Positions 1 to 36,342 of a stretch of DNA of 36,342 nt are shown here, in pieces (the stretch's first letter is position 1; every line of letters begins with the position of its first letter). A program made the position numbers and the translations under genes. The DNA comes from Centipeda noxia ATCC 43541 (lineage in GTDB: Bacteria; Bacillota; Negativicutes; Selenomonadales; Selenomonadaceae), in the NCBI RefSeq assembly GCF_000160555.1, contig NZ_GG749280.1, positions 426,171-462,512 on the forward strand, in the 5' to 3' direction. The notes below the pieces were generated by a model. That model had not been told where the DNA came from. It made no database searches and saw nothing but the letters and a program-made list of their open reading frames with translations.

Positions 1-85
1 GCACATCGTCTGTATTATTGTATGAATTGCACTGGTAAGATTAGCACAAAACAATCCTTTTTGCAAGGAATTGCATCCGCTCGCT

Positions 86-2659
86 TCAGCGTCGGAAGCT
101 CTCCGTATAGTTCCGCACAATATCCAGAAAATACCGCGCCAGCGCATCGTCAAATACCTCGCGGTAGTTCTCGTCCCGCTCATGGATATGATAGCTGTAT
201 CGATCCAGAGAGATCGTCCCGTCCTCCCGCGTAAACTCCTCCGTCTCCAGATGGAACGCATGACGTTCCGTACGCACGCAGATCTTATACGTCTGCCCCG
301 GATAGATCGAATTGCTGACCGTATACTCCCGCCTTGTTCCGCCGAATGCCTCCGGCAGGTTGCCGTCCAGATACGGCGCATCAATCGGATAGCCCGCAAG
401 TTTGCCGAGAATCTTATAGATATCAACCGCGCTTACGAGTTCATCCACGCGCCCCAGCTGCGGTACACCGGCACCGCGCGCCATCAGCGCCGCTCCCGTC
501 TGCTCCTCACTCATGAGATACGGGCTGCGTGAGTGTACCGACGCGCCGTGATCGGAATAGAGCAGAACAACGTACTCGTCATCCGCATAGTGCTGCTCGA
601 TGTAGTCGAAAAGATATCCTAACTGCCGATCTGCTGCACGAATTTCACCGTGATTGACATATTGGCTGAGCGGGTTCGGCTTCAGGAATACCGATGCGCC
701 CATATCCTGCGGCTGCAATACGTCTGAGAGGGGCAAATGCGCCGACGCATACGCCGGTGTACTGACATCCGCATTATACGGATGCGTATCCGCAAAATGC
801 GTAAAGAGAAAGCTGTCGCATTCATCAAATGTCTCGAGATGACGAATCGTGCGCTCAATGCCTTCAGCAGCCGGCATCATCCAGTGATTTACAATCAGCC
901 GGTCATACCCGCGCGTTGCACCGTTATATATTCCCGCCCCGCAGCTTTGTATGTTGGCACAGTAATAACCGAGCTTCTTCATCTGCTCCGAGATTGTCAC
1001 ATAGGACGGATCAAGCGCGAAGGGAACCCCGGGCTCTGCGATCTGCGTATGATGCTGATACAGCCCTGTCTCGATCGTCGCGAGGGCCGGATAGGTATAC
1101 TCAGCCATGGAGAAATGATTGTCAAAGATCACCCCTTTGCTGAAAAACCGCAGGACATTCGGCATCGGCACAGAACGCCCCTGCTGTATTTCTTTCCAGC
1201 TGAGGCCGTCGGCAAGGATATTCAGAACAAACTTTTTTCGTTGGGGGCTGTGGCGAAGGACGATCGGCGCACCGACGAGAAACGGCTCGGCTGACCGGAT
1301 TGTTACCGGCTTATCTGCGCGGTAGAAATTAAATTCTCCCTGCGCAAGCATCATTGCCCGCTCAAAGCCCGTGCTCTGAAAGGTCAGCACCTGTTCCTCC
1401 CGCGCTGCGGCGACGGGAACAAGAACGGGGCTCTCATCTGCAGGAGCAATCTTCGCCTCGCGCATTTCATCGGCCTTCATAACATCAAAGACGAAATCAT
1501 TGAAAATGGGAAGGTTATACCGCTCTGTCACGGCATTCATAAGTGCGAGCACCTTCGACCGAATATGCATGAGGCCATATGGATTGTAGATGCCCGTCCG
1601 GTAAGCCGGAAGCTGATCGGAGAAGCGGGGCAGTTCTGCACAGACGGCGGCCTCTAAATGCGTCTTCATCGCCCCCGCATCCAAATAGGCTCTTGAAACA
1701 AAGGGAGCAAACTGCGTATTTGTATAGGCCGCCGTGAGCGCCTGCATGCATTTTTCCCTGTCGCTTTGGGGGAACTCAATGCTGTCGCAGCTCTTGCCGA
1801 CGACTAAAAAAAGCAGTGCGCGGTCCAGCCGTCCCGCAGCTTTATAAATACGGTAGAGCAGACGGCAGGCAGCAGCACTCATCTTCCGCTTTTCATACGC
1901 CGCTTCCCCATAGCGAAGTGCTGCACCTATATCCTGTCGGTCAAGTGCCGCTTCCGCATGAAATATTTCGTACAGTTCCCCATACGGATACAGGCGATGA
2001 TACTTTTCCGCACACTCCTGCATTGATGCGCCGAAATCGTGCATGCGAACGGCTTCTGTAAGCCGCACGCCGAGATCACTTATCTCATCGTTCCGTATGT
2101 CCTGAGAAAATCGTTCCATACAAGGGGCGGCTCCGCCGTGCGTGAGATCCGAAAAGATCAGCGTATGATACAGCGTCTGCAGCGCATTTTCGCGTGCATG
2201 AAAGAGAAATGCCTGCCGCTCCTTGTCAAAGAGCACACTGTAATCATTGGTCAAAGGAAAAACAGCAACGGGAAGCCGGTCATAGTCCGGGAGCGCAGGA
2301 GCCCCCTCCATGGACGCAAGAATACGGCGATTCGCCTCATAATTGGCACACATCGCCGCCGCATTGGGTTCATGGGAAAGCCCACACAGGAGGTCATAAA
2401 TCCCTGCGTTCCCGCGCTCGTTGTAAGCCTGCATCAGGGCGTGGACGCCCTCAATATAGCAGTCCTCATCGAACGACTTTGCCGTCATGCCGAGCAGCGT
2501 TTCGCCGAGCAGCACGCGCGCCGCATATGCCGTATCCGCATCCTGTTCCTCCGCGCTGCGCGCAAGATATTCCCGTGCCAGCGCACAGAGTTCTTCATGC
2601 GCGCCGCGCGCGGACAAAAGGCGAAGTTGTTCGTTTATTGTCATATCAGGCATCCCCAT
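86..2659 (-). CDS. Sulfatase/alkaline-phosphatase-fold protein with long helical N-terminal region
   Basis: The last ~380 residues of this 857-residue protein carry sulfatase/phosphoglycerol-transferase-like motifs: an LNILADGLS strand with a metal-ligand Asp, a TYPALATIETG segment where the nucleophilic Thr is expected, FTHFADTHPYNAD, and the late metal motif YSDHGASVH. The first ~450 residues are Ala- and Tyr-rich helices that look TPR-like (inference). No signal peptide or membrane segment is visible, unlike LtaS-type lipoteichoic acid synthases, so a cytoplasmic role on a soluble or nucleotide-linked glycan is possible. The substrate cannot be told. An upstream in-frame TTG (2680) exists, but the ATG at 2659 has GGAG 8 bases upstream and is preferred; ATGs at 2653 and 2644 are alternatives. 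It is the last gene of the long minus-strand run, 38 bases after fhs. Confidence 0.75.
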   Translation of the reverse strand: MGMPDMTINEQLRLLSARGAHEELCALAREYLARSAEEQDADTAYAARVLLGETLLGMTAKSFDEDCYIEGVHALMQAYNERGNAGIYDLLCGLSHEPNAAAMCANYEANRRILASMEGAPALPDYDRLPVAVFPLTNDYSVLFDKERQAFLFHARENALQTLYHTLIFSDLTHGGAAPCMERFSQDIRNDEISDLGVRLTEAVRMHDFGASMQECAEKYHRLYPYGELYEIFHAEAALDRQDIGAALRYGEAAYEKRKMSAAACRLLYRIYKAAGRLDRALLFLVVGKSCDSIEFPQSDREKCMQALTAAYTNTQFAPFVSRAYLDAGAMKTHLEAAVCAELPRFSDQLPAYRTGIYNPYGLMHIRSKVLALMNAVTERYNLPIFNDFVFDVMKADEMREAKIAPADESPVLVPVAAAREEQVLTFQSTGFERAMMLAQGEFNFYRADKPVTIRSAEPFLVGAPIVLRHSPQRKKFVLNILADGLSWKEIQQGRSVPMPNVLRFFSKGVIFDNHFSMAEYTYPALATIETGLYQHHTQIAEPGVPFALDPSYVTISEQMKKLGYYCANIQSCGAGIYNGATRGYDRLIVNHWMMPAAEGIERTIRHLETFDECDSFLFTHFADTHPYNADVSTPAYASAHLPLSDVLQPQDMGASVFLKPNPLSQYVNHGEIRAADRQLGYLFDYIEQHYADDEYVVLLYSDHGASVHSRSPYLMSEEQTGAALMARGAGVPQLGRVDELVSAVDIYKILGKLAGYPIDAPYLDGNLPEAFGGTRREYTVSNSIYPGQTYKICVRTERHAFHLETEEFTREDGTISLDRYSYHIHERDENYREVFDDALARYFLDIVRNYTESFRR

Positions 2660-2697
2660 ACACCCTGCTCCGTCTTGCAATCATCCCATATTCTGCA

Positions 2698-4362
2698 TCA
2701 GAACAATCCCGTAATGACACCGTCTCCTGTGATATCCATGCCCATTGCCGCCGGGACTTTCGGCAGTCCCGGCATCGTGAGGACGCTGCCCGTGAGCGCG
2801 ACAATAAAGCCCGCACCCCAGGAGGCGCGCAGCTCGCGCACGGTGATGCGGAAGCCCGCGGGGCGTCCGAGCAGTGCGGGGTTGTCCGAGAAGGAGTACT
2901 GCGTCTTTGCCATGCAGACGGGTGTTTCCGTCATGCCGAGCATCTCCATCTCCGTCATTTGTTTCTTTGCCTCCGGTGTAAAGTCCACACCGTCTGCGCC
3001 GTAAATTTCTCGGGCAATCATCTCAATCTTCTCCGCGATGGGCTTCTTCACATCATAGAGCGGATGGAAATCGGACGGCTTCTTGATCGCGGCCTCTACC
3101 GCATCTGCGAGCGCAAGTCCGCCTGCGCCGCCCTTTGCCCAGACCTCGGAGCGCACAGCAGGTGCACCGAGACGCGCGCAGAGTTCCTCGAGGAGAGAAA
3201 GCTCCGCCTCGGTATCGGTGGGGAACACGTTGACGGCAACCACAGCAGGCAGTCCGAACTTGCCGATGTTCTCGATGTGCTTTTCGAGATTCGCCGCCCC
3301 CCTCTTGAGCGCGTCGAGGTTCTCCGTACCGAGTTCATCCTTCGGTACGCCGCCGTTCATCTTGAGCGCGCGCACGGTGGCGACAATAACGGCCGCATCC
3401 GGTTTCAGACCCGCAAGGCGGCATTTGATGTCAAAGAACTTCTCCGCACCGAGATCCGCGCCGAAGCCCGCCTCCGTAACAACATAGTCCGCACATTTGA
3501 GCGCATATTTTGTTGCCATGACGCTGCTGCACCCATGCGCGATATTTGCGAAGGGACCGCCGTGGATAAGCGCAGGCGTCCCCTCGATGGTCTGTACGAG
3601 GTTCGGCTTGATCGCGTCTTTAAACAGCAGGGCCAGCGCTCCCGTTGCACCGAGTTCCTCGGCATGAACGGGACGCCCGCTGCGCGTGTAGCCGATGAGG
3701 ATGCGGCCGAGACGGTGCTTCATATCCGCGAGCCCGTCGGCGAGACAGAGGATCGCCATCATCTCCGAGGCGACCGTGATGTCAAAGCCCGACTCGCGCG
3801 GCACCCCGTGGACGCGGCCGCCAAGGCCCGTGACTACATGGCGCAGAGCGCGGTCATTGATGTCGAGGACACGCTTCCATACGATGCGGTTCACATCGAG
3901 ATCGAGTGCATTGCCCTGAAAGATATGGTTGTCAATGAGCGCGGCAAGGAGGTTGTGTGCGGTCGTAATGGCATGGAAATCCCCCGTAAAATGGAGGTTG
4001 ATGTCCTCCATCGGGACAACCTGCGCATAGCCGCCGCCCGCGGCGCCGCCCTTCATGCCGAAGCAGGGGCCGAGCGAGGGCTCGCGCAGAGCAACAACCG
4101 TCTTCTTGCCCTGCCGGTGGAGTGCGTCGGCGAGGCCGATGCTCGTCGTTGTCTTCCCCTCGCCCGCCGGCGTCGGATTGATGGCCGTAACAAGGATCAA
4201 CTTTCCGTTTTTTTTCGTGCGCCCGGCAAGCGCTTCGGCAGTCAGCTTCGCCTTATATCTGCCGTAGGGCTCGATCTGCTCTGCCGCAATCCCGAGCGTG
4301 CCGGCAATCTCCGCAATCGGGCGCATCTTGGCCGCGCGCGCGATTTCAACGTCGGATTTCAT
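2698..4362 (-). CDS. fhs: Formate--tetrahydrofolate ligase
   Basis: This enzyme joins formate to tetrahydrofolate with ATP to give 10-formyl-THF in the cytoplasm. The 554-residue product has the usual family length. It carries the P-loop-like [18 protein letters not shown] near residue 65, followed by the conserved [21 protein letters not shown] and the [14 protein letters not shown] segment. The ATG at 4362 is preceded by a GGGGGGAT ribosome site. It sits 14 bases after folD, so the two consecutive folate one-carbon enzymes are co-transcribed. With pflB in the same window, formate produced by pyruvate cleavage could feed this step. The family assignment is firm. Confidence 0.97.
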
Positions 4363-4376
4363 ATCAAGATCCCCCC

Positions 4377-5231
4377 TTATGCGTTCTGGGCCTTCGCCGC
4401 CTGCACGACATTCTCCATCAGCATGGCCACGGTCAGGAGGCCGACACCGCCCGGCACAGGTGTAATCGCTCCCGCGACCTCGGCAGCCGCATCAAAGTCC
4501 ACGTCGCCGACGAGTTGCTTCGGCGCAATCCGGTTGATGCCGACATCAATCACCGTCGCGCCCGGCTTTACCATATCCGCCGTGACAAAGCGCGGCCGTC
4601 CGACGGCCGCAACGAGAATGTCCGCCGCACGCGTGATCTCGGCGAGGTGCGCCGTCCGCGAGTGACAGAGGGTAACGGTCGCATGGCGTTCGAGCAGGAG
4701 ATGGGCCATCGGCTTGCCCACGATATTGCTGCGTCCGATGATGACGGCGTGTGCTCCCTCCATCGGGATGCCCGCATATTCCAGCATGCGGATACACCCC
4801 GCAGGCGTACAGGGGCGCAGCCCCGGCGTGCCGATAAAGAGATGCCCGACATTCACGGGGTGAAAGCCGTCCACATCCTTGCGCGGATCGATCCGGCTCA
4901 AGACTTCCTCCTCGCTCCCTGCGAGCGCAGCGGGCAGCGGCAGCTGTACCAGGATGCCGTGCACATGATCGTCCGCATTCAGCGCGTCGATGCGCGCAAG
5001 CAGCTCCTCCTTCGTCGTCTCCTCCGGCATCGGAATATGATCCGAGAGAATGCCGAGTTCCTCACACGTCTTCTGCTTGTTGCGGACATAAACTTCCGAC
5101 GCGGGGTCACTGCCGACGATGATGACGGCAAGGCGCGGATATATTCCGCGTGCACGCAGCGCCAGCGCCTCGTGTTCTGCGCTTGCCTTAATGCGCGCGG
5201 CAAATTCTTTCCCATACAAAATGCGTGCCAT
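4377..5231 (-). CDS. folD: Bifunctional methylene-THF dehydrogenase / methenyl-THF cyclohydrolase
   Basis: FolD interconverts 5,10-methylene-THF, methenyl-THF and 10-formyl-THF using NADP(H). The 284-residue protein has [14 protein letters not shown] near residue 50, which contains the catalytic Lys, a QLPLP segment, the dinucleotide-binding [14 protein letters not shown] near residue 165, and the C-terminal signature [14 protein letters not shown]. The ATG at 5231 has AAAGGAG seven bases upstream. It lies between the prenyltransferase gene and fhs in one minus-strand transcription unit, directly supplying or consuming the Fhs product. Confidence 0.97.
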
Positions 5232-5267
5232 ACGCTCTCCTTTCGGCTATGTGTGCCGATAAAAATT

Positions 5268-6128
5268 TTACACCAAATAACTCATCCACGCAAAGATAAA
5301 AATTGCAATCGACACAATCCCGTTGCGCATGAAGTACATCTGCGTCACCCGCGAGAAATCCGTCGGCCCGGCAATGCGGTGCTGATAGACGAGCGTTGCC
5401 GCCGCAACGGCGACGCCGATAAAATACGGCCACGTGAGATGCATCATCCCCCCCAGCAGGGCAAAGAGCAGAATGGACAGCACGTGCATCGCGCGCGCGA
5501 TCCGGAACGCGCCGTGTGCCCCAAAGGAAACGGCGAGGGAGTGGAGTCCCTGGCTGCGGTCAAACGCCTCATCCTGCGCACCGTACATCGCATCAAACGC
5601 TGCGATCCAGAGCGCAACTGCGAGGAAAAGCACGATCATCGGCAGTTCGATCCGACCGCTGATCGCCACCCATCCCCCCGCCGGAGCCATGCCGATCGCG
5701 ATGCCGAGGAAAAGGTGCACCCATCCCGTCACACGCTTCAGAAAGGGGTAGACGAGGAAGGGCAGCGCCGCAAACGGCAGGAGGCGGATGCAGACGGGGT
5801 TCAGCTGCAGCACCGCAAATACAAGCACAAGGAGGCACACGCCTATAAAGACGAGCGCCTCCTTCTTTGTCACGCGGCCCTGCACCATTGCACGGTAGGT
5901 GAGGCGGGGCTGCTGCACATCATATTTCAGATCGGCGAGGTTGTCGAGTGCGAGCGCTGCCGAACGCGCCGCCGTAATGGCGAGCACGATCCAGGCGAGA
6001 TCACTGAGGGGCGGATGCCCGTCTGCAGCAAGGAGCGCTCCCATCAGAGCAAACGGAAGGGAAAACACCGTATGGTGAAAAGCGGTGTTGTTCATATGCG
6101 CCCGCAGGCGCTCCATCCACCAGCTCAA
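5268..6128 (-). CDS. ubiA: UbiA-family prenyltransferase (4-hydroxybenzoate/menaquinone type)
   Basis: An integral membrane prenyltransferase that would attach a polyprenyl chain to an aromatic quinone precursor. About eight hydrophobic helices are visible. The Asp-rich diphosphate/Mg site is represented by DNLADLKYD near residue 60, and the second by DAMYGAQDEAFD. The N-terminus (RLRAHMNNTAFHHTVFSLPFA) is typical of the MqnP-like branch. The gene overlaps the end of ubiD. The TTG at 6128 overlaps the ubiD stop (TTGA) and has GGAG 11 bases upstream; the ATG at 6116 and a GTG at 6149 are alternatives, so the start is uncertain. With UbiD and the polyprenyl synthetase nearby, menaquinone synthesis is the likely pathway (inference). 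Confidence 0.88.
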   Translation of the reverse strand: MSWWMERLRAHMNNTAFHHTVFSLPFALMGALLAADGHPPLSDLAWIVLAITAARSAALALDNLADLKYDVQQPRLTYRAMVQGRVTKKEALVFIGVCLLVLVFAVLQLNPVCIRLLPFAALPFLVYPFLKRVTGWVHLFLGIAIGMAPAGGWVAISGRIELPMIVLFLAVALWIAAFDAMYGAQDEAFDRSQGLHSLAVSFGAHGAFRIARAMHVLSILLFALLGGMMHLTWPYFIGVAVAAATLVYQHRIAGPTDFSRVTQMYFMRNGIVSIAIFIFAWMSYLV

Positions 6129-7585
6129 TCCAGACCGAACTCCTTCCACCGCGCATCAACGCGCTTTACAATCTCCTCCGACATTGCGATCTCATCAGGC
6201 CACTCGCGTGCGTGCCCCTCCTCCGGCCACGTCTTGGTCGCGTCGATCCCGAGCTTCGAGCCCCACTTTGCCATCGGCGAGGAGTGATCAAGAACATCCA
6301 GCGGCCCCTGCACGATCTCGAGATCGTATTTTGCATCGATGTTGTTGAAGACGCGCCACCAGACTTCCTTCATGTCCTGCACGTTCACGTGCGCATCCAC
6401 AACAATGATCATCTTTACGTTCATCATCTGTCCCATGCCCCAGAGTGCATGCATGACCTTACGCGCGTGCATCGGGAACTGCTTCTTGATCGAGACGACA
6501 ATACAGTCGTGGAACACGCCCTCGAGCGGCATGTTGACATCGATGATCTCGGGGAGCATCTGCTTCAGCAGCGGGAGGAAAATGCGCTCCGTGGCCTTTG
6601 CGAGGAAGCAGTCCTCCATCGGCGGTTTGCCGACAACCGTCGCCGAATAGATCGGATCCTTGCGGTGCGTAATCGCCGTGATGTGAAAGACCGGATAATC
6701 GTCCGCGAGCGAGTAGTAGCCCGTATGATCACCGAACGGTCCCTCTCTGCGCATCTCATCCGTATCAACGTAGCCTTCGAGGATGATCTCTGCTGTCGCC
6801 GGCACCTCGAGATCGACCGTCACACATTTCACCAACTCGACGGATTTGTGCCGGAGGAAGCCTGCAAAGACCATCTCGTCGATGTCACGCGGCAGCGGTG
6901 CCGTCGCCGCATAGGTGACAACGGGGTCCGTGCCGATGGCGACCGCCGCTTCGATGCGCTGGCCGCCGCGCTCCTTCATATCGCGGAAATTCTCCGCGCC
7001 GTTCTTGTGGATGTGCCAGTGCATGCCCGTCGTGCGGCTGTCATACTTCTGCAGGCGGTACATGCCGACATTGCGCTTGCCCGTTGCAGGATTCTTGGTA
7101 AAGACGAGCGGCAGGGTCACAAACGGACCGCCGTCGTCCGGCCAGCATTTCAGGATGGGAATCTCGTCGAGATTCGGGTTCTCCGTCTCGATGACCTCCT
7201 GGCAGGGCGCATTCTTCACGTATTTCGGGAAATTGATCGCCTTGCGCGCCATCGGGATCAGTGTCATGAGGTTCATCTTATTCTGCAGGGAGATGTGCGG
7301 GATCTTGAGGATCTCTGTGAGCTCATCGGCAATATCGTCGAGCTTCTCCACGCCGAATGCGAGCGCCATGCGCTCGTAGCTGCCGAATGCATTCATAAGC
7401 ACAGGCATCTTCGAGCCTCTGACATTCTCGAAGAGGAGGGCGACATTCTTCTCCCCCTCCAGCTTTGAGATGCGGTCCGTGATCTCGGTAATCTCAAGTT
7501 CCGGATCAACCTCCGCCGCAATGCGCTTCAGAAGCCCGCGCTCCTCGAGCGCCGCAATGTATTCGCGCAGATCCTTATAGGCCAA
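6125..7585 (-). CDS. ubiD: UbiD-family prenylated-FMN decarboxylase (menaquinone biosynthesis type)
   Basis: UbiD enzymes remove the carboxylate from an aromatic or quinone precursor using prenylated FMN. The 486-residue length is normal for the family. The conserved REGPFGDHTGYYS segment lies near residue 280, and the N-terminus (YKDLREYIAALEERGLL) and HWHIHKNGA match the family. The start codon is TTG at 7585, backed by a strong AGGAGGG site six bases upstream; the tatC stop codon TAG forms part of that ribosome site, which suggests translational coupling. No UbiX-type flavin prenyltransferase is visible in the window, so its cofactor must come from elsewhere. The exact substrate (futalosine-route MqnL versus another) is not settled by sequence alone. 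Confidence 0.93.
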   Translation of the reverse strand: MAYKDLREYIAALEERGLLKRIAAEVDPELEITEITDRISKLEGEKNVALLFENVRGSKMPVLMNAFGSYERMALAFGVEKLDDIADELTEILKIPHISLQNKMNLMTLIPMARKAINFPKYVKNAPCQEVIETENPNLDEIPILKCWPDDGGPFVTLPLVFTKNPATGKRNVGMYRLQKYDSRTTGMHWHIHKNGAENFRDMKERGGQRIEAAVAIGTDPVVTYAATAPLPRDIDEMVFAGFLRHKSVELVKCVTVDLEVPATAEIILEGYVDTDEMRREGPFGDHTGYYSLADDYPVFHITAITHRKDPIYSATVVGKPPMEDCFLAKATERIFLPLLKQMLPEIIDVNMPLEGVFHDCIVVSIKKQFPMHARKVMHALWGMGQMMNVKMIIVVDAHVNVQDMKEVWWRVFNNIDAKYDLEIVQGPLDVLDHSSPMAKWGSKLGIDATKTWPEEGHAREWPDEIAMSEEIVKRVDARWKEFGLD

Positions 7586-7596
7586 GATTTTCCCTC

Positions 7597-8436
7597 CTAC
7601 TTTCTCAGTATAAACCGAACGATCAGATAGCCGACGCCGTACAGCGCAATCATCGGCAGGGCGATCATCGACTGCGTGAACACATCCGGCGTCGGCGAGA
7701 TCACGGCAGCGATGACAAACGAGAGAAAGATGACAATCCGGGCATATTTTTGCAGGAATGCCGACGAGATAAAGCCCAGCTTGCCGAGAATGGTAATGAT
7801 GAGTGGCAGTTCAAAGACGAAGCCGAACGGCAGCACAAACATAATGACGAATTCGAAATAGCGGTTTACGGAAAACATCGCCTCGAGCTCCGCGCTGCCG
7901 AAGCTTTTGAAGAATAGGATCGCTGCGGGAAACACGAGGAAGAACGAGAAGGCGAGTCCGAGGAAGAAAAGGCCAACCGACACGGGGACAACGATCCCGA
8001 GCACGAGTCGTTCCTCCCGCGTAAGGGCAGGCAGAAAGAAGCGCCATACATGGTAAAAGATCACCGGCAGCGCGAGAAGAAAGCCCACGACAACAGCGAT
8101 CTTGATATAGGTAAAGAACGCCTCCGCGGGCTGCATATAGTAGAGCTTTCCAACCGGAACGGTCAGATAGTGCATGATATCGTCAATGAAATAATAGCCG
8201 ACCGCAGAGCCGGCAGCAACGGCGAGGAGGCATTTGATGAGCCGCGCGCGCAGCTCCGTCAGATGCGCCACAAGCGACATGCTGCCGTCGTCCTCCTCTG
8301 CGGGCGGTTCCTCTCCGCCCGTTGGATCCGGCTCCGATACAGGCACAGACGACACCTGCGTGTCGGCGGCAGCAGGGAGAGGCAGCGTCTTATCCGCCTG
8401 TTCCTCTGCGCCGGCCGCTCTCGATTCCTCTGTCAT
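7597..8436 (-). CDS. tatC: Sec-independent protein translocase TatC
   Basis: TatC is the membrane receptor for twin-arginine signal peptides. The core begins at residue 53 with SLVAHLTELRARL, the usual TatC N-terminus, and is followed by six hydrophobic segments, with SFVIAAVISPTPDVFTQ towards the end. The first 52 residues are an Ala/Pro/Glu-rich acidic extension that TatC proteins normally lack. Two starts are possible: the ATG at 8436 (four bases after the tatA stop, weak ribosome site) and the ATG at 8280, which has AGGAGG 11 bases upstream. The longer form is given because it leaves no gap in the operon. The gene follows the two TatA/B genes. Confidence 0.95.
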   Translation of the reverse strand: MTEESRAAGAEEQADKTLPLPAAADTQVSSVPVSEPDPTGGEEPPAEEDDGSMSLVAHLTELRARLIKCLLAVAAGSAVGYYFIDDIMHYLTVPVGKLYYMQPAEAFFTYIKIAVVVGFLLALPVIFYHVWRFFLPALTREERLVLGIVVPVSVGLFFLGLAFSFFLVFPAAILFFKSFGSAELEAMFSVNRYFEFVIMFVLPFGFVFELPLIITILGKLGFISSAFLQKYARIVIFLSFVIAAVISPTPDVFTQSMIALPMIALYGVGYLIVRFILRK

Positions 8437-8439
8437 GGG

Positions 8440-8655
8440 TCAGCTCTTCGCCTCGGGCTTCTCGCTCTCCGGCAGACGCTTTGCCTCTTCCGTAACATTG
8501 ATCTCCGCCCGCGTCTCCTCCTCATTGTTGGCCGATTTGAACTCCTTGATGCTCTTTCCGAGCGCTTTGCCGATGTCCGGCAAACGTCCGGGTCCAAAGA
8601 TCACAAGCCCGATGATGAGAATGAGTACGAGCTCGGGTACCCCCAATCCAAACAT
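8440..8655 (-). CDS. tatA: Twin-arginine translocase TatA/TatE-type subunit
   Basis: A 71-residue single-pass membrane protein. One N-terminal helix (GVPELVLILIIGLVIF) is followed by the FGPGRLPDIG hinge and a charged amphipathic helix, the standard TatA layout. The ATG at 8655 has an AGGAGG site six bases upstream. Residue 8 is Glu, the position that is usually Glu in TatB and often Gln in TatA, so the A/B label is by size and family rather than proven function. It lies between the longer paralogue and tatC. Confidence 0.93.
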   Translation of the reverse strand: MFGLGVPELVLILIIGLVIFGPGRLPDIGKALGKSIKEFKSANNEEETRAEINVTEEAKRLPESEKPEAKS

Positions 8656-8677
8656 AAGAACCTCCTAAAACAATATG

Positions 8678-9001
8678 CTACGCTTTATTTTCTGCATCCG
8701 GCGCATTCTGCGCCGCTGCATGCGCCTCAACCGCTGCCGCAGCCGTTTGCATCGTCGGCGATGCCGTCTGCTGCTCTGCAGCGGGTTCCGATGATACGGG
8801 ATGCTGCGGGGCCGGCTGTGTCGGCTGCACAGGCGGAGGCTCCGGCGCATTGATCGCCGCCGTCAGCGCATTCGATGCCTTGCGGAACTCCCGAATCCCT
8901 TTGCCGAGTGTACGTCCCATCTCGGGGAGTTTGCCGGGGCCGAATACGATGAGCCCCACCACCAAAATCAAAATCAGCTCCGGTACGCCTATGCCAAACA
9001 T
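8678..9001 (-). CDS. Second TatA/TatB-type subunit with Ala/Pro-rich tail
   Basis: This 107-residue paralogue of the next gene shares nearly the same first 40 residues ([16 protein letters not shown] then [10 protein letters not shown]), also with Glu at position 8. It differs in a long tail after residue ~55 rich in Ala, Pro, Gln and Glu, without clear structure. The longer size and position ahead of TatA suggest that it may act as the TatB partner (inference). The ATG at 9001 has AAGGAG eight bases upstream; a longer in-frame reading to 9079 would overlap the upstream gene and has no better signal. It lies 35 bases after the polyprenyl synthetase gene. Confidence 0.9.
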
Positions 9002-9036
9002 GGATGACTCCTTCTCACGGTACTGCCGCGTTATCT

Positions 9037-10086
9037 CTAAAATTCTCTCCGCCCGATGAAATCCGCTGCCATGAGACATGTCTCACGAACGCGCTCGTCC
9101 AGCTTCTCCGGCAGCACGTTCTTCGCGCGCTCCAAATAGGCATCTGCCTGCGTTTGGGCATAATCCAAACCGTCCGTCATGCGCACGATATCGAGCGCAC
9201 GCGCGACCTCCTCCTCCGTCATTTTCGGATTCGTAACGAGAGCCGTCAGCTCAGCACGCCCATGTGCATCGAGCACGGAGAGGGCACGAATGACGGGCAG
9301 CGTCACATAGCCCTGTGCGAGATCGTGCCCCGCCGGTTTCCCGATATGCTCCGAGGTCTGCCGAAAGTCCAGCAGATCATCCGTGATCTGGAACGCCATG
9401 CCGAGCGCCTGCCCGTATTGCGCCATACGCGCCGTATCATCGGCGCTCATTCCGCCGATCATCGCGCCGAGCTCGCAGCAGATCTCAAGGAAGTCCGCCG
9501 TCTTCTTGCGGATGCGCTCATAGTATGCGCTCTCGTCCTTAGGCACCTGATAGACCGTATGATCCTGGAGGATCTCCCCCTCGCTCAGCGTGCAGACGAG
9601 CTGCGCCAATTTGACGTAAATCGACGAATCGTATCCTTTTTCCGCAATGAGCTTAAACGCGCGCGCAAAGATGTAGTCCCCCGTCAGGATTGCGATCTGA
9701 TTTCCCCATTTTGCATTCGCCGTCGCAGCGCCGCGCCGCGTATCCGCCTCATCAATGACATCGTCATGCACGAGCGAGGCCGTATGAACAAGCTCCAATG
9801 CGGCCGCGATCGGCATTGCACGTGCGGGATCGAACGACGTTCCTCCGCGTGCCGCAACCAGAAAGAGCGCAGGGCGCAGACGCTTCCCGCCCGATGAGAC
9901 AAGGTGCGTCCCGATGTCCGTTACGAGCGCCGTTTCAGAGGCGATCGCTTCCGTGAGCGTCAGCTCAAGCATTTCGAGATCCGCCTGTATGACGTCAAAC
10001 ATGTCGTTATTCAACGTTGTATCACCTACATCAGGCGCATCTGCGGAGCGCCGTTCTTTCTTCATCAAAAAATGCTCGGAGGTCAT
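9037..10086 (-). CDS. Polyprenyl (heptaprenyl/octaprenyl-type) diphosphate synthase
   Basis: A trans-prenyl chain elongating enzyme that condenses isopentenyl diphosphate onto an allylic diphosphate to make the side chain of menaquinone. It has the first Asp-rich motif in [19 protein letters not shown], the second in [10 protein letters not shown], and the [11 protein letters not shown] substrate-binding segment near the N-terminus. The protein is ~349 residues, normal for the family apart from a ~30-residue leader. The start is uncertain: the ATG at 10086 has GGAG only four bases upstream and lies just past the predicted transcription start, so the leader would be very short; ATGs at 10065 and 10002 are alternatives. 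It heads the operon that carries the UbiA and UbiD genes, supporting a quinone role. Confidence 0.92.
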
Positions 10087-10098
10087 AAATCTCCACAC

Positions 10099-10127
10099 AT
10101 TTTAACATATTGCGCTGAGACCGTCAA
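10099..10127 (-). promoter_or_regulatory. Promoter for the polyprenyl synthetase-tat-quinone-folate operon
   Basis: Read on the minus strand, TTGACG (10122-10127) and TAAAAT (10099-10104) are separated by exactly 17 bases, with a TG one base before the -10 (extended -10). It lies immediately upstream of the 10086 start codon, so the transcript would have a leader of only several bases if that ATG is used. Confidence 0.75.
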
Positions 10128-10174
10128 AATTATTTCTCTGCAGCAAAAAGAGGATTCTTCGGCATGATATAAAA

Positions 10175-10246
10175 AGTCCTTCGGTTCCGTGCAGGACAAG
10201 ATCGCAGTTCAATCTTTGCCTGTATGATAACGTGAACCGAAGGACT
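10175..10246 (-). terminator. Large-loop intrinsic terminator after dapL
   Basis: A perfect 13-base-pair inverted repeat (10175-10187 with 10234-10246) encloses a 46-base loop, and on the minus strand the second arm is followed directly by TTTTT. This fits a rho-independent terminator for dapL, but the loop is far longer than usual. It separates dapL from the downstream promoter at 10099-10127. Confidence 0.65.
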
Positions 10247-10304
10247 GTCCCCGCGGATGGTCCGGGATTCTGTGCAGTATAGGGGCTGCTTCGGGCGCAT
10301 GGTC

Positions 10305-11507
10305 TTATCGCGCGCGGCCGCCCTGCCCTCCGAGCAGCGACACGAGCCGTCTGGCTGCTTCCTCTGTATCTGCCGGTGCGCCAAAGGTCGAGAAGCGGAA
10401 ATAGCCCTCGCCGGCGCTGCCGAATCCCTCGCCGGGGGTGCCAACCACCTGTATCTCATGGAGAAGGTAATCGAAGAACTCCCAGCTGCCCATGGAATCC
10501 GGGCACTGCAGCCATATATAGGGGGCGTTTTTGCCGCCGCAGTACCAAATGCCGAGCGTATCCAGCGCCGCCATCAGATAGGCTGCATTCCGCTTATACA
10601 CGCTGATATTTTCCCGAATCTCGTGCTGCCCCTCCGGGGTAAAAACGGCTGCCGCTCCCTTTTGGATAATATAGGAAACGCCGTTGGTCTTAGTGGTTCT
10701 GTTGCGGACCCACATGGCGTTCAGGGAGAGACCGCCCCGCTCCAGCTCCCGCGGTATCACGGTATAGCCGAAGCGCGTCCCTGTGAATCCCGCCGTCTTG
10801 GAGAGCGAGGAAATCTCGATGGCGCAGGTTTTCGCTCCCTCGATTTCATAGATGCTGTGCGCGATATCCTCATCCTCGATGAAGGCCTCATAGGCTGCAT
10901 CAAAGAGGATGACGGCCCCGATCTGATTGGCATAATCCACCCACGCCCTCAGATGCGCACGGGAAAATACCGCGCCCGTGGGATTGTTCGGCGAACAGAT
11001 ATAGATGATGTCGGCGTGCAGCGACGGATCGGGCAGCGTCAAAAATCCGTCTTCGCGGCACGAGGAAACGCGGACGATGTCATTGCCGGCAATGATATTT
11101 GCATCGACGTAGGCAGGGTACGCCGGCTCCATGATGAGGACACGTTTTTCCCTCCCGAGGATGTCCAGAATATCGCCCAGTTCATCGCTCGCGCCGCTCG
11201 AGACGAACACATCCTCCGGTGCGAGCCGCACGCCGCGTCCGGCGTAGTAGCCGGCGATCGCTTCCCTCAGCTCCGGCGCGCCGCATTCGGGCATGTAGCC
11301 GTGGAACGTCTCCTGTGCCGCCTGATCGTCCACCGCGCGATGCAGCGCTTGGATCACTGCCGGACAGAGTGGCAGCGACACATCGCCGATGCCCATGCGG
11401 TACAGTCGCTTGTCCGGATGCTCTGCCATATACGCCTTCGTCTTCTGCGCAATGTTGTAGAACAGATAGGAGTCCTTCAGGCTGCCATAGTTCATGTTGG
11501 GAATCAT
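10305..11507 (-). CDS. dapL: LL-diaminopimelate aminotransferase
   Basis: A PLP-dependent fold-type I aminotransferase that would convert tetrahydrodipicolinate directly to LL-diaminopimelate for lysine and peptidoglycan synthesis. The N-terminus (YLFYNIAQKTKAYMAEHP, then YRMGIGDVSLPL) and the length of ~400 residues match DapL. Other features are SPNNPTGAVF, FDAAYEAFIED, and the PLP-lysine segment SSLSKTAGFTGTRFG. The ATG at 11507 has AGAGG eight bases upstream; an ATG two codons earlier (11513) is too close to it. The gene has its own promoter, a strong hairpin in its leader, and a terminator, so it is a single-gene unit. DapL is the best match, although related aminotransferases share the fold. 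Confidence 0.92.
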   Translation of the reverse strand: MIPNMNYGSLKDSYLFYNIAQKTKAYMAEHPDKRLYRMGIGDVSLPLCPAVIQALHRAVDDQAAQETFHGYMPECGAPELREAIAGYYAGRGVRLAPEDVFVSSGASDELGDILDILGREKRVLIMEPAYPAYVDANIIAGNDIVRVSSCREDGFLTLPDPSLHADIIYICSPNNPTGAVFSRAHLRAWVDYANQIGAVILFDAAYEAFIEDEDIAHSIYEIEGAKTCAIEISSLSKTAGFTGTRFGYTVIPRELERGGLSLNAMWVRNRTTKTNGVSYIIQKGAAAVFTPEGQHEIRENISVYKRNAAYLMAALDTLGIWYCGGKNAPYIWLQCPDSMGSWEFFDYLLHEIQVVGTPGEGFGSAGEGYFRFSTFGAPADTEEAARRLVSLLGGQGGRAR

Positions 11508-11526
11508 CGTCATACCTCTTTCAGCA

Positions 11527-11559
11527 ATAGGAGTACGTTCGAAACGAACGTACTCCTAT
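11527..11559 (-). promoter_or_regulatory. Perfect 15-bp hairpin in the dapL leader
   Basis: Positions 11527-11541 and 11545-11559 are perfect reverse complements around a three-base loop. The dyad begins about 15 bases after the -10 of the dapL promoter and ends about 20 bases before the start codon, so it would be the first structure in the mRNA. No T-run follows it on the minus strand, which argues against a terminator. It could be an operator, or an RNA-stability or translation-control hairpin. Confidence 0.7.
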
Positions 11560-11573
11560 GATCGTTTTTACTG

Positions 11574-11602
11574 ATTTTACTAAATCCCGCAGTTTTCTTC
11601 AA
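11574..11602 (-). promoter_or_regulatory. dapL promoter
   Basis: On the minus strand TTGAAG (11597-11602) and TAAAAT (11574-11579) are spaced by 17 bases. The predicted start of transcription is near 11567, just ahead of the 15-bp dyad. It lies in the 151-base gap between the glycosidase gene and dapL. Confidence 0.7.
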
Positions 11603-11619
11603 GCCCCCGCAAGAGTCTC

Positions 11620-11655
11620 CGAGCACCTGCCGGCGTCCCCTGTGCGATGTGCTCG
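11620..11655 (-). repeat. Inverted repeat after the glycosidase gene
   Basis: Seven-base arms (11620-11626 and 11649-11655) pair perfectly around a 22-base GC-rich loop just after the stop codon at 11659. No T-run follows on the minus strand, so a terminator role is doubtful. Confidence 0.3.
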
Positions 11656-11658
11656 TCC

Positions 11659-13149
11659 TCAGAGCTTTCGCTGCAGAATCAACGCACTCCCGACAGAGCG
11701 CTCCGTTCCGTCGGAGGGCGCGTTGAGGACCGTGCCGCCCGCATAGAGCGCCGACGATCCGCCGCCGTCCAGATTGAGTGCGTCACGCACGCCGAATTTC
11801 ACAAGCAGCTGCGCAAACTCCGTCAGCGTCAGCCCGTGACTGTGCGACTGACGCCCGTCGACCACAGCCAGAAGAATATTTCCATTCTTTGTCACGCCCA
11901 CTGCACTGCGCGGCGCGCGTCCGTAGCGAATGTCGCCCGGGAACTGCTCCTCGCCTGCCGTCACGTGCACACTGCCGTCCGCAACGAGGCGCGGTCCCGC
12001 CCCGACAATCTGCACGGCACGGTCCCACGGTGTCCCCGTGCGCTCCGTAAGTACGGCCGGATCGCCTACGCGCACGCCCGCAAAGGCATCCATTGATGTA
12101 CCGTGCACAGAGACGACATATCCATCCGCCGGGATCGCCGAATCGTTCGTATTGATCTCCGCCACGCGTCCCCCGCGAATCACATACTCAAGGCCGTAGG
12201 GATTTGTCTTCGTCGATCTGCCGTAGGCGCGGTTGTAGATGATGAGATTGTTCTCGCCGCGCTCGGAGTTGACGCCCGAGACGGGGAGCGTCACCTGATC
12301 GATTTTCACCGTACCGTTGTACGAAATCGTGCCGAATACGAAGGAGCCGTCGGGCATCACGCCGAATGCGCTGCGGTCGTAGTAAGTGGTGCCGACAATC
12401 GTTCCGTCGATCTTCGTCACGCCGAGAATCTCGCCGTTTGCGGCAAAATAGGATGCATTGACTGCGGCAGCAGCATTCGTATCGCGCGCGATGCCGCTCA
12501 CAGTCTGGCGTCCGGGAATAACGCCGCGCGCAAGTGCGGGCCGCACATTGTAGCGCGCAGGGTCCGCCTCAACAAAATATGCCGTCACGCGCCCGTCCGC
12601 ATCCTCGTAAACATACGTACGCTGCGTAAGCCCCTCTGCAAGCTTTGTCTCGCGCAGAATCGGGAGCTGCGGATTCTCCGGCTTCGTCGCCGCCGTACCG
12701 CCTCCCGTGGGCTTTTCAGGCTTTGCAGGCACAGGCGGTACCGGCCCTGCCGGAGTCTTGACCGCTCCCTTCGGCGCGATATCGAGAAAAATGCGGAACG
12801 GGTTCGTCAGGTTGCCGATCTCATAGGCCATCCCCTTCGCCATCGTGACGGTCACATAGAAATGACTGCCGCGCTTCGTATAGGAGACAGACTCGACGCG
12901 CCGCGTGCGCACGGCCGCGCGTTTGAGCGCGGCCGCATTGGTATCCGCAAAGTCAAAGGTCACTTCGCGGCCGTCTTCCGAAAGCGTCACATGATAGACT
13001 GGCATCTGTGTGAGGTCGAACACAATACGGTCACGCTCCACCCCGCTCGACGTACGGATGCCGGTGAGCCCCGCTGCCGCTGCAGCATAGGAAGACACCG
13101 CGAACATGAGCACTGCGGCAAGAACAAAAATTTTCTTAAAAAATTGCAT
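11659..13149 (-). CDS. Exported AMIN-domain / phosphodiester glycosidase family protein
   Basis: A 496-residue exported protein. It starts with a signal peptide (FKKIFVLAAVLMFAVSSYA). Residues ~30-125 form an AMIN-like domain, known in other proteins for binding peptidoglycan at the cell envelope. A Pro/Lys-rich linker follows, then a C-terminal domain of the phosphodiester glycosidase/NAGPA family, with AAAVNASYFAANGEILG, FAGVRVGDPAVL, RYGRAPRSAVGVTKNGN and the catalytic-region signature ALNLDGGGSSALY. This domain order suggests a periplasmic enzyme acting on an envelope glycan; the substrate is unknown. The ATG at 13149 has GGAG six bases upstream. It follows the flagellar operon terminator by ~40 bases and no convincing promoter was found, so read-through expression is possible. 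Confidence 0.88.
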   Translation of the reverse strand: MQFFKKIFVLAAVLMFAVSSYAAAAAGLTGIRTSSGVERDRIVFDLTQMPVYHVTLSEDGREVTFDFADTNAAALKRAAVRTRRVESVSYTKRGSHFYVTVTMAKGMAYEIGNLTNPFRIFLDIAPKGAVKTPAGPVPPVPAKPEKPTGGGTAATKPENPQLPILRETKLAEGLTQRTYVYEDADGRVTAYFVEADPARYNVRPALARGVIPGRQTVSGIARDTNAAAAVNASYFAANGEILGVTKIDGTIVGTTYYDRSAFGVMPDGSFVFGTISYNGTVKIDQVTLPVSGVNSERGENNLIIYNRAYGRSTKTNPYGLEYVIRGGRVAEINTNDSAIPADGYVVSVHGTSMDAFAGVRVGDPAVLTERTGTPWDRAVQIVGAGPRLVADGSVHVTAGEEQFPGDIRYGRAPRSAVGVTKNGNILLAVVDGRQSHSHGLTLTEFAQLLVKFGVRDALNLDGGGSSALYAGGTVLNAPSDGTERSVGSALILQRKL

Positions 13150-13184
13150 AAAATACTCCAAACCAAGCGGAAAAACTCCGCAAT

Positions 13185-13218
13185 AGAAAAGGGGATGCTG
13201 CGCAAACAGCTTCCCCTT
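13185..13218 (-). terminator. Terminator at the end of the mreB-flagellar operon
   Basis: On the minus strand a stem of seven base pairs (13212-13218 with 13189-13195), one A-A mismatch, then four further base pairs closes a six-base loop, and is followed by TTTTCT. It lies 25 bases after the flgJ stop codon. Confidence 0.8.
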
Positions 13219-13242
13219 ATAAATGACCGTAAATTTCTTCTC

Positions 13243-13689
13243 TCACTTCTTGACGACGGTTGGCGACAGCTGCTTATACATCATATCTGCCAAACCGATG
13301 CCGCCGCTCTTAGCCGCTGCATTCATCAGCTCCGTGTCCCGCATATCCTCAAAGATCTTGATCGCGTTGGATTTCTTTCCGAACAGCCCGCTCTCGGGCA
13401 CCGTCGCGCGCATCTGCTTGTACATCATACTGAGGAACATCGCCTCGAAGCCCTCGCATGCCTCGCGCAGCTTCTTCGCCTGCACATCGGCATCCGACAT
13501 CGGATTCTTCGGCACATAGCCCGCGGCCGGATCTGCTGCCGCACTGCTGTGCGCGGCTTCTGCCTTTCGCCGGAGCTCGTCGAGCGTCGCCTGAAAGGAC
13601 TTCTCCTCGGCACTCGTACGCGCAGCATCATAGGAAGAATTCGCCGCGGCACCGAGAAGCGAGGCATCGCTGATTGGCTGTATCATCAT
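13243..13689 (-). CDS. flgJ: Rod-binding protein FlgJ (N-terminal domain only)
   Basis: A 148-residue protein equivalent to the rod-binding half of FlgJ, which caps the growing flagellar rod. The core is AKKLREACEGFEAMFLSMMYKQMR at residues ~71-94, read in two parts, then the SGLFGKKSNAIKIFEDM region and GIGLADMMYKQL. The muramidase domain present in enterobacterial FlgJ is absent; stand-alone rod-binding proteins are common in other bacteria, so another enzyme must open the wall. The ATG at 13689 (or the next codon, 13686) follows a GGGGGAAG site. It is the last gene of the operon, 12 bases after flgI. Confidence 0.9.
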   Translation of the reverse strand: MMIQPISDASLLGAAANSSYDAARTSAEEKSFQATLDELRRKAEAAHSSAAADPAAGYVPKNPMSDADVQAKKLREACEGFEAMFLSMMYKQMRATVPESGLFGKKSNAIKIFEDMRDTELMNAAAKSGGIGLADMMYKQLSPTVVKK

Positions 13690-13701
13690 GCTTCCCCCAT
13701 C

Positions 13702-14814
13702 TCACACAATGTCGAGTTCGGCGTGCAGGGCCCCTGCCGCCTTCATCGCCTGCAAAATCGAAATTGTATCGCGCGGCGATGCGCCCACCGTGTTGAGTGC
13801 GCCGACAATGTCGCTGACATTCGTCGTCGCCGGCAGGACGATCGTGCTGCCCTTCGCATCTGTCGCCGCAACGTCGGGATCCTCTGTCACCACGGTATTT
13901 CCGTAGCTGAACGGCCCGGGCTGCGAGACGTCCGTATTCGCCTGAATGCGGATCGTGAGTCCGCCCTGCGTGATGGCAACGGCGTCCACCGAGATGTCGC
14001 CGCCCATGATGATCGTCCCCGTGCGCTCATTCACAACAACGCGCGCAATATTGTCGGGACGCACCGGCAAATCCTCAATCGAGGCGACAAACCCGACCAC
14101 GTTGCCGCGGTAATAGGCGGGGATCGCTACATCCACACGCCCGGGATTCGTCGCCTGTGCGATGTTCCCGTACTGCGAATTGATTGCCCCCGCTACACGC
14201 GTCGCCGTCGTAAAGTCCGAGCGTGAGAGGGAGAGTGCGATGTGCCCGTCCGCTCCGATGTCGTCTTCCACCGAGCGCTCGACAATACCCGCGTTCACAG
14301 CGATGCCGACGGTTGGAAACGCCTTCGTCGTGCTCGTGCCGCCGCGTCCCGCCGTAAATCCGCCCGTAGAGACCGCGCCCTGTGCGACGACGTAGACTTC
14401 GCCGTTGCCGGCACGCAGCGGGGTCTGAAGCAGCGTGCCGCCGCGCAGACTCTTCGCGTCGCCGATGGAGGAGACCGTCACATCGAGGCTGTCGCCCTCG
14501 CGCACGAACGGCTGGAGCGTTGCTGTCACCATGACCGCCGCAACATTCTTGAGTTTGAGCGATCCCGTATTGACGTTCACGCCGTAATTGATCAGCATAT
14601 TCGCAATGGACTGGATCGTCTCGCCCGAGCTCGACCCATCGCCCGTCCCGTCAAGGCCGACAACAAGGCCGTAGCCCATGACCTGGTTGGAGCGCACGCC
14701 CTGCACCTTGGAGATGTCCTTGATCCGCGTCACCGCAGAATCCGCCGACGCAGTCCCCGGCAGTGCGGAGAGCGCGAGCGCAAGGAGGAGCAGAAGGACG
14801 GCATATTTCTTCAT
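13702..14814 (-). CDS. flgI: Flagellar P-ring protein FlgI
   Basis: FlgI forms the periplasmic (peptidoglycan-level) ring around the flagellar rod in diderm bacteria. The 370-residue protein has a signal peptide (hydrophobic run then LPGTASA) and the family N-terminus IKDISKVQGVRSNQVMGYGL followed by VGLDGTGDG. The C-terminus (TVGASPRDTISILQAMKAAG) is also typical. The ATG at 14814 has GGGAGG eight bases upstream. With flgH it shows that the cell has an outer membrane to be traversed by the rod. Confidence 0.97.
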   Translation of the reverse strand: MKKYAVLLLLLALALSALPGTASADSAVTRIKDISKVQGVRSNQVMGYGLVVGLDGTGDGSSSGETIQSIANMLINYGVNVNTGSLKLKNVAAVMVTATLQPFVREGDSLDVTVSSIGDAKSLRGGTLLQTPLRAGNGEVYVVAQGAVSTGGFTAGRGGTSTTKAFPTVGIAVNAGIVERSVEDDIGADGHIALSLSRSDFTTATRVAGAINSQYGNIAQATNPGRVDVAIPAYYRGNVVGFVASIEDLPVRPDNIARVVVNERTGTIIMGGDISVDAVAITQGGLTIRIQANTDVSQPGPFSYGNTVVTEDPDVAATDAKGSTIVLPATTNVSDIVGALNTVGASPRDTISILQAMKAAGALHAELDIV

Positions 14815-14829
14815 AAAAAGCGCCTCCCG

Positions 14830-15429
14830 TCAGAACAGAATATTGAAGATCTGGGTGAGGATGCCCTGACGCTGCTTGGCGTTCAGTGGTCCCTTCCCGT
14901 CGAATCGGACAGTTGCATCCGCCACGCGCGTCGAGAGAATCGTATTTGAGCTTGAGATATCCTCAGGGCGGCACATGCCGCGGAACGTGATCTTGTGCTC
15001 GTTGCGGTTCTGCCAGATGGACTGCGTCCCCTCGAGGATGAAGTTCCCACCCGGCGTGATCTCTGTCACGGTAACCGTAACATTGCCGATCGCACGATTC
15101 GTCGAGGAGGCGGATCCCTTCGCCGTAAATTTATCCGAACCACTTGCCGAGGCCGCTTTAAGGAAATCAAAGATACCGATGCCGGCGCCGATGTTAACCG
15201 AGCCGCTCTTCTCATTTGAATTGTTTCGCGATGCCGTGGTCGTCGTATTCTCACTGATGATGATCGTGACGATATCCCCGACGCTCGTCGCGCGGTGATC
15301 GGCAAATACATTCTTCGTCGGATAACCATTCGGATTTTTCCACAGGGATTCCGCCGAGACAGCGGGCGCCAGATGCGCTGTGCAAAGGACAGCGGCGAGC
15401 AGGCCTGCAAGCCATTTTCTTTTACTCAT
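14830..15429 (-). CDS. flgH: Flagellar L-ring protein FlgH
   Basis: FlgH builds the outer-membrane ring of the flagellar basal body. The 199-residue protein has the family segments FADHRATSVGDIVTIIISE, GNFILEGTQSIWQN and RPEDISSSNTILSTRVADA. The signal sequence ends in AVSA before ESLW; the only early Cys (in AAVLCTAH) does not sit in a proper lipobox, so this looks like a type I exported protein rather than the usual FlgH lipoprotein. The ATG at 15429 is preceded by AAGGAG at six bases; an in-frame extension to 15471 overlaps flgA and is not favoured. Confidence 0.95.
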   Translation of the reverse strand: MSKRKWLAGLLAAVLCTAHLAPAVSAESLWKNPNGYPTKNVFADHRATSVGDIVTIIISENTTTTASRNNSNEKSGSVNIGAGIGIFDFLKAASASGSDKFTAKGSASSTNRAIGNVTVTVTEITPGGNFILEGTQSIWQNRNEHKITFRGMCRPEDISSSNTILSTRVADATVRFDGKGPLNAKQRQGILTQIFNILF

Positions 15430-15467
15430 ATCGAACTCCTTATGGAAACTTACGGAAATGAAAGCTC

Positions 15468-16235
15468 TCATCCAATGATCTGCACCGTCTGCGCGTCGAT
15501 GATCCTGCCGCGCATGATCTTGCCGGAGCGTGCATTGCGCACGCGGATCGTATAGCCGATGCGGCCGCTCTCGATCGCCACGCCCTCCGCCCGAACGAGG
15601 ATGCCGTTCGCATTGTGGACCAGCTCCACGGCATTCCCCGCACGCACAACGAGCGGCATGGCGAGCATGGGCGGCGTGATGACTGTATCCCGGCGAATAT
15701 AGCGCCCGGCGACACGCCCTTCAAGCCGCGTAAAATCCGTCAGCGTCAGCTCAGGCACGGTGTCCACCGCGCGCTCCTCCACGCGCGCATTCGCGGGAGA
15801 GATCTCCGTCTCTGCGCGGATATCCGTCATCGCGACGAGCACGCGGTCATACACCGTCAGCCGATAGTAGCTCGTCGCGCGCTGATGGAGGACGCCGTCC
15901 ACATAGACGGCGAACACGGCAGGGAAATCTCTGCCGTAGGGCATCCCGCGCGGGAACTCCACAACGGCAGTCACCTCGCCCGCCGGAAGATGCATGGTCG
16001 ACGCGGCACGCTGCAGACGCAGCTCGTGCCGGCGCGTCTCGCCGAGATCGGAGAGCGTTTCCTCGATCTTCTGCTCGGCAAGCGCAGAAAGCTGTACGGA
16101 AGAGATCACCGTTGGAAAACGTGTTCCCTGCGCCGTATGATAGGCCGCAGCGGAGATCTCTCCCGCAGGCAGAAAAGCGAATAAGCCACTCCATAAGCAT
16201 AGAATGGCTGTGAAAATGCTTCTTTGAAGGATCAA
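15468..16235 (-). CDS. flgA: Flagellar P-ring assembly chaperone FlgA
   Basis: FlgA is a periplasmic chaperone needed to assemble the FlgI ring. The 255-residue protein begins with a hydrophobic signal (ILCLWSGLFAFLPAG) and has a C-terminal SAF-type region: RVAGRYIRRDTVITPPML, then VVRAGNAVELVHNANGI and ending AQTVQIIG. No ATG is available in frame at the 5' end; the TTG at 16235 overlaps the flgG stop (TTGA), consistent with translational coupling. Between flgG and flgH, the usual place for flgA. Confidence 0.92.
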   Translation of the reverse strand: MILQRSIFTAILCLWSGLFAFLPAGEISAAAYHTAQGTRFPTVISSVQLSALAEQKIEETLSDLGETRRHELRLQRAASTMHLPAGEVTAVVEFPRGMPYGRDFPAVFAVYVDGVLHQRATSYYRLTVYDRVLVAMTDIRAETEISPANARVEERAVDTVPELTLTDFTRLEGRVAGRYIRRDTVITPPMLAMPLVVRAGNAVELVHNANGILVRAEGVAIESGRIGYTIRVRNARSGKIMRGRIIDAQTVQIIG

Positions 16236-17059
16236 CGCTTGAGCGTATTCGCGATCTCGAGCATCGAGTCGGATGTCGTGATAGCCTTCGAGTTGGACTC
16301 GTAGGCGCGCTGAGAGACGATCATATTGACCATTTCCTCAACGATCTGCACGTTGCTCATCTCGAGCGTCCCCTGCGTGAGCGTACCGGCGCCGTCAACA
16401 CCCGGGTTCGACTCGATCGCCTCGCCCGATGCGTCAGAGACGACGAAGAGGTTCTTGCCGATCGCGGTCAATCCCGCCGGGTTCACGAAGCGCGCGAGCG
16501 TGATCTGTCCCGCCTCCTGCTGCTGGGTCTGCCCTGCCTCACGGTAAGAGACGCGCCCGTCGCCGGAGATCGTAATGGAATCCGACGGCGCATTCTCACC
16601 GATCGTGATGCCGTCGGCAAGGAGATACCCGTCCGTCGTGACCATGCGGCGGTCGCTGTCGAGCTTCCACGTGCCGTCGCGCGTGTAGCGCGGTCCCTGC
16701 GGGGTGTTGACGACAAAATATCCCTCGCCCGAAATGCCGAAGTCATAGGTGTTGCCCGTCGTCTGCAGCGCACCCTGAATATGGTCCGTTGCGATCTCAT
16801 CCACGGCGGAGCCGAGGCCGAGGCGCCCGACGCGCGGTGCGCCGAGCCCGTCGACGCGGAAGCCCTTGAAGCTGGTCACATCCGCATCCGCAGAGTAGTC
16901 GTTGATGCGCCGAAGCAGCATCGGCTCGAACTCGCGGATCGCCATATCGTCGCGCTTATAGCCTGTCGTCGCCGCGTTGGCAAGATTGTTTGCGATCATG
17001 TCCGTGTGCTTGGTCTCAGTGATCATGCCCGACGCTGCGATATAGAGTCCTCTCCACAT
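16232..17059 (-). CDS. flgG: Flagellar basal-body rod protein, FlgG type
   Basis: A 275-residue axial rod protein. It has the family N-terminal signature (LYIAASGMITETKHTDMIAN, then NLANAATTGYKRD), the central GISGEGYFVVNTPQGPRYTRDG, and the C-terminal EEMVNMIVSQRAYESNSKAI typical of FlgG. The N-terminal half also resembles FlgF/FlhO proteins, so FlgF cannot be fully excluded. Only one rod gene lies between mreB and flgA, where two (flgF and flgG, or flhO and flhP) are often found. The ATG at 17059 has GAGGGAT upstream. Confidence 0.88.
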   Translation of the reverse strand: MWRGLYIAASGMITETKHTDMIANNLANAATTGYKRDDMAIREFEPMLLRRINDYSADADVTSFKGFRVDGLGAPRVGRLGLGSAVDEIATDHIQGALQTTGNTYDFGISGEGYFVVNTPQGPRYTRDGTWKLDSDRRMVTTDGYLLADGITIGENAPSDSITISGDGRVSYREAGQTQQQEAGQITLARFVNPAGLTAIGKNLFVVSDASGEAIESNPGVDGAGTLTQGTLEMSNVQIVEEMVNMIVSQRAYESNSKAITTSDSMLEIANTLKR

Positions 17060-17133
17060 AGCTTATCCCTCTTTTTCCCGAAACATATCTTCACTCGTAT
17101 TAATTTCGCTGTAAGATGCGTTTTTCCTTCTTA

Positions 17134-18162
17134 TTATTTTTTTCTTCCGAAGGTGGTATTCGTCGCCTTTCCGTCGAATTTGTCAAAGACGTCGAGCGCC
17201 TTGCCGCAGCCGAGCGCAACGCAGGACATGGGCTCGTCCGCAACGACCGTCGGCGTTCCCGTCTCCCTCTGAATGAGCTCCGCCATCCCGTAGAGAAGCG
17301 CACCGCCCCCCGTCAAGACGATGCCGCGGTCCATGATGTCCGCCGCGAGCTCGGGCGGCGTCTCCTCGAGCACCTTCTTCACACAGTCAATAATGCGCAT
17401 GACCGAGGGTTCGATCGCAGCCGATGCCTGCGCCGTAGAGATCGTGACCGGCTTCGGGAGCCCCGAGAGCAGATCGCGCCCGCGAATCTCCATCTGCTCG
17501 CGCCGCGCCGACGTATACGCCGCACCGACACGCAGTTTGATGTCCTCCGATGTGCGCTCTCCGATGAGCAGGTTAAACTCCCGCTTGACATAGGAGATGA
17601 TGTCCTCGTCAAAGGCATCGCCCGCGACACGGATGCTCTCGCTCGTCACGACGCCGCCGAGGCTGATGATGGCGACGTCCGTCGTACCGCCGCCGATATC
17701 GACGACCATCGAGCCCTGCGCCTCTACGATGTCAAGCCCTGCGCCCATCGCCGCCGCAAGCGGCTCCTCAATGAGCTGGATATGCCGTGCGCCCGCCTGT
17801 TCCGCGGCCTCCTGAACGGCGCGCTGCTCTACCATCGTCACGCCTGAGGGGATGCAGATCATGATGCGCGGTCGAAAGACGATGCTGCGTCCGACCACCT
17901 TCTCGATGAAAAAGCGCAGCATGCTCTCCGTAATGTCATAGTCTGCGATGACGCCGCCGCGCAGCGGACGGATCGCAACGATGTTGCCGGGCGTACGCCC
18001 GATCATCTGCCGCGCCTCCTCGCCGATTGCGAGCACCTGGTTCGTGTCGCGGTTCATCGCAACCACCGAGGGTTCTCTTAGGACAACCCCCTTCCCCTTG
18101 ACGTAGACAAGCACATTTGCGGTTCCTAAATCAATTCCTATATCCATTGACATGCCGAACAT
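17134..18162 (-). CDS. mreB: Rod shape-determining protein MreB/Mbl
   Basis: An actin-like ATPase that forms membrane-associated filaments guiding cell-wall synthesis. The 342-residue length is standard. The phosphate-binding motifs are visible: DIGIDLGTANVLVYVKGKG at the N-terminus and VVDIGGGTTDVAIISLGG near residue 165, plus GIVLTGGGALLYGM near residue 290. The ATG at 18162 has AGGAGG nine bases upstream. Its position directly ahead of a flagellar rod gene matches the mbl-flhO-flhP arrangement known from Bacillus, so it may be the Mbl-type paralogue rather than the mreBCD copy; no mreC or mreD is adjacent. Confidence 0.95.
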   Translation of the reverse strand: MFGMSMDIGIDLGTANVLVYVKGKGVVLREPSVVAMNRDTNQVLAIGEEARQMIGRTPGNIVAIRPLRGGVIADYDITESMLRFFIEKVVGRSIVFRPRIMICIPSGVTMVEQRAVQEAAEQAGARHIQLIEEPLAAAMGAGLDIVEAQGSMVVDIGGGTTDVAIISLGGVVTSESIRVAGDAFDEDIISYVKREFNLLIGERTSEDIKLRVGAAYTSARREQMEIRGRDLLSGLPKPVTISTAQASAAIEPSVMRIIDCVKKVLEETPPELAADIMDRGIVLTGGGALLYGMAELIQRETGTPTVVADEPMSCVALGCGKALDVFDKFDGKATNTTFGRKK

Positions 18163-18183
18163 GTACGGAAATCCTCCTGTATC

Positions 18184-18657
18184 TTAATCATCTGCCCTGT
18201 CATCTGCCTGCTGCTCCTCTTTGGGAATGAGTGCCTGCCGTATTTCCTCGAGAGATTTCTCCAGCGACGTGTGATACTCCTCCTGCAGCTCCTTGCTGTC
18301 CCATCGGCACTGTCTTCCATAAAGAAGGATGGCATCGAGATAGGCAATGACAATCTCGGAAACATATGCCCCGGCGACCTCATTCGCCGTCAAATAGACC
18401 TCTTTCGTCTGCAGCTCAAAGGCAATGCGGTCGATATAATGCTCTCCTTCGATAAGATAGGCAAGAGAACGCAGGCGCAGACTCATTTCGCGTGCGGTAA
18501 CAGCATCCCTTGAATGCGCGGAGCGATCCGCGGCGATCTTTTCAAAAATCGCCCACGCCTCGTCGCACAGCTTCCCCACAGCGTCGAGCACCCGATCGCG
18601 CGCGCGTTTTTTGCGCCACAGCACATCGCGCACCGACGGCTTCTTCTGCTCTCCCAT
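18184..18657 (-). CDS. Hypothetical helical protein, first gene of the mreB-flagellar operon
   Basis: A 157-residue protein that I do not recognise. It is charged and probably all helical, with no signal peptide, Cys cluster or membrane segment. Basic residues dominate the first 25 positions (WRKKRARDRVLDAVGKLCDE) and the tail is acidic (KEEQQADDRADD). The ATG at 18657 follows a GGGGGAAGG site, and the gene lies directly behind a near-consensus promoter and 21 bases ahead of mreB, so it is certainly expressed with the shape and flagellar genes. A cytoplasmic role linked to morphogenesis or motility is only an inference from position. Confidence 0.8.
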   Translation of the reverse strand: MGEQKKPSVRDVLWRKKRARDRVLDAVGKLCDEAWAIFEKIAADRSAHSRDAVTAREMSLRLRSLAYLIEGEHYIDRIAFELQTKEVYLTANEVAGAYVSEIVIAYLDAILLYGRQCRWDSKELQEEYHTSLEKSLEEIRQALIPKEEQQADDRADD

Positions 18658-18699
18658 TCCCTTCCCCCGATTCCGTTCGATTTCTTTCTCAGTTTCTTC

Positions 18700-18728
18700 A
18701 TTATATGATGTTCGTCTGTTATCGTCAA
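18700..18728 (-). promoter_or_regulatory. Near-consensus promoter of the mreB-flagellar operon
   Basis: On the minus strand TTGACG (18723-18728) and a perfect TATAAT (18700-18705) are 17 bases apart. The AT-only palindrome at 18732-18743, just upstream of the -35, could act as an UP element. It lies in the 181-base divergent gap between the hypothetical gene and the GNAT gene. Confidence 0.85.
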
Positions 18729-18774
18729 TCCATAATTAATTATAGATAGAAATCTCCGCGCGATGCAGAAAGAT

Positions 18775-18804
18775 TTGCATTTGCATGTCCGTTCAATGTA
18801 AAAT
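18775..18804 (+). promoter_or_regulatory. Possible promoter for GNAT-deoB
   Basis: TTGCAT (18775-18780) and TAAAAT (18799-18804) are spaced by 18 bases, ending 34 bases before the start codon at 18839. The -35 matches four of six consensus positions. Confidence 0.45.
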
Positions 18805-18838
18805 AAAGGAAATATTTTCGTTTGCGAAGGGGATTTTT

Positions 18839-19381
18839 ATGGCAGAGATTTTGAAGGAAGGTCCGCGGCTGCGCCTGCGGCGTGCAGAAGCCGCGGACAT
18901 CGACTACATCTGCGCCCTGCAGGAGGCAAAGGACAACAGCGACTATATCGTCCCGTTTTCGCGTGCAGACCATGAGACGATCGTCGCACAGTCCAAGGCT
19001 GCGATGGACATCATCGTCGAGAAACGCAGCGGCGGGAGCATCGGGTATCTCCACATCGCCGGTCTCCTCCTCGCCTCCAAAGAGCAGGAGTGGACACACG
19101 TCGTCATCGCAAAGAAGGGCCTCGGCTATGGACACGAAGCGATGAAGCTCCTCAAGGCATGGGCGTTTGACGATATGGGCGCGCACCGTGCGTGGCTCGA
19201 CTGCAAGGACTACAACGCGCGCGCCCTGCATCTCTATGAGAGCGAGGGCATGGTGCGCGAGGCACTGATCCGCGAGACGATTCTGCACCGCGGCGTTTAC
19301 GAGAACCTCGTCGTCCTCGGCATCCTCGATCGCGAATATGCTGCACGAAAACGTGCAGGCCTCGAATTGGAAGGAATGTGA
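18839..19381 (+). CDS. GNAT-family N-acetyltransferase
   Basis: A 180-residue protein of the RimJ/RimL-like GNAT group, which transfer acetyl from acetyl-CoA to an amine. The N-terminus RLRLRRAEAADIDYICALQE is typical, the acetyl-CoA loop is represented by AKKGLGYGHEAMKLLKAWAF near residue 95, and the last motif is ALHLYESEGMVREALIRE. The substrate cannot be inferred. The ATG at 18839 has AAGGGGAT upstream; an earlier in-frame ATG at 18785 lies upstream of the predicted -10 and is not favoured. The gene ends six bases before the deoB start, so the two are co-transcribed. Confidence 0.88.
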   Translation: MAEILKEGPRLRLRRAEAADIDYICALQEAKDNSDYIVPFSRADHETIVAQSKAAMDIIVEKRSGGSIGYLHIAGLLLASKEQEWTHVVIAKKGLGYGHEAMKLLKAWAFDDMGAHRAWLDCKDYNARALHLYESEGMVREALIRETILHRGVYENLVVLGILDREYAARKRAGLELEGM

Positions 19382-19386
19382 CGGTC

Positions 19387-20574
19387 ATGCAAAACACAGG
19401 CATCAAGAGGGTCTTCCTCATCGTACTCGACAGCTTCGGCTGCGGCGCGGCACCTGACGCGGCGGAGTTCGGCGATGCGGCGACGTGCAGCACGCTGCGC
19501 TCGGTGACGGAGAGCGGTATTTTCCCCGCGGCAAATCTGACGCGGCTCGGCATCTACAACATCGACGGCGTAGGGACAGGAACGCCGAGCAGCGCTCCCA
19601 TCGGCGCGCATGCACGTATGCGCGAGCTCTCACGCGGCAAGGACACGACCATCGGGCACTGGGAGATGGCGGGCATCGTGCGCAGCGATCCGATGCCGAC
19701 CTATCCCGACGGCTTCCCGCCCGCGATCATCGCACAGCTCGAAACGGCGTTCGGGCGCAAAATTCTCTGCAACAAACCGTACTCCGGGACGGAGGTCATC
19801 CGGGACTACGGCAGAGAGCACGAGGAAACCGGCGCGCTCATCGTCTACACCTCTGCCGACAGCGTGCTGCAGATCGCCGCACACGAGGAGCACGTCCCCG
19901 TGGAACGACTCTACGATTACTGCCGCAAAGCGCGCGCGATCATGCAGGGTGCGCACGGCGTCGGGCGCATCATCGCGCGCCCCTTCGTCGGCACGTTCCC
20001 AAACTATACGCGCACGCCGCGCCGCCATGATTTCTCCCTCGACCCGACAGGCGACACCGTGCTCGACGCGCTCAGCCGCATCGGCCGCGACGTGATCGGC
20101 GTCGGCAAGATCTCCGATATCTTCGGCGGACGCGGACTCACGCGCTCACTCGGCGTCAATGAGACAAATACCGACGGCATGCGGAAGACGACCGCGCTCC
20201 TCGCAGAGGACTTCACGGGGCTGGCCTTCGTCAATCTCGTCGACGGCGATATGATCTACGGCCACCGCCGCGACGTTCCGGGCTATGCACGCGCAATGCA
20301 GGAGTTCGATGACTGGCTTGCAAGTTTCCTCCCGGCAATGAAGGCAGACGACGTACTCATGATTACGGCGGATCACGGCTGCGATCCGGGAGCAGAGGGC
20401 ACCGACCACACGCGCGAGTACGTCCCGCTCCTCGTCTATGGAGAGCGCATTGCGCCCGTCAACCTCGGCACCTACCCCACCTTTGCCATGATCGGCGCAA
20501 CGATCGCGGACATCTTCGATGCGCCGCTTACGGCAAAGGGCGAGAGTTTCCTGCCGCGCATTCTGAAGCAGTAA
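19387..20574 (+). CDS. deoB: Phosphopentomutase
   Basis: DeoB interconverts (deoxy)ribose-1-phosphate and (deoxy)ribose-5-phosphate, feeding sugar from nucleoside breakdown into central metabolism. The 395-residue protein is an alkaline-phosphatase-fold metalloenzyme: FLIVLDSFGCGAAPDA at the N-terminus carries a metal-ligand Asp, KDTTIGHWEMAG holds the phosphorylated Thr region, and MITADHGCDPGAEGTDHTRE carries the late metal ligands. The ATG at 19387 is preferred over the GTG at 19378; both share an AAGGA upstream. The pyrimidine phosphorylase gene, which makes its substrate, lies 327 bases downstream in the same direction. Confidence 0.97.
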   Translation: MQNTGIKRVFLIVLDSFGCGAAPDAAEFGDAATCSTLRSVTESGIFPAANLTRLGIYNIDGVGTGTPSSAPIGAHARMRELSRGKDTTIGHWEMAGIVRSDPMPTYPDGFPPAIIAQLETAFGRKILCNKPYSGTEVIRDYGREHEETGALIVYTSADSVLQIAAHEEHVPVERLYDYCRKARAIMQGAHGVGRIIARPFVGTFPNYTRTPRRHDFSLDPTGDTVLDALSRIGRDVIGVGKISDIFGGRGLTRSLGVNETNTDGMRKTTALLAEDFTGLAFVNLVDGDMIYGHRRDVPGYARAMQEFDDWLASFLPAMKADDVLMITADHGCDPGAEGTDHTREYVPLLVYGERIAPVNLGTYPTFAMIGATIADIFDAPLTAKGESFLPRILKQ

Positions 20575-20579
20575 TTTTT

Positions 20580-20819
20580 GAGATACCATCTCAACCGTGC
20601 GGAACGCCTTAGCAAACCCTAGTGGAGCAAGTGAGTAAATACTGACCTGCCCAAGAAGCAAGTCCGAAGGACGAAGCTGATTGGGAAACAGGTCGCATGC
20701 GAAAACGTCCCAAGAACACGAGCGTTAGCGAAGTGCGATTGGATGACGTTGACCGCTTGCGCGGTACGCCCCGACGGATTTCTTTCGTTTAAGCGCAGCG
20801 CGTTTAAGAAATCCGTCGG
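20580..20819 (+). other. Structured intergenic element with two tandem RNA-like modules
   Basis: The 327 bases between deoB and pdp hold no credible gene but several inverted repeats. Module 1 (20644-20694) has outer arms GACCTG/CAGGTC, then CCCAA/TTGGG, then AGC/GCT and GTCC/GGAC. Module 2 (20704-20750) has outer arms AACGTC/GACGTT, then CCAA/TTGG and CAC/GTG. Both share CCAAGAA on the left and GATTGG on the right while their outer stems differ but still pair. A 5-bp hairpin (20752-20765) and a hairpin with 14-bp arms (20771-20784 with 20806-20819) follow, and a short one (20580-20592) precedes. The strand of any RNA is unproven. The remaining bases up to the pdp ribosome site contain only short hairpins. 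Confidence 0.55.
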
Positions 20820-20901
20820 TATTTAATCGTACAAGCGCACGATCACTTGCGTAACGAGGCGTTTGCGTGGAGTTCGCAAGGGAAACCACAGGAGCATTCC
20901 T

Positions 20902-22224
20902 ATGAACATGTACGATCTGATCACGAAAAAAAAGCGCGGCGAGGCACTGTCGCGCGATGAGATCGCCTACTGGATCGGCGGCTATGTCGCCGGCACGATC
21001 CCTGACTATCAGGTATCGGCGCTCCTCATGGCGATTTACTTTCGCGGCATGACCGCCGCAGAGACGACATCCCTCACCGAGATCATGGCGGCGTCCGGCG
21101 ATCACATCGATCTCTCGGCGATTCCGGGGCACAAGATCGACAAACATTCGACGGGCGGCGTCGGTGACAAGACCACTCTCATCGTCAGCCCCATCGTCGC
21201 CGCATGCGGCTGCAGTGCGCCGAAGATGTCGGGGCGCGGCCTCGGACATACGGGCGGCACCGTAGACAAGCTCGAATCCATCCCCGGTTTCCGCACGAAC
21301 CTCCCGCAGGAGGAATTTATCAGCGTCGTAAAGGACTGTGGTCTTTCCCTCATCGCGCAGGCGGGCACACTTGCGCGCGCGGACAAGCTGCTCTACGCCT
21401 TGCGTGACGTGACAGCGACCGTCGACAGCATCCCGCTGATCGCTTCCTCCATCATGAGCAAAAAGCTCGCCTCAGGCGCGGACGCCGTACTCCTCGATGT
21501 AAAGGTCGGCCGCGGCGCGTTCATGAAGACGATCGAAGAGGCGCGCACACTCGCCGAGACCATGGTCGCCATCGGAAAGAGCGCGGACTTTCCTACGGCG
21601 GCGCTCCTCACGAATATGGAGCAGCCGCTTGGCTGCGCCGTCGGCAACAGCCTCGAAGTCGCGGAGGCGGTCAGTGTGCTGCGCGGTGCAGGCCCCGATG
21701 ATCTGTGCACGATCTCGCTCGCACTCGCAGCAGGCATGCTGCAGCTCGCGGGACTGGGCACGTTCGACGCCTGCCGTATGCGCGCCAAAGAGGCGATCCG
21801 AAGCGGCGCGGCATTCGAGGCACTCGTCCGCATGACCGAGGCGCAGGGCGGCGACATCTCCGTCCTCCATGATCCGGCAAACTTCCCGCAGGCACGCGTC
21901 CGCCGCACGGTATGCGCAAAAGAAGGTGGCTATCTGACCATGCTCGACGCCGAGACGGTCGGCCGCGCTGCCGTCCTCCTCGGTGCGGGCCGCACGGAAA
22001 AAGATGCGCCCATCGATCACGCGGCAGGCATTTATCTCCATAAAAAATACGGCGCACGCGTTACAGCCGGTGAACCGCTCGCTGAGCTTTACGCTGCAGA
22101 CGAAGCGCGGCTGGATGCGGGTGAAGCGCGCTTCCTCGGCGCGATCGCCTGCGGCACAGAAGAGCCCGCGCCTGTGAAGCTCATCTATGGATATGCAGAT
22201 GCGGAGGGCTGGCATGACCGATAG
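20902..22224 (+). CDS. pdp: Pyrimidine-nucleoside phosphorylase
   Basis: This enzyme splits uridine, thymidine or deoxyuridine with phosphate to give the base and (deoxy)ribose-1-phosphate. The 440-residue protein has the family signature SGRGLGHTGGTVDKLESIPG near residue 110, the phosphate-binding KHSTGGVGDKTTLI near residue 80, and VKVGRGAFMKT. The ATG at 20902 has AGGAG seven bases upstream; an upstream in-frame start at 20863 lacks one. The Pdp type is preferred over DeoA thymidine phosphorylase from general resemblance to Firmicute proteins, but that split is not certain. It overlaps cdd by 11 bases, and its product is the DeoB substrate. Confidence 0.95.
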   Translation: MNMYDLITKKKRGEALSRDEIAYWIGGYVAGTIPDYQVSALLMAIYFRGMTAAETTSLTEIMAASGDHIDLSAIPGHKIDKHSTGGVGDKTTLIVSPIVAACGCSAPKMSGRGLGHTGGTVDKLESIPGFRTNLPQEEFISVVKDCGLSLIAQAGTLARADKLLYALRDVTATVDSIPLIASSIMSKKLASGADAVLLDVKVGRGAFMKTIEEARTLAETMVAIGKSADFPTAALLTNMEQPLGCAVGNSLEVAEAVSVLRGAGPDDLCTISLALAAGMLQLAGLGTFDACRMRAKEAIRSGAAFEALVRMTEAQGGDISVLHDPANFPQARVRRTVCAKEGGYLTMLDAETVGRAAVLLGAGRTEKDAPIDHAAGIYLHKKYGARVTAGEPLAELYAADEARLDAGEARFLGAIACGTEEPAPVKLIYGYADAEGWHDR

Positions 22225-22621
22225 AGAACTCGTTGCACGCGCGGCAGAGTTCCGCAGCCGCGCCTATGCGCCCTACTCGGGCTTTGCCGTCGGTGCTGCT
22301 CTTCTCGGGCGCAGCGGCAGGATCTACGGCGGCGTCAACGTCGAGAACGCCGCCTATCCCGTCGGCATCTGTGCCGAGCGCGCGGCGATTGCAGCCGCTG
22401 TCACAAGCGGCGAGCGCGCGTTTGAGGCGCTTGCCGTCATCGCGGACAGTCCGGAGGCATGCGCCCCCTGCGGCATGTGCCGCCAAATGCTCATGGAATT
22501 CCCAATGGAGCGCATCATCCTTGCCAACACGGCAGGCGATCTGCGCGTATTGACGCCGGAGGAACTGCTTCCGCTGGCATTCGGCGCAGCGGCGCTGCCC
22601 CATGAAGGAGATTTACAATGA
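22214..22621 (+). CDS. cdd: Cytidine deaminase
   Basis: Cdd deaminates cytidine and deoxycytidine to uridine and deoxyuridine, which the preceding phosphorylase can then cleave. The 135-residue length is that of the homotetrameric form. The zinc site is complete: CAE (Cys53 and catalytic Glu55) and PCGMCRQ (Cys86 and Cys89), and the substrate-binding YSGFAVGAAL and GGVNVENAAYP segments are present. The ATG at 22214 has GGAGGG upstream and overlaps the pdp end; its own stop overlaps the next start (ATGA). Confidence 0.97.
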   Translation: MTDRELVARAAEFRSRAYAPYSGFAVGAALLGRSGRIYGGVNVENAAYPVGICAERAAIAAAVTSGERAFEALAVIADSPEACAPCGMCRQMLMEFPMERIILANTAGDLRVLTPEELLPLAFGAAALPHEGDLQ

Positions 22622-22986
22622 AGATACTGATTGTCGACGACTCGCGCCTCGTGCGCATCAAGCTCAAGGCAGAGCTGTTTGACCGCGGGCACACGGTGAT
22701 CGAGGCCCGCGACGGAGAAGAAGCGCTCGCACGCATTCAAAAGCAATCGCCCGACGCCGTATTTCTCGACATTATCCTGCCGAAACTCGACGGCTGCGAG
22801 GTGCTGCGCCGTCTGCGCGAGACACACCCGAATCTCCCCGTTGTCATGCTCTCAACGGCCGCGTCCGATGAAAATATTGCCTTTGCCAACGCAAGTGGAG
22901 CGCTGATGTTCATCCAAAAGCCGTATGCCGATCACGAGATCTCTGCGGCACTCGCCAAAATGCAGCAGCAGGTGGAGAGACAATGA
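22618..22986 (+). CDS. Single-domain CheY-like response regulator
   Basis: A 122-residue receiver domain with no output domain. The acidic pocket is VDDS (Asp7, Asp8), the phosphoacceptor is Asp51 in VFLDIILPKLDG, the switch Thr80 lies in MLSTA, and Lys101 lies in IQKP. Such proteins act by binding a target when phosphorylated, as CheY does at the flagellar motor. The start overlaps the cdd stop (ATGA) and its stop overlaps the start of the next gene, a CheX-like phosphatase, making a natural signalling pair. No histidine kinase is in the window, so the input is unknown. Confidence 0.93.
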   Translation: MKILIVDDSRLVRIKLKAELFDRGHTVIEARDGEEALARIQKQSPDAVFLDIILPKLDGCEVLRRLRETHPNLPVVMLSTAASDENIAFANASGALMFIQKPYADHEISAALAKMQQQVERQ

Positions 22987-23441
22987 ACGCCTTGCATACG
23001 GCCTACATCGACACATTCCTCTCAGGACTCGCCGACTATGCGCGTGCATCGGCCGAGGTCGATGATACCCGCGCGCAGGAGCCGACCTACATCACCATAT
23101 CGCAGCGGCTAGATGCGGACGGTGCCCCCCTGATCGTAGCGCTTGCCGCGTCTCTGGATGCGTTCTATGCGCTCGCGAGCGGTTACAGCGGCGTCTCGCT
23201 GGAGGGCATGGACGAGCTCGCCGTCGACGCTGTCGGTGAACTCTTCAACGTCATCAACGGGCATTTCTCCTCGCGGATGCGCGCAGAGGGGCACGCCGTC
23301 TCCATCATCGACCCGCCGCGCCATTACCACGGTCCGGCAGAGCCGGACGCACCGGCATTCAGATGCATCATCAAAAGTCCCGCCGGCGCCATGACCCTCA
23401 TTGCGGCCGGTGAGGAATTTATCGCTGCACAGCCTCATTAA
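22983..23441 (+). CDS. CheX/CheC-like chemotaxis phosphatase-family protein
   Basis: A 152-residue protein whose central helix, ELAVDAVGELFNVINGHFSS at ~80-99, carries the ExxN signature (GELFN) of the CheC/CheX/FliY phosphatases that dephosphorylate CheY. Only one such helix is clear, as in CheX. The ATG overlaps the stop of the CheY-like gene (ATGA), which strongly suggests that it acts on that partner. Overall similarity to CheX outside the helix is modest, so the family call is good but catalytic activity is inferred. Confidence 0.8.
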   Translation: MNALHTAYIDTFLSGLADYARASAEVDDTRAQEPTYITISQRLDADGAPLIVALAASLDAFYALASGYSGVSLEGMDELAVDAVGELFNVINGHFSSRMRAEGHAVSIIDPPRHYHGPAEPDAPAFRCIIKSPAGAMTLIAAGEEFIAAQPH

Positions 23442-23466
23442 AGGCGCGTTTTGAAAGGAGCTTCCC

Positions 23467-24558
23467 TTGACCATCTTCTCATATACCATAGACTTCCATA
23501 CCGTTGTGGACCTGCTGCTCGTCCCCGCCTGCATCCTTCTCGCCGCGCTCACCGTCGGCATCGTTGCCGACCGGCTCATCCGCCGCTACATCAACCGCCG
23601 CGTCGACGTAGACGAGAGTACGTGGAAATATGTCTTTATCCGCTCCATGCACGGCGTCCCCATCTTCTTCAGCTTCATCATCGGCCTCTACTGGGCAATC
23701 GACGCCGTGGAGATCTCCCCGACACTCACGAAACTGCTGTCCTATCTCCTCTTCACGTGCAGCATCTTCTCCATCACGCGCGTGATTGCGCGCACGATTG
23801 ACGGCGTCGTCACGATGTACTTCGAGCGCTCCGACAAGAACCTCCCCAAGACGACTCTGCTCAACAGCATCCTCATCGGCATCATCTACGCGATCGGCAT
23901 CCTCGTCATCCTCCAGTACTACGGCATCTCCATCACACCGATTCTGACCGCAGCGGGCGTCGGCGGCATGGCGGTTGCCCTCGCTCTGCAGGAGACACTC
24001 GCGAACATCTTTGCGGGTCTCCATCTCATTCTTTCAAAACAGCTGCGCCTCGGCGACTACATCCAACTCGGCACAGGAGAAGAAGGGCGCGTCACGGACA
24101 TCACGTGGCGTTTCACCACCATCATCCCCGTCGGCGCAAGCAACACCATCGTCATCCCGAACAAGACCATCGCAGGTGCAAACATCACGAATTTCAGCCT
24201 GCCCACGCGCAGCATCAACATCAGCGTCCCCGTCGGCGTCTCCTACGACAGCGATCTCGCTCAGGTCGAGCGCGTCACCGTCGAGACGGCAAAAGAAGTG
24301 CTCGCACGCGTAGACAACAATCCGTATGCGGACCCCGCCGTGCGCTTTACAAATTTTGGGGACTCCTCCATCGACTTCAACGTCGTTCTGCCGTCCAGCA
24401 GGTTCGATCATCAGGGCGTCATCAAGCATGAATTCATCAAAGCGCTCACTGAACGCTACCGCACGGAAGGCATCGATATTCCCTACCCGATCCGCTCGAT
24501 CATCCAGGAGCAGGAGAACCCCGCTCCCGAAGAACATGCGCAAGAGCATCGTTCATAA
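23467..24558 (+). CDS. MscS-family mechanosensitive ion channel
   Basis: A 363-residue inner-membrane channel that would release solutes on osmotic downshock. Four hydrophobic segments precede the pore helix, whose Gly/Ala-rich pattern (AAGVGGMAVALALQETLANI) is the MscS hallmark; the following beta domain (RLGDYIQLGTGEEGRVTDIT) and alpha/beta cytoplasmic domain are complete. The start is TTG at 23467, supported by AAAGGAG six bases upstream; no ATG fits. It closes the pdp-cdd-cheY-cheX run, 25 bases after the CheX-like gene. Confidence 0.93.
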   Translation: MTIFSYTIDFHTVVDLLLVPACILLAALTVGIVADRLIRRYINRRVDVDESTWKYVFIRSMHGVPIFFSFIIGLYWAIDAVEISPTLTKLLSYLLFTCSIFSITRVIARTIDGVVTMYFERSDKNLPKTTLLNSILIGIIYAIGILVILQYYGISITPILTAAGVGGMAVALALQETLANIFAGLHLILSKQLRLGDYIQLGTGEEGRVTDITWRFTTIIPVGASNTIVIPNKTIAGANITNFSLPTRSINISVPVGVSYDSDLAQVERVTVETAKEVLARVDNNPYADPAVRFTNFGDSSIDFNVVLPSSRFDHQGVIKHEFIKALTERYRTEGIDIPYPIRSIIQEQENPAPEEHAQEHRS

Positions 24559-24587
24559 CGCAGAAGAATAGACTTCATCTGTATCAT

Positions 24588-24722
24588 TTATCCACAGAAT
24601 GCACATGTTCTCCCTAGGGAAACTGTGGATAACTTCACCTCTGAAGCGGGGTCTGCAAATCCTTTTTTTATCGGTATTTTCATCAAAAATCGCCACAATG
24701 TACGAAAATTTCCTGTGGATAA
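24588..24722. promoter_or_regulatory. Three perfect DnaA boxes
   Basis: TTATCCACA occurs on the plus strand at 24588-24596 and on the minus strand at 24624-24632 and 24714-24722. The first two, each extended by one G/C, form a 10-bp inverted repeat with a small palindrome (TCCCTAGGGA, 24611-24620) between them. They lie in the 301-base gap between the mscS stop and the NrdD-tail gene, upstream of that gene's promoter. DnaA controls the nrdAB genes in E. coli, so regulation of the nrd locus here is a reasonable reading. Neither dnaA nor dnaN is nearby. Confidence 0.75.
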
Positions 24723-24735
24723 CTTTGTGTACAAA

Positions 24736-24783
24736 CAACTATATATAGATTTCCTATTGACGAGTACACACTACATGTTGTAT
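24736..24783 (+). promoter_or_regulatory. Tandem NrdR-like boxes
   Basis: Two 16-base sites resemble the NrdR consensus acaCwAtATaTwGtgt. Site 1 (24736-24751) has a perfect 10-base core, CTATATATAG; site 2 (24768-24783) is ACACTACATGTTGTAT and matches 13 of 16 positions. Their centres are 32 bases apart, about three helical turns, as is usual for NrdR pairs. Site 2 covers the spacer and the first bases of the -10 of the promoter, fitting repression. Confidence 0.75.
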
Positions 24784-24786
24784 AAT
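24757..24786 (+). promoter_or_regulatory. Promoter of the NrdD-tail / nrdG operon
   Basis: TTGACG (24757-24762) and a perfect TATAAT (24781-24786) are separated by 18 bases. Transcription would begin near 24793, leaving a ~67-base leader before the start codon at 24860. Confidence 0.8.
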
Positions 24787-24859
24787 CCATCACGTAGCGG
24801 CGATCCGCCGCCAAGAATAAACAGCCGCCGGCACGCCGCGCGGAAAAGGAGAATGCAGC

Positions 24860-25144
24860 ATGATCGTCAACGATATCAACGTCACGGTAAACGGCCTCTC
24901 GGACATCACCCAGCATGAGGTTGAAAACTACATCGCCTACATCGAGGGTCAGACCCATGAGAAGCTCGACCGTCTCTCCATCACGGGAACGGACGACGGA
25001 CGCGTCACCCTCGGCTATGAGATGCGCCAGCCGAAATTCGAGCGCGTCCGCCGCATCACAGGCTATCTCGTCGGCACCACGGACCGCTGGAATAATGCGA
25101 AGCAGGCCGAAGAGCATGAGCGTGTCAAGCACGGACTCCACTGA
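24860..25144 (+). CDS. Stand-alone NrdD glycyl-radical-tail-like protein
   Basis: A 94-residue protein whose last ~32 residues (VRRITGYLVGTTDRWNNAKQ followed by AEEHERVKHGLH) resemble the C-terminal tail of class III ribonucleotide reductase NrdD, where the pattern RRVCGYLG...K.EEVKRRVKH surrounds the radical Gly. Gly68 in RITGYL would be the radical site. The ATP-cone and ten-stranded catalytic barrel are absent, and so are the four zinc Cys that precede the tail in NrdD; the first 60 residues (INVTVNGLSDITQHEVENYI onward) are unlike NrdD. The ATG at 24860 has AAAAGGAG upstream. It overlaps nrdG by 29 bases and sits behind NrdR-like and DnaA sites, which independently supports an RNR role. 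It may act like the spare-part protein GrcA/YfiD does for PFL (inference). Confidence 0.75.
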   Translation: MIVNDINVTVNGLSDITQHEVENYIAYIEGQTHEKLDRLSITGTDDGRVTLGYEMRQPKFERVRRITGYLVGTTDRWNNAKQAEEHERVKHGLH

Positions 25145-25643
25145 GATTCACATCTCCGGAATCGCGCGCGACTCCATCGTGGACGGCGAGGGCATCCGGC
25201 TGACCGTATTCACCCAGGGGTGTCCGCGGCGCTGTCCGGGTTGCCATAACCCGGACACACAGCCGCTCGTCGGCGGACGGATGACCACGGTCGGCGAGAT
25301 TATCGCCGAACTCGACGCCAATCCACTTCTCACAGGGCTCACCCTCAGCGGCGGTGAGCCCTTTCTGCAGCCGGCCGCTCTGCTCCCGCTGGCACGCGCG
25401 GCTCATGAACGCGGTCTCGATGTCTGGAGTTATTCCGGCTTTACGCTCGAGGAGCTGCGCGCGCAGGGAGACCCCGATGTGGATGCACTGCTCGATGAGC
25501 TCGACGTGCTCGTTGACGGCGACTACCGCGAGGAGCTGCGCGATCTCACGCTGCACTTTCGCGGCTCGCGCAATCAGCGTGTCATTGACCTCGCCGCGAC
25601 CCGCGCCACCGGAACCCTGGCACTTTTATACGCAGACGAATAG
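25116..25643 (+). CDS. nrdG: Anaerobic ribonucleotide reductase activating protein
   Basis: NrdG is a radical-SAM enzyme that uses a 4Fe-4S cluster and S-adenosylmethionine to place the glycyl radical on NrdD. The 175-residue product has the cluster motif CPRRCPGC (Cys36, Cys40, Cys43), an upstream DGEGIRLTVFTQG, and the SAM-binding GGEPFLQ. The preferred start is the ATG at 25116, inside the end of the preceding gene; a GTG at 25122 is close by. The overlap predicts translational coupling to the NrdD-tail protein. No full nrdD is in the window. Confidence 0.95.
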   Translation: MSVSSTDSTEIHISGIARDSIVDGEGIRLTVFTQGCPRRCPGCHNPDTQPLVGGRMTTVGEIIAELDANPLLTGLTLSGGEPFLQPAALLPLARAAHERGLDVWSYSGFTLEELRAQGDPDVDALLDELDVLVDGDYREELRDLTLHFRGSRNQRVIDLAATRATGTLALLYADE

Positions 25644-25648
25644 CACAA

Positions 25649-25684
25649 AGCCCCCGTACTTCACAAGTACGGGGGCTGTTTTAT
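25649..25684 (+). terminator. Terminator after nrdG
   Basis: A perfect 13-bp stem (25649-25661 with 25665-25677), CCCCC-rich, closes a three-base loop and is followed by GTTTTATT. The minus-strand reading is followed by TTTG, so it may also stop the convergent DUF819 transcript that ends at 25691. Confidence 0.9.
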
Positions 25685-25690
25685 TGTGCG

Positions 25691-26905
25691 TCATGCGCCG
25701 AGTATACTGCCGACAATGATGCCGATATAAGTGCCGATCGCATAGCCGAAGGTACCGACGAGCATTGCGGGTCCGACGAGCTTGGTCCATCCCTGCGAGA
25801 TTGCAAGTCCCGCCGCCGTCGTAGGTCCGCCGATGTTCGCGTTCGATGCAACGAGGATATCCTCGAGAGAGAAATTCAGCAGTTTTCCGCCGATCAGACA
25901 GAAGAGCATATTGACAACAACCATGATGAAGCAGAAGACGAAGAGCATGGGGGCATTCGTCAGGATCTCCATGATGGACGCGGGGACGCCGATGACGAAG
26001 AAGAACATGTAGATAAAGAACGTGCCGATCTCCTGTGCCCCATTCATCGAATTCGCCTGTTTCTCAAAAACGCTGGCAAAAATCATGGAGATAAGCGTAA
26101 TCCAGACGTACTGGCTGCCGAGAAAGGTTCCGCCCATCTTTGACAGCCAGCTGCCGTCCGGCGGAACGAGCGCGCTGAGCGTCGCCCCGAGGAACTTTGA
26201 GATCGTCACAACAACGACGGCATACGTTACGCACATGGCAATGTCCCGCAGCGACACGTCCTTGCGCCCCCAGTAGGAGGCCGCGAGGGTTTTCCCCTCC
26301 TCTGAGACGCCGCTTTGCTCAACCTCATCGATGAGCGGATGCGGGTAGAACCTGCGAAAAAACGAATTGCCCGCAATGCCGAGAAGAATCAGGAAGTAGA
26401 GCGCCATATTGAGGTTGTCTGCGACAATCGTCGAGGAGACCAGTGTGCCGCTGACTTTGAACGCATCGGCAAGTGCGGTAAAATTGACGCCGCCGCCGAT
26501 GTAGGAGCCCGTCATCATCGCTGCCACCTGCGGCAGCCCGTCGATGGAGGTGCGCAGCAGAACGCAGCCGATGACCGCGCCCGCGACCGTCCCGACGGAG
26601 CCGATGAGGAAGATGGCAAGCAGGCGGCCCGTCTCGCGCCAAATCCTGCGGATATTCGTCTGGAGCAGGAGCAGAGGAATAGCGAGCGGCACAACGTATC
26701 CCCAGACAATGTCGTCATAGAGGACGGCATGTGCGGGGATAATGCCCGTGTTGACGAGTGCGAGGGCAATGAGGAGAGCGATGACGGCCCCTGAGAGGCG
26801 CGAAGCCCATGCATACCGCTGCTCCAAATAGATCGACGCAGCGACCGCCGCCATCATGACGGACATGAGCACCCATGTGTTTTCCGGATGAATCAACGTA
26901 TCCAT
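25691..26905 (-). CDS. DUF819-family integral membrane protein
   Basis: A 404-residue membrane protein with about ten hydrophobic segments. The pattern of Gly-rich stretches, such as MTGSYIGGGVNFTALADAF near residue 135 and SNANIGGPTTAAGLAISQGW near residue 355, matches the DUF819 (YjcL-like) family, whose transport substrate is not known to me. A short acidic loop near residues 198-212 separates two halves, suggesting an internal duplication as in many transporters. The ATG at 26905 has AAAGGAG six bases upstream. The gene follows the EamA-type gene by 10 bases, so they form one unit. Confidence 0.88.
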   Translation of the reverse strand: MDTLIHPENTWVLMSVMMAAVAASIYLEQRYAWASRLSGAVIALLIALALVNTGIIPAHAVLYDDIVWGYVVPLAIPLLLLQTNIRRIWRETGRLLAIFLIGSVGTVAGAVIGCVLLRTSIDGLPQVAAMMTGSYIGGGVNFTALADAFKVSGTLVSSTIVADNLNMALYFLILLGIAGNSFFRRFYPHPLIDEVEQSGVSEEGKTLAASYWGRKDVSLRDIAMCVTYAVVVVTISKFLGATLSALVPPDGSWLSKMGGTFLGSQYVWITLISMIFASVFEKQANSMNGAQEIGTFFIYMFFFVIGVPASIMEILTNAPMLFVFCFIMVVVNMLFCLIGGKLLNFSLEDILVASNANIGGPTTAAGLAISQGWTKLVGPAMLVGTFGYAIGTYIGIIVGSILGA

Positions 26906-26915
26906 GTATTCTCCT

Positions 26916-27347
26916 TTACGGAAATATTGCCAGAATCACCCCGCCTGCCGCGATCATTGCAATCGCGGCGGCGTGCATAAAACTAATCTGCTCACCGAAG
27001 ACGAGGACGGCGATGACAACGGCAAAGACGACGCTCAGCTTGTCGATCGGAGCGACCTGCGAGACCGCTCCTTCCTTGAGTGCCATGAAGTAAAACAGCC
27101 ACGAGAGAGCCCCCGCAATCCCGCTCAGCGCGACAAAGAGCAGCGCTTTCTTATCCGAAAGCACCTGCGGCAGATCGGAGACGTGTCCCTCTGCGATTAC
27201 GACGCCCACGAGGAACACCGCCATGATCGCGGCGCGCACCGCCGTCGCTGCGCTGCTGTCAAGGCCTGTGAGCCCGATCTTGCCGAAGATGGAGACGAAT
27301 GCCGCACAAAGTGCCGAGAGCAGTGCATAGATCAGCCATGTACTCAT
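26916..27347 (-). CDS. Half-size EamA/DMT-family transporter
   Basis: A 143-residue membrane protein with five hydrophobic segments, equivalent to a single EamA domain. Most DMT exporters carry two fused copies; this one would need to dimerise. The segments SALCAAFVSIFGKIGLTGLD at the start and LFYFMALKEGAVSQVAPIDK near residue 85 are typical of the domain. The ATG at 27347 follows GGAGGAGGG. It is the first gene of a two-gene unit with the DUF819 protein; both are likely transporters and the substrate is unknown. Confidence 0.88.
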   Translation of the reverse strand: MSTWLIYALLSALCAAFVSIFGKIGLTGLDSSAATAVRAAIMAVFLVGVVIAEGHVSDLPQVLSDKKALLFVALSGIAGALSWLFYFMALKEGAVSQVAPIDKLSVVFAVVIAVLVFGEQISFMHAAAIAMIAAGGVILAIFP

Positions 27348-27439
27348 CGCCGTCCCTCCTCCCTGAAGGAAACACGGATCAATCCGGCTGCACAGGCCTT
27401 ACGCATCCGTTGATCAGAGTTTTCTAAAAAACGTGATTT

Positions 27440-27468
27440 AGTATAGCATTATTTGGTCGATGCCGCAA
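27440..27468 (-). promoter_or_regulatory. Promoter for the EamA-DUF819 pair
   Basis: On the minus strand TATACT (27440-27445) is preceded by TGC (extended -10), with TTGCGG (27463-27468) 17 bases further upstream. The 184-base divergent gap also holds TAAAAT at 27499-27504 facing the GNAT gene at 27532, but with a poor -35 for it. Confidence 0.5.
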
Positions 27469-27531
27469 ACGCTTCTTTCAAAATTGCACGCAATCGTGTA
27501 AAATAGGCAGAAAGGGGGAGGCAGTTCACGT

Positions 27532-28032
27532 ATGATACGACAGGCAGAGGAGCGCGACGTTGCAGAGATCCTGCGCATCTACGCAGCGGCGCGCGCCTTT
27601 ATGCGCGCCTCGGGCAATCTGATGCAGTGGTCGGGCGGCTATCCGTCGGAGGAGATCGTGCGCAGGGACATCGCAGATCATGTGAGCTGGGTGCTGGAAA
27701 ATGAGCGCGGGCATCTCTATGCCGTCTTTGCCCTCATCCCAGGCGACGACCCGACCTACGCATACATTGAGGGCGGCGCATGGCGCGACACCTCCCCCTA
27801 CGCCACGATCCACCGCGCGGCCGGCGACGGCACCGTGCGCAGCGTGTTCCGCACCCTGTTGGACTTCGCACGCATGCGGTACGATCACCTGCGCGCGGAT
27901 ACCCACGCAGACAATATCCCGATGCAAAACGCTTTTTTGGAGAACGGCTTCGCCTACTGCGGCATTATTTACCTCGCGAGCGGCGACCCGCGCCGTGCCT
28001 ATGAATGGACAAAGGAGAATACGGATGATTGA
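27532..28032 (+). CDS. GNAT-family N-acetyltransferase
   Basis: A 166-residue acetyltransferase-like protein. It starts with IRQAEERDVAEILRIYAAAR, typical of the family, followed by a central beta region (GHLYAVFALIPGDDPTYAYI). The late motif is DTHADNIPMQNAFLENGFAY, which matches the usual alpha4/acetyl-CoA pattern. The Gln/Arg-x-x-Gly-x-Gly/Ala loop is weak here, so activity is less certain than fold. The ATG at 27532 has GGGGGAGG 10 bases upstream. It overlaps the MBL-fold gene by eight bases and heads a unit with holA. Confidence 0.85.
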   Translation: MIRQAEERDVAEILRIYAAARAFMRASGNLMQWSGGYPSEEIVRRDIADHVSWVLENERGHLYAVFALIPGDDPTYAYIEGGAWRDTSPYATIHRAAGDGTVRSVFRTLLDFARMRYDHLRADTHADNIPMQNAFLENGFAYCGIIYLASGDPRRAYEWTKENTDD

Positions 28033-28651
28033 GTGCATGACCGTCGGCGACATGATCCCGACGAACTCCTTCTTTTATATTGACGATGAGACGAAGCACG
28101 GTTTTCTCATTGATGCCGGCGCCGAGGGCGACCGCCTCGCCGCGCATGCAGAGGAAAAGGGCTGGACGATCGAGCGTCTCCTGCTCACGCACTGCCACTT
28201 CGACCACATCGGCGGCGTCAGCGACTTCCTGCGCCGCATCCCCTGCCCCGTCTATGCAGCCGAGGATAGCCCGCGCTACTACGCCGATCCGAACTGGAAT
28301 CTCTCCGCGTGGGGCAGCGGCCCCGTCACCCTCTCGGATGTAAAGACGTTCGCAGATCGGGAAATCATCACGCTCGCGGCAAATCCCGAAATGTCGCTCG
28401 AAGTGCGTTACTCCCCGGGGCATACGACGGATTCCTGCATCTTTTATGCGGCGCGGGATCACGCTGCATTCGTCGGCGATACAATCTTCTGTGCGAGCGT
28501 CGGGCGCACGGATTTCCCGGGCGGCGATACACATGCGCTTTGGGAGAGCATTGCACGCGAGGTCTTTACCCTGCCGCCGGATACCGTCCTCTGCTCCGGG
28601 CACACGGAAGAGACCACGGTGGCCGCCGAGATGGCGCGTTACCGCCGATGA
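28025..28651 (+). CDS. MBL-fold (glyoxalase II-like) metal-dependent hydrolase
   Basis: A 208-residue metallo-beta-lactamase-fold protein of the small glyoxalase II-like group. The metal ligands are complete: THCHFDH (His56, His58, Asp60, His61), His133 in SPGHTTDS, Asp152 in FVGDTIF and His193 in CSGHTEET. Such proteins often hydrolyse thioesters such as S-lactoylglutathione-type adducts, but the substrate here is not known. The ATG at 28025 has AAAGGAG seven bases upstream, within the end of the GNAT gene; its stop overlaps the holA start (ATGA). Confidence 0.93.
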   Translation: MIECMTVGDMIPTNSFFYIDDETKHGFLIDAGAEGDRLAAHAEEKGWTIERLLLTHCHFDHIGGVSDFLRRIPCPVYAAEDSPRYYADPNWNLSAWGSGPVTLSDVKTFADREIITLAANPEMSLEVRYSPGHTTDSCIFYAARDHAAFVGDTIFCASVGRTDFPGGDTHALWESIAREVFTLPPDTVLCSGHTEETTVAAEMARYRR

Positions 28652-29694
28652 ATTACGCGGACTTTATGGCGTCGCTCGCGCACGGCGATCTGCCGCACGT
28701 CTTTCTCCTCGCGGGCGAGGAGCCGTACTATACCGAACGCGCGGAGGAAGCGATTCTGCGCCGTCTCCTTCCCGTGCCCGAGGAGCGGGCGGATGCGCTC
28801 ATCCGCTATGAGGAGATGCCGCCCCTCGACACGCTGATGGAGACACTCGAGACAGCCCCCTTCTTCACGGACAAGATGGTCGTCCTCGTCCGCGATGCCG
28901 CCGTCTTCCGCGCAGGAAAGAAAAAAGAGGAGGACGATGATGCCCCGGTGTCCAAGGATACCGTCACGGACCGGCTCGCCGCACTGCTCGCCGACCTCCC
29001 TCCGACGACCTATGCCGTCTTCACGCTCGGCGCAAAACCGGACAAACGGCGAAAACTTTACCAAACCGTCGAGAAGCACGGGCGCGTCCTTGAGAGCGCG
29101 CCGCTGCGTCCGTGGAACGTAGAGGGCTGGCTGAACGGACGGCTGCGCGAGATGGGCCGCTCGATGCATCCGCGGGCACGCGCATTCTTCCTGAACATCG
29201 TCAGCATGATGCAGACCATCTCGCTCGCATTCCTTGACCGCCAGCTGGAAAAGCTTGCGCTCTATACGGACAATTCCCAGTTCTCGGAGGATGATCTGCG
29301 CGCGGCGTTCTCCGAGATGCCCGAGGTCTCGGTCTTTGCCCTGACGGATGCGGTGAGTGCGCGCGATATACGGCGTGCGCTTGATCTGCTCGCGCGCTGC
29401 CGCGCGGACGGCGTGCACTTTACCGTCCTCCTCGTTCTCCTCACACGCCATGTCCGCCAGCTCTGGCAGGCAAAGCGTCTCCTGATGAACGGCACCCCGC
29501 CCAAAGGCCTCGGCAAGGTCATGGGGATGCACCCTTTCATCGCAGAGAAACTCAGCGGTCACGCCAAGGCGTTCTCCGAAAAAACGCTCGCGGATGCCGT
29601 CCTTGCCCTCGCCGATGCGGACTATCTGCTCAAGACGGGACAGGCGGGCGATGAGCTGATTGAGGATGTCGTGATAAAGCTGTGTAAAAAATAG
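28648..29694 (+). CDS. holA: DNA polymerase III subunit delta
   Basis: HolA is the clamp-loader subunit that opens the beta sliding clamp. The 348-residue protein has the delta-family order: N-terminal FLLAGEEPYYTERAEEAILR, the middle LPPTTYAVFTLGAKPDKRRK region, a VEGWLNGRLREMGRSMHPRA segment, and the C-terminal helical collar with LLVLLTRHVRQLWQAKRLL. A Lys/Asp/Glu-rich insertion (KKKEEDDDAPVSKD) near residue 90 is a local oddity. The ATG overlaps the MBL gene stop. Pairing with the metabolic genes upstream seems only to be operon sharing. Confidence 0.93.
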   Translation: MNYADFMASLAHGDLPHVFLLAGEEPYYTERAEEAILRRLLPVPEERADALIRYEEMPPLDTLMETLETAPFFTDKMVVLVRDAAVFRAGKKKEEDDDAPVSKDTVTDRLAALLADLPPTTYAVFTLGAKPDKRRKLYQTVEKHGRVLESAPLRPWNVEGWLNGRLREMGRSMHPRARAFFLNIVSMMQTISLAFLDRQLEKLALYTDNSQFSEDDLRAAFSEMPEVSVFALTDAVSARDIRRALDLLARCRADGVHFTVLLVLLTRHVRQLWQAKRLLMNGTPPKGLGKVMGMHPFIAEKLSGHAKAFSEKTLADAVLALADADYLLKTGQAGDELIEDVVIKLCKK

Positions 29695-29742
29695 CGTGCC
29701 GCCGGGAACGGGACGCTTGCCGCGATACATTCGGCATCAAAG

Positions 29743-29793
29743 AAAGCGGCTGCTGTACGAAGTTGGAAAGCTTCGTGCAGCAGCCGCTTTTTC
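29743..29793. terminator. Terminator between convergent holA and pflA
   Basis: A 20-bp stem with one G-T pair (29743-29762 with 29771-29790) closes an eight-base loop. On the plus strand the stem is followed by TTT, giving an AAA...TTTTTT shape that works for holA; the minus strand ends in TTTCTTT, so it may serve both genes. Confidence 0.85.
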
Positions 29794-30562
29794 AGTGATG
29801 TAAATAGCCCATATAATCCTTCACGCGCAGGATCTCCTCCGCGCGTGCAATCTCCGCTGCCGTCGGCGCGGGCGTCTCACCCAGCCGGTACGGCAGGTGC
29901 AGCTCCTCGTATTTATGGAGCGCCATCGCGTGATACGGCAGGACCTCTACGCGGTCCACCGTCTTGAGAAGGGCGATGAACTCCGACAGCCGCCGAAGGT
30001 CCGCCTCGTCTGTCGTTACGCCCGGCACCAGCACATGGCGAATCCACATCCGCACACCGCGCTCTGAGAGAAACGCAGCGAGCGTGAGCGTGTTCACATT
30101 CGATGCGCCGACGAGAGCGATGTGCTTCACGGGATCGATGTGCTTGATATCGAGCAGAAACAGATCCGTGAGCGGCAGCAGCTGCTCAAATGCACTGAGG
30201 AACGGTTCCTCATGCGTAAACGGCTCGCCCGCCGTGTCGATGGCTGTGGTCACGCCCTTTTCCTTCGCAAGGCGAAAGAGCTCTGTTACGAACTCCAGCT
30301 GCAGCAGCGGCTCTCCGCCGCTGACGGTGATGCCGCCCGTCTTTTTCCAGTAGGGACGGTAACGCATCGCCTGCTGAAAGATCTCCTCCGGCGACGCCTC
30401 ATAGCCGCCCTCTGCTGTCCATGTCTCGGGATTGTGGCAGTACTGGCAGCGATAGCGGCATCCCTGCATAAAGACGATGAAGCGGATGCCCGGCCCGTCG
30501 ACCGAGCCGAAGCTCTCCGTCGCACTGATGCGCCCTTTGATGAGGTTCTCACATGCGCTCAT
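29792..30562 (-). CDS. pflA: Pyruvate formate-lyase activating enzyme
   Basis: PflA is a radical-SAM enzyme that installs the glycyl radical on PflB under anaerobic conditions. The 256-residue protein has [17 protein letters not shown] followed by the cluster motif CRYRCQYC (Cys35, Cys39, Cys42), a GGEPLLQ SAM-binding motif, and [15 protein letters not shown]. The ATG at 30562 overlaps the pflB end by 14 bases and has no clear ribosome site, consistent with translational coupling. It is a companion of the NrdG activase at 25116 in type but not in substrate. Confidence 0.96.
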
Positions 30563-32798
30563 GGAAGGTACGTGAGATCACATCCTCCTGCTGCTCGCGC
30601 GTCAGGCTGATGAACTTAACGGCGTAGCCCGAGACGCGGATGGTAAAGTTCGCATACGCGGGATCCTCGGGATGCTCCATGATGTGCTCGAGCACCTCGC
30701 GGCCGAACACGTTCACGTTCAGATGGTGCGCCCCCTGATCGAAATAGCCGTCCATCGCGCTCACGAGATTCTTCACGCGCTCATCTTCATTGTGCCCGAG
30801 CGCCGAGGGATTCATGCTCTGCGTATTCGAGATGCCGTCGAGCGCCCAGTGGTACGGCAGCTTTGCCACCGAGTTCAGCGAGGCGAGCAGGCCGCAGCAC
30901 TCCGCGCCGTAGCTGGGATTTGCACCCGGTGCGAGCGGCACCCACGCAGGGCGGCCGTCCGGCATTGCGCCCGTGTATTTGCCGTAGACAACATTCGATG
31001 TGATCGTGAGAATCGAGGTCGTCGGCTCTGCGTTGCGATAGGTGTGGCGCGCCTTGATCTTCGAGAGGAAGGTCTTGAGCACCCACTTCGCGATTTCATC
31101 CGCGCGGTCATCGTCGTTGCCGTAGCGCGGGAAGTCGCCCTCGATCTCGTAGTCCACAACAATGCGGTCGTTGTAGATCGGCTTTACCTTCGCATATTTG
31201 ATCGCGGACAGCGAGTCGACCACATGTGAGAAGCCCGCGATGCCTGTTGCAAAGGTCCGCCGCACGTCCGTATCGATGAGCGCCATCTCCGCCGCCTCGT
31301 AGTAGTAGCGGTCGTGCATGTACTGGATGATGTTCAGGGCGCTGACATAGACATGCGCGAGCCAGTCCATCATGCGCTCGTATTTGATGATGACATTGTC
31401 GTACTCGAGATACTCTGTACGGATCGGACGGTAGGCAGGACCGACCTGCAGCCCGCTCTTTTCGTCCATGCCGCCGTTGATCGCATAGAGCAGGCACTTT
31501 GCCAGATTCGCACGCGCACCGAAGAACTGCATCTCCTTGCCCGTCTGCGTTGCCGACACGCAGCAGCAGATCGAGTAGTCGTCGCCCCACTCGGGCTTCA
31601 TCACATCGTCGTTCTCGTACTGGATCGAGCTCGTGCGGATCGAGATGCGCGCCGCATAGTCCTTGAACGTCTCCGGCAGGCGCGAAGAATAGAGCACCGT
31701 GAGGTTCGGCTCGGGAGACGGTCCCATGTTCTCCAGCGTGTGGAGGAAGCGGAAGTCGTTCTTCGTCACCATGTGGCGGCCGTCCATGCCGATGCCCGCC
31801 ATCTCGAGCGTCGCCCAGATCGGATCGCCCGAGAACAGCTCATTGTAGGACGTAATGCGCGCGAATTTCACCATGCGGAATTTCAGCACGATGTGGTCGA
31901 TCAGCTCCTGCGCCTCCGACTCAGAGAGTATGCCGCGTTCGAGATCGCGCTGGATGTAGATATCGAGGAAGGTCGAGATGCGTCCGACGCTCATCGCCGC
32001 GCCGTTCTGCGTCTTGATCGCCGCAAGATAGCCGAAATACAGCCACTGCACCGCCTCGCGCGCATCTCGTGCGGGCGCGGAGATATCGTAGCCGTAGATT
32101 TCTGCCATCGCCTTCATGCCCTCAAGCGCGCGGATCTGCTCTGAGAGCTCCTCGCGCAGCTGGATGACATCGTCCGTCATCACGCCGTCGCCGTAATTCA
32201 GGAGGTCTTCCTTCTTGAACGCGATCAAATGATCGATGCCGTAGAGCGCCACGCGGCGGTAGTCGCCCACGATCCGCCCGCGCCCGTAGGTATCCGGCAA
32301 GCCCGTGATGATGTGGCTGCGCCGCGCCGCGCGGATCTCGTCCGTATACGCATCGAACACCGCCGCATTGTGAGTCTTATGATACTTCGTAAAGATCTCA
32401 TGCAGCTTCGGACTCACCTTGTAGCCGTAGTTCTCGAGCGCCTCCTCTGCCATGCGAATGCCGCCGTAGGGCATGAATGCCTGCTTGAGCGGCTTGTCCG
32501 TCTGCAGGCCGACCACCTTCTCGAGATCCTTCATCGCAGGATCGATGTAGCCCGGGCCGTACGCCGTCAGATCGGAGACAATCTCCGTCTCCATATCCAG
32601 CACGCCGCCCTTGGCACGCTCCTCCTTCTGCAGTTCCTGCACCCGCGCCCACAGGCGATTGGTCGCGTCCGTCGGCGGCGCGAGGAACGTCTCGTCTCCG
32701 TCATACGGCGTATAGTTGCGCTGAATAAAATCACGGACGTTGACCTCTTCCTGCCAAACGCCCCCCTCAAAACCGTCCCAACTCTTGCTCTGCAGCAT
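30549..32798 (-). CDS. pflB: Formate C-acetyltransferase (pyruvate formate-lyase)
   Basis: PflB cleaves pyruvate with CoA into acetyl-CoA and formate, a core step of anaerobic sugar catabolism. The 749-residue protein aligns by eye along its length with E. coli PflB (760): [48 protein letters not shown], and [13 protein letters not shown] with the radical Gly at ~724. The catalytic Cys pair is Cys412-Cys413, preceded by a third Cys (411) where E. coli has Ala. The ATG at 32798 has AGGAGG five bases upstream and best matches the family N-terminus; the ATG at 32819 (GGAG upstream) is an alternative. Confidence 0.97.
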
Positions 32799-32842
32799 CG
32801 TATCCTCCTGTTCTGCCATAAAATCTCCATATTGACACCAAC

Positions 32843-32871
32843 ATAATACTTGAATCGGATTCACTTTTCAA
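32843..32871 (-). promoter_or_regulatory. pflB promoter with embedded operator-like dyad
   Basis: On the minus strand TTGAAA (32866-32871) and TATTAT (32843-32848) are 17 bases apart. The spacer contains the perfect 6-1-6 inverted repeat TGAATCGGATTCA (32851-32863), well placed for a repressor or a spacer-acting regulator. The AT-rich bases from 32872 to ~33000 hold no gene. Confidence 0.7.
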
Positions 32872-33008
32872 TACTTCTTGCAAAATAAATGGCATCAATA
32901 TTATTCATTGCACATATAACTATTCTGTAAATAATACCAGGTCTCTTCGGAAAAACAAGTTTTCAGGCACTGTGCTCCTGTCCCCATATTCATTCTCATG
33001 GCGGCTGC

Positions 33009-33037
33009 TTGCATACGGCACGAAAATATGTTGTAAT
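33009..33037 (+). promoter_or_regulatory. Promoter of the flavodoxin-ygbA-asparaginase operon
   Basis: TTGCAT (33009-33014) and TGTAAT (33032-33037) are spaced by 17 bases, ending 39 bases before the start codon at 33077. Confidence 0.6.
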
Positions 33038-33076
33038 GGGTGCAGCAAACGATATCAACCAAAGGAGATTCGGCCT

Positions 33077-33631
33077 ATGAGAAAATGGATCGTCATCTAT
33101 TCATCTGTCACCGGCAACACCAGAGCCATCGCCGAAGAGATCGCGGAGACGGCGGGCGCCGACCTCTTCCGCGTGCAGGAAGGCCCGGCTGATCTCTCCG
33201 GCTACGACGTCGTCGCGCTCGGCTGCTGGCTGCGCCGCGGCGGTCCCGACGATCTCATGAAAGCATACTTGCCGCGCGTTACAAATGCGCGCGTCGTACT
33301 CTTCCAGACACACGGCGCAGACGTCGGCTCCGAGCATGCCGTCACCTCATTCGCACGCAGCGCCTACCTCCTCGGTGCGGGCTGCGAGATCCTCGGCACA
33401 TTCTCTGCGCAGGGGCGACTCGCTCCCGCACTCATCGAACGCCGCAGGAAGGCCGCGTCCGACGATACGCACAACAGCCCCGAGGCACGCGAACGCTGGG
33501 AGCGCGCTGCCAACCATCCGAACGAGGAGGACCGCGCCGCCGCACGCGCATTTGTGCACAGGATGGAGCACAAGATGGATCTCCTCGAGAAGTTCCGCCG
33601 CGCACAGGAGGAGCGCAAACAGCACCCATAA
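33077..33631 (+). CDS. Flavodoxin-family protein
   Basis: A 184-residue FMN-binding electron carrier-type protein. The phosphate-binding loop is IYSSVTGNTRAIAEEIAE at the N-terminus, followed by DVVALGCWLRRGGPDD and VVLFQTHGAD, the flavin-contacting strands. After residue ~125 comes a charged helical tail (ERRRKAASDDTHNSPEARER onward) longer than in classical flavodoxins, as in some small flavodoxins partnering anaerobic reductases such as BilS; no bilirubin reductase gene is next to it, so that role is not claimed. The ATG at 33077 has AAAGGAG nine bases upstream. It starts a three-gene unit with the YgbA-like and asparaginase genes. Confidence 0.88.
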   Translation: MRKWIVIYSSVTGNTRAIAEEIAETAGADLFRVQEGPADLSGYDVVALGCWLRRGGPDDLMKAYLPRVTNARVVLFQTHGADVGSEHAVTSFARSAYLLGAGCEILGTFSAQGRLAPALIERRRKAASDDTHNSPEARERWERAANHPNEEDRAAARAFVHRMEHKMDLLEKFRRAQEERKQHP

Positions 33632-33653
33632 ATGCATCGACGAAAGGAATCCC

Positions 33654-34022
33654 ATGGACACCGAAAAAAAACGCGCCCTCGAAGCTGATGTAATGGAGAA
33701 GATGATCGCCATCTACTGCCGCGGCAAAAAGCATGCAGCCCGCACACGCGCCCCGCAGGAGGCAGCGGCCCTCTGCCCGGACTGCCGCCGCCTCCTCGCC
33801 TACGCCCGCGAGCGCGTTGTCCGGTGCCCGCGCATGCATGTAAAATCCTTTTGCTCCGTATGCCCCGTCCACTGCTACTCCGCCGATATGCGCGAGCAGA
33901 TCCGCGCCGTCATGCGGTACAGCGGGCCGCGGATGCTCCTCCATCATCCGCTCATGACCTTTCATCACATATGGATCGACTACAAGGCGCGCAAAAACGA
34001 GAAGAAAGGACGTCCCTCGTGA
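33654..34022 (+). CDS. Nitrous oxide-stimulated promoter family (YgbA-like) protein
   Basis: A 122-residue Cys-rich cytoplasmic protein. It has CPDC (Cys41, Cys44), Cys58 in VVRCPRM, and CSVCPVHC (Cys67, Cys70, Cys74), the spacing of the YgbA family, whose E. coli member is switched on by nitric oxide stress. The six Cys suggest a metal or Fe-S site (inference). The rest, including MRYSGPRMLLHHPLMTFHHI, also fits the family. The ATG at 33654 follows AAAGGA. Its stop overlaps the asparaginase GTG start (GTGA). The exact molecular function is not known. Confidence 0.85.
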   Translation: MDTEKKRALEADVMEKMIAIYCRGKKHAARTRAPQEAAALCPDCRRLLAYARERVVRCPRMHVKSFCSVCPVHCYSADMREQIRAVMRYSGPRMLLHHPLMTFHHIWIDYKARKNEKKGRPS

Positions 34023-34954
34023 AGAAAATCCTCCTCCTCGCCACCGGCGGCACCATTGCCTCACGCGAGACCCCGCACGGTCTGCGTCCTGCGCTCGCGG
34101 CTGCGGATATGCGCGCAGCCATCGGCGCTGAGGACGCCGCGGTCGAGGTCATCGACCTCCTCGCCCTCGACTCGACCAACATTGCCCCGTCTCATTGGCA
34201 GATGATCGCGCGCAAAATTGCAGAGTGCCGCACATCATACGATGGCTTCATCGTCACACACGGCACAGACACGATGGCATATACCTCTGCCGCGCTCTAC
34301 TACATGCTCGAGCACATCGACCGCCCCGTTGTCATCACCGGCGCGCAGCGTCCGCTCGGCATGCCCGATTCCGATGCCAAGAGAAACCTGCGCCTCGCCT
34401 GCCGCACTGCATGCAGCTCCTTCGCGGGTGTCTGCATCGCGTTCGGCGGCCGCCTCATCCACGGCAATGCCGCGAAGAAGATGTATTCCCTCGCCGACGA
34501 TGCCTTTCGCAGCATCGGGCGTCCCGACATTGACCTCGAAGCGCCGTCCGCACCCGCAGGCCCATTTCGTCTGCGCGATGCTCTCGACACACGCGTTGCC
34601 GTCATACGCCTCTATCCCGGCATGAAGCCCGTCACGATCGACGCACACATCGCGTCGGGTTATCGCGGCATCATCCTCGAAGGCTACGGGCTCGGTAGCG
34701 TCCCCGGTGACAATGCTGAGGAGAGCTTCCTCCCAACACTCGACCGTGCAAAGACGCATGCCTGCACCATCGTTCTCACAACGCAGTGCATCTATGACGG
34801 CGCAGACATCACGCACTACGAGGTCGGCGTCCGCGCAGCAGAGCTCGGCGCCCTCTCCGGCGGCCTCCTCCCCATCGAGGCCCTCTACGCCCGCCTCATG
34901 ATCCTTCTCGCCGAGACGCCGGAGGGCAAGATAATAAAAGCCCTCACAGAGTGA
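34019..34954 (+). CDS. ansA: L-asparaginase (type I, cytoplasmic)
   Basis: Hydrolyses asparagine to aspartate and ammonia. The 311-residue protein starts with KKILLLATGGTIAS, where Thr12 is the nucleophile position, and has the second signature FIVTHGTDTMAYTS (Thr83, Asp84) and PVVITGAQRPLGMPDSDAKR. There is no signal peptide, pointing to the cytoplasmic type, whereas the periplasmic type II enzymes are exported. The start is GTG at 34019 with GAAAGGA upstream, overlapping the YgbA-like stop. A terminator follows at 35011. Glutaminase side activity cannot be judged. Confidence 0.95.
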   Translation: MKKILLLATGGTIASRETPHGLRPALAAADMRAAIGAEDAAVEVIDLLALDSTNIAPSHWQMIARKIAECRTSYDGFIVTHGTDTMAYTSAALYYMLEHIDRPVVITGAQRPLGMPDSDAKRNLRLACRTACSSFAGVCIAFGGRLIHGNAAKKMYSLADDAFRSIGRPDIDLEAPSAPAGPFRLRDALDTRVAVIRLYPGMKPVTIDAHIASGYRGIILEGYGLGSVPGDNAEESFLPTLDRAKTHACTIVLTTQCIYDGADITHYEVGVRAAELGALSGGLLPIEALYARLMILLAETPEGKIIKALTE

Positions 34955-35010
34955 TCCAATGCAGAGCCAAAGGAAAATATAATTAAGCTTTCATAAATCT
35001 CATATATGAG

Positions 35011-35046
35011 AAACACCCCGTTCTGAATTGAACGGGGTGTTTGCTT
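35011..35046 (+). terminator. Terminator after the asparaginase operon
   Basis: A perfect 13-bp stem (35011-35023 with 35030-35042) closes a six-base loop and is followed by GCTTTT. It lies 56 bases after the asparaginase stop, at the left of the 348-base gap before the TonB receptor gene. Confidence 0.88.
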
Positions 35047-35113
35047 TTGATATGAACGTCCATTCATGCTTTTTTATTAGAAAAGAAAATTCAAAAAATA
35101 ATATGTAAAATAC

Positions 35114-35142
35114 TTGTAATGAATCCCATTCGCCTTTATAAT
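35114..35142 (+). promoter_or_regulatory. Promoter of the TonB-dependent receptor gene
   Basis: TTGTAA (35114-35119) and a perfect TATAAT (35137-35142) are 17 bases apart. Transcription would start near 35149, giving an unusually long leader of about 154 bases. Confidence 0.7.
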
Positions 35143-35162
35143 ACTCCTGCGCGAATCTAACT

Positions 35163-35177
35163 CGATTATCGTTTTCA
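35163..35177. promoter_or_regulatory. Fur-box-like site
   Basis: Read on the minus strand, TGAAAACGATAATCG resembles the 7-1-7 Fur motif TGATAATnATTATCA, with most positions matching. It lies about 15 bases after the predicted transcription start of the receptor gene, a position fit for iron-dependent repression. Confidence 0.4.
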
Positions 35178-35215
35178 TTTAAGTTATCTCACAGATGATT
35201 GAATTTGCTTGCGCA

Positions 35216-35273
35216 GCCTGCGGGAGATGCAGGCCGGTATGTGAAACAGCGCTCCGAACCTGAGGATCGGAGC
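35216..35273 (+). other. Structured leader of the TonB receptor gene
   Basis: Two hairpins lie in the leader: arms GCCTGC/GCAGGC (35216-35221 with 35229-35234) and GCTCCGA/TCGGAGC (35251-35257 with 35267-35273). They end 19 bases before the ribosome site. No known riboswitch class could be recognised. Confidence 0.4.
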
Positions 35274-35302
35274 ATCGTCTGTTTATTGTAGAAGGAGGAC
35301 AC

Positions 35303-36342
35303 ATGATCAGGAAAAAGAGTCGGCGCTCTCTGCGCCTGCTCTCCTATGCGATCACGGCATGGCTTTCCATGCCTGCCGCCGCATGGGCAGCGGAATCTCA
35401 GCCGGGCGAAACAAGCGTCTCAACGGCAGACATTCACGTGGAAGCGGATGCCGCAAAGGAAGAGGCGAAGTACGAATCCCAGCAGAAGGCCATCATCACA
35501 AAGGAGGACATTGAGAAGAAACAGGCGAAGTCCGTTGAGGAGATCATCTTCAGCGAGACGGGGGTCTCACGTACAGTGGACGCGATGGGCCGCGTCGGCG
35601 TCTCCATCCGCGGTGCGGAACCGCGCCATACGCTCATCCTCGTCGATGGTCAGCCCGTCATGGGAGATTTTGCAAAGTATTACGGTGCAGCGGACGAGGT
35701 CATGCGCCTCGGCACGGAGAACGTCGAGCGCATCGAGATCATACAGGGCGCGGCGAGCGCAAAGTACGGCTCGGATGCGATCGGCGGCGTCGTCAACATC
35801 ATCACGAAGAAGGCGGGCAAGCAGCCCGCAGTTCAGTTCAATGCGGAGGGACGCACGGCGAAAAAGGACGAGCTGTTCCCCTACCGCAATGTGTTCCTGC
35901 GCGCGGACTCGGGCGCCGTGGGCAAAATCCAGCTCGGCGTCTACGGGAGCAAACGCGACATCATGCCCGTCTATGCCGACGAGGCCCGCGTGAAGACAGG
36001 CATGTCCACCTACGTCACGGATTTCGAGGACAACAGCCTGCGCTACTACGGCGACGCGACGAATGTAGGCCTGATCGGCAGCTATGAGGCGAATAAAAAC
36101 AATACGTTCAATTTCCGTCTGGAGCGCTACACAGAGGATCTGAACCGCTACGTCAAGCGCACCGATTCCATCATGGAGCCGCAGCAGCACTACAGCCGCA
36201 AGTCAGGGCGCAACACCTACAATGTCGGCTGGAAGGGGCGCAACAAGGACACGGACTGGAACATCGAGATCAACCATACCCGCCTCCTCGAGGACGATCT
36301 CACCCTGACCAGCAATTACGGCCGTTCTTCCTATACGGGGAA
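35303..36342 (+). CDS. TonB-dependent outer-membrane receptor (5' part)
   Basis: The gene runs off the window end; 346 codons are present. It starts with a signal peptide (RLLSYAITAWLSMPAAAWAA), then a plug domain: AIITKEDIEKKQAKSVEEII, GRVGVSIRGAEPRHTLILVD, VERIEIIQGAASAKYGSDAI and GGVVNIITKK are classical plug motifs. The beginning of the beta-barrel follows, with alternating aromatic strands. Such receptors take up siderophores, haem or cobalamin using TonB energy across an outer membrane. The ATG at 35303 follows GAAGGAGG. The Fur-like site suggests an iron compound as substrate (inference). Confidence 0.93.
   Translation, partial: MIRKKSRRSLRLLSYAITAWLSMPAAAWAAESQPGETSVSTADIHVEADAAKEEAKYESQQKAIITKEDIEKKQAKSVEEIIFSETGVSRTVDAMGRVGVSIRGAEPRHTLILVDGQPVMGDFAKYYGAADEVMRLGTENVERIEIIQGAASAKYGSDAIGGVVNIITKKAGKQPAVQFNAEGRTAKKDELFPYRNVFLRADSGAVGKIQLGVYGSKRDIMPVYADEARVKTGMSTYVTDFEDNSLRYYGDATNVGLIGSYEANKNNTFNFRLERYTEDLNRYVKRTDSIMEPQQHYSRKSGRNTYNVGWKGRNKDTDWNIEINHTRLLEDDLTLTSNYGRSSYTG

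Follow-up and report, generated by a model that had tools for sequence, protein, structure and literature searches.

The window, a stretch of 36,342 nucleotides from Centipeda noxia ATCC 43541 (Selenomonadaceae, Negativicutes; contig NZ_GG749280.1, positions 426,171 to 462,512), contains a small open reading frame followed by nrdG, the gene for the activase of class III ribonucleotide reductase (RNR). The features of this locus are as follows.

24736..24749, + strand: NrdR-like box 1 (pattern match)
24768..24781, + strand: NrdR-like box 2 (pattern match; 32 bp from box 1)
24846..24851, + strand: Shine-Dalgarno sequence AAGGAG of the small gene (read by eye; 8 nt upstream of the ATG)
24860..25144, + strand: 94-codon open reading frame for a putative free-standing glycyl-radical subunit of 94 residues (Pfam, NCBIfam, alignments, structure model, dN/dS)
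25122..25643, + strand: nrdG, class III RNR activase (TIGR02491, 135.7 bits, cut-off 126.1; CX3CX2C cluster motif read in the sequence)

The likely start of nrdG is a GTG at 25122. This inferred start lies inside the small gene, ahead of its end at 25144, so that the two genes overlap, as the original prediction had claimed from the letters of the DNA. An nrd-type control region had also been proposed, and the two NrdR-like boxes bear this out; they were found with a pattern built on what we take to be the NrdR box consensus. Upstream of the small gene this pattern has three matches (two are one palindrome read on both strands), compared with 0.32 expected, and none of 100 shuffles had as many. 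The genome also carries an NrdR gene. A box pair with 6 mismatches of 28 precedes the small gene in all five loci of the genus that were tried, and pairs with 5-9 mismatches precede seven small genes of other genera. The pair is weaker upstream of the distant nrdD described below, with 6-8 mismatches for seven nrdD genes of the genus; 16 nrdD loci were given for this scoring and eight were parsed, the single one from outside the genus scoring 11. Among random stretches from such loci, 12 of 300 scored 8 mismatches or fewer, and some of these may cover real boxes. Elsewhere in the window, the upstream open reading frames at 19378-22621 are presumably nucleoside salvage genes, and we take the one at 29792-30562 to encode a pyruvate formate-lyase (PFL) activase. 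A search against an anti-phage library gave no match.

The 94-residue protein matches the NrdD profile over its final 31 positions. Its residues 58-91 align with positions 532-562 of PF13597 (NRDD; E 4.6e-8, 32.6 bits, cut-off 26.2), and residues 54-92 map to the extreme end of the anaerobic RNR models of NCBIfam. Pfam found no ATP-cone or any second family at E <= 1, nor did PF01228, the PFL-type Gly_radical family, match at that threshold, at which the HMMER filters may drop weak hits; the sequence contains no cysteine. It had been claimed that the protein retains only the radical tail of NrdD and lacks the ATP-cone, the barrel and the zinc cysteines, and these searches agree. The N-terminal ~55 residues have no NrdD match in Pfam. 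They are predicted to form a beta-alpha-beta-beta domain (about residues 1-56), after which comes the NrdD radical tail with Gly68 in RRITGYL. In the AlphaFold model of the protein alone, mean pLDDT per block is 84-91 over residues 1-60 and falls to 59, 49, 53 and 43 over residues 61-94, the model being confident for the N-terminal domain and floppy in the loop; Foldseek found no PDB match to this model with E <= 0.001. Gly68 is invariant in alignments of standalone proteins (24/24 and 78/78 rows). A profile search against the NrdD family and the conservation of Gly68 had been set beforehand as refutation tests, and neither refuted the resemblance to the NrdD tail. Within the genus, dN/dS is about 0.006-0.054 (simple count, 13 comparisons) and changes are mostly silent, indicating a gene under selection. 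Paralogues that consist of the N-terminal domain without a tail also occur (L329-L338, L341, L369-L373), and the two that were tested (L330, L370) matched no Pfam family above its cut-off.

The source genome has two matches to PF13597 and no third: the small tail (532-562) and an NrdD on another contig (1-532). This distant NrdD is about 754-795 residues long, depending on its start, and has an ATP-cone and a barrel. It ends after the Cys-rich CGYTG...CPHC stretch, just before the position of the RRITGYL loop and without any such motif, in ...CPHCHRKEKAFGTMTLPRMKD, and the gene after it is convergent. The active-site motifs are kept (NANIN at 121 for NxN, HIHD at 164 for HxHD, and GCRTRV), and Cys462 aligns with the thiyl cysteine Cys416 of Prevotella copri NrdD (chain numbering offset 4, derived from the NxN motif). 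Gly68 and Tyr69 of the small protein correspond by motif to P. copri Gly711 and Tyr712. The barrel with its thiyl cysteine is thus present, the radical loop is missing from the same chain, and the break leaves the zinc-site stretch on NrdD and places the radical half on a separate protein. No large subunit of a class I or II RNR was found in the genome, which is 99.98% complete, in a search whose positive control succeeded in 11 of 14 genomes. We considered a full-length second NrdD copy or another RNR class, and found neither in the source genome. An assembly or frameshift artefact was likewise ruled out by the recurrence of the truncation near the same place in many genomes, together with the convergent downstream gene. 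The genome search for nrdD and its C-terminus that had been suggested therefore returned one NrdD without a glycyl radical motif of its own, in favour of the proposal that NrdD is split and that the small protein is its detached radical subunit, with the rest encoded elsewhere. At the level of sequence, the only RNR found in this organism is a two-gene class III enzyme whose radical glycine lies on a separate, conserved protein, and the genome has both that glycine motif and a dedicated activase, NrdG.

AlphaFold was also run on a truncated NrdD relative and its small protein in tandem, and the barrel of the model superimposes on P. copri NrdD (8p2s; Z 44.7, rmsd 2.6, 535 residues aligned, up to model residue 716). 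The tail is undocked in this model, whose alignment had no tails in its other rows; block means are 25-58 over the final 130 residues, with the loop region drawn as a helix.

Standalone proteins fall into two types: the tail of type A resembles that of the long, ATP-cone NrdD, and that of type B resembles the short NrdD. In five genomes with both NrdD types (seven comparisons), identity of the small tail is 55-90% with the NrdD of its own type and 23-32% with that of the other type. Type-A tails are closer to the NrdD of their own genome than to others (0.882 versus 0.829 in 18 genomes, reached in 0 of 10,000 permutations, relatedness not removed). For type B the same-genome resemblance does not go beyond chance (0.663 versus 0.661 in 11 genomes; 4396 of 10,000 permutations), which counts against such a match there. 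The equivalent of Gly68 is invariant in 18/18 type-B rows. The full-length short-type NrdD of L251 (genome G243) reads RRITSYL, with serine for the radical glycine, and the same genome has a type-B protein with glycine (L068); this may reflect rescue of a dead tail in trans or, alternatively, a seryl radical. L097 (G288), perhaps a fresh tail duplication, is a 55-residue open reading frame limited to the RRITGYLVG tail; a full-length long-type NrdD lies about 6.6 kb away.

Within the family Selenomonadaceae, PF13597 matched in 145 of 151 genomes, and most of the long matches among those listed end at profile position 529-541. The other 13 members of the genus in this set have two matches each, of which the one listed ends at 532-533. 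Truncated NrdD is found in 27 of 36 family genomes examined, and all 27 have a standalone tail; the NrdD C-terminus was read for 22 of them, and G001, G009, G018, G020 and G024 were judged by profile range. A further genome, G026, has both truncated NrdD and a tail, but with one TGA read through, and is excluded from the 27. The remaining family genomes include three with full-length NrdD and no standalone tail (G011, G030, G052), three with full-length NrdD and interrupted genes (G103, G133, G150), and one with no PF13597 match (G029). G023, with an NrdD match of 1-478 and no standalone tail, was dropped as a counterexample because its NrdD runs off the contig end; it has a tail-less paralogue.

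In the rest of the class, at least 15 genomes have truncated NrdD among the matches listed (58 genomes), and a type-B standalone protein accompanies it in each of these 15. The twelve that were read are short-type, while G172 (in two contig pieces), G181 and G237 were judged by range; a weaker 1-525 match in G308 (376 bits) is excluded. A class follow-up of 41 genomes found a whole standalone match in 32, of which two (G231, G232) are type A; 17 of the 32 have no truncated NrdD among the matches listed and so pair a full-length NrdD with a standalone protein. The nine without a whole standalone match are G023, G151, G156, G221, G222, G225, G234, G239 and G315. Across the 42 genomes judged, none has truncated NrdD without a standalone tail. 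G170 counts against a strict pairing, having a type-B small protein, two full-length NrdDs and no truncated NrdD among the matches listed.

The small gene adjoins nrdG in 11 of 15 loci (L166-L180), and truncated NrdD is present in seven, six of these with nrdG. Counting against the link, seven type-B loci from truncated-NrdD genomes have no nrdG within the stretch examined (two of them stop at a contig end). No nrdG was seen either in the stretch examined of 61 standalone-gene loci among L181-L245. Viral contigs carry either truncated NrdD with standalone tail and NrdG (L112-L114, L116) or a standalone gene without NrdD in the stretch examined (L104-L109, L111, L115).

In a tree of 100 NrdD core sequences that stop short of the tail, the truncated state requires at least 13 changes, nine of them forced by starred branches, although the tree was built by a quick method with long-branch warnings. 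A careful tree of 28 short-type cores gives six changes (6-7 in bootstraps, three forced). Since truncated and full-length cores are intermixed, recurrent loss of the NrdD tail is likely, though the change count alone cannot separate loss from gain; regain is also possible, because the full-length family NrdDs L003 and L004 fall within a group of mostly truncated ones. One genus of the family has inserts in both genes. The small gene is interrupted directly after the radical Gly codon by 237-746 nt (L365, L366, L374-L382), and these inserts look intron-like because the long ones encode an HNH-endonuclease-like open reading frame (by Pfam in L375 only). Rfam found no intron family in the interrupted small genes, and its single match, to a snoRNA with E 0.13, was taken as chance. 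In L383 and L384 of the same genus, an intein-like insert lies in truncated NrdD directly before the catalytic cysteine (MG / CRTRV); that of L383 has a LAGLIDADG domain and an intein-splicing match under the cut-off. Elsewhere, the NrdD open frames of L254 and L271 end in a thioredoxin/glutaredoxin-like extension, recognised by eye.

Outside the family, the small protein also accompanies an intact enzyme. The best 80 matches include Selenomonas sp. FOBRC6, a close relative of the source organism (99% identity), and standalone proteins from MAGs or isolates labelled Ruminococcus, Oscillospiraceae, Lachnospiraceae, Anaerotignum, Raoultibacter, Enterorhabdus, Erysipelotrichaceae, Acholeplasmatales and others. 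Twenty-four such loci, chosen for having a hit, led to 23 genomes for profile search. Three of these (labelled Selenomonas, Megamonas and Anaerovibrio) have truncated NrdD with a standalone protein. Among the 20 outside the family, 16 have full-length NrdD with a standalone protein, a fraction that is no prevalence because the genomes were selected for having a hit; the other four are G387 (partial NrdD with standalone), G391 (full-length only), G392 (standalone only) and G400 (pieces). Genes for oxygen defence adjoin the standalone gene in 9 of the 61 loci, whose NrdD state is known only for genomes in the 23-genome search. In eight, the next same-strand gene, at 4-111 nt by ORF ends, encodes rubrerythrin (6), flavin reductase-rubredoxin (1) or flavodiiron protein (1), and in L244 a rubrerythrin-like frame lies 12 nt upstream. 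The eight loci are not independent, as most are Ruminococcus-like, and 9/61 has no background rate to be set against; in the class loci an oxygen-defence gene occurs in 2 of 24, at 0.8-1.7 kb on the other strand. By analogy, full-length NrdD with a standalone protein, sometimes beside rubrerythrin or flavodiiron genes, may represent a state like that of GrcA, the spare part of PFL, with repair as its putative function. Such a role is consistent with the homologues found alongside a full-length NrdD in other bacteria.

Taken together, we consider it very probable that the class III RNR comes in two pieces here and that the 94-residue protein is the subunit bearing the radical. NrdG would place the radical on Gly68, and the loop of the small protein would enter the barrel of NrdD, as the loop of other NrdDs does in cis, and form the thiyl radical on Cys462. 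The ancestor of the subunit may have been a GrcA-like spare part, of the kind that persists beside full-length NrdD in Clostridia, Coriobacteriia and other groups; with such a replacement at hand, NrdD would have shed its own loop on several occasions, the repair factor presumably becoming an obligate subunit. For the broader history we lean towards a GrcA-like class III RNR spare part, widespread in anaerobic bacteria and some phages, that became an obligate, essential radical subunit as NrdD repeatedly lost its loop in Selenomonadaceae and in several further lineages of the class; the outcome would be a class III RNR of two components.

Simple fission of one gene into NrdD and the small gene, with no repair ancestry for the latter, predicts the order nrdD, small gene, nrdG that is seen in several loci. 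We regard it as unlikely, however, as the small protein has its own N-terminal domain without NrdD match and coexists with full-length NrdD in other bacteria. Moreover, part of the strand that precedes the loop survives in short-type truncated NrdDs (which end in sequences such as IRRVRKIIE, against IRRVRRITGYL in relatives), so that the small protein and NrdD overlap. Service to another glycyl-radical enzyme, or regulation of NrdG, with truncated NrdD using another radical route, is very improbable: the tail-less paralogues do suggest that the N-terminal domain may have another role, but the tail matches NrdD rather than PF01228, and the co-occurrence of truncated NrdD with a standalone tail has no exception in the genomes judged. 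The other role originally proposed, repair of an oxygen-cleaved full-length NrdD, draws on the coexistence and oxygen-defence neighbours seen elsewhere, but it is largely refuted for the source organism, where no full-length NrdD was found, and the matches in the rest of the genus follow the same pattern.

Known systems resemble this arrangement in part. As described in PMC8683613, the PFL cofactors GrcA/YfiD and T4 Y06I are likewise small proteins that copy the radical-Gly end of a large glycyl radical enzyme, with a loop proposed to insert into a barrel that lacks its own. They have a PFL-type tail, whereas here an NrdD-type tail follows a predicted folded N-terminal domain, and the small protein supplies the one radical glycine found for a permanently truncated partner. 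The same account treats spare parts for other glycyl radical enzymes as possible and shown only for PFL, and F. nucleatum is described as having no autonomous glycyl radical cofactor (PMC12288474). The split class II RNR NrdJa/NrdJb also divides the catalytic polypeptide between two genes, but is B12-dependent and has no glycyl radical (PMC4520616; PMC9669993). Phage nrdD is found in pieces as well, through introns, inteins or gene breaks; these are mobile elements or unexplained breaks, and the excerpted text of PMC3653736 describes no radical subunit encoded apart and bearing an N-terminal domain of its own. P. copri NrdD (8p23) shares the ATP-cone, the barrel, the Cys416 equivalent, the Cys-rich zinc-site stretch and the radical glycine with its following tyrosine, and in its radical domain the zinc site precedes the radical loop (PMC11226230). 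It is one polypeptide, however, whereas here the break falls between these two elements. Class III RNR is tabulated with its radical on a glycine in the enzyme (PMC4390871). We found no description of a split NrdD with a separate radical subunit in the open-licence papers searched, an absence that is no proof, and a spare-part protein for class III RNR is apparently undescribed so far.

A separate radical subunit, if true, would add an architecture to class III RNR. It also carries a warning for annotation, as the NrdD of these genera lacks the radical residue. Oxygen would be expected to cleave NrdD at the glycine and leave a product resembling truncated NrdD, which makes repair by a standalone radical domain directly testable. 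Both states, full-length and truncated NrdD each with a standalone protein, exist in nature and amount to experiments on whether a spare part can sustain an essential radical enzyme. The small protein of Centipeda noxia and its relatives may thus show a spare part turning into an essential part.
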